A DNA stretch of 64,000 nucleotides from Micractinium sp. NFX-FRZ (taxonomy: Eukaryota; Chlorophyta; Trebouxiophyceae; Chlorellales; Chlorellaceae): the NCBI GenBank assembly GCA_029339195.1, contig JAPTJF010000277.1, positions 19,788-83,787 on the forward strand, in the 5' to 3' direction. The notes under the pieces are model-generated. The model did not search any database and was not told the origin of the DNA. It saw only the letters and a program-made list of their open reading frames with translations. Position 1 is the first letter of the stretch. Each line of letters opens with the position of its first letter. Below, in pieces: positions 1 through 64,000 of this stretch. A program made the translations under genes and the position numbers.

Positions 1-3000
1 TGATCCCCTCTTCTGCCTGCCACCCCCTCCCTGGTCACCCCTACTCCTCCCTCTCGCTGTCGCCGCTCCACACCTACATCAACGCTGTCGTCTCCCCGCC
101 CTGCCCCCTCGCTCGTCCCCGCTCTGCAGCCTCCCTGCAGCGGCTGGGGCTGGAATATGTGGACCTCCTGTTCTGCCACCGCCCCGACCCGGAGACGCCC
201 GTCGAGGAGACCGTGCGGGCCATGAATTGGGTGAGCGAGCGGACTCCAAATCCCGTTTTTGACCACTATCGTTCTTTCATTTGGTGAATGGGGCGAACGT
301 GTCTGATGCCCCAGGAGCAGGCAGGGTCACCAGGAAAGAGGGCGGCGAATTGTGGGGCTGATGCTGGTGGATGTGAGCGGGGCCGGGTGCATGAGCGCGG
401 GATGGGTGGCTGCCAATCAGAGGCTGCCTGCCCTTTCCTGGCCCTTTGCCGGCACGCCAAGCTCTTTCGCTTTGTATGGGGTCTGCCAATGCTATCAATA
501 CGGCCCCCTGCCTGCCACCCCACCTTGCACCAACTCAACCCCTCCCCCTCTCCCTTCCCTCCCTCCTGCCCTCGTCTCCCTCCCTGCTTCTGCCAGGTCA
601 TCGACCAGGGGTGGGCCCTGTACTGGGGCACCAGCGAGTGGTCCCGGGAGCAGATTGAGGAGGCGTGGGCCGTGGCGCACCGGCTGGGCCTGATCGGGCC
701 AGGTGAATTTGTCAGGGTGCAGGGCGGGCGGCGGTGTTGCGCTGTCGCAGGCAGGCGGTTGGGGACGCGTGGGTCGTGGCGCAGGGTAGCGTAGCGGCTG
801 TGCGTGACCGCGTCATGCGGGCCTGGGGTGCAGGGCGGGCGGCGGTGTGCATTGGGCTGTGGCGTGATGCCTGTGACGTTTGCACTGTTCAGAATGCCGC
901 TCTGAATGTCCCTCACCCCCTGCCCCCTGCAGCCATGGAGCAGCCGGAGTACAACCTGTTCCACCGCAAGAGGGTGGAGGTGAGCTCCGCAGTGCAGAAG
1001 CGGCGTGAAATGGATTCATTGTGTGGCGGGATGGGAGTGCATGCTCTCTGTGGCATGCAAGAGGGCGCGGGGGGAAGAAAGCCAAGGTGGCAGTGCAGGC
1101 AGATGCACCGCCCATGCCCCTAGTCTAGTATAGTCGTTACAGCTTTTCACATCCCTTGAAAGAGGATTCAACTTCAGGACGAACCAGTTCCTGACAGGTT
1201 GACGAGGCATGCACCACAAGGCCCTGAAAACATGAAACATGAAAACCGCCCATGCCCCGAGGGCCAGCACTGGCAATGCTCCCACAACAAGCATCACACA
1301 ATGTCGTGCATTCTCTGTCACAGCAGGGTGCTCCCCATGTCCCTGTTTGAGGGCGAGCCTTCCCTCAGTAGGGATCCCACCTCAGCGCCCAGTCAACCTC
1401 ACCGCACCAGGAAAGTCAACCTCAACGCTCCAGGAAAAGTCAGTCGGGTGCCTGGTAAGGTTACCAGGCACCCGACTTGTACCGCCTTCCCTGCCTCGCA
1501 CCCATCGCTGTTGGGCACGCCCTGCAAACCCCTGCAGGAGGAGTACGCCCCTCTGTACGAACAGCACGGCACCGGGCTCACCACCTGGAGCCCCCTGGCC
1601 TCTGGCATCCTCACGGGTGCGCCTGCCGCCCCGCCTCCCCGCCTGCCTGCCCACACGTCCACCCGCCCGCTTCTCTGCCTGCCTGCCTGCTCGGCCGTCC
1701 TGCCTGCCTGCCTGCTCGGTCTGCCTGCCTGCCTGCCTGCCAGCAAGCCATCCCTCCAGGCTGCCACGCCTCGCCTGCCCACCTCTGTGATGTTACTGCA
1801 GTGCTGCCCACTCCCTCTTCCTTCCTTTCCTTGGGCGCTCGCCCGTGGGCCTTGCCCCTCACTCACCCCTGTGCTCCGGCACCTGCAGGAAAGTACAGCG
1901 GCGGCAAGATGCCGGAAGGAACGCGCATGCAGCTTGAGCGCTACAAGGCAAGCGTGCATGCTGCGTGTGCATGGTTTGCTTGTATGCTATGCATGGTGTG
2001 CATGGAATGCGCAGTCTAATGGCAGTGTGGTGGGCGAAGCACAGGGGCGGCAGCTGTAGGGAGGCGGTGTGCACAGACGGATGCTGTGGACATTGCTGGG
2101 CAGCACCTGTGGCCACTCGCAGCGGGGGGGTGCCGCAGCACCCCGCCCCCAAGTGAAGTGTGTGGACAGCATGTCCAGTGAGGCGTCACCTGCCTCTTGC
2201 TGTGCTGCGCTGCATCCGGCTCAGAGGAAGCTGGCCGAGAGGGCGCGCCAGGACGCCTTGCCTGGACGTCAATGCCTGACGCTGCAACCCCTCCCCCTCT
2301 CCGCCTCACCCTTTCGTTTGCTTCACCCTGCTCACCTGCTGTGCAGCACCTGGCCCAGGCAAAGCTGGCTGAATACCTATGCCCTCTTGTTTCACCCTTC
2401 CCACCCTGCTGTGCAGCACCTGGCACAGGCAAAGCTGGTAGAATGCCTGTGCGATCTTGTTTCACCCTTCCCCTGCTGTGCAGCACCTGGCCCAGGCCAA
2501 GCTGGTGGAGAAGGCGCACCAGCTGGAGGTTGTGGACCGGCTGCAGCCCATTGCTGAAGAGCTGGGGTGCAGCCTGGCTCAGGTGGGTGCTGGCCCCGCA
2601 GTCAGCTGGTGCGGTTGGTTGCAAATGGCGGTGTGGCTCACCCACGCTGGGTGTGGCTCGCCCACACTTGCGCTGGCTCCTCCGCGCTTCTTGCGCCACC
2701 CACGCTTGAATGGCTCACCTACACTTTACTTTGGCCACCCGGGCTTGGCATGGCTCGCCTACGCTTGGTGTGGCTCACCTCCGCATGTCCTGCACGCACC
2801 TCCCATGCCACCCACCCTGCAGCTGGCTCTGGCTTGGTGCGCCCACAACCCCCGCGTGTCCACCGTTATCACGGGTGCCACGAAGGTGTCCCAGGTGGGG
2901 CCAGCAGTGTGCTCGAGGACAGCTCGGGAGTGCATACAGTACGCACAGTGTGTGTCAATGATCCGCGGTGTTTCAATGATCCCCGTGGGCTTGCCCTCCC

Positions 3001-3194
3001 GCCCGCCCGCCTGCCTGCCTGCCTGCCTCGCTGCGCACAACACCCACAAAGTCACATACCCGCCCACCCACCGTTGCATTGCTTACGACGCCGTTTTGCA
3101 GGTGGAGGAGAACATGGGTGCGCTGCCCATCATTGGCAAGCTCACGCCGGAGATCCTGGCCAGGATTGAGGGCATTGTTGGGCAGCACGACTGA
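1..3194 (+). CDS. KAB1: Voltage-gated K+ channel beta subunit / aldo-keto reductase (5' partial)
   Basis: Exons read as 130-230, 597-702, 933-979, 1538-1616, 1889-1947, 2484-2582, 2823-2894 and 3102-3194. All phases agree and the stop is at 3192-3194. Upstream exons lie outside the window. Residue blocks match the KCNAB/KAB1 family in order: [97 protein letters not shown], then [17 protein letters not shown]. Members of this family are cytosolic NADPH-binding aldo-keto reductases that associate with Kv channels and couple redox state to channel gating; binding to a channel here is inferred. The fifth intron starts with GC (AAG|GCAAGC at 1948). The intron before exon 2484 holds two extra copies of its own 3' splice site and exon start (see findings). 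Confidence 0.9.
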
Positions 3195-3883
3195 GCAGCA
3201 TTGAGGACGGACCCTGACCAAGGCATGGACCAAGGTCCAGAGCAAAGTGGGGGAGCCTGAATGATCAGTAACGAGAGCGAGCAGGGCCTCAGCGAAGGTC
3301 CGGGGTCAAGATTGCAATTTTTTGGGTTGTTGCGGCAAACGACGTAAGCCGAGACGCCAACAAGAAGTCAGCACCCAGTTGGGTGCTGGCGCGCGGCTGC
3401 GGCAGATTCACGGGACGCGGGCTGTGTAACACATATAATGTATCATAACATGTGCCTGTGAGCATATTATGCAGCAGCGGGTGCGGCACAGACTGTGGGA
3501 CGGCATGAGGCTGCCGCTGCCCGCGGGCGCCCGCCTTGCCAGCAAGGCGGCGGGAGGGGAGGCGTTTTGCGCCGGCTCTGCTCCCGCGTGGATTCATCGT
3601 ACCGGTCAAAGTTCACAGGCTTTGTTTGAACACCGCGGTGAGTCCCCGTCTCTCTCTATTGGCCCTCGATCACATCGGCTCCGGCGTGTTCACTCGCTGC
3701 ACAGTTGCTCTCTTGGCACGCTCTCGCCAGGCCTTCAAGGCAAATGCATGGGAGACATCGGTATTGCACCTTCCAGAGCTCCGCTTGCGCCCGTCAGGCT
3801 GCCGCCGCCCAACGCCGGTGCCCACCTTGGCGCCCCCACGCGTGTTGCACTGCCTGCCCTGCCCCATCCACCCCTGCAGCCCC
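3195..3883. other. Intergenic region, 3' UTR then ankyrin-gene 5' region
   Basis: There is no supported gene here. It probably holds the 3' UTR of the upstream gene and, from about 3470, the promoter and 5' UTR of the ankyrin gene. The frame of the ankyrin ORF stays open upstream of 3884, so an earlier start cannot be excluded. The repeat homology only starts just after the ATG at 3884. Confidence 0.5.
3425..3429 (+). other. TGTAA polyadenylation signal
   Basis: TGTAA, the usual chlorophyte poly(A) signal, lies 231 nt after the stop of the K+ channel beta-subunit gene. It is in an AT-richer patch (3420-3470) that is rare in this window. Confidence 0.45.
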
Positions 3884-5918
3884 ATGACGGAGTTGCACCG
3901 CGCCGCAGCCATCGGTAACTTAACTGCGCTGCAAACGGCTCTGCAACAGCTACCGCCAGATGCCAAGGCCGCGCGCCTGGTGATTGATGCTGCCGACAAA
4001 GAGCTGCGCACGCCGCTGCACCGGGCAGCGGCAGCCGGCCACCTGGCCTGCCTGCGGGCGCTGCTAGCTCACGGCGCTGCCATGGGTGCTCAAGACGACT
4101 TGAACTACACAGCGCTGCACCATGCAGCAGAGTACGGCCACACCGAGTGTGTGCAGGCGCTGCTGCAGGCGGGTGCTGACACACGCGCCACCTGCAGCAA
4201 TGGCGGCTGCTCCCCCGCCCACCTGGCAACAGCTGGCGGGCATGTGCACTGCCTGCGGGCGTTGCTCGAGTCTGGGGTGCCAGCTGATGAGCGGGACACC
4301 ACCGGGAACACGCTGCTGATCGTTGCTGCTCTCAAGGAACGTGCGGATGCCGTCGCCCTCCTGCTTGCGACGGGCGCCGACGCGACAGCTGTCAACATTT
4401 ATGCCGACACGGCGCTGCATGCTGCGGCAGCGAGCATGAGCAGGAATGGGGAGGTGATCCGGCGCCTGGTCCAAGCAGGCGTTCCGCTGCTGGCACGCAA
4501 TTTTGCCGGCCGCACCGCACGGCAGGAGGCCGCAGGTCGGCCGCAGCGTGAGAATGCCGCGCTGCTGCAGCTTCTGGAGCGGCGCTATGCGAAAGGTGTG
4601 TTGAGATGGTGATGGTGATTGGTGCCTATAAGTAGGGGGCGGCAGAGCCGGGGCAGGCACGTGAGAAGCATGCACCAGCGGGTAGGAATAGCGTGCAGGA
4701 GCACGTGGCGTAACGCCGGACGATGTCTTTCTCGGTTGCACCAAGATTCCCGGCCCCGGTGCATGTGAAAGCAGCGTTGAGGCGATGTTCTGCAGGCACT
4801 CACTCAGCCGCCCCCCTGCCTGCCACTGCCCAGCAGGTGCCAAGAAAGCCGCCCGCAATGACCCAGCGCCCAGCATGGTGCCTGAGGGATCTGCAGCGCT
4901 GGCTGCCCGCTCCGCCAGTGAGGCTGCTCTGATTGCTCTGCTGACGGGCAAGGGCTGTAAGGAGGCAGCACCGCCGGCAGAGCAGCAGCCGCCAAGCGCC
5001 GCCTCGGCGGCAAAGGCTGCTAAGCGGCAGCGCCAGAAGGAGCGCCAGCGCCAGCAGCAGCAGCTGGAAATGCAGCAAGAGGAAGAGCAGGAACAGCAAA
5101 AGCAGGAGCAGGGGCGGCAAGAGCAGCAGGAGCAGAAGCAAGAGGAGGATCAGGAGCAGCGGTGGCAGGAAGCAGTGCCAAGCGGAACGGATGGGCAAGA
5201 GGCAGCTGTTTGCAGCAACATAGAAACTGAGCTAGGATGCAATGGCTGTGAGGCCTCTCAAAGCGTCTCTCAGGCAGAGCACGGCAGCAGCAGCAGCAGC
5301 AGCAGTGTTGACGGCAGAGCCGGCAGCAGCAGCAGCGGCAGTGGCAGCAACAGCAGCTTGGCGCCTTCCCCTCAGCACAGTGCTGCTGCCGCTGCTGCTG
5401 TTCCTGCAGCTCAAGCGGCCATGGCGGCGGCGCAGCTGCTGCCAGCTGAGCCAGCCAGCTGGTGGGGCAGTGAGCCGGCGGAGCAGGCAGAGCAGGCAGA
5501 GGCTGATGCTGCCACGTCAGCTGCCACCTCAGATGCGTCTGGAGCTGCGGCAGCTTATACTGCCCTGGAGTCTGCAGATGGCAGGGCCACCTCTGATTCC
5601 GGCATAGAGGGCGAGGATTGGGAGCTAGAGCTGTTACTGCAGCGCCTGGGCGTGGCCCCCGCAGCAGCGGCATCAGAATGCCAGCGGCACGCGGGCGCGC
5701 GTACGCTGCCGGCTGCAGGGGTGGCAGCAGACTGCATCGCCAGCGCCAGCACCCACAGTCGCACCTCCTGTGCAGCCACACCAGTACCCTGCTCCCAGCG
5801 GCAACAGCGGGAGCAGAAGCAGCAGGTGGATCCCGTGGCCCCCCCGACTCCCGACAACACGCCTGACAGAGAACTGGAAGACCTGCTGCTGCTGCTGGGG
5901 CTTAAGGCACCGCCGTAG
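3884..5918 (+). CDS. Ankyrin-repeat protein with Q-rich coiled-coil C-terminus
   Basis: Two exons, 3884-4595 and 4837-5918, joined in phase (GCGAAAG|GT...CAG|GTGCC), give 597 aa. Residues 1-230 contain about six ankyrin repeats with TPLHRAAAAGHLACLRALL, TALHHAAEYGHTECVQALL and SPAHLATAGGHVHCLRALL cores, so this is a protein-interaction scaffold. After the intron the protein changes to a charged helix (KAAKRQRQKERQRQQQQLE) with a long Gln/Glu run. Ser- and Ala-rich low complexity follows. The C-terminal leucine cluster reads RELEDLLLLLGLKAPP. That cluster echoes an internal DWELELLLQRLGVAP, suggesting two copies of a short acidic-leucine motif. No catalytic domain is visible. The partner and cellular role are unknown. 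Confidence 0.8.
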
Positions 5919-6044
5919 GCATCTTGAAGCTGGAGGGGGCGGGCGTTTGATGTCAGTGCAGCCACAGGTTCCCATGCCACACCGTGCGTCCTTGCTTGTG
6001 TCGTGCAGTGCACAAAGAATGAGACATGGAGTGTGGGTTCACAG

Positions 6045-6049
6045 TGTAA
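6045..6049 (+). other. TGTAA polyadenylation signal
   Basis: TGTAA lies 127 nt after the stop of the ankyrin gene, in the 259 bp gap before the 3' end of the convergent exostosin gene. Confidence 0.45.
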
Positions 6050-6177
6050 GAGAAGATGGAGGAGGGGGCAGGTGCACAATTTAGAGGAGAGAGCAGGGGG
6101 GGAGGAGAAGGAATAAATACTAGTGGTGAAGCACAGTGACAGCAAGAAGGAGGATGCAGCTGGCATTGCTGCAGGTG

Positions 6178-9100
6178 CTACGATGCTGCATCGCTTGCGT
6201 CCGCCGTCTTGCCAGCCGCTTCCTTGCCTGCTTGCTTGCCTGCTTCCTGGTCCGCCGCCTGTCCAGCTGCCTCTTTGCGTGCCGCTTTCCTCCCCTGCCG
6301 CTGGCCCTGCTGCTCCTGCCCTGCTGCTGCTGCTGCTGACCCGCGTGTGTGTGGGATGCGGGAGTAGAGCCACGCAAGGATGGTCTGCACGCGGCAGGCA
6401 ACGGGGAGGGCAGACGAAGTGGAGGGTCGGTCAACAAGTGCGGCTTCTAAGGCACCCAAGACAGCTGGCAAATGGCCCATACTCTACCCGGGCGCAGCGC
6501 AGCAACTTGCTCCCTTGCTTCGCTAGCTTGCTTATTGCTTCTTTGGGCGTGCAGCCTGTGCCCCCATCATGCCCCTCCCTCCCTCACTACATCCAAGTTA
6601 CCTCTCTCACCCCTCCCTCGTCTCGAACCCCCTGTTCCCTGCCTCTCTGCAAGCCCCAGCCAGCCCCTCACCTCCAAGGCATCCATTTGTGAGGGGTCGT
6701 AGTCGGTTTCGGGGTGGGGGTAGGAAGCGTGCGCCTCCTTCGCCGCACCCTTGTTGCCCCCCGCGCCGCTGCCCTGCAGCATCTGCTTGGCGATCTGGCC
6801 ATCTGCGGGCGAGGCAAAGGGCGAGGGCAGAAGTTGAGAGAGGCGTGAGGTGGGGGTGAGGTGGGGTGTGAGCTAGATGGGCGGGGCGGAGTGAGGTGGG
6901 GCATGAGCGAGGGGCACAGGGGAGCAAGTTGGAGCAGGAGCAAGGGGTGGGGGTCAGCGAGGTCAGCGAGGCAGGAGCAGGGTGTGTGGGTGTCAGCCTG
7001 CAGCAGCTGCTTGGCAACCTGGCAGCCGACTGCAGGTGAGGCAGGGGTGCCGGTGAGAAGGGCTGAGGAGGGGTGCAACCTGGGGTGCGAAGGGCGCGGC
7101 GGGCGGTTCATAGGGCGGGCAGCGATGTAGAGTGCAGTGCGAACGGATGCTGCGCCAGCAGTGTTCGGAAGCAGCACGCGCAGAGTGGTGGGCAGCGGCT
7201 GAACAGCAGCTTGGCAGGCCAGATCGGGGCAGGGCAAGGCAGTACGTGGCATGGCAAGGAGCAGCGGCGCATCTTCATGGCTGAGAGCGATGGGCAGCAG
7301 GCAGCAGCGCTTGGCTGGCACTCACAGGGGCGGTAGCCGGTGTAAATCCAGCTGCAGCAGCGGCAGCAGAGCGGGGTGAGGGGCAGGCATGACAAGGGTC
7401 AGTCAGCACAAGCGTATGGCAGGCCCGGGCATGCATGGCATTTATCAGGGAGTGTGCAATTGAGGACTGGCAGGTGCGCCAGGCCTCCCAACCTCTACTC
7501 AGCCCGGTGGGTGCATCACCAGAGAACACCAGTCGGTGGGTGCCTCCTCCCCTGCCCTGCTGTCCACCTGCCACACGGCACGCCGCCGCATCTCTGCGCA
7601 CCAAACCCTCAGGCTCTTCCACCGCCCCACAGCCCTGCCTGCCCTCAGCGCACTCACCGCCGCCACACGCGCCCAAGAGCCTTCTGCATGTCCACCACCT
7701 TCTCCTCCGGTACCGCCTTGAGTATCTCCGGCACCTGCACATGGAAAAACAACCACAGGGGGGTGGCGGGCTGGCAGCGATTCAACGAGGCAGATGTGCT
7801 ACGCTGGCACCCACAGCACATGCGACATCCTGTGCCGGTGCTGCAGCAGGTGCTACCAGAGCTGTGGTACCATGTGAGAGAGAGATTTGGCACCCATACA
7901 CCCGCCCCGCCCGCCCGCCCGCCCCCGCACCTTGTGCATGTCCTTTTGTGGTATGCGTATGGAGAAGAGGTCAAAGTCCAAGATGGACTCAAAGGCCATC
8001 TGCACCTCATCCTGGATGATGACGGGCAGGCAGCTGCAGGGGGGTGGGGTGGAGGGTGGGGTGGGGATGAGATGAAAGATATGCATCAGAAGCCAGCCGG
8101 ACTTCGTCATGGGCAGGCGCTGCTGTGGTGCAGTAGGCAGTTATTGCATGGTGGGCTTCACAGAACGCCTGCCAAGCCGCGCGCTCCACCCGTCCCAAGG
8201 CAACCAAAAGGCCACACGCACGCACACACAACTGTCACATCTCATGCACATCATCAACCCTGTTGCCCCGCGCGGCCCTCACCCCTGCAGCACCGCGTCC
8301 TCCAGCTGCGCGCTCCGCCCGTCCCAGGCCAACACACAAGTGGCTCACAACCATGGCGTCATATGCACGTCATCAGCGGCGCCCGACGCCCCTCACCCGT
8401 GCAGCACCGCGTCCTCCAGCCGCGCGCTCCACCCGTCCCCCGGCAGCACAAAGCAGAACTTGGAGGAGGCAAGGGCGTGGGAGTAGAGGGTGGCCTCCAG
8501 ATCCTTTGGCATCTTCTCCCCAAGCGTGATGCGGTGCTTGCCCCACCAGTCCTTGTCGCCTGCAGAGTGCACCACACATAAAGACAGCGTGGTTGGCAGG
8601 GTCGGGAGCAGGCATCATGCGCAGCTGAAGAAGCGGAACGGTCACCTGCTAGGCTGTCCCACTCAGCTGCTCCCTCAGCCCCTGGGCGCAACGCCTTTGA
8701 CATGCCGACTTGCTGTTTTTACACAGCCCATATTGACAAGCACTCAAGGCGCGGCTCCCCAGATGGCAGATGGCCCCCCAAAAGCCCACGCCCCGTCATG
8801 ACCACAACCGCCCTACTTATGAAAGTGCTTACGGCACAGATTCTCCAGCTTCTGTCGGATGCCTCGGCTGTAGCCAGGGTTGCCCTGCTGCGTGCGGCCT
8901 GCACACCGCGTGGGCGGGGGAGCACGGGGCAGGGGGTATGCGGGCGGGGTGGGCAGGGTGGGTTGAAGCAACCCCAGTGCGCTGCGCCCTCTGGCCTCCC
9001 CACCGATGCCGCCCGCACAACAATACCAGGCGTGGGCGCAATAAAAATGTGAGGGGCAAGGCGCCGCATGATGACTCACCCTTGAAGAAGCCCAGTATGC

Positions 9101-12100
9101 TGCGCTCCCGAGCAGGGTTGCCAAACAGCGGGCTGCCCCCGTACTTGTGGGGGGTGGCCATGGCGGGCACGACCAGGTCCTGCCGGGGAATGTGTGACAG
9201 GGGGAGGGGCAGGGGCGGGGCACATTGGTTGCTTGCAAGGGGGCGGGCTGCCACCGTGCATGCAGGGGCTGTCCAGGGCGGGGGGGCGGCCCAGGCCCAG
9301 GTGGGGGGGTATCAGGGCAGGGGCAGGGCCTGTCTAGCAATTGCTGGCACGAGGGCGGGCCTCACAAGCCTGAGCTCGAGAGGGGGGAGAGCGTGAGGGT
9401 GACGCCAGCTCTTGCCGGACATGCACCTCAGATGCAAGCTGAGCAGGGCAGGAGACAAACCGGGGCGCTGCGCTCTGCCACCCCCCCACAGGCTGAGCAC
9501 ACACACCGTTGCTCGTCCGCCCACACAGCGAGCAAATTGAAGCTGCCCCACCTTTTCCGGGTTGAAGCATGGGAAGTCGCCCAGCTTGCCCTTGCTGCCC
9601 TCGGGCATGTACACTGGGTGGCTGCAGGCGGGCGGGGCGGGGCGGGAGAAATGAAGAGTGGGGAGCGTGGCAAAGGAGTGGGGGCGGGCAGGCAGGGGTA
9701 TGGGGAGCAGGGCGATGGAGTGGGAGGAAGGTAGGCAGGGTGGGGGGCAAGGCATGGGGCGGGGGGAATGAGGCAGGCAGGGTGGGGAGCAGGGCAAGGG
9801 GCGCGGGGAATAGGGCAGGCAGGGTGGGGAGCAGGGCAGAGGAGTGGGGCTGGGAAACGGCAGGCAGGGTGGGGAGCGGAGGAGAGGGTGGGGCGCAGCG
9901 GGCAGGGGGAGTGTGAGGCACACTGAGTGGCTGCAGACAGGCAGAGGCAGGGAGGCAGGCAGGCAGCGATGGAGCAGCAGAGCAACGTGCATGGGGGGTT
10001 TCAGCAGGCCGGGCACGGCGGGCAGGGTGGAGTCACGCATCGGCTTGCATGCCCCTACAAACGGAGCCAGAGTTGGAGACGCAACCCCGGCCCGCAGCCC
10101 AATGCTGATTGTGCATTGCAGCAAACCACGCTCACCTGCTCTCCCGCGTGTAGTTGTCAAAGACGAAGCCGCTGCCAGAGGCGTGGCCCAAGTCTGTGCG
10201 CCCCCAGTGCGTGAGCATCACGGCGGGGCGCAGCACGGCGGGCAGCCAGCAGCTGCCTTCGTCGTGGTTTTGCAGCTGTAAGCAAAACACGGGTGCTGAA
10301 AAGTGACACGACGTCGGCGCATGTGCTCATTTCCTAGGCAACAGCCGGCAGCTGCCCTCGCCCAGTTTTTGTAGCTGCAGGACAGCCGGCAGTCAAGAAG
10401 CGCTGCACACGGCGCGTCTTTTTTATTGTACGCGTCAAGAACAGCAGGCAGCTGCCCATGCTGCCACGTTCAGACACAAACACGGCTTGGAAAGTAATTG
10501 TGCAATCAAGCACTCACAAAGATGTGGTCGCGCCCCCCGTTGCGGTCCCACCAGGGGTGGTGGCTGCGCAGCCAGGCATGCACTTCGATTAGCATGTTGG
10601 TGGTGGCGTGCACGCGCAGGGTGTCTGCAGGGACAGAGGAAAGCGCCGCGCTCACTCTGTGCTGTTATTGCGCTGGCGGGATGTGGGTCGCGGCCCAGGG
10701 ATGGCAGGCGAAGACAGGTCACACCTTATAAATGCAGCCTGTCATGTTCCTGGGCCTGCACTGCACGGCTTGTTGCGTTCAAACAGGCAGGTGGCAAGCC
10801 CAAAACAGCAATGATGCTGAGGAACTCGCCAACCAAATGTCGCCTGGAGTTTGCACAGCTGACTGAATAACAGGATAACAACACTCGGTCGCATACTGCT
10901 CACGAAGGTGTGCGTGAAAGTAGGGTGAATCGTTGAAGCCTGCCAAGGGTCAAAGAAGGGAGGGGGAAGGGGGCAAAACGGGGGTGTGAACGAGAGCGCA
11001 GCACGACACAGCAGCGGCGTGGTGGGCGCGAGCAGCGGGCAACATGCCTGGGCGCACATGGTGCGGTCAATTCGGGTGCAGCGGTGTCGTAGTAGCGGGC
11101 AGTAGCCACAGCATGAGGGGCAGCAGAGCGCCGGAGGCCGTTCCAGCACAGCCGCTTTGATGGGCATGCCGTCGGGCGCGGGGCAGAGCAAGCATCGGGC
11201 ACAGCAGGCACAGCAGGCACGGCGGCAGAGGCTGGGGTAATCAAGCGCACCGTGGATGGGGTAGATGTAGCAGGAGGTGTACACTGGCACGTAAAAGTAG
11301 TCTGAAGGGGGCAGGCGGGCAAGCAGGGCGGGGCTCAGGCGGGATAGGATGATGTGATGCAGGAGGCAAGGTGATTGGGCAGGCCGGCAGGCAGTAGCAC
11401 AGGGGGAGGCAGGGTGTACCAGCACTAGCGGTACCATTGCAGCACCAGCTGCGTTGCACCCTCCTCCTCCAAGCCACTGCTGCCTGCACCACCAGCACCG
11501 CCAACGCCACCCCTAAGATCAGCGGTACCAAATAGGTACCCAATGATGGACCAGCAGTACCAATGCAGCATGCTCAGCACCAAAGCAGCGCTCACTGCTT
11601 ACCCACCTCTTCTGGACCCAGCATGCAGTGAGCGGTACCGCCATTCAGCAGCACCAAGCAAGTGCAGGGAAAGGCGGTACACACACCACTCACCCGCCTC
11701 TTCGGGGTTCAGTGTGCGGTGCTCGCTTTGCAGCAGGGCCTCGTGCAGGCCCGTCTCCGTGGCTGCAGGCGCGTGGTGGGGCAAAGCGGGGCGGGCAATG
11801 GGCGAGGGGGGGTGTCAGCAGCCGAGCATGGGCTGGGGACAAGAGGCGATCATGTGGCCATGGGCTGGGGACAAGAGGCGATCTGTGGCCATGGGCTGGG
11901 GACAAGAGGCGACCATGTGGCCATGGCCAAGGGAGAAGAGGCGATCACGTGGCCACGGGCGGGGGACAAGAGGCGATCATGTGGTAAGTAACACACCCAC
12001 TCACCGTAGACCCAACCATCATTCCAGATGGTTCCGTTGCGCTCGTCAAACATGCGGTGGACGCAGGTACCCTTGTCCATTCGGTACTGCAGCATGATCT

Positions 12101-15100
12101 GGTTGAAGATGGGCGGCAGCTCGTAGCTGCCGGGAAGGCGGGGAGGCAGGTGGGACAGGTTAGGGCGGTACTGCAGCACGGCCGGGTTGGTGGTTGCCTC
12201 GTAATTTCCAGGAAGACGGGGCGGATACATGTAGTATGGCAGTACACGTAGTCCCTCGCACAATCAAGACGCACACACCAAGGCGGGGCAGGGGAAGGAA
12301 CCGGCGCGCACCTGCTTTCTCCCCCGCCCCTGCGCCCCCCACCCCCACCGCACATCCACAGACCAGCAAGCAAGCACTCACAAATAGATCAGTGGGCGCT
12401 TGCGGGTTGCCTCAGGCTCAGGGTCCCTGGCAGCGGGGCTGTGCACCAGCCCCTGCAGCCAGGGCCGCTCTTGCGCCTCCACCCCTGCACCAACAAGATC
12501 CCACAACCAGGTGTTTCACTGCATGCGCTCACAGCCCACTGCTTCCCAACCAGGGGAGCAGAGGGCTGCCAGGACCAGCCCAGCCAAGCGGGCCATGTTG
12601 CATCCACTATGCTGAGTCCATTGTGCTGTTGCTCTGGCCGCGGCAGGCCTCTCGCCACTTCACGCCTGGCAGGGCTGCCCCCCAGGCTAGACGCAACAGC
12701 TGCAGCTGCTTTTGCATTGGCGTGCTGAATCACAGGGACTAATGCTGCCGCTTGTGGTACGGCGCCGCTGTTGCTGCTGCTGCAATGGCGGCTGCTGCTG
12801 CCTGCAGGCACAACCAGAGCCGTCCACTGCGCACTGCCCACCCTCGAGGCCAAGCGCCCTGCCCACCTCCCCCAGGGGCCACAAAACTCAATAGCAGGAC
12901 CAGGAGTGTCACATCATTGTGCGTGCGTCTCACTGGGGCTCCATGCCACATGTTCCAGCCAGCACATTGAAACAACAATCGGAATAACATTCGAAAAAAC
13001 AAACTTTCACACGCCCGCACGTGCACCTTGCGCCTCACCGGGGCTCCACGTCGTGTTCTCCAGCCGGTAGGCGCAGTCATGCCCCCACCAGCCGGGGTGG
13101 CACTTGCAGAAGCCCATGTTGCACTCGCCGTGACCTGCAGAATCAAAGGAGGACAGGCTGACATGTGACGTGTGCATGGACTGCTGGCCCGCTGCGGGGC
13201 ATGCGGGGCATGCGCAGCAGCAGCCCATGTGGTGCAGGTGGCGTGGCTGGCCGTGCGCGCAGGTACAAATGGTATTGAGTGCGGGCACAGGAGGTAGTGA
13301 GCGCAGGTACGAGAGGTCAGCATGTGAAATGCAGGGCACCCATGGCGCATGATGGCCAGCAGGCAAAGCAAACTCTCGGAAACGCTTGCATGAGCGAGCA
13401 CAGTTGGAAGGGCGGCATTTGGACTGAACCCATGATCACACGGCAAGTGCGCCACCTGGCAGCCATGCATGCAATAGCAACCGGCGGCTCCAGGCACTCC
13501 AAAGGCCACAAAACCCTGCCTGCCAACCTGTTGCGCACCATTGCACTGGTTGGCACAAAACATGTCGGTGTATTCCATGCAAGTGGGGCCGCCGTAGCCC
13601 TCCTGCATGCACAGGGACAGGGCAGTTCAGAGGAAAGCGCCACGTCATGTCAGAGAAGAGCGCCACGCCCCATGAGGAGCACGAGGAGGTGCCAGTAGGC
13701 AGGCAGGCAGATGCCAGTAGGCAGGCAGGCAGGCAGGCAGGCACGGCCGCGGCGGTGAGCAGGGGCCCCGAAAGCCTGCCGGCCAAGCGCACCGCTCAGC
13801 GTGCTGTGGAATCAGGGGAAAGAGAGGGGCGGCTGGCGGGCGGCACGCACAGACAAGCCGGGCGCAGCAGGGCAGGCTGCTGGCAGGGCAGGGCTGTATA
13901 TGTACGCAGCCTGATGGACCATCCAACACACCAGGATGTGCAGGGAGGCGGCTGTACAAACAAACGCAGAGCATGCCTGGATCATACACACACTTGCAGC
14001 TCACGTACATGCAGCCAACACGCAACAGGCAGATAACAGCACTAGCCAACCCATGTGCAGCTGCATCCAACGCACCAGGATGCAGGGGCAGTGGTGCTTG
14101 GGCATTTCGGCGTTGCACCAGCCTTCGGGGCCATACAGATTGGCGGGATCCACGTCACCCCAGTTGGGTGCTGGGTTGCCGGCGTCATCCTTGTTGGGCT
14201 GCATCCATTGGTTGTTTGGTTGGGTGTTTGCACCAACACTGTGATTGCCAGGGGCTGATTCATGATTCATATACTCATGTGTTGGCCAGCAATGGAATGT
14301 GGAGCGGGTGTGACTCAAGGTCGGCCCATCTCCGGCAGCCAGGGCGCCGCAGTTTCCACACTTAAATCGCCACCCCGGCCCATGTGAGCGTGAAGAGCCA
14401 AGTGAGCATACGCATCCTACACACCTTGCAGTGGAATCCCAGAGGCCTGCCACGCTTTTGGGGAGGGGAGCCTGCAGGGCGGGCCGCAGATCGGGGGCAC
14501 ATGGGGCAGCGGGTGCACGCGCTAGACACCTGCACCGACAGCTGAATGCCTTGGGCTGGATACTGTCACTGCGCCGACAGCACAGAGAGGGACTGTGGAT
14601 GCACACACTGCAGGCAAAGGTGCCAGCAGCACACACACAAAAAAAAACCCTATGGTCAGGACCGGCCTTCACGCCTGCTCACATCCCCACAGGAAGCCAA
14701 CCTTGGCATACCTGGGATCGCGTCTGGTTTTGCCAGCATGTGGCCATAAGTCCACGTGGAGTTGCAGAAGCAGTAACCTGTGCAAAGGGTGGGGTGCAAA
14801 CGAGCGTGCCGCATAAGCGGGTTGGGCTGTTCGTATTGCGTATCTGAAGTGTTGCAGCAGCGCCAGCTTTACGGTGCCACCTCAACCCTCAGCGCTGCCA
14901 CCTCAGCGGTTCCAGCTCACCAATGTCTTCATCACACAACTGGGAGCATGCCGCGTTTTGGCCGGCGTGCGTGGTGAGATCAAACGGCTCATCAAAGGGC
15001 TCAAACCCATGAGGCCGAGGGTGTTGGCTGCATGGGCGCTGCAGGCAGGGGCGGCAGGCAGGCCCAGCAGGGAGGGAGGTGCGGGTGGTGGGTTTGGCGA

Positions 15101-16441
15101 TGCAGGCACGTGCAGCAGCAGGCCCATCGACTGCTTGATATGTGTGCGCGACATTGCAGGGACGCGGGACAGGCAGTGGCAGGCAGGCGGGAATGCCGGC
15201 AGGCGCACCATGCCGTGGAAGGCGGGCAGGCCTGTCGGCTGTATGCAGCGCCGCAAACCTCCCCACCCCCTGCCCGCCCTGGCACATCTGGCAGCGCAGC
15301 CCGGCGAGGTGACCTGGTGGGCAGCCTGCTGCTGCTGGGCAGGGGCATCTGCCTGCCAGGCTGGACCACTCACCCGCTTACGCCTGGAGCAGTCATCCCC
15401 GTCCCAGCCTGAAAACAAGAGGTGGTCGAGGAGAGGGGATCAAATCATGCTGTCAGCAGAGCAGAGCATCCCGGGAAGCCCAGCTGGCTGGCACCCCCTT
15501 AGGCCAGGGCATAAGAGGGTGCCTGAGTGGACACCAACACACTGCAGCTGGCAGCAGTTGCGGCAGCGGGTGGCGCACGTCGGCCAATCCTCACCATGCA
15601 GCACCGACCATTTCACAAACACAGCGGCACAGTGTGGCAGCAGCATCCGGAGGAGCAGCCAGAGCAGCGCCAGAGCAGCGGCAAAGCACGAGCGAAGCAA
15701 AGCGCACCAGCGAAACGTGCCAGAGCACCAGCAACAACGAATCAGGGTAGCAGGCGGGGGCACCACACGTGTGTATCCCTCCCCCGCCCTCCATCTGCCC
15801 ACCCTCGCCCTGGCTGGCAGTTCAAGGGCCTATCAAAAGACCTACCGGCGGGGCAGCGGCACCACCCTGCCATGTGGTCGCAGACGCCCACAAAGTTGCA
15901 GCCCCAGAGGCAGGTTTTGTCTCCGCGAGGCGGCGGCTTGGCACGAATCGCAGGTTGCTGCATGAAGGCGCGGCACCAGTCCCCTTTGGTGGACACGCAG
16001 CGCTGCTCCGCCTCAGAATCCGGCATCACAGGCAGACCCTCCACAAACTCATGGGTCGGAAGAGCCGTTGGGTGCTCCGCATCAGCGGTCAGTGCTGCCG
16101 CCAGGCTGCCGCCGCCGCCGCCGCCAGCGGCACTGCCTCCCGCCGCTGCCACCGGCTCCTGCGCTGCTGCTCCGGCATCGCCGAGAGCCGGGTCCTGCGT
16201 TGCACACGGTTGCGCCAGTGTGAGGAGCATATACAGCAGACAGCAGCAGCGCGAGGACCCCTCTACCGCCCGTCCTTGCCTGGTCGAAAACGTTTCCAAG
16301 CACCCTGGTGGACCGCCGCTTGGTCTTTGCAACACGCCAGATCCCGGACTGCCACACAGCGAGCAGCAAGAGCAGGGCAAGCACAATAGCTGCGGGCTTC
16401 AGCCGGGCGGCTCGGGAGCCGGCAAGCTGAAAGTCGGACAT
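6178..16441 (-). CDS. EGF-like/exostosin family GT47 glycosyltransferase, type II membrane protein
   Basis: Twenty-five exons give 868 aa. Reading down from the ATG at 16441: 16304-16441, 15846-16194, 15374-15408, 14921-15038, 14712-14777, 14425-14471, 14076-14198, 13539-13602, 13039-13134, 12382-12484, 12005-12126, 11694-11762, 11251-11301, 10904-10939, 10518-10624, 10136-10275, 9552-9621, 9080-9179, 8833-8898, 8397-8559, 7931-8033, 7658-7734, 7326-7351, 6672-6802, 6178-6384. A short cytosolic tail is followed by a hydrophobic anchor (about residues 17-31, AAIVLALLLLLAVW). Cys-rich EGF-like modules come next (CRCPAGWDGDDCS; CNGHGECNMGFCKCHPGWWG). The exostosin domain runs from PLIYFYELPPIFNQI (about 376) through DYFYVPVYTSCYIYP and KFCFVLPGDGWSARLEDAV to RRWIYTGYRP (about 755). 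A Lys/Ala-rich tail closes the protein. By family it should be a Golgi-lumenal glycosyltransferase; acceptor unknown. Several introns hold duplicated exon ends. Confidence 0.9.
9640..9915. repeat. Degenerate G-rich minisatellite in exostosin intron
   Basis: Five to six imperfect copies of a roughly 35 bp unit containing GGCAGGGTGGGGAGCAGGGC fill most of the intron between the exons at 9621 and 10136. The strand is strongly purine-skewed (G on +, C on the transcribed-RNA strand). Confidence 0.7.
11822..11993. repeat. 32-bp minisatellite, five copies
   Basis: The unit GGGGACAAGAGGCGATCATG plus GGCCATGGGCT recurs about every 31-33 bp, five times, inside the intron 11763-12004 of the exostosin gene. 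The last copy runs into the sequence just before the exon edge. Confidence 0.85.
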
Positions 16442-16977
16442 GCCGCGAATTGCACGGCACCCTTTCGCCCCTTGGGCGCTTAAATCCAGGGCGCCGGGAG
16501 TGCTGCTGTGCATGCTGCACATGCTGCAGCGCCGCCGCATGCTAGCTGCCGGCAGCTGCCAGCGGCCCCTTCCACCACACACTGACCTGAATGCCACACG
16601 TACTGCTCTACCCAACCTCCTGTTGTTGCAGCACAGCGCTCCCTCAAAACTCCGCATGCTTGCACGCTGCAGCGGCGGTGCCTGTAGCCATCGAGAGGCA
16701 GATTGAGTAAGCAGAGTTCGGGAGGGCGCCAGTGTGTTTGTGCAGCGGCTTACTCCAGTTCAACTTTCCACCGTCGCGAGGCTTCCGAGAGGTCTGGATG
16801 TCCATCATGTGGAGCTGCCCAGCCAGCCGGGCAGCAGGTGGGCGTGCTTCCAGCACCCGCTGCTGGCTGTAGGGAGGTACCCTGCGGTACGGCACGCTCC
16901 CATCCACCTGCCTGCCGACCTGCTAAATGCGTGACTGCCTGATTGATGGAGGTTTTGCTTTCCTCAAGTTTGGATGT
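16442..16977. other. 5' flank of exostosin gene, no gene seen
   Basis: About 535 bp between the exostosin ATG and the stop of the tentative small minus-strand gene. It is expected to hold the exostosin promoter and 5' UTR. No TATA box or other convincing element was recognised. Confidence 0.4.
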
Positions 16978-17547
16978 TTACCCCTCCCGCTGCGCCTTCC
17001 ATACATCCTCTGATTGCCAGCAGACTGCAGACGCCTCGGTCAGACCCGCAAAGTTGGGCAGTTCCCCTGCTGGCACCAGCACGAGCACAGGGCACGCCAA
17101 AGACGTCCTCCAAACACCCCGATTCCCGAATGCCATTCATTCATTCTTCCGCGGAACACCCTCCCCAGCACCCTCCGGCGCAACGCTGCCTCTGACCAGC
17201 CCTCAACACACCTGTCGTGCCATGCAAGTCCAGCCCCTGTGCCGCCTTATATTCAGATGGTGGGGCATCCTGAAACTCGCCAAAGTTCACAACCTGGAGA
17301 TGTCGAATGTGTGCAGCACCCAGTTTTCTCGACCAGCGGCAGCAGGAGCGGGGGCACAGGTGGCGGCCGGGGTGCTGCCTGCAATTCAAGTGCTGCCTAG
17401 CAGAACCAGGCGGACAGCCTTGGCGGCATACAATCAGCCAGAAATTCAGTTAAGAAGAAATAAGGATGACTTGCGCGGGCTGGGCGCACTGACAAGACTA
17501 GGATTTGCAGCACCGCCTGGAGGCCTTGCCGTCGCCCTCCGCAGCAT
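16978..17547 (-). CDS. Tentative small protein with basic, presequence-like N-terminus
   Basis: A three-exon model, 17471-17547, 17212-17378 and 16978-17066, has consistent phases and encodes 110 aa. It starts MLRRATARPPGGAANPSL, which is Arg/Ala/Ser-rich with no early acidic residues, like a mitochondrial presequence. The middle reads VVNFGEFQDAPPSEYKAAQG. The end reads LPNFAGLTEASAVCWQSEDV before KAQREG and a TAA at 16978-16980. I do not recognise the family. The first donor (CAA|GTCATC) is weak, and a different first exon is possible. The gene sits in the gap between the exostosin and BRCA1-like start codons, so it may overlap their promoters. Confidence 0.35.
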
Positions 17548-17726
17548 GCTCAGCAGCTGGCCCAAATTGCCGCACAGCGACCGATCGGGCGCCTTGCTGT
17601 TTAACTGCGAGTCCCGGACTGTGGCCACGGTCCAACGTGCATTTCTGAGGCGGTTGCAGGCGCAGCAGCGGCTTGTTGATTTCAAGTTCCGACGGCCCGC
17701 TGCAGGCGGGGTCAGGCAGGGCTGCG

Positions 17727-19953
17727 ATGGCGCAGCATCACTTCGAGAGCCTGTCGCGGGAGCTTCGATGCTCCATATGGTGCGGAATGGGCAGGCGCAG
17801 TGCACCGCCGCCGCCGCCGCAATTCGCAGCACCGGCCGCTCCCCCGTCGCCAGCGTGCTTGCACGCACAACTTCTGACCTCCCTTGCCCACCCCCCTGCT
17901 TTGCAGTCTAAGCGTCATGTCTACACCTGTTGCACGCCTACCCTGCTGCCACTACTTCTGCATGTGAGAGCCCGCTTGGGCACCACCACGCTGCCCCTGT
18001 GCGCGCTGCTGTTTGCTCGGGCTCTTTCCCTTGCCTACCTGTGCCCGCTGCCTGCTCCTAGCTCCTGCCTGCTCCTAGCTCCCCTCCCCCTTCCCTCTTC
18101 CTGTTCCATCCTGCTCGCCTCCAACTGGCCCGCTACTGGTTGGCACCGCCCACCCGTGGCTGGCCCACCCACCCTGCCCGCCACATCAGCCCAACACTTG
18201 CCCACCCGCCCCCGGGTCTGCTCTCCCTCCCGCCTCCAGGGGCTGCATCCAGCAGTCAGTGCGCCACCGGGCGCAGTGCCCTGTCTGCAAGGCCAAGGTT
18301 GGGAGGAGGGACATTGACGGCGATCCAACCATGGACCGAGTGGTGACGGTGAGCTCATTTGCGTGTGCTGTGTTGCATTTCTATTGTGTGGTTTGAATGT
18401 GTGGGCAGCTGTGCTGTCTATCTGTGCGGCCAGCATTAGGGAGACCTAAGCATGGGCAGGTCCCGGCTGTGAGCTGGGGCATACGTTGCGTTTGTTGGTT
18501 GCTTGCTCAATGTGCGCTCTGTGTGAAGCAGTAAGGTGTGCGTGTTGTGCTTGCGCTCTGTACGGCGTGCAAAAGCTGACAGCTCCCCGAGGGAGTGCTG
18601 TGCACCCGCTCGAGGCACGTAGGCCATGCCATTACCCGTGGCCTACATCAAATTATTAGCCTGACCTGCTGCTGCGCATGCACACAGTCTCTTGCTCATG
18701 CCCGCCTCCCTGAATCCCTTGCATGCGCCCTTCGTCCATTCCTCCAGGCTTTTGCTCGGCTGGACGCGCACAAAGAGGAGCTGCTGCTGGGTGACAGCCA
18801 GCCAGCAGAGCAGGCGGCGGCAGCAGCGGCAGCAGCAGCAGCAGCAGGGGGCAGCAGCGGGCTGGAGGGTGAGGGGGAGCAGCAGGGCGAGGCGGGCGGG
18901 CTAGGTGGCCAGGAGAGGAGCATCTCGTTTTTCGAGACGGCCAGGGAGAGCCTGGGGGGCGGCTCGCTTGCTGCCGCTGCAGCTGCAGCTGCCGCTGCGA
19001 GCGTCAGCGATGGGGAGGAGCACCAGCGGCAGCAGGGCGCTGCAGGGGGGCAGTCACCCGACACTGTTGTTGCGCCGCCTGCGACTGGCGGCATCTGCTG
19101 GCTGGCGGGGATCGAAAACGAGGGTGAGTCATGGTGCCTGCATGTGGCGCCCGTCTCTGTTTTGCTCTGCACTGACCCTGGGTTCTCTCCCTGTGCAGCG
19201 AGTGCACAGTGGCGTGCCGTGCTGCGCCATGCAGCCTTGCCTGAAGCCGTCTCTCTTTGCTTGCCAGTGATAGTTGGAAGCCAGGGTGGCAGGTCCCAAA
19301 TATACTCTGCCTTCCTGCCTTCCCCGCCCCTCCCCCCACTGCATATGTATGTACCCAACCCCTCCTTCCTGCCTGCCTCTCACCTCCTCTGACTACCGCT
19401 CCCCCTGCAGACTACCGCTCCCCGAGCGTCAGCTTTGCAGGCTCGGCCCAGCGCCGGCGGCAGGCACACGAGGCGCGGCGGCTGTCGCTGCACAGCGTGC
19501 AGGCGCAGCCAGCCGCCATCCAGCAGCAGCAGCAGCAAGGGCAGCAGGAGCAGGAGCAGCAGGCGCAGGAGCAGCAGTCGGCCGATGGAGAGGGCCAGAA
19601 GAGCGAGCCTGTGGCAGCGGGAGCAGGGCAGCCTGCTGAGAAAGAGAACGTGGGCGGCCAGCAGGGGCTGCAGCAGCAGGCAGAGCCGGGCAGAGAGCAG
19701 CCACCTGCGGCGGAGGCAAACAAATCGGCAGCTGCCACGGCTGCTGACTGCAGTGGCTGGCAGCAGCGCGGCCCGAAGACAGCTGCGGCCAGGCGGCAGG
19801 CAGCCGCGCAGCGGCAGCGCAAGTCCGAGGGGAACAGGGGCATCACCTCGTGGCTCACTGCCGCGCCTCCAGACCGGGCAGAGCAGCAGCAGCAGCAGCG
19901 GCAGGAGGAGGAGGAGGAGGATGCTGAAGCAGCAGGCAGCGGTGCTCTTGCCC

Positions 19954-19985
<32 letters not shown>

Positions 19986-21104
19986 CGCAGCGGCATGCCA
20001 GCAGCCGTGGCAGCGCCTACAGCAGCAGCAGCAGCAGGAGCAGCAGGGGAGCCAGCTGCTGTTTCGCCTGGAGACTCAGCAGACTTGCAGGGTGTGCTGG
20101 CTGAGGTGCATGCCATGGCTGCCGGTGTGGGGCCTGCCGACAGCAGCCACACTGGCGCTGCCAGTGGTGCCGGCCACCTCACGCCACCTCAGCCTGCGCA
20201 GGCGCCAGCACCCAAGACCGACAGGGCGCCGCTGGCAGCAGACGGCGCTGGGGCTGTGGGAGAGAGCGCGGCAGCGGCGGCGGCAGCAGCAGCAGCAGAG
20301 GAGGTGCACCCTGCAGCTGCACGCGGCGGGGGCAGAGGCAAGGGCAGGGCCAGCGGTGGCAGGGGCCCCGGTGCGCGCAAGCGGGGGGCTGCCGGCGGGG
20401 CCAGCACAGGTGCTGACACTGCTGCTGTCAGCGACAGTAATGTAGCAGCTGCGGCAGCGGCAGCAGCAGCAGCAGCGGAGGGCACTGCCGGCAGGGGTGG
20501 CAGTGGCAACAAGCGCAGCAAGTTGGCGGGCGGCGCAGCTCCCGCCTCGCGCCGCAGGTCAGCACCGCCAGCTGCCACTGACGCCGGCACGCCTCTGGCG
20601 CCGCCGGCCGGCGGCGCGGCTGTGCCTGCCAGCACAGGCGGCAGTGGCATGGCGGGCGGCCGTCGGCGCATCCCCGCCCGCCTGCTCCCCTGGAGCTGCG
20701 CCCACTGCACGTTTGAGAACCAGGCAAGTACCAGGGATGATCGCGCCATGGCTCCGTGCAAATGCCTGCAGGCTGTGCTGCCAGGAGCGGGGCTGCGCAC
20801 AGTGCATCTGGTGGGGGCGGAGCCTGCCCTGCCCAGGCCCCCTTGACCCTGGCGGCACCCCTCTCTTGCCTCCCTTTCTCCTCACACACATATTTCCTGC
20901 CTTCCGATGAGCTTCAGGGTGCTGCACAGAAGTGCGATATGTGTGGGCTACGGAAGAAAGTGCTGGCCGTTGCTGAGGTGGCGGCTGGGGCGGGCGCCAC
21001 ATCAGCAGCCACGTCAGCAGCAGCAGCGGCAGCAGGCCACCTGCAGGATGTGTGCCCAGCAAACGTTGCTGTGCAGGAGACTGGTGGCGGCGAGGAGCAG
21101 GAAA

Positions 21105-21138
<34 letters not shown>

Positions 21139-22880
21139 AAAGCGGCCTGGCTCGGCGGCCGCCTCCGCCGCTGGCCAGCAGCGCAAGCAGCAGCGCAAGA
21201 TGAGCAGCGGGGGCCCTGCTGCCACTGCCGCGGCTGCTGCCGCCAGCGGGAAACGGCGCAAGGTGGAGACACCAACTGCGCCCGCTGCCGCCGCTGTGGC
21301 ACCTTCCCCCGCTGCACCGCCCGCAGCAGCCCAAGCTGCCACGCCCAGCTGCTGGCGCAGTGCCAGCGGCAGCGGCAGCAGCAGCAGCTGGGTCCTGCTT
21401 GGCTCTTCTCTGTCCGCCGCTGGCCGGCAGCAGCTGCAGCAGCTGGCGGCGGCCGCAGGTGCCAGGGTGGCAAAGGAGTGGAGCCGCAGCGTGACGCACG
21501 TGGTGTGCGGCACGGTGGACGGCGCGGCCAGGTGGGCAGCTAGGCGCGAGTGGCCTGCCACGCTGCTGTCTTGAGTAACCCAAGCCCGACGGCCACTGCC
21601 CCTCTAGCGCACGCATCTGCCTGCCGCCTGCCTCCTTTGCCCAGCAGGCGCACCTCCACGCATCTGATAGAGGGCGGGTTCAGATGCACCCGGACCCCTT
21701 CTCCGTGCCTCAAAACCCCTCTCAGCTTTCCTTCCCGCCACCCCTACTTTCCCTTGCAGGCGCACCTTCAAGTACCTCATGGGGGTGCTGGCAGCCAAGT
21801 GGGTGGTGAGGGAGGACTGGCTGGCGGCCTGCCTGCAGCAGCAGGCGGCCGCCGATGAGCAGCACAACCTGGTGAGAGCCGCCCACCTGGCGGCATGCCT
21901 GGCATGCCCACCTGCCCATCTGCGCCTGCTTGCCCGCCCGCCTCCCACCTGCCTGCGGGCTTGCCTGCCAGCCGGCCCATGTCGTGTCCCCTCAAACATG
22001 CTCACTCTATAGGTGGCCAAAGACCATGCGGGTTGCGAGGGCGGCGCGGCGGCGGCAATGTCGAGCGCTGAGATGGGCCTCCCCCCGCTGCTGCACGGAT
22101 ACGAGGTGTACATGGCAGGTGGGTGTCTGGGAGCTCTCCCGCAGTCCGTGACCTGCAGCATGGCAATTTCTGGCTGCTGCACGGCACGATGCGTACATGG
22201 AGGGGCATGTGTGTGTAGTGTGTGGTCCCACTGGCATGGGCCCGGGACTGAGGGATCTGACATGCCAGCTGCTGCTGCCTTGGCGCGCTGCACGGATACC
22301 AGCACCGCGGCAAGTTGGTTATGTGGCGACAGCAATCAGCGAGGGACAGCTGCTCCTTGCTGCTGCCACCCCCCCGCTCTTGCTGACTGCCTCCTGGCCA
22401 CCGGCCGCCTTCTACTGCTTGCATCCCATGAAAATGTCTGACACACCGCACTTCCTCTGCCGCCCGCCCTGCCCTGCAGGCGAGTTCTCAAACGGGGAGG
22501 AGGTGGCCCAACTGCTCAAGGCGGCAGGTGCCAAGCAGCTGAGCCGCGCACCGGCGGGGCCCGCGCCGCGCAGCTGTGCTGGCCCCTGCACCTCGTTCCT
22601 GCTCTGTGAAGCAGCTGCCGACGCAGGCAGCAGGAGCCCCAAGGAGCAGCAGGTGGCGGCGGGACCCCAGCAGGCACAGCAGGCAGCCCCTTGCGCTCGG
22701 TCAGCAGCAGACAGCGACGGTGGCGCGGTGGCGGCGGGCCCGGCGGTACCGCCGGCAGTGGCAGCTTCCAAGTGGTACCAGAAAGCGGTGGAGGGAGGCG
22801 TGCCGGTGGTGAGCCATCGCTGGCTGCTGGACAGCATCAGCTGCTACACGCAGAGGCCGCTGGCGGGGTACCGCCTGTGA
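17727..22880 (+). CDS. BRCA1: BRCA1-like protein: RING, RanBP2-type zinc finger, tandem BRCT
   Basis: Nine exons (17727-17779, 17907-17963, 18240-18348, 18748-19123, 19411-20723, 20918-21531, 21760-21871, 22013-22118, 22480-22880) give 1046 aa. A C3HC4 RING spans residues 15-53 (CSIC, then CCHYFCMGC, then CPVC). It is followed by VGRRDIDGDPTMDRVVTAFA, which resembles the segment after the plant BRCA1 RING. A long Q/A/S-rich linker follows. Then comes a RanBP2-type zinc finger (W-x-C-x2-C-x3-N-x6-C-x2-C) at 626-645, WSCAHCTFENQ joined to GAAQKCDMCG by a GC-AG intron at 20724. Two BRCT domains close the protein, starting at about 791 (SWVLLGSSLS...VTHVVCGTVD) and about 900 to the end (HRWLLDSIS). 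Expected role: nuclear E3 ubiquitin ligase in homologous-recombination repair. BARD1 is the main alternative; the zinc finger is unusual for either. Confidence 0.85.
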
Positions 22881-24723
22881 TCAGGCAGACAGAAATGCTG
22901 CCAGCAAGCGACACGTATGGCACTTGCTCTTTGGTGATTTGAACCAACGTAAGCGTGGTATTGCATTGTATTTCTCCCACTCATGAGGCATGCTGGCACA
23001 GCGCATCGCATCACAGCCCGCTGCCAGCAGGGGCGCAGAAAGTCTGCCGTGACGCTCCCCTCTCTTCTCAATGGGATAAAAGTAACGCACCGCGGTTCAC
23101 CAGGCTCAGCATGCCACAAAAGGGGAGGAAGGAAGGCACAGGGGCGCTTCCTGGGAGGCCGCAGTGACCACGTGCGAGGCCATGTCGTGAGCAGGTGGTG
23201 TGCGGCGTGGTGGAAGATACCAGGCTACCGCCGGTCGGTGGTTGTGGCTGCCCACCCGGCCTAATGGCTGCCCACCCGGCCTAACAGGCACTGGTGGCAA
23301 GCAAGGCAGTGGAGGTGCAGCGATGGGCATGCTGTGCCCTGCCCCCTTCCCAAATAGTCCCCTGTCTACCTGCCTCTTTTGCCCTGCATCTGCCCTTTCG
23401 GCACATGCCTGCCACTGTGGTCAGCTCCCCATGCCCCTAGGGGCGCCCCCTTGCGGCACCGCCCTCATTCCTGTCCCCGCTGGTCCTGCGCCCCTCCACC
23501 AGATGTCCGCCAGCGAGGAAATGGCACAGCAGGCACAGCACGACATGGCGACATGGCATGTCGAGAGGGGGGCACCACAGGGCTCGCAGCACCCAGGCTG
23601 GCATGGTCTTCCACTACTGCTCTCTGTCTTGGGGTGCATACACCACCTCGTTGCTTCGTTTTGTTTATTTACATGGTGGGCGCCCAGAGGGAGAGGAAGG
23701 GAGGCCCTACACAAGGCGAGGGCAGGCAGGCAGGGAGCAGACAGGCAGGCAAGCACGTGGGCAAGCGGAAGCGCTCAGTGTGGCAACAGGCAGCAGGCAT
23801 GCCCTCTGGGAGGGTGCAACTGCCTCAAGGGGGGTGGCTCTCGGAGCCAGTCAGACGGGCTGGGTATGCAGGCACATGGGAGTGTGCACGGCATTGTGGC
23901 GACATGGGAGGCGGTGGCATGGCAAGGGGCGAACGGGCAGGCAGGCAGGCGCTCAACATGTTGCGGTTAGGGAGCAACACCAGATTTGGCAACATCTATT
24001 GCAGGGTGCAACGGCAACAGGTGGGGCAGTGGTGCTACCACATCTCTGTGGCGGCATGGGCAAGGGGGGACGGCGCCACAAGGGGGGCGCACGGCTTGAC
24101 GATGCGGCTGCGACAGATCGGCAGTTGGGCTCCACTGTGCGCTTGGGAGGCTTCAGGGGGGTGGGGGTAAGTTTCAGAGTTTTGGGCGGGATGCAGTGCT
24201 TGGGAGGCACAGCATGGTTCATGTCGTTGGCGTTGGGCGCATGTGGTTGGGGTTGGGAGCGTGTTGTTGCATTGGGAAAGAAGTGCAGGGTCGGTGTAGA
24301 CGCTCAGATTTGGAGACAGGAAACAGGAAGAGAACAAGGGGTCCTGGGCGCGCGCGGTCAGGGGAGGGGAGGGGCAGTGCGCAACACACCCGCACTGCCG
24401 TGCTCAGCCGCAGCGCGTGGATATGGGCTGGGAGAGCAGCGCGGCCTCGAAATATCAGAGGCAGCCAGCATCAGAGCGCGCAGGAGGTAAGGTTGCTCTG
24501 GTGGCACGCAGAATTTAAAAAATTGGGGCGCTACTGCAACCGAGGTGAGATCCCGTGGCAGACTGTTGGGATGTATGCAACGCCAGGGTTTTGCTATGCA
24601 GCAGCTTATTGGCAGGTGAGAGGTGGGACTCGCGGCCAGGGTTTACGGAGAAGCATCCTGAAAGAAGCGGCATTGCGGCATGCGCAACCGGCGCTGGCCG
24701 CTGGCATGCGCTGGTGCCGGCGC
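22881..24723. other. Long intergenic region, no supported gene
   Basis: 1.8 kb between the 3' ends of the BRCA1-like gene (+) and the first low-complexity paralogue (-). It contains long accidental open frames on the + strand and short GGCA-type repeats near 23720-23760 and 23930-23950. It also has a duplicated CTGCCCACCCGGCCTAA (23249-23265 and 23268-23284). I see no homology and no consistent splicing. Confidence 0.5.
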
Positions 24724-26714
24724 TCAGAAGCGCAGCAGGCGGGCCAATGCCGGGATGGGGTTGAGGGTGGCGCAGCGGGACCTGCGCTCAGCCTTTGCCT
24801 TGCTGGCGCTGCTGCCGCCAGGCTTGCAGGCACTGCTGGCTCCATGGGGCGCTTCTGTGGGCTGGTCTGACAAGCTGCCGGACACACGGGTCGGCTGGCT
24901 GGCGGGTGCTGGCGGCGGCGGGCTGCCTTGTGCACGAGCGCAGGCAGTGGCCAGCGGGGGCTGAGCCGGAGCATCAGGCCCCAGAGGCACTGCCACCCCA
25001 ACAGCAGCCGCTGCTGAATTTGCCACCCAGTTAGCCACGCTGCTGCTGCTTCCGGCCAAGCCTGCCGGCGGCCCGGCCTCTGCTGCACCCAACAGCAGCG
25101 GGGGGGCAGAGGTTGCTGCCAGGCGGTGTGCTGCCACAATGCCGCCTGCCAGCACTGCCACCCCGCGAGGGGGCCACTCTGGCTGGCTCTGTCCGGCCTG
25201 GGTGTGCTGCTCCAGCTGCTGGCGGGACAGCCGGCTGGGCTGCTGAGCTGGCGGGGCAAACAGCGCTGACGTGGCACAGGCAGCGCCAGGGTGCCCGCTG
25301 GCCTCCTTTGACCAGCGCCGCCGCTCCTTCTGGCCAGAGCGCCGCGTCACGTAGTCTTTGCCTGCACAGCGTGGTGCGTGGGCGGAGTCAAAGGGTTTGG
25401 GCCGCAGCGCGTTGAGCATGGCAGCAGAGTGAGACGCTATGGAAGGCCCTGTCCAGCCCTGGTGCTCCCGGCGGGCCAGGCATGCTTTGCCTCCAGCAGA
25501 GCAGGCCGCCCATGCAGCAGGCACCCCTCTGCACCTCGCTCAATGCGCCTGCGTGCTATTCCAACACGCCTGCCCCAGCCTGCCCCCAGACGTGCCCTCA
25601 CTTGCCTGCCACTGACGCCACACGGTTCACAGACTCGAAGCGGCTCACGGAGCTGGCGGAGTGGCTGCAGGTGGTGCCACTGCCTTCCCAATCGGAGGCA
25701 GCCGCTGCTGTGCCCCCAGGTGCCGCCATGGAGCGTGTGGCGCTGGCTGTACTGTCGGTTGCGTTCAGCGTGGTTGCGGTGAACGAGGCGGCTGCTGTGG
25801 GGCCAGCTGTGACTGGGGCGGCGCCCGCTGTGCCGCCAGGTGCTGCCAGGGGCAGTGTGGTTCCGGCTGTGCCATCGGTTGCTGTGAGCGTGGCCGCTGC
25901 TGTGCGGCCAACCGTGGTGAGCGTGGGCGCTGCTGTGCTGCCGGCCGTGGCTCGCATGGTGGCGGCAGGGCTCCTGGCTGCACTGCTGGAGGGTGCAGTG
26001 AGGGGGCAGCCTGCAAGCGCGCCGTCAGTGCCTCCCGGAGCGGCCAGCTCGGTGCCGGCACAAGCGCTGGGGCGCTGGCGGGTGCGGTCGCAGTTCGCAG
26101 GGGTGGCGGGCTCTTGAGATGCAGGGGGCAGGCCTGCAGGAAGGGAGGGGCCGGGGGCGACATACCCTGAATGTGAGCAGAGGGGGGCGGGTGAAACCAA
26201 ACCCAAATGTGAGCTGCGCGCGCAGAGGCTGAAGCCCACAGTACCACAGGAATTTGGGCAGCCAAGCAAGGGCGGCTGGCGAAGCTTGCGGGTGGCAGAA
26301 GTGGGGAAGCTGTGAGCCGCCGCAAAGGTGTGCCTCACCGCGCGGTGAACCGCCGCCCTCATGCGCCTGCAGAGCCGTCAGAGTTGCTGCTTGCTCCAGG
26401 AGACTGCAGGGGGTGTACTGCTGCTGCTGCTGCTGCGCCGGCGGCAGCCGAGGCGGCTGAACTGGCTGTGGCGCTTGCGGCGGCTTGGTCGCCTGCTGCC
26501 ACGGGGGCACCTCTGGCGGCACCTGCGGCACCCACGGCGGCTCCTCTGCTCCCTCAAACAAATCATCTGACACCAGGGCTTCCAGCTCTGAGGCTGTCAG
26601 CCCGCATGGCATCACATGCTCGCCGCAGCTGTTCTCCAGGCCCGCATGCCACGGCACCGGGCAAGCACGCCCGCCGCGGCCGCCGCTGCTGCCGCAGCCG
26701 CCGAGCCCGGGCAT
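24724..26714 (-). CDS. Low-complexity protein, paralogue of the 27457-28875 gene
   Basis: Three exons (26339-26714, 25606-26133, 24724-25361) give 513 aa. The second intron begins GC (GGCAG|GCAAGTG). The product is mostly Ala/Pro/Thr/Ser-rich. Three islands are shared in order with the next gene upstream: PCGLTASELEALVSD near residue 35, SRFESVNRVASVAGKDYV with a following basic stretch (TRRSGQKERRRW) in the middle, and PALARLLRF at the C-terminus. A Q run with Pro-rich flanks (PPAQQQQQQYTPC) follows the first island. No known domain, signal peptide or membrane segment was recognised. The islands look like short helical docking motifs in an otherwise disordered protein. Function unknown. Confidence 0.65.
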
Positions 26715-27456
26715 CTGAACTGAAGCTGGCAGATGAGCTGACCGATACTGCGTGCGCTTGTGCTGTGACGTTCTCCGGAGAGCCTGAGCGCCTCGAAAGC
26801 TGACTATAGGCGCCCGAAACCGGCGCCCGGGCCGCTGGTGGCCTAGGACGGCAAAGGTGGGCTTCACATGCACTGTTCAAGGTTTGAAAGAGCAGCAGGG
26901 AGATCACACGACGTTGGAGAGCACAGAGGGGCAGCAACGGGAGAGGGGGGGGGGGGGGCACCTGCTGTGTGTGCTGAGCCTGTTTTTGCTGGTCTGCCTT
27001 GTCGTGCTCTGCCCTCTCTCCAAGTCTCCTGAGCATCAGCGCGCGAACAGAGCAGCGCAGATAGCGCCTGCCTATTGCAGCTGCCGCCGCCGCACGCCTT
27101 GCGTCGGCACAGACGGCGACGCCGCTTCAGCAACACAGTGCCCGCAGGTAGCGCCAAGGCTCTCTCTCCCTGCCACATCCTGAGGCCAGTAGTCCCCCAA
27201 CCCACCATGCGCAACCCTACTCACAGATTGCATGGAATGCAGACTGCACGTACAAGCAACACGTTCAATGAATGACGAAAAGGCAAGCGTAGGAGCAGTG
27301 GGAGGCTAAGGGTCACGCTAGGGTACAGGCGCTACGCGCAAGACGGAGTCTTCTTTCAACATCCGGAGAATCTAAAGTGATCAAAACATTGGATTAAAGA
27401 TCATGCAGGTGCATGGCGACTTGGCCTGGTGGCACACCGAGGGCCTGCCAGGTGCT
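26715..27456. other. Intergenic region between the two paralogues, with G14 tract
   Basis: It should hold the promoter of the downstream gene and the 3' UTR of the upstream one, both on the minus strand. It includes an uninterrupted run of 14 G at 26945-26958. No gene was supported. Confidence 0.5.
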
Positions 27457-28875
27457 TCAGAGGCGCAGCAGGCGGTCCAGAGCCGCTGCCAGCCCGCGCC
27501 TGCGGCCGGGGGTGCCTGGCTCCTTTGCCTGCTTGCTGCCGCAGCGGCTGCGGCTACGAGGCGTGGCCGGGGAGGCTGGGCGAGCGTGCTCCGCCCCTGC
27601 ACTTTCCTCTGCTGCAAGCAAAGGCGTTGAGAGAGAGGTGCGCACCGGCAGGAAGGGGCGCTGGGACTCGCTGCCGGGGCTTGCCTGGCCGCTGGTGGCG
27701 CTGCCCTCTGCCGCCGCCCAGGTGGGTGCAGACGGTGCCTCCTGGACTTCCCAGGCCCCAGAACCGCCTGCCGCAGCCGCGCCTGCGCCGCCGGCATACT
27801 CTAGCGCTGCTGCCGCTGGCAAGGGCCCCTCTGTCTCCCAAGGGCTCGACCGCTTGGCCAGCCGAGACTGCGCGCCGCGGCTGAAGCTGGCCAGCCCGGT
27901 GCCCCCGGCCAGCAGCTGCTCGCGCCAGCCCGGCTCAGCGCCCTGCGGCGCCGACAGGCACACCCGGCTGACGCCGCTGTGGGATGGCGCCGGCGGCGCG
28001 GCCGGCTGCTCGGCTGGCTGTGACAGCGCCGCCACCGCACTGCCAGCTGGCGGGGAGGGGGCAGGCTGGGGCGTCGCCAGGGCCAGGCGCTGCGCTACAG
28101 TGAGCGCCTCGCCAGACACGCGGGGCGTGCCTGGCCCTTTCAGCAAATCTTGGATCTGCCCCTCAGAGGCGGAGCGCTGCCGGGTCAGCGCGTGGCCCAG
28201 CATGCGCAGCGCGGCCTGGCTGGCGGACCGCGCCTCCTGCCGCTGCCGCTGCTCGGCGGTGCGGCGGCGCGCCTTCTCGGCCGCCACGGCTGCCGCCACG
28301 CGGTTGATGCGCTCAAAGCTGCGCCGTGTGCCCTCCTCTGCCTCTGGGTCCGCCTGCGCACCTGCCTCGGCAGCAACTGCGGCGGCAGCAGCAACAGGTG
28401 TGCTGCTGGCAGCGGCTGGGGGCGCGTCGCCGTGGCGCTCCCACTGGGACGGTTCTGGCTGCCCGCCCAAGGCAGGCGGCGGGATGTCAAGGAGGGTGGC
28501 CCTGCAAGTGGAAAGAGGGAGGGGGGCCGGGTGAAACAGGAAGTGTTGTAAAAGTGCATGCACCCCAAATTCGTAAGCCTGGTGGGTGCTCGCAGCAGGA
28601 GCAGCGGCAGCGGCGGCGACGGCTGCACGGCAGCCAAGGAAGCAACAGCTTTCGCACCCAACCGACCTGGGGCTGCTGCTGTTGGCCCGCTCCTCTGCCT
28701 CTGCTGTCAAAGCAGCCAGCTCCTCCTCTGTGAGCCCACAGGGCAGCAGTGGGGTGTGCTGACGGGCAAGCCTGGGGCGGTCGGCTGCCGTGCCACAGCC
28801 GGCACCGGGGTGGGCGGCAGCGGGGCCGTCGTTCAGCTGGGCGTGGCGCCTGGTGGCTGGCTGTGGGGGCTCCAT
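27457..28875 (-). CDS. Low-complexity protein, paralogue of the 24724-26714 gene
   Basis: Two exons, 28667-28875 and 27457-28501, give 417 aa. The intron (28502-28666, GT-AG) is exactly 165 bp and has no in-frame stop, so unspliced RNA would encode a 472 aa version. The islands shared with the neighbouring gene are LLPCGLTEEELAALTAEAEE near residue 45, RRSFERINRVAAAVAAEKAR in the middle, and LAAALDRLLRL at the C-terminus. The middle island continues into a Gln/Arg-rich predicted helix (AEQRQRQEARSASQAALRM). The rest is Ala/Pro/Ser/Gly-rich. No known domain was recognised and the function is unknown. Divergent orientation and a 1 kb gap separate it from the VWA/Pru gene. Confidence 0.7.
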   Translation of the reverse strand: MEPPQPATRRHAQLNDGPAAAHPGAGCGTAADRPRLARQHTPLLPCGLTEEELAALTAEAEERANSSSPRSVGCESCCFLGCRAAVAAAAAAPAASTHQAYEFGVHALLQHFLFHPAPLPLSTCRATLLDIPPPALGGQPEPSQWERHGDAPPAAASSTPVAAAAAVAAEAGAQADPEAEEGTRRSFERINRVAAAVAAEKARRRTAEQRQRQEARSASQAALRMLGHALTRQRSASEGQIQDLLKGPGTPRVSGEALTVAQRLALATPQPAPSPPAGSAVAALSQPAEQPAAPPAPSHSGVSRVCLSAPQGAEPGWREQLLAGGTGLASFSRGAQSRLAKRSSPWETEGPLPAAAALEYAGGAGAAAAGGSGAWEVQEAPSAPTWAAAEGSATSGQASPGSESQRPFLPVRTSLSTPLLAAEESAGAEHARPASPATPRSRSRCGSKQAKEPGTPGRRRGLAAALDRLLRL

Positions 28876-29871
28876 GTTCGGGCAGCGCTCTAGGTAGGCA
28901 AAGGCTGCATGGGCGGCTCCTCCTGGGGCCCTCCAAGGAGGGGTGAGGGGCGTGTGCGCTCTTGGCGCCTGCAGCTACTAGTCGTTGCCTTCGCGGCTTT
29001 TGCGCGTCCGCGTTCGAATCGACGTGACAAGACTAGGGAGATCACACAAAGGTTCGTCACTGGTTGGTGGGGGCAAGGAATCAACAGGGGGCTGTACGGC
29101 AGCTTCCCTCCGTTGCCCCTCCATGGGGGTAGGTAGGTACAGCGGGCAGGGGTCACCGTGTCATGCTCAAGCTGTGGGCATCGCTGTTGCAATCCAGCCG
29201 TTGTACGTCAATAACTTGTCGATAACATGCCCAGGCTGCTTTTCTCTCTCTCTCCCTCTGTACACGGGGAGTGAGATCAACCCACGTCCGTGCGGCGCGG
29301 CGCTGAGCAGTAGGTGTGGCGGTTGGGCGGGCAGGATGCTGGGAATAGGGTTGAAGGGCCCGACAGAGTGCTAAGAGGTGCGCAGCAAGCAGGCGTGGCT
29401 CAAGCAAGGTGCTGCTCTGCTAAACGACTGCTTTTAGTAGGCGGACAAGCTGCCAGCGGCTGCTGTGCCAGGTGCTACGGGCTGCGAGCTGGCTCATTGT
29501 GCTTAATATGTCAGGCTGTGGCTGATGGCATAGAGGATCATCAAGGCCCCTGAATTCGCCAGCATTGCAGCAGGCCAGACAACTGCACGTCAATGCATGA
29601 TGGCCCGGCACGCGCCGCATCTGCCAGCACGCTGTCGCCGCTGCGGCTGCTGCCGCCCTGCCGCTTAGAGGAAAGCCAGCTGTTTCTGCTTCCCGACATT
29701 CCAGAAGCTCCGTTTAGCATAATTATGAAGCGTGCCGTGGCGTTCTAAGCGAGCAGTGAGGGCGCCTTCTACCGCCTTCAGTGGTATCGGCTGAGGCAGC
29801 CCCGTCAACAAGCCCCTGAGCTCGGGGCAGGTCGCGAAAGCGGGGGACAGCCGCAAGGCGCAGTGGCCCAG
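28876..29871. other. Divergent intergenic region
   Basis: About 1 kb between the start of the minus-strand low-complexity gene and the ATG of the VWA/Pru gene. It presumably holds both promoters. No coding structure, strong repeat or recognisable regulatory element was seen. Confidence 0.45.
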
Positions 29872-32800
29872 ATGACGGGCGCGCTGAGAGTCTACTGGTG
29901 AGACCTCTGCTCGTGTGCTGGTGTCATCGGCGTTCCCGAGTATGAACATGTCAGCGAGTCGGCGTGGGATTCTTGGAAGGGCGCGTTGTTGACGGCCGAA
30001 GACTGGCCCCCGCTTTCTGCAGCTTGGACGCCAGCGCTTGTGCGCTGCTGTCGGAGGACTTTACCGGCACCACGCGCTGGCACTTCCAGCGCGAGCTGGT
30101 GGCGTGCCACTCCCAAGCAAACCTGAGCGGTGGCGCTGCCGCCGCCGGCGCCCTCGGCAACAGCAGGCAAAAGCAGCAAGTGGTGCTCATCACTGGCAGC
30201 GACGGCCGTGCTGGTGTGGTGCTGCATCCCACTGCTGTAGCAAGCGAGCTGCAGCAGGCGCTGGTGGGCGTGCAGCCGGCGGGCGAGGGCAACTTGACAG
30301 CGGCTCTGAAACTTGCGCTGGTGAGATGCGCTGCGGGGGGGTTGCATGCACCACCAGCACGTCAGGAGCCCTGCACAGAGCACATGGACTGACCTGCTTC
30401 CCTTTTGAGTGTCACTGCATTTCTGCCTGCTGTCCCCTGGCCTGCCTTGCCACCTGCAGCTGATGAGCCGACGCTTCCCAGCAGGCAGCACCCACGTCAC
30501 CGCCTTTGTGGCCAGTGAGGGCGCATTGTCTGGCCTGACGGCCAGTGAGCACCCAGCAGCAGCAGTAGCAGTGGAGCTGCGGCAGAGCTACCAAGCCGCA
30601 AGGTTGAGCCTGGATGTTGCTGTGCTCTGCCCGCGCCAGGAGCTGGGGGAGGGCGCAGCGTCAGCGCTGGAGGCACTCACCGGCGGCATCAGCAGCAGCA
30701 GCATCACATCCTTGGAATGTGATGGCGGCAGCAGCAGCAGCAGCCCCCTAGAAGGTGATGGCAGCAGCGGCAGCGGCGACGCCTCTACGGCTGCCGAGCC
30801 TGCAGAAGCCCTTGTTCCCAGCAGCAGCAGCAGCAGCATGCGGCTGGTGTGGCTGCAGCCGGTGGCCACTGCTGCCGAGAGCTGGCAGCAGCTTGAGCCA
30901 GCGCTGGAGCAGCTGGAGCTGGGCGGTGCAGGCAGGTGCCACAGCGTCATGCCCGCTTCCCTTGGCGGCGGCACCGGCCAGGGCTCAGGCCTCCGCTCGG
31001 CGCTGCCCCGGCGCATCAGCCGGGCGCCACGCCAGTACGACCCCCTGCGCCACCCGCGCACGCCGCTTTTGGCGCAGCGTAGCGGGGTGCAGCAGCCGGC
31101 GCTGTGCAGGTGGGTTCTGGAGAATCGGTATCGGCAGTGGCCGGTGGTGGAAGGCCAGCCGAGTTGAGGTTCTGTTGGTGGCGCGGTCCTGCTGGGACGC
31201 TAAGCAGGGGTTGCCCGACGTAGTGAGCACGCATGCTTTCATTTACACCCTTCATGCGGCGTGCTCCTGACTGCCCGACCCACTCTGCTGCCTGCCGCCG
31301 TGTGCCCTTGGTGCAGGGGCGAGTCGCTGAGCCGGCTGGGGCACCTGTCATCCGACGGCATGATGCGCCCCTGGCTGCCCACCTACTCCTCCATTGGGCA
31401 GCAGGCAGCAGCCGCCGCAGCCGCCAGCAAAGCATCGACGGCAGCCGCGGGAGCAGCAGGCGGCAGTGGCAAGGGCGGCACGGAGTATTGCTACATCGAA
31501 GTGCAGCCCATCCCCAAGTGGAGGACGCTGCTCAAGGTGGCAGCAGGGCGCATGGTGCCGGATGGCAGTGGCCCCGTCAGCCCCTTTGCCGGCAGCATGG
31601 GCGGCAGCCACAGCGGCAGCAGCGACTACACAGCTGCCTCTGCCGAGCTGCTGCGCTCGCTGCAGGCGCTGAGCGTGTTTGATGAGCCTGATCAAGGCAG
31701 CAGCAGCGGCAGCGGCAGCGGCAGCGAGCCCTCTGAGGCAGCAGGCTCGGCAGCGGCAGCACCAGCGCCTGCACCTGCGCCCGTGTGCTACCGGCCGGAC
31801 AGGCGCAGGGGCACGCTGCGCCTGCTGCAGGGCATCAAGGAGCCGCACATGCTCAAGCTGGTGTGGTCCCCCGAGCTAGCAGAGGGCGACAGGGAGCAAC
31901 GGGCGCAGCAGCAGCAAGCGCAGGGTTTTGACATGTTTTCCAGTGCTGACGGCAGCAGCGGCAGCCTGAGTGCAGCGCACTCTGAGCTGCTGACATACAT
32001 GCCAGCGTCAGCGGTGGCTGCGTCGGCGGCACGCGGGCCGCTGGTGCAGGAGGGGTGCGAGCTGTGGGAGGCAGCTGCAGAGTTTGATTTTGAACTGCTG
32101 CTGCCCACAGCAGAGGCCGATGGCGAGCAGCAGCAGCAGCAGAGCGCAGGGGAAGCCACGGACGCGGCAGCGGGCAGCAGCAGCAGCAGCAGCAGTGCAG
32201 CAGTCACCGCTGGCAAGCTGCCAGCCATGATTGAGGCTCGGCAGCTGCCCAACGGCGCACAAGTGTTGCTCGTGGCTCCTGCCCCCAGCAGCAGCACCAG
32301 CTCCCTGCCGCGCCTGCAGCAGCCCCTGCGCCGCCCGGCCGCCGCATTCTGGCTGCAGCAGCACGTCTCACCAGACAGCCTGCAGCTGCCAGCCTATGCC
32401 ACCCCCAGCAGCAGCCAAACAGCGGCAGCTGCAGCAACGGCCTCAGCTGCTGAGGAGGCAGCGGGCGTTGAGGAGACAGCAGCTCCTGGCAGCAGCACTG
32501 CGGCGGCTCCCGATGCACAAGCCACCCCATGTGCTGCAGGCAGTGAGCCAGGCATGCAGCAGCAGGTTGCTGCGCAGCACATGCAGGGCGGGCAAGTGCA
32601 GGGTTCTGCAGCGCTGCTGGCTGGTGCCCTGCTGCGCACCCTGCAGCAGCCACCTCGAGTTGACCTGCGCCGCATGCGGCGTGATGTCAAGTCTGGTGCC
32701 ATTCAGGTGGGTGCGCGCATGTGGGTTTCAAATGGGCAGGGGCAGGCGGCTGTTTTGCATGCGCAGAGAGGCAGGCATGTGCATTGCACTACTATACTAG

Positions 32801-33797
32801 CTGCTGGTGTGTGTTGCTCTCAGCAGCGTAGCCGCCGCTGCCAGCCGCAGCCTCTTGCGCGCTGCCCATCACAGGCCCCCAAGAAGGCCCCGCCTTTGTG
32901 CTGTCTCATCTCACCGCCCGCCCTGTGCGCACTTGCACCTATGGTGTGCAGGTGACCCCAATCACTGTGGGCCCCCTCCCTGCCACGTTTGTGCGGGACA
33001 TTGTGTCTGCCCGGTCCTCCCTGCTGAGCGGCATGGGGGCTGAGAACCTGGATTCGTGGGGCGGTGGCAGCAGCACCCGCGGTAGCGGCAGTGGCGGCAG
33101 CAACGGTGCCAATGGCAGCAGCAGCGGCGGCAGCAGCGGCGCCGCTGATGGCAAGAGTCCTGCCGGGACGGAGGCAGCCAGCAACCAGGGTGCAACTGCC
33201 GCTGACAGCAGCGGCGGGCTGAGCGACACAGACCTGCGGAGGCACAAAGCCGCTGCCTGGTCGCTGCTGCGGCAGCGGCTGAAGCAGCCGGCGGGACGCA
33301 ACAGCAGCAGCAGCAGTAGCGCTGCTGACCCCCCGGCCACCCTGGCAGGTGCTGCCCAGGAGCGTACAGCAGCAGCGGAGCCGGCCAGCGCCTGTGCAGC
33401 TCCAGTGGCTGCTCAGACGGGGGCAGCCAGCGCTGCCATTCCATGCAGCACCCCGGTGCCGACCCCGCACGCGTCTGAGGGCATGTCTGAGAGCTGCGGC
33501 AGCAGCGCTGCGGGCACGCCCTTTGGCACCCCGCTGCACATCCTGCCCAGCCGGGTGGTGCACCAGCGGCACAGCGGCGGCTTGGCAAGCTCCGCCGACG
33601 ACGCTGACGCTGTTGCGGCCATTGCTGCCGAGGCTGCGACGGCAGCAGAGGAGGTGGCGGGCAGGGAGCCTGCTGGGCTGCCGGGCGCCCCTGATGGCTG
33701 CTGCGTCAAACGCGAGGGTTCGGCTGTGCTGGTGGGTGTGAGCGGGCAGCAGGATGCACACAGCGATGGCATTGACCCGCTGTTCAAGCTGGAATGA
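29872..33797 (+). CDS. Rpn10-like VWA domain fused to Rpn13-like Pru domain
   Basis: Five exons (29872-29897, 30023-30320, 30460-31109, 31317-32706, 32952-33797) give 1069 aa. The N-terminus follows Rpn10 through the VWA fold: MTGALRVYCLDASACALL (compare the Rpn10 start MVLEST...CVDNS), a strand-turn-strand VVLITGSDGRAGVVLHPT, and then VQPAGEGNLTAALKLAL. It continues with HVTAFV and LSLDVAVL, ending near residue 166. After a Ser/Ala linker come Pru-like segments: LLKVAAGRM (about 395), YRPDRRRGTLRLLQ followed by LKLVWSP (about 485-505), NGAQVLLVAP (about 636) and AAAFWLQQ (about 668). These match the Rpn13 order AGKM, PDxRKGL, W, V-LKF, FFWMQ, with low-complexity insertions. LLRTLQQPPRVDLRRMRRDV near 770 may be a DEUBAD remnant. 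No UIM was seen. Expected role: 26S proteasome ubiquitin reception. The weakest point is that the tiny first exon rests on splice phase and homology. Confidence 0.72.
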
Positions 33798-34127
33798 GCT
33801 GGCGCTGCGCCCAGCTGGCGCTGCCCCACTAGCTGGGCTGAGCAGGCGCTGCCTGTTGCACTTGTCGCCTGCATACCTGCTGCCAGCGCCCCCCCGCCTG
33901 CCAGCCCCTCTACTTCCCTCGCTGCCGTGCATTGCGGCTTGAACTGTCCCCTCCCCCATCCTCTCGATGCCGCCCACACAATCACCTGCCGGCCCGTTGT
34001 ACTTTGCATATTCTTGTTGTACAGTCACCCCTATACCTGCCCCTCCTCTTGGTCCATGCCGCATGCCAGTGTTCCACTGGCACCATTTGCTGTGCGTCGC
34101 TGTTTGTGCCGGCTGTGGTGGACAAGC

Positions 34128-34132
34128 TGTAA
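34128..34132 (+). other. TGTAA polyadenylation signal
   Basis: TGTAA lies about 330 nt after the stop of the VWA/Pru gene, in the 735 bp tail-to-tail gap before the plastid-protein gene. Nothing else was recognised in that gap (33798-34532). Confidence 0.4.
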
Positions 34133-34532
34133 CATAGCTGCTGTGATAGTCGGAGGCAATGTGGTGACAGACAGAGGGGTGATGGGAGGAGCAGGGCCGG
34201 GTGCGCTGCCAGGCGGCTGTCCTCAGTGCAAGGAGCGGCAGCTCAAATGCCACCGGGGGAAGAGGGGAGGGAAAAGCACAGCCAGGTGAGGCAACACGCA
34301 AGCAGCTGTGCAGTAGACAGCCGGCTTCAAAACTGGGAGGCTGGGCAGGAACGGGGGTCGAGAAAGAGCAAGGTGTGCTGCACTGCACCTGGGCGCGCAG
34401 GGGTGCCGCCGCGCTGGATGGTGGGGCAGCGCCAGCGGCGAGCAATTTAGAGGAGGAGGAGAACAGGAGATGCTGGGGTGGCTAAGGGCTCGGCCCGACC
34501 CACATCAACAGGCGCTTGGCATGGCGCTGCAA

Positions 34533-36676
34533 TCAGCCCCGTGCCCGGCGGTTTGCCTCCCGTGCCTCCCCCTCTGCATCCATCTGCACTTGGGGACAAG
34601 CAGCAGGCACAGCTGGGTGGTCAGGATTTGAGGGCGGCACGGCATCGCACTGCAGCATGCAGGCAGGCTTGCCGCCCACCGCACATCGCAAGAAATGCAT
34701 CCAAAACAACACGGGCGGCATGCCATACCCCAGGCAGCATGGCTCCCGTGCACCTGCTGCCCCCCGAGCCGCTGCGTGCCCCTCACTCACGCAGCCACAC
34801 CGGGCGAGCAGGACCAACACAACAGGCCGGCAAAACAGAGAACATGCAGGATCAAGGGACGGGCCCCACCTGGTCTGCCAGCGCCTGCTGCTCCCGCAGC
34901 CGCTGCATGTCCTCTGGGGACAGGCCGCGCCGCGTGCGCAGCCGGTTGTACTGCACCGCCTCCTCCTCTGCAGGCGGGCCAAGGGCAGGGCCAGGTTGAG
35001 GACGATGGGCGGGTGAAGGCTTCATGATCTCAGAGCACGTCCGTATGTGCAACATGCAAAAACAGGCGGCCGAGGCTGAGGGAACGGGGGGGAGCGGGGG
35101 AGCACCCCGCCCACCAACGCAATGTGCAGTGCCGATCTGGCACCCAGATAAGCTGGCGCCTGCTGCAAATGCCAGGGAGCAGTCCTGGCACAGCAGCGTG
35201 CACAGCGCTGCTGAGCTGGCGCCAGCCGAGGTGCTGACCTGGCGCCAGCTTGCGCCTGACAGCAAATGGGTGGTTCTCAGGCAGCTCGATCTGCTCCAAG
35301 TCCAGAGGCAGCGCGTCCCTGCGTGGAGCGAGGGCAAGGGGGACGGCGGGGGACGGACTTCCTCAACAGTCAAGCGGCAGCGCGCCCGAGCAGGCCATGG
35401 CGCGCAGATGCAAGCACAGAGAAGAGCAGTGCCCTGCTGGTGAGGGTAAGACGGCTCAGGCAGCAGCACAATAGGCACTCCGCTGGCGTATCGCTGCGCT
35501 GAGCTGAGAAAGACACACAGAACGCCGCCGTCTGACTCATCAACAGCCAACCCCACCTCATCCCACCGTGCACAGCTACATGTCAGCCCAGCCCAATGAC
35601 CCGCATGCCACCCCACCCCATCTCCCCGCCTCACTTCTCCACCTCCCTCCGCCGCCGCCGCCGCGCCGCCTCAATCTGCTCATCCGACAACTCCTCATAC
35701 TGCATCTTCTTCATCCCCTTGATGGCACCTGCACTATCACCAATGGCATGTATGAAGATCAGGTGGCAGATGACGAAATTTGCTGGCAGAGTGAGTGCCT
35801 TATTGGCACGACCGCCCCACGCCATGAATGGCGGACGAGCAGGGGGGAGAGCAGAGCAGAGGGAAAAGTGGGTTGCTCACAAACAGAACAGCTCCTGATA
35901 CTGTGTACGTTAGTGCCATGGGCATTCCTCCACAACCCACCCCACCCGCCCAAGCCCACGCCACGCACGTGAGTAGGTTTGGTCATCTGCCACGCCGCCC
36001 TTCTTGAAGCCGCGCTCCTCCAGGCGGCTGCCCTGCGACCTGCACAGGGGAAGAGCGGGTGTGATGGTGGTGAGCCTCTGTGGGGGCAGTTTGTGTTGTA
36101 TCAGCTCAGCAACAATGCCTGCAGCAGCATCAACAGAGTGGTTGTAAGCGTGCATTGTTGGCTGAGCAGCTCCAAGAGGCTAAGGAGAGCAGCGGGCATG
36201 GGGCGGCGGGGCAGGGCAGGCGAGCGCTGATCAGCCGCTGCTTGACCAAACTGCCGCCCCGCCATGGCATGCCACCAAGTCCGTTGGGGACGTGCCTCCT
36301 ATCACTGACACCTCCTGATACCGTGCAACCCTCAAACATACATCAATGTAAAAACAAGAGCTCACATCTTCTTCTTGACTGCCTTGGCTGTACGCAGCGC
36401 CGCAATGAGCCCCAAGAACGCGACCGGGGCGACGACGTACCACGGCTGCCCGCCAATGCTTGGGGGACCAGCTGCGGGCACCGGCTGCTGCGGGGTTGGA
36501 TCTACTGCCTGGTACAGATCTGCCTCAGAAATGCCAGCAGCCACAGCCACAGCCAGCCGACGGCGGGGGCGTGGGCGGCCCGCCGCCGCTGCCGCAGGAG
36601 CGTGGCAGCAGGCGCTGCGGGTGGGCAGGCGGGACGGGGCGGCCGCCAGGGCGGGGGCGCTCAAGGCCGCCGTCAT
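34533..36676 (-). CDS. Predicted plastid-targeted single-pass membrane protein
   Basis: Six exons (36366-36676, 35969-36039, 35635-35728, 35239-35318, 34870-34967, 34533-34583) give 234 aa. Residues 1-45 are rich in Ala, Ser, Arg and Pro with almost no acidic residues (MTAALSAPALAAAPSRLPTR), a typical chloroplast transit peptide. A hydrophobic segment follows (PWYVVAPVAFLGLIAALR, about 78-95) and then a Lys cluster (TAKAVKKKM). The soluble C-terminal part is charged and helical: SRLEERGFKKGGVADDQTYS, YEELSDEQIEAARRRRRREV, LDLEQIELPENHPFAVRR and RLRTRRGLSPEDMQRLREQQ. It probably sits in a thylakoid or envelope membrane with a stromal tail. I do not recognise the family by name. Its ATG is only 290 bp from that of the Rab GDI gene, so the two may share a bidirectional promoter. 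Confidence 0.8.
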
Positions 36677-36966
36677 TGGTGGGAGGCGGTGCGTGGAGGC
36701 TGATGGAGGGGCGGAGCGAGGCTGGGAGGCTGGCAGGTTCAAGTGGCCTCTGATCCTCAGCACCTCAGCACGGCCCTCCTATAGCGTGGTGTCGCTCCGC
36801 GGCAATCCCTGTCGGCAAATTGCACTGCGTGGGATTGCTTGCTGCCGCTGAGGGCCCTGAGAGGGAGACCCACCTTCCACCTCTGTGCCAACTCAGCATC
36901 TCGGGCGAAAAAACTCAGCGTTTCGGGCTCTTGAGAGTTCCCAGCCGCTGTGATCAGCCCGTCAAA
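36677..36966. promoter_or_regulatory. Compact divergent promoter region
   Basis: 290 bp separate the ATG codons of the plastid-protein gene (-) and the Rab GDI gene (+), so both promoters and 5' UTRs must lie here. No TATA box was recognised. Confidence 0.5.
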
Positions 36967-39900
36967 ATGGATGAGGAGTATGACGCCATTGTTCTGGGCA
37001 CCGGCCTGAAGGAGTGCATTATTTCGGGCCTGCTGTCTGTGGACGGCCTCAAGGTGGGACGGCAGCAGACAGAAGAAGCGGGGAACTGACCGCCGGGCGC
37101 CAGATCGCACCTGCCGTGCCACTGACCCGCCCTCCTGGCGTCCCCGACGGCCGCATGGTGCTCCTGCAGGTGCTTCACATCGACCGAAACAACTACTATG
37201 GCGGGCAGTCGGCCTCGCTGAACCTGAACCAGGTGCCCGGCGGCGGCGGCGGCAGCTGCAGTGGCGGCAGCGGAGCGGGCAGACGCACTCAGCAGAGAGA
37301 TTGCAGCTTGACAAGGCCCTGATGCAGTGCAGAGCCCAGCAGTTGCACGTAGCAAGCCGCCATCCCGCGCCGAATCAGCGCCTGTCGCTGCGCTGCTGCC
37401 TCGCGCGCTTGCCAACCGCTCACCTTCTCGCCGCCTGCCCACCTCCTGCCGTGCCGTGCCCCGCCCTCGTGTCTGTGTCCCTACGCAGCTCTATGAGCGC
37501 TTCCGGCCCGGCCAGAAGCCGCCGGCGGAGTTGGGCCCCAGCCGGGACTACAACGTTGACCTGGTGCCCAAGTTCATCATGGTGGGTGCTGGCAGGGGGC
37601 ACTGGTGGGTGCTGGCAGCGGTGGTGGGTGCAGGGCAGCGGCGCTGGTGGCAGAGGACGGATGGGTGCTGGCAAGTGGGTGCACGAGTGCTATGAGCAGG
37701 TATTGGCTGAGGACTGAGAGCGCTGCAAGATGACGGCACTCGTCTTCACCTCCCGCTGCGCACCAGTGCCACCCCACGCCAATATCCCGCCAGGCCGACA
37801 GCAACTTGGTGCACGCGCTGCTTCCCCCAGATGTGACCAAGCACCCACACACCACTGGTCCCGCTGTGGCTTTGCGCCTGCTGCTGTTTTTGTGTGCAGG
37901 CCAATGGCAACCTGGTGCGGGTGCTGGTGCACACGGATGTGACCAAGTACCTGGAGTTCAAGGCGGTGGACGGCAGCTACGTGCTGAACAAGGGGCGGGT
38001 GGAGAAGGTAAGGAAGCAGCAGGCTTGAAGCAGTTTCCTGGCAGGAAGAAGACTGGCACGGGTAGTCTGTCACGCCTCTGGTGGAGGGGGCATGGAGCGG
38101 GTCAGGGGTGAAAACTTGGAGCTGGGACTCTGGCCATGGTGTGCTGCGCTTGCTGCCTGCCGCCGCCATGCTTCTACGCTGCTGCTTAAACTCAAGTTAA
38201 GACCGCCATTCTGCCCATCCTGCCAGCCCGCCGCGCATCTCCCTGCCGCTTGTTTGCCCCATGCCTGCACATCTCCCCCTGCTGTCCCTGCCACCGGCTG
38301 GGGCATGCTGCCCGTGCTGCTGCCACTGCTGCTCTGCCGGGATTTCCTGCCCATGCTGCCTGCCCCTTCTGCCTGCTACTTATCTGCAGGTGCCCGTCAC
38401 AGACTGGGAGGCACTCAAGTCCCCCCTGATGGGGCTGTTTGAGAAGCGGCGCGCAGCCAAGTTCTTCTCGTACGTCCAGCAGTACGATGAGCGCAACCCG
38501 CAGGTGCAGTACAGGTTTAATTCAGCTCACAACAGCATGCATGCGGGGAGGCGGCTGTGCACCTGTAGCTAGGCCCGGCATTGCTTCAAATGGGCTGGGG
38601 GCAGGGCTGGGTTGCCTGCACCTGCCCACAGCGCCTCCCCTCACCGCGCCGCCCCTGCGCTGCGCTGTGCTGTGCTGTGCTGCAGACCTGGCGTAACTGG
38701 GACCTGAGCCGCATGACCATGCACGAGCTGTACACCCAGGTGCGGTGGATTGGTTGCCTGCCTGCCTGCCTACCTGCTTGCATGCTTAGTGGGCTGCCGA
38801 CGCACCTGCTTCACACCTGTTAGGCGGCCAGCCAGGGCAAGTGGCTTTCTGTGTTCACCGTAGCGCAGTGATTGTTTTGTTCATGACCACCCTCTCCTCG
38901 GCTGCAGTTTGGGCTGGACGTGCAGACAATCGACTTTGTGGGGCACGCGATTGCGCTGCACCAGAACGACGGCTACATGATGCAGCCGGCGCTGCCGACG
39001 GTGCTCAAAATCAAGCTCTACTACGAGTCCATGATGCGGTGAGGGGGGACATGGAGCGTGCTGTGTCGCTTTGCATGTTGATGGCGATGGCGGATGCAGT
39101 ATGTTGGTGCGTGGGGGGAACCCCTCAGGGGCTGGTTCAACATGGTGCTCGGGATTGAGCTGCACCATGAGTCGATGATGCGGTGAGGGGGGAGTGGGGG
39201 CTCGTGGTGGGGTTGCCTGTCGTCGGTGCATCTGCTTGAAGCGAGGCTGCTCCGGCATCAAGCAAGGGGTGCGTTGGCGGCGCAGCGGCATCATGGAGCC
39301 GACCCCGGAGCACGCCGCCGCATAGCATGTCAGCACCGCTGCCTGGCTCCTGCCTGCCTGCAGGTATGAGGGCCTGACCTCGCCCTACATCTACCCGCTG
39401 TATGGCCTTGGCGAGCTGCCGCAGGTGGATGGGTGGCAGCTGTGCTGCACGGCTCCGGGCTGACTGGGCTGGGCTGGGATTGGCACATCTGCCGTGTGGC
39501 AGGGGTGGCATCCGTGTGGCACGCAGAGCCCAGGGGGGCTGTACTCTGTGGCTGCCCCTGCGTGTGTGTGCGCCCCCCTCCTGCACACTCCGTGTGTTGG
39601 TCCCGGCGCCCTTATCGCCCACATCTTAACACACCGTGGCCCAGCTGCTTCCGCCTCTCCCACAGCCTGCCATGCATTTCGTGGCTGAGTGTGGTGGCAC
39701 TGCGGCATGCACATGCTGGCCTGTCACGCTCCACCCATCTCACCCACTACTGCGTGTGAATGACCCGCACACGCTGTGCAGGCCTTTGCGCGGCTCAGTG
39801 CGGTGTATGGCGGCACCTACATGCTGGCCAAGCCCGATGTGGAGGTTGTGTATGACGAGAGCGGGGCGGCGGTGGGGGTGAAGAGCGAGGGGGAGACTGC

Positions 39901-42083
39901 CAAGGCCAAGTTTGTGGTGGGGGACCCAACCTACTTCCCAGAGAAGGTGTGTGGGGACGGGGGGGAATGGTGTGCTTTATTATTCGACTTGAAGACGACA
40001 TGACGGAAGGGCAACTGAGCCTCTTGATTGACTGACGTGGCATGTGCGTTGTGGCTGGGGGTTGGGATGGTGGGCAGCGAAAAAGAGCTGCCCGCCGGCT
40101 ACTTGCTCCCTGGGCGGATGTTGCCCGGCATGACCAGCCAGTTCCCAGTGTGCACGGCAACTTCTGCATGTATCCACCCTCGCTTCGCTTCTCCACAACC
40201 TCTTCCCCCAACCCTGCCCCTGGGCCTCCCCCGCAGGTGCGCAAGACGGCGCGTGTGGTGCGCGCCATGTGTGTGATGAGCCACCCCATCCCGTCCACCA
40301 ACGACAGCCACAGCGTGCAGATCATCCTGCCGCAGAAGCAGCTCAACCGCCGGCACGGTGAGCGGGCGGGCGGGCGGGCAAGCGACTTTGCAGAGGCGGT
40401 GCTGCACATGCCAGGCAGGGGTTCTGCACGCCTTCTACCGCTCCTACTCCCACACAACTTTCTGACTGTAGGCTTCCTCCTCACTTCTGCGCCTTGCCCC
40501 CCGACACCTGCATTGTCTGCTGGCCCCGTGTGCGCCTTCAGGCTTGCCTCCCATCATTCTGCTCTGTCGTCCTTGCCCGCTCCCCCTTTGCCGGCCACCT
40601 ACAGCTTCTGTGCTCCCACCCCCACACCATCCGTGTGTTCTGTCCTTCGCCCCTGGCGCTCCTCCCACCCTTTCCCGTCTCGTCATTCTCTCCCCCCACC
40701 TGTTTTCTGTATCCCCCTGCAGACATCTACGTCTTCTGCTGCTCGTACTCGCACAACGTGGCGCCAAAGGACAAGTGGATTGCGTTTGTGTCCACCACCG
40801 TGGAGACCTCGGACCCGCAGGCTGAGCTGGCGCCAGGTGGGCGAGGGCGAGGGGCCCTGCTGGCTGGGTGGCAGCGTTGGTGGAGTGGGGTGCATGTGCC
40901 GCACCACCGCCCTCACCCACGGCGGTGTTGCCCGGGCAGGAAGAGGCACCACTTGCCCGCCTATCTTACGCTGGATGGCCACATGCTTTTCTTTACGTGA
41001 CAACGAGCACGCAACATATTGATGCCAGAGGGGCGCACTGCCAGCACATCGACATGCAGGCCCGCGGCTGCCTGGCAAGCTTTAGCGGGAGGGTTGCAAA
41101 GGCTTGCCCACCGACCATCTATGCGTTGCCTCTGTGCAGGCCTTCACCTGCTGGTCACGCTTGAGTACAGGCTTGCAGAGGCTTGCTTGCCGACCATGTA
41201 TGCACTCTTTCATCTGTGCAGGCCTGCAGCTGCTGGGCAAGATTGACGAAAAGTTTGTGGAGGTGGTGGACGTGTGGGAGCCCCTGGAGGACGGCAGCCG
41301 CGACAAGGCATTCATCTCAAAGGTGGGCTGCTCCCCCCCCCCCCTGCATCACCCTCATTTATTTCATTCCATTCTAGTCTGGGGCAGTCTGTGGGCGGGG
41401 CCAGAGGGTGAGCGCCTGCCGCAGCCAAGCTGGGCCATCATGTCACAAATGCCGCTCCAGCGTGGGTCAGGGTGTGGGGCCAGGTGTGGTGGGCGTGGCG
41501 CGGGACTTGGGAGGCGAGGCCCGCCCACCCGGTGACTGGTCACCCACCCACCCAGTAGCCCACCCTCTGGTTCCCATCTTCTCCTCACTTGCAGGGCTAC
41601 GATGCCACCCCGCACTTTGAAAGCGGGGGTGCGCGCCGTGGCCCCACCCCTATCCACCCCAGCTTGCCTACCCTCTCACCCACCCACTTGCCCACCCTCT
41701 TCCCCTTCTACTGCAGGGCTACGACGCCACCTCCCACTTTGAGACGGAGATCCACGATGTGCTGGACATGTACCGCCGCATCACAGGTAGGGTGGGCGGG
41801 GCTTTACAGTACCACAGCCAGGGGAGGGTGCTGCCTGAGGATGTGCTGGACATGTACCGCCGCGTCACAGGTGGGGTGGGCGAGGTGGAATGCAGTACCA
41901 CAGCCTCTTGCGGGTGCCGCCCAGGATTCCTCGCACCAAACTGTACATCTGCTGTACATCTGCCGTACTTCTGCTGCACATCACGCATTCCCCCCCTGCC
42001 CCCTGCCTGTTATGCCCCCTGCTGCAGGCAAGCCGCTGGATCTTGACAAGGAGGACCTGCGCAAGCGGCAGGAGGCGCAGTAG
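36967..42083 (+). CDS. GDI1: Rab GDP-dissociation inhibitor (GDI)
   Basis: Fourteen exons (36967-37053, 37170-37232, 37489-37581, 37900-38007, 38390-38503, 38686-38739, 38908-39038, 39364-39424, 39782-39946, 40237-40357, 40723-40836, 41222-41322, 41717-41786, 42028-42083) give 445 aa, the normal GDI length. The start [20 protein letters not shown] and the following [11 protein letters not shown] are the conserved dinucleotide-fold and Rab-binding segments of the GDI/REP family. Other hallmark blocks are [73 protein letters not shown] and [10 protein letters not shown]. The protein extracts GDP-bound prenylated Rab GTPases from membranes and recycles them in vesicle traffic. Four of the junctions have extra diverged copies inside the flanking introns. 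The true exons were chosen by conservation and phase. Confidence 0.96.
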
Positions 42084-43649
42084 AGCCCCCCACTGAGGCC
42101 AGGGGCCGGGGGTCTGGGGATCCTGGTGGCGCAGCACCCTCTCCCGTGGCACACAGCACAGGGCAGGGGGCCGCTGGCGCAACGCGCTCGCGCGTGAGGT
42201 GCAGAAGGGTGCCGGGGTGAACTGGCGAAGCACGCTCGCTCCCCAGGCGCGGTGGCAGGCGCTGGCGGCCAGCTTGCGATCAGGGCGGGGCCGGACAGCG
42301 CCTTGGGCGGTGGAGAGAGCGCAGCCTGGGCTGCGCGGGCTGGTGCCGCAATGCCAGCCCTCCTCGTACAAGCCGACCCCATCACCACCCACCCCTCGCA
42401 CGCGTTTTGTTTTACCACCCAACCACACACCCCTTGGTCACTGCACTTTGCATGAACAACGGACACGATTTTCAGCATGTAACGAACAGACGCACAGGCC
42501 ATGCAGGGTCCCCTTGGCATGCTGGCTTCTGTTGGCATGTGGGGCCGCCGCCGCTGAATGCTGCGCTTGTTTACACCGGGGTGCAGCGTGGGCTGCAGCC
42601 CCCCAAAACAGTGACAAGCCACTGAGTTGCTTCCCTCTCGTTGTGGGCGCGATGTGCAGACAGATGGCAGGCGGGCTTGCAGCGGCACACAATCTCTTGG
42701 CCCCCCTGGCTACGCCGTAACTTGGAGTAGAAAGATGACATGTTTTACTCCCTGGGCGGTGTGGAAAAGAAACCGGCTGGGGAGCAGGAGATCAGGGTCA
42801 GGCAGGACAGAGTAAGGCAAGACAGAAAAACTTGTGCACGGTGGGGCAGGCTGAACACTGGCCTTCCGGCCAGGCAAGATGGGTGGCATGGTAGGCGTAG
42901 CATGCTTGGGTCAGTGTGGAAGTGGGTGTGCTCGTGCTGCAGCTGGTGCGGGCCAGGATGCAAGGGCGCAGGAACAGGTAAGGAGGCATGCATGTGTGGA
43001 GAAAGGAGGGGAGGGGTCACCCTGGGAAGTCGAGGAGGTGCCCGCTCGGGCGACAGGAGTGCGTGCGCAGGGATGAGACCGGAGACAGGGGAAGGCAGAT
43101 GCGCAGCGATGCTGGGGACTGGAACAAGGGCTGAATGGGCGCAGGGCGCACGGGGGGATGGGACAAGCGTGCACGCGCAGGGAAGGCGCTTGATGCGCAA
43201 AATCAGTGAGCAGGGGGGTCAGCTGAGCAGAGTTGGGTGGGGTCAGAAAACGCAAACTTCGTAGGGGGGTAGCGGTGCAAAGAGCCAAGTGAGCCAGGCA
43301 CAGGACCGGGCACCTGGCGTGTGTCAAGTTGGAACGGCAACTTGTTGGCACTTCAAAGACAGCTTGCACAGTGCATGCTGCGTGTGCGAGGGTGGCCATG
43401 GAAGAGAGTGGATGTGGCGGCCACATGCCGCTCAGTGACGGTCGCGGCTGAGCAACTGCCAGGCCAAAATTGAGCAGAAAGACAGCAGTGTGTGCACCGC
43501 ACAGCAAAGCTGAGCAGCACAGGCAGGGCGGCGAGTGAGGAGAGGCCTGCCAGTGGTGGGTGAGCCCAGCCCTGGCGCCCTCCAGGCCAGACGCTGTATT
43601 TGTTGTGACTGGGCTGAGCACCCACTCAGGGGGTGGGCATGCCGAGTGC
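42084..43649. other. Tail-to-tail intergenic region with TGTAA at 42478-42482
   Basis: 1.6 kb between the convergent GDI (+) and bZIP-like (-) genes. TGTAA at 42478-42482, 395 nt past the GDI stop, is the likely GDI poly(A) signal. Both strands have accidental open frames, but no conserved coding was seen. Confidence 0.5.
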
Positions 43650-44484
43650 TCAGAGGCGCTCCTGCTGCGTCCGCTGCCCCTGCAGCTTGGCACGGTGCGC
43701 CGCGAGCGACTGCAAGCAGGCAAATTTGCCTTAAAGGGCACGTGTGGGTGGGGGGAGGTAGGCGAGGATCAGAAGAGAGAAATGAGGTGCGTCCCTCAAG
43801 GAACGAGGGTGCCTCCATCCCAGTTAGGGGACTACCTTCTGCAGCACTGCTTTGCAGATGGAATCGAGCATGCGGGAGGGGCAGGCAGGCAGGCAGGCAG
43901 GCAGGCGGGCAGGCCAGCAGGCTGCAGGCAGTCTGGCACAAGGCTGGCCCTGCAAGGCCTTCTGCCAGCTCACCCGACGGTTGGTTATGATCCGCCTGTA
44001 CATACGAGGGTCCTCCGTTTTTAGGGCCTCCAGCTCCTCCTCCGTGTATTTCTGCCCCCACCGCCGCCGCCCCTGCTGCGCCTGCTGTGCCTGCTGCACC
44101 TGCTGGCTGTCGCTGCCGCTGTCGTTGCCCCGCTCGCTGCCAGCGGCCCTGCCGCTGCTCTGGCCTTGCACCCCCGCGTCTGCGTTTGCGGCATCAGCGG
44201 CGGCATCAGGCGCAGTGGACGCGCCACACGCCTTGCCTGCCGCACGCACCGGCCTGAGGGCGCGCGGGTGCCCGCTGCTGCAGGCGGGCTCAGAGCCTGC
44301 AGGAGGCTCCTGCTGCAGGCCTCTGGCTGCGGGGGCGTCCATCAGCTGCAACGGCTGCTGCCACTGCAGGCCTGCGCACAGCCCCTGGGTCTGCGGAATG
44401 CCACACGCGCTGCCCTGCTGCTCATTCAGCCCCAAGCTGTCAGGTGGGTCGGGAAGGGTCAGCTTTTGCTCCTCAGGCTGGGGC

Positions 44485-44546
<62 letters not shown>

Positions 44547-45221
44547 CTGCAGTGACGGAGGCAGCCCCGCGCCCGCTTGCCAATGCAGCATCAGCTGCTC
44601 TGTGGGCCGCTGCCTGAGCGCCCCCCACTGAGCTTGCTGGCCCGTGCCGTTCCCAAGCAGACTGTCGGCAGCTGCTGCACCTGGCCCCCAGAGCTGCGAC
44701 GCCTCCTCCCCTGTCAGTGCGGATGAGGGATACATGCCAGCTGGCACCTGCAGCTCAGACAAACCTTCCGGCAGTATCGTGCACAGCCACTCGATGTCGT
44801 CTGGGCTGGCAATGGAGTGCTGCTGCTGCTGGTACTGGTGCTGCCGCTGGTACTGCTGCTGCCACAGCTGCTGCGACGGCTGCACAGCACCTGTCCCGCC
44901 CAGCTCGGCCCGCCCCGCCGCCGTCGCCAGCAATGACGCCTGCTGCTCGTGCCGGCGCTCATCCATGCTGCGCTTGCCGCACAGGGAGGCTGTGCCCGAG
45001 CTGCTGCAGGGCTGGCAGTCGGCTGAGAGCTGTAGAGAGGCCACCTCCCAAGAGGTCCTGCAGCTGACGGCCCCGCCGCCGCCTGTGTGCGTGAGGCCAC
45101 CCTGCTGCCACAGGCTGGGCGAGGTACGCTCGGAGCCCAGGCCCCTCAGCTCCTCCAGTCCCGCTGGAGTCATGTCCCCGTGAGCGGCCAGTGCGTGGAG
45201 CCAGGAGTTGGCCGCGAGCAT
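43650..45221 (-). CDS. PolyQ bZIP-like transcription factor without a leucine zipper
   Basis: Two exons, 43974-45221 and 43650-43709, give 435 aa. The N-terminal 390 residues are low complexity: Q-rich segments, one pure run encoded by 19 CAG codons (44487-44543), and an acidic-hydrophobic patch (SPDDIEWLCTILPEG) that could act as an activation domain. The C-terminus resembles the basic region of plant bZIPs: YTEEELEALKTEDPRMYRRI then TNRRSLAAHRAKLQGQR. It keeps the N-x7-R spacing across the intron. After AKLQGQRTQQERL the frame stops, so at most one or two heptads of a zipper exist. Either the model misses a further exon or the factor cannot dimerise in the usual way. Likely nuclear; targets unknown. 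Confidence 0.65.
44487..44543. repeat. Pure (CTG)19 trinucleotide repeat
   Basis: Nineteen uninterrupted CTG units on the + strand, read as CAG (Gln) in the minus-strand bZIP-like gene. Such a pure tract is likely to vary in length between strains. Confidence 0.9.
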
Positions 45222-46637
45222 CGCCGATGCCACCGGGGCGGGGCCTCTCCCTCCCACAGGAGCCGTTGAGAGCCAGACGCGTGTGCGAGAGGTCCCACGT
45301 GATTGGTCAGGCAGTAGTTTAGTAAACTCTAAGCAGGGGTGTAAAGGGATGGAAGGACGACTGTGGACCGGAGGAGCCGCGGGCTCCCTTACCGGCCCCT
45401 TACCCGAGGAGCCTTTTGGAGACGCCTGGCAATCTGTGTCCCCAGATTGAGGCCGTAGCCGATGTAATGTTGCAGAAGACGCTCAGAAAGTGATCCACGA
45501 CGCTTTGAGGGGTTGCTGCCGCTCCTGAAATGCGTTCGTTCTGCGGCGGGGAGGTCACCTGCCAGGCTGGCACAGCTGCCAGTGAGCTCTCCTACTCCTG
45601 CCAGCGGAGTTGATGGCTCAAAACAGCTGTATTCACACCAACCGAACCTGGGTACACGTGCAGCGGGCAGCGTTTCAGTCCCGATACACACCTATGTACT
45701 GGAAGTTCCAGCGCTGGCCGCCCGGGCGCCACGTTCCAGCGGGCGCTGGGGCACCAGCCGCTCCAGCTCACAGAGCAACCCTTCAGCCAGACGTCCGCTC
45801 AGCTCAGATAGATGGCCTATCTGCTGCAGGGGGCAAAAATTGTGAGGCTTTCCGGCTGCCGGGGGCCCACCGTTAGCCCTGCATCTGCCCTGCACCGCAG
45901 TAGCCAGCTGGCTGCGAGCCCCACGGCAGGCAAGGGGCGGGCGGCATCCTGAGCTCAGAACCGCTCCCCAGGGCCCAGCGCCAAGCAAGCACCCAGCATG
46001 TCAGCCAGATGTTCCCTGGACTACTACACCAGGGGATGTGGCTTATTAACACGTGGGAATAAGCCCATGGGTTGTGGGCTGGCAGCCGTCTTCCCTGTAC
46101 TAGGTCCTGCAATTGGTTTAAAACCATACTTGGGCAGGGGAGGCGAGGAAGGGAGAAGGCGTTCACGAGATGCAGCACTGCAGGCAGCGGCTTGACAGAA
46201 GGGTGGACAGTAAGGGCGGCATGTGCAGGGGTGCTGGAGGGCAGGCGGGGAGGATGGGGGCAAAGTGGGGAGGCCTCCCTAGGGTGGCTGATTGCAGGGC
46301 GCAGTACACACGTATTTGGCAGGGGTACAAGCTAAACCAAACCGTGGGGTTCGGGGTTGGATGCATGCAAAACTAAGGTTTATTTAACGAAAGGGAAAGC
46401 CGGGAAGGGCAGCCTCTTTGCAGGGCTTCCCTCCAGGTGTTGGCCATTCAGCGCAGGGCACAGCACGCCGAGCGCTTCTCGTGGGCTTCAGGTTTGTCAC
46501 GGAGGGCGAGCAGAGTGGCCAGGGCGATTGCAATGTGGGGGGTACGCTTGATACGCATATCATGGTTGAACCTGCCCTTGTGGTTACCCCTCAGGTCAGC
46601 TGCCCCGGGCAGGCCACTCAGGGTGCCCTTTGGTGAT
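45222..46637. other. Intergenic region; right part is the 3' flank shared with the second DUF579 copy
   Basis: The left part holds the bZIP-like promoter, including the small palindrome AGTTTAGTAAACT near 45316. From about 46126 the sequence is homologous to the 3' flank of the second DUF579 copy (from about 61659). No gene was supported. Confidence 0.5.
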
Positions 46638-48248
46638 TCATGCAAGGCGGTACTTCAAGAAAATGGCTGCGCCGCTCTTGCCCTTGCCCGCCTTGTTGAG
46701 GGAGCCAGTGCCGGCAGGCCGTGCGGATGCCACCCTGAAGGCTGCCATGTCCCCCATGTTGCCGTCCTTGACAGTGCCCAGCGCCTGCACCGTGGTGCCG
46801 CCCCCCAGCTGGGGCGCCAGTATCAGCTGCTTGGCAATGCGCTGCTCCATGGGGCGCTGAGCATCGTGCAGCAGCAGCACCACGTCGTCCTGAAAGGAGG
46901 GGGGTGCGTGGCAGGGGGTCAGGTTAGGAGAGAAGGGAAAGGAGGTGGCAGGTGGGCGAGGTGCCTCAGGGTGGTGGCTGAATGGCCGCATTTAGGGGAG
47001 AGCTGGATGTGCACAGCGTGCGGGCACCAGCAGGCACAACAGGCGGGCGCACCAGGCGGCCACAGCCGGCGCAGCAGGCGGGCACAACAGGCACATGGGT
47101 TCACATGCCGGCAGCAGCCTCAAGCAATCAATCAATAACATTTCAAGTCCATGGGGAGCCAGCATTGTTCTCTCAACCAAACACACACACACACACACTC
47201 GATCCCCCCCAGCTCACCACTTTGCCCTCCTCAATGCACTGCCTGGCCCTCTGCAGTGCGTAGTAGCTGCTCTCCAGCCGGGCTGCAGGCGGGCAGGCAG
47301 GCAGGCGGGCAGAGGAAGGAGCTGAGGAGGCTCCTGCGGTGCGCACGGGCAATTTCAGACAAGGAGAGCGCAGCACTGGCAGCACGATGCATAAGCAGCA
47401 GCCAGGGTTGCAGCAGAGAGGCTGGCGGCATTGGAAGCATGCTGGGCAAAGTGAGGGTGGCTGAGTCCCAGCGCCCCCCACCTGGCTGCCCGCTGGCCCC
47501 TGTGCCGGGTGGGCCGTCGATGAGGATGACGTCAAAGCACTCGCTGTCCACCTCGGCAGGCGTGTCCATGAGCCAGGGGCTGGCCAGGAAAGAATCGGCC
47601 TCCTCCGCCTTGCCGCGGTAGCTCACCAAGTGGACCTGGCGGGGGGGGGGAGGGGGGAGGGGGCGGGGTGGTGGAATGGCGGGGTGGGATGTTTGCTGTC
47701 AGGGCTGGTCGGAGGTGAGCATTGCCGGTGCACAGGCAGCTGCCCCCGCGGGCCGGCTGGCGATACACAGGCTGCACCGCCGCTGATGCAGGCTGCCCCG
47801 GCCGGAGGTGGCAACGCCATCTTCGTAGTGAATGGTGGATGGTATCCCAGCCACCCATGCAGAGCGGGCCTCACCTCCAGAAACGCGTGGTTCCCTCGCA
47901 GCGAATCAATCTGAGGCAGAGAGCTCTCCAAGAAGGCGGTACGCCCTGCAGGGGGGCGGGAAGGAAGAAAGATGTGGAGCAACATTCACCCTTCAGTATT
48001 GGTCAGAAGGCAGACGGGAGGGGATGCTCGCCTTGCCCGCCCAGCTACCCAGCCAGCTACCGTGTGTCTTGTGGGCCCCGCCACGGGCACAAGCGAGCGG
48101 GAGGGCTCACCTAGGCAGTTCACTTGCATCAGGGCGTCCGACAGCTCAGCATAGCCAAACACTAGGAAGCGGGCGGGGCGCTCGCGCGCCAAGGTTTGCT
48201 CCTGTATGAAGGCAGCCACCCAGAGCAGCTGGGCCTGGCTGAGCTGCC
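46126..48248. repeat. Segmental duplication, copy 1
   Basis: Same-orientation duplicate of 61659-63850. Exon sequences are nearly identical. Introns and 3' flank are recognisable but diverged; for example, the flank shares GGGCAGCCTCTTTGCAGGGC. The copies lie about 15.5 kb apart with two unrelated genes between them. Confidence 0.88.
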
Positions 48249-48489
48249 GCCCGCGCTCGGAGGCCGCCTGCACAATGTCGCCGTAATGGAAGCAGGCAGA
48301 GCTCAACAGGCGCTGCCGGAATGCATCTGCCGCCTTGATAGCCGTATCAGCCGCAGCAGTTCGTCCGCGCGACAGACTTATGCCCAGCCAGATGCCGGAA
48401 AGGGTGGTGAGCGCGGCGGCTGCCAGAGTAGCTGGGCGCAAGGCCCCGCCGCCGCCATGCCGCCGCTTGAAGAGGGGCGACGAAATCAT
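46638..48489 (-). CDS. DUF579 / glucuronoxylan methyltransferase-like protein (intact copy)
   Basis: Five exons (48111-48489, 47875-47945, 47482-47635, 47218-47282, 46638-46889) give 306 aa. A basic start (MISSPLFKRRHGG) precedes a hydrophobic segment (about 20-38, LAAAALTTLSGIWLGISLS), as in Golgi type II proteins. The catalytic-type domain follows plant IRX15/GXM in order: FLVFGYAELSDALMQVN (SAM-binding-like FLVFGxG block), RTAFLES, VSYRGKAEEADSFL, DVILIDGPPGTGASGQ and VVLLLHDAQRPMEQRIAKQ. Plant relatives O-methylate glucuronic acid side chains of xylan or affect xylan length. In an alga the substrate is probably another wall or matrix polysaccharide; this is inference. A second, 5'-truncated copy lies at 62192-63854. 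Confidence 0.82.
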
Positions 48490-49238
48490 CCGCTGCAGGG
48501 GGGTCGGGTCAGGTCAATTGCTTTAACAGACTGTTTGCAGGCAGAGTTCGCGTCGGAGTAGGCCTCTAAGTGAGCTTTCACGGAGCCTTGCCAGCTTAGG
48601 GCTGGCCGAACAATAAACAGGCTGCGCACCTACGCAAGCCTTCAGGTGCCACGAATTTGTCTATACCAGTGCGTGCAAGGGCGGTGCCGCCCCTCATGTC
48701 CCTGCTCCCGGTTCTGGCATCCCGGCTGAGGTGGAAGCAGCCCTGGGCTTCCCCCTCCGGACTGTTGTCCTGGATGGAAAGAGCTGACCCAAGGGGTGCG
48801 TGATTCGGCTCGCAAGAGGCGCATCGGACCATGTGTCGGCCGTGCGGGGGCTGGGCTGCTAGCAGCAGGCTGTGCATGAGCGGGTGGCGGCGGGCTCCCC
48901 TGCCAGCAGCGGCAGAGTATCCCAAGCGGGCAGCAGCCACATTGAAATAGCCCCACATTACTAGCGGGCTTTGCGTTGCTACGCAGCTGAGCGTCGGTCC
49001 CGACCAACCTGGGGGCAACCAGTGTGTGTAAGCAGTATAGTTCCTGTTTGGCAGGCATCCACCTGCCCAGCAATGGGAGGAGTCCCCCGATCTGTGTGGC
49101 CCGCCTGCACCACACGTGCTGGTGCGGCTGGCGCAGTTCCATCGGCAGCTGCACAATGCTGCCATCAACTAAACCTACATGCATTCATGCCTTTGGGCCG
49201 TCACTGAACGAACCCCTGTTGCATTGCACTGTCAATTG

Positions 49239-49272
<34 letters not shown>

Positions 49273-50741
49273 AGCTGGCCATTCTGTCCACTCGGGCAGG
49301 CCGTCCGGCCAGATGGGTAGACTCTCTGAGAGCTTCCATGCAGCCCTGTCGGGTCCAGTCTTGCCCCGCAGGCAGGTGACACTCTTCCAACCCGCTGCTG
49401 CCACCGCTGGACCCCGCGGCCGCCCCCGTCGGACCTGCCGCCAGGCCTCCCGCTTCCCGGTGTGCCTGCTGCGCCCGCCCCGCTTCCGGGCAATCCCTGC
49501 CACCCCCTCCCACCTCCCCATATATATCCTCCGTGCTCACCACTGTCATGGCATGCCTGCGACGCTTGCCCCTCTCCCCTGCACACCTGAACGCCGTCGA
49601 ATGCGGCGCCCGCCGTCGCCAGCTTAGCCAGCCGATGGCTGCGCCGAGACGCCGCTGCCAGCTGCGGGGCCGGTCACTTGTGCAACAGCTACATCGTAAC
49701 AAGTGGCCCGCAGCGTTTCTAGTCTGAGTTCCACTGTGGCGACATTGGGTGGCGACATTGGGTGGCTTCCAGGGAGGCCCGTTCGGCGCCGACGAGCAGT
49801 AGGGGCCACTTTATAAATGCAGAAGGAGAATGCAGAAGGAGGGGTCAAGCGCACATTGTTCTCTCATGCCTGCTGTGATGCTCTGGCGGCATGCCGCTGG
49901 TACGACGGCGGCGATGCGCATTAACTTGCTGTATGTCTGCCGCGAGAATGCGTGCAGCTCAGGATATGCGTGTTCGTTGGATTCTACTGTTGAGTTGAGA
50001 ACAGCAAAACAAGAGGGCGCACCGGTGTTGCATATGGGCTGCAGTGTGCAACGGCCGCACTAGTGCCGTCAGGCCGGCAGTGACTCATGCCCATGCCTGA
50101 CTGCAGGCCGATGTTGCTGCGGCGTTTGCCTGCTCACACCGCTTCGAGTGCAAGGTCTGGGAACGCAATTTAAGGGCACAGAACACCTGGAGACCGGTTC
50201 ACCCTGGCTGGTCCTTTCCGGCCTCCCACCTGCCGTGCGCTGCCGCCCGGCACAGAGCTGCTGTTGGCTTGCCCAACATTGTGTCGGTGTTCTAGCAGGA
50301 CACCAAGTGTGCCAGGCGCAGATGAAGATTCACCACGGAAAACGGATGGCAAGCAGCTCCTGCAGCAGGACGAAGGCCAGTCCAGGCTGCCCCGAGACGA
50401 CCAGCGGCACAGTTCCCCCGCTTGGGTCCCCCACGCAGCGTGGGACAATTGGAGGGGGGTAGCTCACAGCTGTGCAATCCTGCCACGGTCACCAGCCTGC
50501 AACCCACCTGATCTGATCTAAAACCATACAACCAAAGCTCAAATGCCACAGGTAAAGTGCTGCCCGCCGCCCGCACAATCAGGAGGAACCAAACAAGATC
50601 TGGCACAGTTTGCTCGGGCATTCATTACTTCCGCCCTGTGCCCGCCCGCCCACCCATGGCCCGCGCCTGCAAGCCATTTGAGGCCCCCAGAGCGCAAGAG
50701 CCTGGCCGAGCAGAAGGGGACCGGGAATCGGCCAGTGCGGC
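48490..50741. other. Divergent intergenic region with GCCA repeat
   Basis: 2.25 kb between the DUF579 ATG (-) and the kinase ATG (+). It holds a (CCAG)n tetranucleotide tract at 49239-49272. Minus-strand open frames at 48596-49168 and 49232-49702 lack homology and splice support, so I do not call them genes. Confidence 0.45.
49239..49272. repeat. (GCCA)n microsatellite
   Basis: About eight consecutive CCAG/GCCA units in intergenic DNA. Confidence 0.85.
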
Positions 50742-53700
50742 ATGGGCCAGTGCGGGTCCAAGCTTGGTGGCGGCCAGTGCGAGGTGAGAAGCTTCCAGGC
50801 GCCACGGCGCGGGGAGCGCGCAAACTGTCACTACACCCTGCTCACTGCCCGCCCTCCGCCGCCCGCCGCTACTGCGCCGCCCACCGCCCGCGTGCCCCAC
50901 TTCATGCGCCTCCACATCCCTCCCGCAGGCCACGGTTGCGCCGCAATACATTGAGTCGTCAGGCCCTCGCTTGGACGCGAGCAGCGATGCCAAGTTGGCG
51001 GGCGGCAAGCTTGAGTCGTCGGCCACCGCAGGCGGCGGCGGCGAGGACGGTCCCGTAATGCTGCTCAACACACGTGAATTTGAGGTGGAGGAGGAGCGGG
51101 AGGGGGCGGTCCAGGCGTTGGGGCAGGTAGACACGCCCGTGGATGACCCCCGATTCAACGCCATCACCAGGTGGGTGCTGGGCGCGCCGGGCGCTGGGTG
51201 CTGAGGTACTGCGGACGCTTGGGTGCTGGGTGCTCAGGAGGTGCCCCGGCTGGCACGCAAAAGGTGGGGGCTGCATGGCAGGCTGGAGTGCAGCAGTGGC
51301 GCCTTTCAAGCAGCTTGCGTTTAAAGACGCGGTGCTGCGCTGCTGCCCAGTCAGCGCCCTCGTTGTGCACAGCATGGGCTTGCTTTTGGGCGGCAATCCA
51401 CCTGACCCCTGCTGGCTGGCCTCCTGTTGCCCCTCATTGTCACCTCTTTGCACGCAGGCTGATGGCCTCCGTCTTCAACACCCCTGTCGCCCACATCAAT
51501 CTCATCACTGAAGACCGTGTGTGGTTCAAGGTGCGTGTGCTGCCTGGCGCAGCCCAGCTGCCGCCGACACCTGCCGTGCGCTCTGCCGCTCCTGCCACAG
51601 CTGCTGCCTGCCCCGGTCGGCTGCTGCAAGGTATCGTGTGTGTTTGGTGTGTGCACTGCGCCAGCCTGGGAAGCCTAGGCTGCGATATCTGCCCGCGCTT
51701 GCGCCGCCTGGGTGCAGTCTGGCGGGCAGGCGGTCGCCCACCCGACGCTCTCCGCCGGTGTTGCACCCTTTCCGCTGGCTTGGCCTGCCCTGCAGAGCAA
51801 AGTCGGCCCGTTTGGCACGTACGTGCCGCGGGAGGCCGCCCTGTGCAACTACATCAACGTGCCAAACACGCCAGAGGGTGAGGCGGCCGGGCCGGCGCAC
51901 AGGGTGGGGCAGCTGGGTGGGCCCAAGGAGTGGGACCTGGGTGGCTTCAAAAAGGGGCGGGCGGCTGGGTGGGCCTGGAGGGCGGGCCGTCTACAGGTAA
52001 GTGCATCTTTAGGGAGGTGTGTGCTCGGCGTTGGCAGCATCGCAAGTGTGCTTATGCACGCGGGCGGCGGCCGAGCCTGCGACGAGCTTGCCGCATGCGC
52101 ATGCGCTGCCCTTTGGCAAGGGTCTTGGGACTGCCCCTCCTGCTTGCCAACAGCACCACCGCCCACACATCGCGATGTGTTGCCCCTCCCTGCCTCCGCC
52201 CACAGGCACGTTGCCCACGCACCTGGCTCTGCCCTGCCCTCGGCCCCTGACCCTGCCCTCAACCCCTGCCTGCAGTGCTGGTCACCGAGGACGCCTCTGA
52301 GGACGCTCGGTTCAGCAGCAACCCATACGTCGTGGGCGAGCCCTTCCTCAAATTCTACGCAGGTGCGGGCACCCGGTTGGTGGCGCCGGGCAGAGGCGCT
52401 TGCTGGTGCTGCTGGTGCTGGGCACAGCCTGCGGGGCAGGCTGCCTGCTGCACCTCTTGCCGCAGCATTGCTTGCCCCTCCTTTGCTCACCTCGGCCCCC
52501 CGCCCCCGCCGCATGCGCCGGCCTGCAGGAGCTCCGTTGGTGGGCCGCAGTGAGTGCCGGCTGGGCCCCCGCCGCTTGCTTGCTTGCTGGGCGGGCGGGC
52601 GCGGGCGCCCTGCCTGCCTGCCTGCCTTCCTGCCTGACTCAGCGTGGGCTACACGCATCACAGGCTTGTGCTGCTGGTTGAATTGCATTCATTGAAGGCT
52701 GCCTGCCTGACTGAGTGAGGCCGTAGCCAAGGGCGCCGCAGACTGTCCGCTGCCAGAGGAGAGCTGCACCCCTTGCTCCCGACTGCCGGCACCCGCACAC
52801 CTGCCAGGCAGTGCCCTCGCTCATCCACCGGTGCTAATGCAACTGCGCTCTGCCCTGCCTCGCCCCCTCCCCATGCCATCGCAACCTCGCAGACGGCCTG
52901 CGCTACGGCACGCTGTGTGTGGTGGACCTCAAGCGGCGCAGCTTCAGCGCAGAGATGTATGCGCTGCTCTGCAACTTTGCAAACCTGGCAGTGCAAGGCA
53001 AGGCAGGGTGGGCTGCGGGTTGGGGGCCGTGGAGGCCGAGGTGTTGCATGCGATGATGCGATCTCTTGCTGCAGCTTCGCAAACCTGGCGGTGCAAGGTG
53101 GGAAAGACAAGGCAGGTGGTCTGGCCTCGCATGTGGCGCCGCCCCCTGAACCTGCAGCCTGCCTGCCCTGCACGCTGCCTGCCTGACAGCTTGCCTGCCT
53201 GCCCTGCGCGCAGCCTGCCTGACAGCCCTTGCCTCCCCTCCCCTTGATCATCCTTTCTTGCTCTGCAGAGCTGGAGCGTGACGTGGCGTGGATGCAGGAG
53301 GTGCAGGGGGAGGCGGCGGCTCTGGCAGAGGGGCAGCAGCGCATCCAACAGATGGTGGCCTCCGCCACTAGTGAGTGCGTGTGGGGATGGCAAGGGCGTG
53401 GGGGGTGGATGGGGTGGAAGAGGGTGTGTGTGACGTGGAGGGCAGCAGCGCATCCAACAGATGGTGGCCTCCGCCCCGAGTGAGCCGAGGGACAGGGGGT
53501 TGAGGAATGCCAGAAAAAACAAGCACAGACAGAGAGGGGCATCCCAGTGCAGCTGCCCCACCAGGGGTGCAGGGCTGTGTGTGGGGCGAGCAGGGCTGGG
53601 CTGCAGCGCCACGCCCACCGGTGGCGTGCCGCATGCCCCTGCATTCCCCTGGAAGCGCTGCTTCCCGCTGGTCACCCCACATGCATGCACCTGCCCTGCG

Positions 53701-56700
53701 CTGCGCCACCCTGCCCCGCCCTGCCTTGTGATGTGCCCTGCCCCGCCCTGGCCTCACCTGCCCCGCCCAGCCCCGCCCTCCCTGGCCCCCTGTTTGCCTG
53801 CAGGCGCTGTGGCGCTGGTGGACGTCCGCTCCCGCGCCTGGCCGCTGCTCTACGCCAACGACTCGTTTGCCTGGGAGGAGGGCTGCGGCAGCGCAGAGGA
53901 GCTGTCTGGGGCGGGCGGATTCTGGGACCTGTTTGAGCCAGCGGGGAGCGGGAAGGAGGTGCGGGGAGCAGGGGAGAGGCGGCATGGGGAGGGGGCCGCT
54001 GGCTGGCTTGGCGGCTGGCTGCCGTGTGTGGGTTGGCCGGCACAGGGTGGGTGCGGAGCATGCTGAGAGGCAGCAGTCACGCCTGTATGCCTGCCTGCTT
54101 GCCTGCCTGTCTACCCACCTTTCCCTCTCGTCCCCAAACGCGCTCACCGCTGCCGCCCCCCCACCGCTGCTGCCCCGCCCGCCGCCGCAGGCAGAGGAGG
54201 CGAGGAGGGCGTTGGATGCAGCGGTGGCGGCTGGCCGCCCCGCCCGCGCTGACGTGGCCTGCAAGCGCAGCGGGCGCGTCGTGACGGTGGTACTGCGCCC
54301 CGGCTCCTCCGACCAGCTGCAGCCCACCAAGGCCATCGGCATTCCAAATTGGGTGCCTTCTGAGAAGGCGCCCCACATGGGCTGCCACGCCGGTGGGTGC
54401 GACCCCGGGGGCGGAGCGGGGGCCGGTTGTTGCGACCGGCGCCTGCGCCTGGCTGAGGCAACACTGGCTGCATGCTGGGGGGGGCTGAGCTGCCGTGAGC
54501 TGCTTCCACTGCCTGCCAAGGCTGCCTGACCCCGCACAGCTGCAGGCGCCGCCGAGTTTCCCACCCACCGCTCCTGTCCAGCCGACAACAGTCTGCCCCC
54601 GCTGCCGCTGCCCTGCCGCCCCCGCCTGCAGGCGCCCTGCCAGGCGGGCTGGACTCTGGCGGCGACGTGTTTGAGGGCCCCGCTGCCCCCGCCGAGGGAG
54701 CATCCTCCCCGCAGCTTGCCGCCTGCTTCTGGTTTGTCGAGGTGGAGGGCTCCGCCCCCGGCACGCCCGCCCTAGGCTCTGCTGGCAGTGTGGCGTCCTC
54801 CGCCCCCGGCGCGCCCGGCACGCCCGTCGGCGGCGACGCCGAGGCGCCCCGCACAGCCGGCCGCCGCGCGGCGCTGCGCAGCTTCTCTTCAGAGCCGCTT
54901 CCGGGGCTGCTGGAGGGGCTGGAGATGGGGCCCCTGGTGGGGTCGGGCTCCTTTGGGCGCGTGTATCGCGGCCTGTGGCAGGGCCGTGTGGTGGCCGTCA
55001 AGGTCATCGACTGCACCCACAACTGCCAGGTGTGCTGGGAGGACGTGTGCTTGTGCTTGTGCTTGTGCGTGCGCGTGTGGCTGGGGAGTGTGCGGCAGGT
55101 GCGCAGGGCAGAGAGGCTGGCAGGCAAGGCAGAGAGGCTGGCGGGCAGGGCAGAGAGGCTGGGGCCGAAACGTGGGCCGGCTTGGGGGGCAAGGGATCGA
55201 GCGCAGGCGCACATCTGCGATGCCTGGGTGCATGCTGCCCTTCTCAGCCTGCCCGCCCCGCCCTGCCCAGCCTTACACTGCCTGGCTCACAGCCTCCCCC
55301 GCCACGCCCCCGCCTTTACTATTGTCTTGCCTGTTGTCTTGCCCTGCCCGCTTCCCTGCCTGCCCTCCACGCAGCCTGGCTCTACGGACGTGGCCGAGGT
55401 GGCGGTGAGGGAGGCTGAGCTGTCCAAGAGCCTGGACCACCCATGCATCGTCAAGGTGGGGAAAAGGGAATGTACAAAAAAATGTCTGCGGCTCGTGTTA
55501 AACTTTGTAGGCCCCAGCCAAGCAGGGAAGGGGGCAGGGGGGATGCCGGACAGGCTGGCCACCACGCCGTGCCTGGTGCGAGGGGTGGGAGGCAGACACA
55601 CAAGCACATGCTTGTGGGCAAGAGGCGCGCAGCAGCCCACTGCAATTCTAGCTTGTTGTGAGGCCCCTTGGCAGGTGGCTCCCCCAGAGCTGTTGATCCT
55701 ACGTGTGCATTGCTAGCCCGTTCTGCCTTTGTAAACTTGTTGCTGCCCTGCCCTGCCCTGTCTGCCTGCGCGCCTGCAGACGTTTGAGTATGCCATGAAG
55801 GCGGGCAGCACGCTGTGGATGGTGCAGCAGATGTGCAATCACGGCACGCTCATCGAGGCAGGCACGTGGGGCGGGCCGCTGGAGGCGGGCGGTGTGGCGG
55901 GGTGGCATAGTTGCGGCGGCGGCAGGATTGGGCCCAACTTCCGTGCCGCAGCTTGCAGTGGGTGGAGGGCGCCATGCATTCCAGCAATGCAGCCTGCCCC
56001 AGCACCGTGCTTCTTGCCCTGCCTGCCTGCTCAACTGCCGGCCTGCCTGCTTGCTAACCTGCCTGCCTGCTCACCTGCCTGCCTGCCTGCTCACCTGCCT
56101 GCCTGCCTGCGCACCTGCCTGCCTGCCTGCGCACCTGCTGCCTGCCTGCGCACCTGCCTGCGTGCCTGCTCACCTGCCTGCCTGCTCACCTGCCGGCCTG
56201 CAGTGGACCGCGGGTGGATGCGCAAGAGTCGGAGCCTGACGGCGCCGCCCGACATGCGCGCTGTGCTGCGCACGCTGCGTGAGGTGGCGGATGGCATGGC
56301 CTTCCTGCACTCCCAGGATGTCCTGCACTGCGACCTCACTGGTGGGTGTGTGCACAAACAGACAGGGGTGCCAGTGGGTGGGTGGGTATTTGAGTAGGAA
56401 AAATCAGGTTCTGCACTGCTGTCTCGCCAGGGGGTGGCTGGCTGGCTGGCTGGCTGAGCAGGGTTGGTTTTGGGGGTGGTGTGCGGGGGCGCGCAGCAGA
56501 CGCACGAGGGCAAGGAGCGGGCGCCCGCCGCTTTCCTGCCCGCGCGCCCGCTCATGCCACTGCTCGGGCGTCCGTTCACCCTCCCATGCTTCCCACCCAA
56601 CCCTGTTCTGTCCTTTCCGCCTTGCGGGCAATGCAGTATGCTGTAGGGTGCTGGAGGCGGCTGAGGCGTAGCAAGGCCTTCCCATGCTGCACATCCAGTC

Positions 56701-58386
56701 CCGCCCTTGCCCACCCGACCTTGTTCCGTCCTTCCACTCTGCAGGCACCAACGTGCTGCTTGAGGCGGTGGAGGCGTCCGAGGATGGCAGAGGCTTCCGT
56801 GCAAAGGTGAGGCAGGCAGGGGGAAAGAAGGGGAGGCCGCGAGGCCAAGGGCGGCCTGCTGAGCCTGCTGAGCCAATGTCACTGGAGCATGCGCTGCACT
56901 GCCGGAAATCACCCGCCCTCGCCCTGCTGCCCCGCTCCGCTCTGCCCTGCTGGGCATGCCGCCTGCTCCCCCTTCTCCTGGCCCCCTTTTCCTGCCCCCT
57001 TCCTCAATCGCAGAAACCTGTGTATGGACCTTTACCCTCCACTTCCTCCCGGTCCCCACCCTCCCCGCAGGTGGGCGATTTTGGGCTGGCACGCGTGGCC
57101 GCGGGCAGCGCCGCCGTCACCGCCACCTTTGGCACCTGCAGCCACATGGCGCCGGAGCTCATGAGCGACGGCCTGCTCACAAAAGCGGCAGGTAAGGAGG
57201 CCCCCCCGCCCGCGCCGTGCCGCTGTGCGCGCTTTGGCGTGACGCTGGGGCGGCTCCTGGCCTCAACCCAGGCGGGGGACTGCTGTGAAGACTAGGCTAG
57301 ACTGGCCTCAGCACCTGCACCGGCAGGCCCTCCAGCTGGGGTGGCACACAGGGAGCGCTGCCTGCCCCTGCTTGCCATGCCGTCTCACTGCCCCGCCTCG
57401 CCTTGCCTGCTCTCTGCCGCACCCCTGCCGCAGACTGCTGGAGCTTCGGGGTGATCATGTGGGAAATGTACTGGTGGGTGCCATCCAGCCGTCCGCTGCT
57501 GCACCGCACCCAGCTTTGCTTGCCTCGCCTGCCTGCCCCGCCCACCTGTACCACTGCGCCTGTGTGCTTCCCTCGCAAACAGTGCCCGCTGCCCCTCTCC
57601 CCTCCCGCCCCGCAGCGGCGTGCGCGCCTACGTGGGCCACCGCATGCCGCACATTGTCTTCCTGGTGACCAGCGGCAAGGGGGCGCTCAAGCTGCCCGAC
57701 GGCGCGCCCGCAGGCTACAACGTGCGTGCCCTGGCAGGGAGGGGAGGGAGGCTGCACTGCTGTGGCATCCCATGCCCCTAGGCAGCTAGCAGCGCTGCGG
57801 GCGGCTCTGGCAGCCCCTGCAGGCATGGGCGGCGTGTGGTGCGCTGGTTCCCGTGTGTGTGGTGCTTGGTGCTGTTTGGTTGCCTTTGGGGCATCCCTGT
57901 TGAGCCTCTGCCATGTGCTGCACCTCAGCTGTACCGCACCCTGCTGCTGATCCTGCTGTGCCTGCTGCCCCGATTCGTGCCTCTCCTTGCAGGCCCTGAT
58001 GCAATCCTGCCTCAACACCAACCACACCCAGCGCCCCAGGTGGGTGAGGGCGGGGCCGGGCGGGTGCACAACCCTTGCATTGCCTGCCTCTCGCCCGCCC
58101 ACCTCACCGCCTCCTCTGTGCCCGCAACTTGTGCCGCTCCTCATCGCACCTCCGCCCCCGCCCCTGCCTCTCTGCCCCTGCCCCCTGAAGCTTTGCTGAG
58201 CTGGTGAGTGCCATAGATGGCCTGCTGGCGGTGGGCGAGGAGGCGACGGTGGCGCCCCCGCCGCCGTCCACCCACGCCGGCGGGCCTTGCAAAGGCGCGG
58301 CCCAATTCGCAGCGGTCGCCGCAGCCCTGGCGGCCCCCTCCTCCACCTCCGCCTCTGTCCCACCGGTGCGCACCCCAGAGCAGTAG
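50742..58386 (+). CDS. Acylated GAF/PAS-like protein kinase
   Basis: Twenty exons (50742-50783, 50929-51170, 51458-51530, 51796-51877, 52276-52362, 52529-52549, 52893-52997, 53269-53370, 53804-53958, 54191-54392, 54632-55029, 55375-55455, 55780-55861, 56204-56341, 56745-56806, 57071-57191, 57434-57473, 57616-57721, 57993-58039, 58191-58386) give 793 aa. MGQCGSKL fits N-myristoylation (Gly2) plus palmitoylation (Cys4), so membrane attachment is likely. A GAF domain follows (about 90-225; FNTPVAHINLITEDRVWFKS, ALCNYINVP, YGTLCVVDLKRRSF), then a short helix and a PAS-like segment (about 252-303; VALVDVRSRAWPLLYANDSF). The kinase domain (about 470-740) has GSGSFGRVYRG, VVAVKVI, the catalytic loop HCDLTGTNVLL and DFGLAR. 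It resembles TKL kinases. The sensed ligand is unknown. Two introns appear to start with GC (52998, 55862). Confidence 0.9.
56030..56203. repeat. (TGCC)n-type pyrimidine microsatellite in kinase intron
   Basis: Dense interrupted TGCCTGCC and CACCTGCC units run right up to the 3' splice site at 56203. Similar tracts occur at about 1670-1745, 13697-13742, 43880-43915 and 52605-52635. They probably serve as, or derive from, polypyrimidine tracts. Confidence 0.8.
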
Positions 58387-59263
58387 GGTACGCCAGCGCG
58401 CCGCACGCTGCGCAGGGTTTAAGAGCTTGGGAGCGCTGCAGCGGGGGTCCGGCGAGAGCGCACACGTCGACATGCCTTCAGGTGTGCCGCTGTTGACAAT
58501 TCACGCGAGGACCGACCCATTTTGGTCGCGCTGTGCCAAAAGCGGCAGTCCGCTGATTGCGGGTGCAGGGTCTTGCCAGCGCGGCCTGCCTGCTTGCCCG
58601 CCCCCGCCCGGTCTCCTGATCACATGATCACCACAACCCGCGGGTCCCCCAGCGCCCGCCCACCTATCAAACTGTCATATCTGTCTCTCGCTCCGCCTCG
58701 TGTATAAGTATGCTTGTGGAATGCACGTGTGTTCTCTCTAATGGGCCCCTGGGCACTCATGTGCCAGCCCTGACCTCTGCCGCTGCCTCGAGCAATGTCG
58801 GTGCGGCCCGGTTTTGTCCCTGAAATAATTTTCATGACATTTGATCACCGATCAGGGGAGGGTCCCCAAGCAGCCAGCCTGTAACCCGCCTGCGCTGCGA
58901 GCACACAGATTATGCGACTGCTCCGCCCCTACCGGGCCCCACCGCCACCGCTGGCGCAGCTGATGTCACTGACGGTCAGCATAGCACTCACAGCAGGCGG
59001 GAGACCGAGAGGAGAGTCCCGGATGCCTGAGGGGTACGCAGCATGCCCGGTTGCCGTTGCGATTTAGATTGATGAATTGATGGCCCGATTCCTCTGTGCA
59101 GCCTTTGCCCGCTGCCGGCTGTCCCCCGCTGCCGTGCATGCTGCCTGTCCCTCCGGCGGCAGGGGCGCTTGACACTCGGTTCTTGTTAATCTGCATGGCG
59201 ACCCTGATGGCAAGTCACAACATCACACGACGTGATGAGGGTCAGCAGCTGGGATCGAAGAGG

Positions 59264-59285
59264 AGTTTACTGATATCAGTAAACT
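59264..59285. repeat. Perfect 22-bp palindrome
   Basis: Left arm AGTTTACTGAT is followed directly by its reverse complement ATCAGTAAACT. Confidence 0.9.
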
Positions 59286-59318
59286 GCCACAGGCACTGGC
59301 GGAAATGGCGCGCTGAAA

Positions 59319-59350
59319 AAATGGCGCCGCCAACGTTGGCGGCGCCATTT
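59319..59350. repeat. Perfect 32-bp palindrome
   Basis: Left arm AAATGGCGCCGCCAAC is followed directly by its exact reverse complement, with no spacer. The dyad axis is at 59334/59335. Confidence 0.92.
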
Positions 59351-59856
59351 GACCGGCGGTCCCCCAAACACTCGTTTCGTAGGGAAGGGAGCCGACCCGT
59401 CGCTGCCCAAGCCCCTTGCCTGCCTTGCCAACCACAGGAGAGCGAGGCTTCAGCAAGAATCTGAATTCCGCTCAAAATGGCCCGCGCGCGCAGGTTTTCT
59501 TCCTCGGCGCAAAACATACATGCAGCTCATTAGTAGGAACGCTCAATCTGGTTCCCTGTCATCTGCCTGGCGCCAGACTCCCAACCCGAACTCGTGCGAG
59601 CAGCACGCGTGCATGGTATCTGTGCGTTGCGGAAAGTCGGGGTACCTACTGTGCGCTGCTTCTGCTTGAGCTTCTCAGGGATGAGAAGGGAGGCCTTGCA
59701 GCCTGGCGGCTGTGCAAGCGACACAGGGTGCGCCTCACTTGCCGTGACCCGCTCATGCCGCCACCGCCGCCACCGCGTCCCTGCATGCTCCGCCCTGCTG
59801 CACCCCTCGCCCACTGCAGCAGTCACGCAGACCGGCCTGAATCTGCTTCTCCATAC

Positions 59857-61454
59857 ATGCTGTGGCGCTCCGAAGCCACCTTACTACTGCTGTTCCTCAG
59901 CGCAACACCACGCAGCTCCGCCGCTTGGCGGACGCTGCATGCCTCCGAAGCGAGCCCGCCGCCGCGTGCGTTTTGCGACGGCGCCGGATGGGAGAGGCTG
60001 GCGGTAAGCCGGCGGGGGCGCTCGACGTGAGCAGAGGCAGCCTCCTGCCCTTCCTGCCTGCTATGGCAGTGCCTGTCCCGCCTGACAGCCTGTGTGCCTG
60101 CATGCCTTGCGATCCTACCGGCCGTCCTTGCATCTGCCCCGCTGCTGGCTGCTCGTCCCAAACATGCCTGTCAGTCCAGCAGTGCCCTGCCCACCACCAC
60201 CACACACCACTCCCTTTTTCTTCTTCCTGCCTGCCCTCCTGATCTCCCATGCATGTCTGCCTGCCCTGGCCTGCCCTGGCCGCCCGCCCTCCTGCCCTGT
60301 CCGCCCTCCTGCCTCCGCCACCCCCCCTGCCCACCCACCGTGGACGCCACTGCTCGCCTTACCGCCATGCCCTGCAGCCAGGGGAGGTGCCCCTTGACCT
60401 AGCAAACTCCACAGTCGACATCCTCGGGCCTCTGCTGTTTGGCACCGGCTTCGACTGGCTCCCCTGCTCCAGTGGGGGCTCGCCTCTGGCTGATATTCAG
60501 CTGGCGGCCGACGGGTGCACACAGGCATGCGCTGCGCACGGCGCCCTGGCAGCAGCTGCGGGGCAGCTGCCTGACCCCTGTAGTGTCTGGGCATCCCCCT
60601 GCAGCTTGTAATCCTACAGCTGGTGACTCTCAGCTGGTGACTGCATGAGGCTCTCACCCACCTTGGACGCTCTCATTTGGAGCCCAATTGCCCAATTTGT
60701 GCAGCTGCTGCGCCCCCTGCGCGCGCACACCCTCTGTGTCTCCTTCTGCCCCCGCCCCGCCTGCAGGTCTTGCCCGACCTGACGGCTCTCGGCCCAGACA
60801 TGCAGGCGGAAGTGGAATTGAACAACCAGGGGGCCAGGCCGGTGGGGCCGCTCACCTTTTGGTGGATCGCAGTGGAGATGACCTGCCCGGGGGTGCCGGC
60901 AGAGCAGGGCGCGGTGGCGGTGGAGGCTCAGCTTGTGGAGGCGGGTGATGGCAGCATCCTGAGGCCGGTGGGTGGGTGGGCGGGGCGGGGAGTGACGGTG
61001 CCCCAGTGACTGGGGTGGGGCGGGCGCACCAGAAGCAGGAACCAAGGTTGGCTGGCTGAGGCTGGTCTGGGTGTACGCCCAGCGCCACATGTACGCAGTG
61101 CCTCTGGCTCACCGCCCCCATGGCACCGACTTCCAACACATGTAACATGCAGTTTAGTTTAGTTTTAACTTCCAACCCATGCAGGTTTTTGCCAGGAATT
61201 TCCAACACGTTTCCAGCGGCCTCTCCTTCGCCTTACCCTCCATCGTAGGGGCTGTGCCACTAAGCGCGGTGGGAGGCCCAGAGGTGGCGTGCTCCTGCCC
61301 AGCCCTCACGCACTGCCTCATGCGGGCAGGGCAGCGGCCAGCCACCACTCCTTGGCCCGGGCCGCTCATCCCCCTCACAGCCCTCCCCCTGCTGCGGGCC
61401 CTCTTAACATGGGTGCCCCCTAGATTGCACCAACTTCTCCACTATTGGCGCTGA
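59857..61454 (+). CDS. Predicted secreted protein of unknown function
   Basis: A four-exon model, 59857-60003, 60378-60524, 60767-60967 and 61185-61454, keeps phase throughout. The start MLWRSEATLLLLFLSATPRS is a clear signal peptide, so the protein should enter the secretory pathway. The mature part reads VPLDLANSTVDILGPLLFG, then LTALGPDMQAEVELNNQGAR and FWWIAVEMTCPG in the third exon, then VFARNFQHVSSGLSFALPSI in the fourth. The alternating hydrophobic pattern suggests a beta-sandwich, but I recognise no family. The second donor is uncertain: CAG|GCATGC (GC type) was chosen to keep phase, and AGT|GTCTGG is an alternative. The C-terminus after about 61300 is low confidence. Confidence 0.5.
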
Positions 61455-62191
61455 GGGTCTTGCTTTGGGGCGTGCCTGCTCAACTTCAGGGCAGGTCAGC
61501 ACCCAGGCTTTAGGCCGCCAGATGCTCGTTGGGTCACACCATGGCATGTGGCATGTGAGCAAGTGAGATGATGAGGGTGGGTGGTGGCGCTGGCAGGCGT
61601 GAAAAGGGGAGGCGAAACAGCGAGAAGGCGTGTGAAACAGGGTGGTGGGGCTGGCAAGTGTGGGCAGGGGAGGCGGGGAAGCGCGAAGGCGTGAGATGCA
61701 GCACTGCAGGCAGCATCTTGGCACGTCGATAGAGAGGAAGGCTGTTACGTGGTGGCCACGTTACAAAGGCGGGCATGGGCAGGGGTGCGGGAGGGGGAAG
61801 GGAGCGTGTGCAGGGGTGTGGCAAATGTGGGATGGGTGAGCGATTGCAAGGCATACTGTTTTGGGGACACAAAACGTGAGGGGTTGGGTTGGATGTTTTC
61901 GCAAACAAAGGGTGTTTATCAAATTGGGCAAGACAATCGGACGGGCAGCCTCTTTGCAGGGCTTCCCTCCAGGTGGGGGCCAGTCAGCGCAGAGCACAAG
62001 GCGTTGAGCGCTTCACATGGTTTTGGATTTGGCACAGATGGCGAGCGGGCTGGGCAGGCAAATGGGGCAGGGGTTATGTATGAGTTGCATAGCCTGCCCT
62101 AAGGTGTGGTTGGTGAGGCCTAGGCACCAAGACAGCCTTTTCGGGCCAGCCACTCCGGGCAGCCTTGGAAGAGGACTGCCGCTTTAAGAAC
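61455..62191. other. Intergenic; 3' flank of truncated DUF579 copy
   Basis: From about 61659 it is homologous to 46126-46637. TTACA at 61761-61765 (TGTAA on the minus strand) lies about 430 nt past the stop of the DUF579 copy and may be its poly(A) signal. Confidence 0.5.
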
Positions 62192-63850
62192 TCAAGCAAA
62201 GCGGTACTTCAAGAAAATGGCCGCGCCGCTCTTGCCCTTGCCTGCCGTGCCTGCCTGCTTGATTTTGTCAGACCCGGCGGGGCGTGCGGATGCCACCCTG
62301 AATGCGGCCATGTCTCCCATGTTGCCATCCTTGACAGTGCCCAGCGCCTGCACGGTGGTGCCGCCTCCCAGGTGGGGCGCCAGTATCAGCTGCTGGGCGA
62401 TGCGCTGCTCCATGGGGCGCTGAGCATCGTGTAGCAGCAGCACCACGTCGTCCTGCGGGGGTGGGGGCGGGGGAGGCAGGGAGTCAGGGGGGGGGATGGG
62501 GTGGCAGAGGCGCAATGGGCAGAAGGAGCCGCGGCATGGCCAGGCTGTGGACCACAGCACACACAGCAGGGGAGCAGCTGCAGGAGACTCACATGCAGCA
62601 ACATTACGTCCGTGCAAGCCAGCAGTGTGGGTGCTTAGAAGCACAGTACAGCGGCACATGCATGGGCGGTGCTGCAGTCCGATGGACGGGCGCCGCCAGC
62701 GCTGCCTGAAGCGAGCAAGACGCTCCAACCTGCCCAACCCCCAGCCAGCCGGCCAGCTCACCACTGTGCCCTCCTCAATGCACCGCCTGGCCCTCTGCAG
62801 CGCATAGAAGCTGCTTTCCAGCCGGGCTGCAGGCGGGCAGGCAGGCAGGCAGGCAGTACAGAGGAGCTAAGGAAGGTGCCTGCGCTGGGCAAGGGCAATC
62901 AAACACAAAGAGAGCGCAGCACCGGCAGCACGACGCATGAGCAGAAGCGAGGGCTGCGCCAGGGAGGCCGCGGCATAAGCAGCATGGAACGACCAGCATG
63001 GAAGGACAGCTGCGCCCCGCACCTGGCTGCCCGCTGGCTCCTGTGCCGGGCGGTCCGTCGATGAGTATGACGTCAAAGCACTCGCTGTCCACCTCGGCAG
63101 GCGTGTCCATGAGCCAGGGGCTGGCCAGGAAAGAGTCGGCCTCCTCCGCCTTGCCGCGGTAGCTCACCAAGTGGACCTGGCAGGGGAGGGGCGGGGGGGT
63201 CGGGGCCAAGGGGCGTGGGGTGGGGAGAGCGGAGTGGCGGGCGGGTGTTTGTAAGAGCAGGGGGTAGGGAGGGGGAATAGAGTTGGGAGGGCGGGGTGGA
63301 TGTATGCTGTCAGGGCTGGTGCCGTGAGCATTGCCAGTGCACCAGGCAGCTGCCCCCGCGGGCCGGCTGGCGCCAGCAGGCTGCACCGCCGCTGATGCAG
63401 GCTGCACCAGCCGGACATGGCAATGCTGTCTTTCAGTGAACGGTGGCGTATCCCAGGCGCCCATGCAGAGCTGGCCTCACCTCCAGAAACGGGTGGTTCC
63501 CCCGCAGCGCATCAATCTGAGGCAGAGAGCTCTCCAAGAAGGCGGTACGCCCTGCAGGGGGGCGGGAAGAAAGACAGATGTGGAGCAACATTCACCCGTC
63601 AGTATTGGTCAGAAGGCAGAAGGGAGGGATGCTCGCCTTGCCCGCCCTGCTACCCAGCCAGCTACCACCACAGGCGTGCGGGAGGGTGGGCAGTAGGCAG
63701 TTCACTCACCTAGGCAGTTCACTTGCATCAGGGCGTCAGACAGCTCAGCATAACCAAACACTAGGAAGCGGGCGGGGCGCTTGCGCGCCAAGGTTTGCTC
63801 CTGTATAAAAGCAGCCACCCAGAGCAGCTGGGCCTGGCTGAGCTGCCGCC
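61659..63850. repeat. Segmental duplication, copy 2
   Basis: Same-orientation duplicate of 46126-48248. Homology stops abruptly near 63850, in the middle of the first coding exon of copy 1. Beyond that, the sequence to 64000 is unrelated and less GC-rich. Confidence 0.88.
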
Positions 63851-63854
63851 TGCA
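62192..63854 (-). pseudogene. 5'-truncated DUF579-like gene copy
   Basis: Four exons matching copy 1 are intact and in phase: 63481-63551, 63023-63176, 62762-62826 and 62192-62452 (KYRFA stop at 62192). The 3' half of the first exon, 63710 to about 63853, is also present (LSQAQLLWVAAFIQEQTLAR, FLVFGYAELSDALMQVN). The region coding the start codon and membrane anchor is missing. Reading upstream in the same frame gives a TAG just beyond the break. The sequence there, TAGTGCAG|GCGG, could alternatively be a new 3' splice site joining an exon outside the window. So this is either a recent pseudogene or a copy with a new N-terminus. The lack of frameshifts and the preserved DVILIDGPPG and HDAQRPMEQRIAQQ blocks point to recent origin or continued selection. 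Confidence 0.7.
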
Positions 63855-64000
63855 CTAGTAGATCCAGGCCACAAAACACAGCCCGTTTTGTTAGGGAAAT
63901 CAGCATGCACAGTTGTTTATGCACCTTCGAATAAGTTGTGCAAGCATCACTTGCACACCCCAAACTTGTCCACTACCACTATTCACTGTGCAAAATGCGC

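Follow-up and report, generated by a model that had tools for sequence, protein, structure and literature searches.

Rpn10 and Rpn13, the two proteins that come closest to the product of the locus considered here, are separate subunits of the 19S particle and are treated as independent receptors. Work in Arabidopsis suggests that ubiquitin binding can matter less than what the two contribute to structure and to docking at RPN2 (PMC11546751). For instance, D11 of Rpn10 is needed for incorporation, and an Rpn10 truncated to its UIM-less part (N215), the protein of which was undetectable, rescued the growth defects examined, so that a VWA without UIMs can evidently do structural work (PMC11546751). 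In the same study, L56, F76, D79, and F98 of Rpn13 are the ubiquitin-contact positions tested, and F67 and F88 of Arabidopsis RPN13 (human F76 and F98) are required for RPN2 binding, while M22 (human M31) is not (PMC11546751). In the human complex, 14 residues of hRpn13 are named as contacts of the Rpn2 tail, and the hRpn2 residues singled out as important for this binding include prolines, Phe, Tyr, and Ile (PMC5494190). Among the titles and abstract openings listed on fusions of Rpn10 with Rpn13, on proteasome subunits of algae, and on VWA/Pru architectures, none describes the arrangement reported below, and the word "fusion" is absent from the main text of "Evolution of Proteasome Regulators in Eukaryotes" (PMC4453063); at the level of titles and abstract openings, this agrees with the preliminary description of the locus, which knew of no such fusion, and is not proof of novelty.

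The locus lies in Micractinium sp. NFX-FRZ (GCA_029339195.1, contig JAPTJF010000277.1, positions 19,788–83,787 of the forward strand), and this whole stretch of 64 kb is referred to as the window. A gene on the + strand at 29872–33797 is composed of five exons whose in-phase joins give 1069 amino acids followed by a TGA stop (Table 1). The order of its domains, an Rpn10-type VWA followed by a Pru-like region, is strongly indicated by the sequence for the former and moderately for the latter. The preliminary description had proposed this phase-consistent model and had listed landmark strings of an Rpn10 VWA and an Rpn13 Pru; the coordinates, phases, GT-AG borders, and introns (30321–30459 and 32707–32951 as well as the third) are all borne out, and every string is present in the sequence. 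The four GT-AG introns have GTGAG or GTGGG donors and TGCAG acceptors in all four cases, and their T content of 22–25% compares with approximately 8–16% in 180-base windows inside exons 2–5, the 26 bases of exon 1 being left out of the comparison. Intron 3, the candidate gene boundary, resembles the remaining introns in splice signals and T content alike. The very short exon 1 is supported by the position of the Asp of the DxS motif, which falls at residue 11 as in Rpn10, such that the spacing from Met to Asp in the gene product (MTGALRVYCLD11) equals that of Rpn10.

Table 1. Features of the five-exon gene and its downstream signal (positions within the window).
Feature	Position	Strand	Description
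Exon 1	29872..29897	+	26 bases; aa 1-8 plus bases 1 and 2 of codon 9 (MTGALRVY/C); VWA begins
Exon 2	30023..30320	+	aa 9-108; contains the DxS motif and the larger part of the Rpn10-type VWA match
Exon 3	30460..31109	+	aa 109-324; remainder of VWA, then Ser-rich linker
Intron 3	31110..31316	+	joint of VWA half and Pru half; GTGGGT...TGCAG; 24% T; no + strand TGTAA
Exon 4	31317..32706	+	aa 325-788; holds Pru-like region
Pru-like region	31528..32379	+	aa 396-679; five inserts of 14-72 residues, mostly low-complexity
Exon 5	32952..33797	+	aa 789-1069; C-terminus, low-complexity stretches; stop TGA
TGTAA, possible green-algal polyadenylation signal	34128..34132	+	331 bases past stop codon

In Chlorella variabilis, TGTAA is described as a likely signal for polyadenylation, and many green algae have it as a potential one (PMC3946568). 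The copy at 34128 is the sole + strand TGTAA within 28547–36143 and lies beyond the last exon; it constitutes weak evidence for the end of the gene, because 18 such motifs occur on the + strand of the whole window. By eye, the RPN13 gene of the same alga has a TGTAA shortly past its stop codon, and none is found in the approximately 360 bases inspected after the stop codon of its RPN10.

The N-terminus (residues 1 to about 188) is, judged by its sequence, clearly similar beyond chance to Rpn10 and is best read as a divergent Rpn10-type VWA; the alignment in exon 3 runs to about residue 188 (position 30699), with a possible last strand at about residues 233–243. When the un-excised 184-residue N-terminus was compared with 177,635 distinct PDB sequences, two were matched at E <= 10, both of them Rpn10 (26S subunit 4 homolog; E 0.37 and 0.38). 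An HMM built from four Rpn10 sequences gave the N-terminus 12.8 bits, a score reached by none of 5000 shuffles (3833 of these received a score, the best being 7.5). Similarly, a gapped Rpn10 profile with nearly free insertions gave the VWA a score of 67.9. At each of three block sizes, 0 of 1000 shuffles scored as high, and the same held for 0 of 300 column-shuffled profiles and for 0 of 61 half-overlapping ORF tiles, taken from window sequence beyond the gene as well as from further loci; for the 184-residue version, 0 of 178 tiles did so. The separation from shuffles is weaker against single Rpn10 sequences than against the profile, with 0, 2, 2, and 0 of 300 shuffles reaching the score (z from 2.6 to 5.0). 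Identity to Rpn10 amounts to 20–22%, and D11 of the DxS motif is retained. Pfam scans of the query protein gave no UIM match, the control being the alga's own RPN10 with its three UIM stretches.

A TFIIH p44-type VWA was considered as an alternative identity and rejected, since human p44, taken as one sequence, is no better matched than shuffles (224 of 400 reach its score, z −0.22); PF04056, the Ssl1-type family, is likewise without a match in the Pfam scan of the whole protein. On the Rpn10 profile, human p44 itself scores 100.9, above the query VWA, and the Ssl1-type exons of the same alga are located on contig C86. MED25 is presumably not the identity of this VWA either, and was set aside on N-terminal motifs only.

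The Pru-like region shows the landmarks AAGRM, YRPDRRRG, HMLKLVW, LTYMP, NGAQVLLV, and FWLQ. Its assignment as an Rpn13-type Pru is suggestive rather than proven, and the resemblance becomes visible solely after the long inserts are removed. Upon automatic insert removal, PF04683 was the only Pfam family found, with 32.9 bits against a gathering score of 25 bits and an E-value of 9.2e-8, compared with a best E-value of 6.9e-6 among 60 equally excised shuffles. These 60, to which the Pfam scan was confined, were the best of 1000 by guiding score; ten of them outscored the real sequence on the guiding score. PF04683 was also found in 10 of the 60 (five among the first 18, five among the remaining 42), one of the first 18 lying just above the cut-off with 25.2 bits, and the best of the last 42 may likewise exceed it. 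No Pfam family was matched by the whole protein or by the C-terminus encoded in exon 5, and the un-excised Pru pieces gave no PF04683 match; a local match of the un-excised sequence to a Pru HMM had an E-value of 0.44 and stood at the predicted place. A hand-trimmed core reached 22.3 bits with PF04683, which is below the cut-off, and had no phmmer match in the PDB, in which the un-excised region gave nine weak phmmer matches to armadillo-repeat designs.

A crude gapped test, in which inserts are nearly free, gave the Pru-like region a score of 50.8. At three block sizes, 11, 8, and 2 of 1000 shuffles scored at least as high, as did 10 in another set of 1000 shuffles and 3 of 300 column-shuffled profiles; for a region of 310 residues, 0 of 37 ORF tiles did so. 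In the guided-excision control, the best shuffle scored higher against the guiding sequences than the real sequence, both for the VWA (46.3 versus 40.3 bits) and for the Pru (51.8 versus 33.2 bits), and the E-values obtained after guided excision are therefore not taken at face value. Taken together, two fairer tests place the Pru similarity at p of about 0.001 to 0.01, and the third, the guided-excision control, gives no support. The presence of a Pru is nevertheless judged quite likely, an estimate that is raised because the same gene carries an Rpn10-type VWA. DEUBAD (PF16550) had no match in the Pfam scans of the query, with the alga's own RPN13 as the control (78.8 bits), and single-sequence AlphaFold predictions of two pieces were uninformative, with mean pLDDT of 37.0 and 35.6.

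Whether separate RPN10 and RPN13 genes exist had been left by the preliminary description to a genome search, and both are found in the same assembly (66 Mb, 838 contigs). The ordinary RPN10 on C367 matches VWA_2 with an E-value of 2e-27 and is 62% identical to the spinach and Arabidopsis proteins and 52% identical to the human one, so that by this protein the host stands closer to plants than to animals; the ordinary RPN13 on C232 scores 87.5 bits for Pru, in addition to its DEUBAD. Moreover, RPN2 on C187, read by eye, ends in ...EPPPPEPFEYIPS, a tail in which the hRpn2 prolines and its Phe, Tyr, and Ile are retained. With the VWA as the query, the genome yielded the gene itself (in two exons) and two weak matches (E 0.17 and 0.39); with the Pru as the query, it yielded the gene itself and five weak matches (E 0.009 to 0.14). 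As candidate paralogues these seven weak matches were rejected: against the Rpn10 or the Pru profile their scores ranged from 23.5 to 29.2, under the shuffle means. Two minus-strand matches (L012 and L017) were probably scored in the wrong orientation and are not counted. As far as searched, the gene thus appears to be single-copy. The introns within its VWA do not coincide in position, by eye, with those of the alga's own RPN10, and the gene is therefore probably no recent copy. Searches of viral and prokaryotic contigs with exon 2 as the only query produced 92 and 591 pattern matches, none of which proved to be a relative.

At the positions of L56, F76, D79, and F98, the query has Met, Met, Ser, and Ala, none of the four being identical (the alignment is uncertain around F98); the corresponding residues of the alga's ordinary RPN13 are Leu, Leu, Glu, and Phe. 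Because the two Met residues are still hydrophobic and the ordinary RPN13 itself has Leu at F76, only D79 and F98 clearly oppose ubiquitin binding. With respect to the named Rpn2 contacts, 5 of 14 are retained in an alignment that is uncertain in places, namely M31, P40, W108, Q110, and P112 (the last falling after a three-residue insertion), and L33, T36 (by eye), T37, V38, T39, V85, V93, V95, and R104 are changed. This count does not discriminate, since no more than 6 of the 14 are present in the ordinary RPN13 of the alga, and the five retained contacts may reflect a detection bias, because they are among the most conserved residues of the family. Docking of the query on RPN2 would be weakened by the changes at both the F76 and F98 positions.

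The reading favored here, with confidence somewhat short of even, is that the gene product is a diverged proteasome-associated scaffold and not a fused receptor that replaces RPN10 and RPN13. An extra scaffold is probable in preference to a merged receptor because the ordinary RPN10 and RPN13 exist elsewhere in the genome, and the retention of D11, together with the rescue of the Arabidopsis mutant by a UIM-less Rpn10, makes a role on the 19S particle, as scaffold or competitor, the best single reading. The protein would be an accessory factor derived from proteasome parts, in which a UIM-less Rpn10-type VWA is followed by a long low-complexity linker and by a Pru-like domain (an Rpn13-type PH fold) swollen by long loops and devoid of a DEUBAD. 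The Pru-like module may dock on the C-terminal proline-rich RPN2 tail, which is kept in the alga, and the VWA module might either compete for the Rpn10 site or hold another client; the protein would thereby be tethered to some of the proteasomes and work there as a scaffold or regulator, and not as a ubiquitin receptor. A further version, considered rather improbable, describes a lineage-specific, covalently bridged 19S accessory subunit with Rpn10-type and Rpn13-type docking modules in one chain. Such a subunit could sit on the RPN2 tail and the Rpn10 site simultaneously, or bridge them, and some proteasomes might thus be marked or blocked by a protein that does not bind ubiquitin.

Other explanations have to be weighed against the scaffold. 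The two-domain protein could be real and yet work outside the proteasome, its VWA and PH-like folds being reused elsewhere as protein-binding modules. The low identity of the VWA, the changes at D79, F98, and 9 of the 14 named Rpn2 contacts, the alteration of positions that Arabidopsis RPN13 needs to bind RPN2, and the occupation of the proteasome sites by ordinary subunits all speak for such reuse; it is considered somewhat unlikely, given that both modules point to one machine, which would not be expected under unrelated recruitment, that D11 is retained, and that the RPN2 docking tail is present. A real VWA followed by a chance resemblance to Pru in a low-complexity region is a less probable explanation: the excised E-value is lower than that of the best among the top 60 of 1000 equally treated shuffles and no ORF tile reaches the gapped score. 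In favor of chance are the lack of a Pfam match without excision, the shuffles that outscored the real sequence in one guided control, the 2–11 of 1000 shuffles reaching the score of the crude test, and the occurrence of PF04683 in 10 of the 60 excised shuffles. The proposed joining of an Rpn10 VWA to an Rpn13 Pru stands firmly in its first half and moderately, after insert removal only, in its second.

Misassembly of the gene model, either by wrongly joining two genes across intron 3 or by reading a decayed pseudogene, is very unlikely. The frames of exons 3 and 4 are both open past the splice sites, as two joined genes would allow, but intron 3 is like its neighbors both in splice signals and in T content, the + strand is free of TGTAA from 28547 to 34128, and 1069 codons are open across five exons. 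More doubtful still is a bona fide fused ubiquitin receptor, the first of the two roles that the preliminary description had offered. The order of VWA then Pru would suit it, as would the hydrophobic Met residues at L56 and F76, where the alga's own RPN13 is also without Phe at the latter; against it stand the presence of RPN10 and RPN13 as genes of their own in this genome, the absence of UIM and DEUBAD matches from the Pfam scans, and the replacement of D79 by Ser and F98 by Ala, and the claim is not supported. The second role, a diverged scaffold that has lost the UIM, fits better: its UIM part agrees with the scans, and the scaffold function itself is what we infer. If true, a natural protein joining both docking folds without UIM and DEUBAD would test the idea of a structural role, and a lineage-specific proteasome regulator may exist in green algae.

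Compared with known systems, the reduced VWA Rpn10 of Giardia is alike in being an Rpn10-type protein described as reduced and differs in that its title and abstract opening mention no Pru-like part (PMC4352536). TFIIH p44/SSL1 has a VWA of a family related to Rpn10, whereas the likeness of human p44 to the query is not above that of shuffles. RPN13/ADRM1 differs from the query by lacking its five long inserts and the VWA in front, and by the DEUBAD and the D79 and F98 ubiquitin contacts, for which the query has no match and replaced residues, respectively; the AG-x-M, PDxRxG, W, and FW-x-Q landmarks occur in the same order in both, and the query exceeds the PF04683 cut-off after automatic insert removal. 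Finally, RPN10/PSMD4 is separated from the query by an identity of 20–22%, by UIMs that find no match there, and by the long Pru-like and low-complexity C-terminal part of the query, whereas it shares with it a VWA whose DxS lies at an equal distance from the start Met and the stretch ...GEGNLTAALKLA, and it is the only protein in the PDB that the un-excised N-terminus matched.

The open frame lying antisense to exon 5 of the gene under study gave no match in a Pfam scan, and it probably just mirrors the GC-rich coding sequence on the opposite strand. Elsewhere in the window, one plus-strand frame carries many ankyrin repeats, another contains part of a GDP dissociation inhibitor, and the protein kinase match of a third is weak and falls below the cut-off.

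Open frames in the window and proteasome-subunit loci of the same alga
Feature	Location	Strand	Match
Ankyrin-repeat-rich open frame	window 3509-4609	+	Pfam PF13637, E 1.3e-32
Exon 5 antisense frame, 553 aa	window 32823-34481	-	
Open frame, partial GDP dissociation inhibitor	window 40036-41019	+	PF00996, E 2.4e-14
405-aa open frame, protein kinase	window 54499-55713	+	PF00069, E 4.2e-4
Ordinary RPN13	L002 (G000:C232), about 4700-5010	minus	
RPN2 C-terminus	L029 (G000:C187)	minus	

The RPN2 of the alga ends in EPPPPEPFEYIPS, a near match to the human Rpn13-docking tail. In its ordinary RPN13, the positions aligned with the ubiquitin-contact residues Phe76 and Asp79 of human Rpn13 are occupied by Leu and Glu, respectively; thus, this lineage does not strictly conserve the ubiquitin contact.
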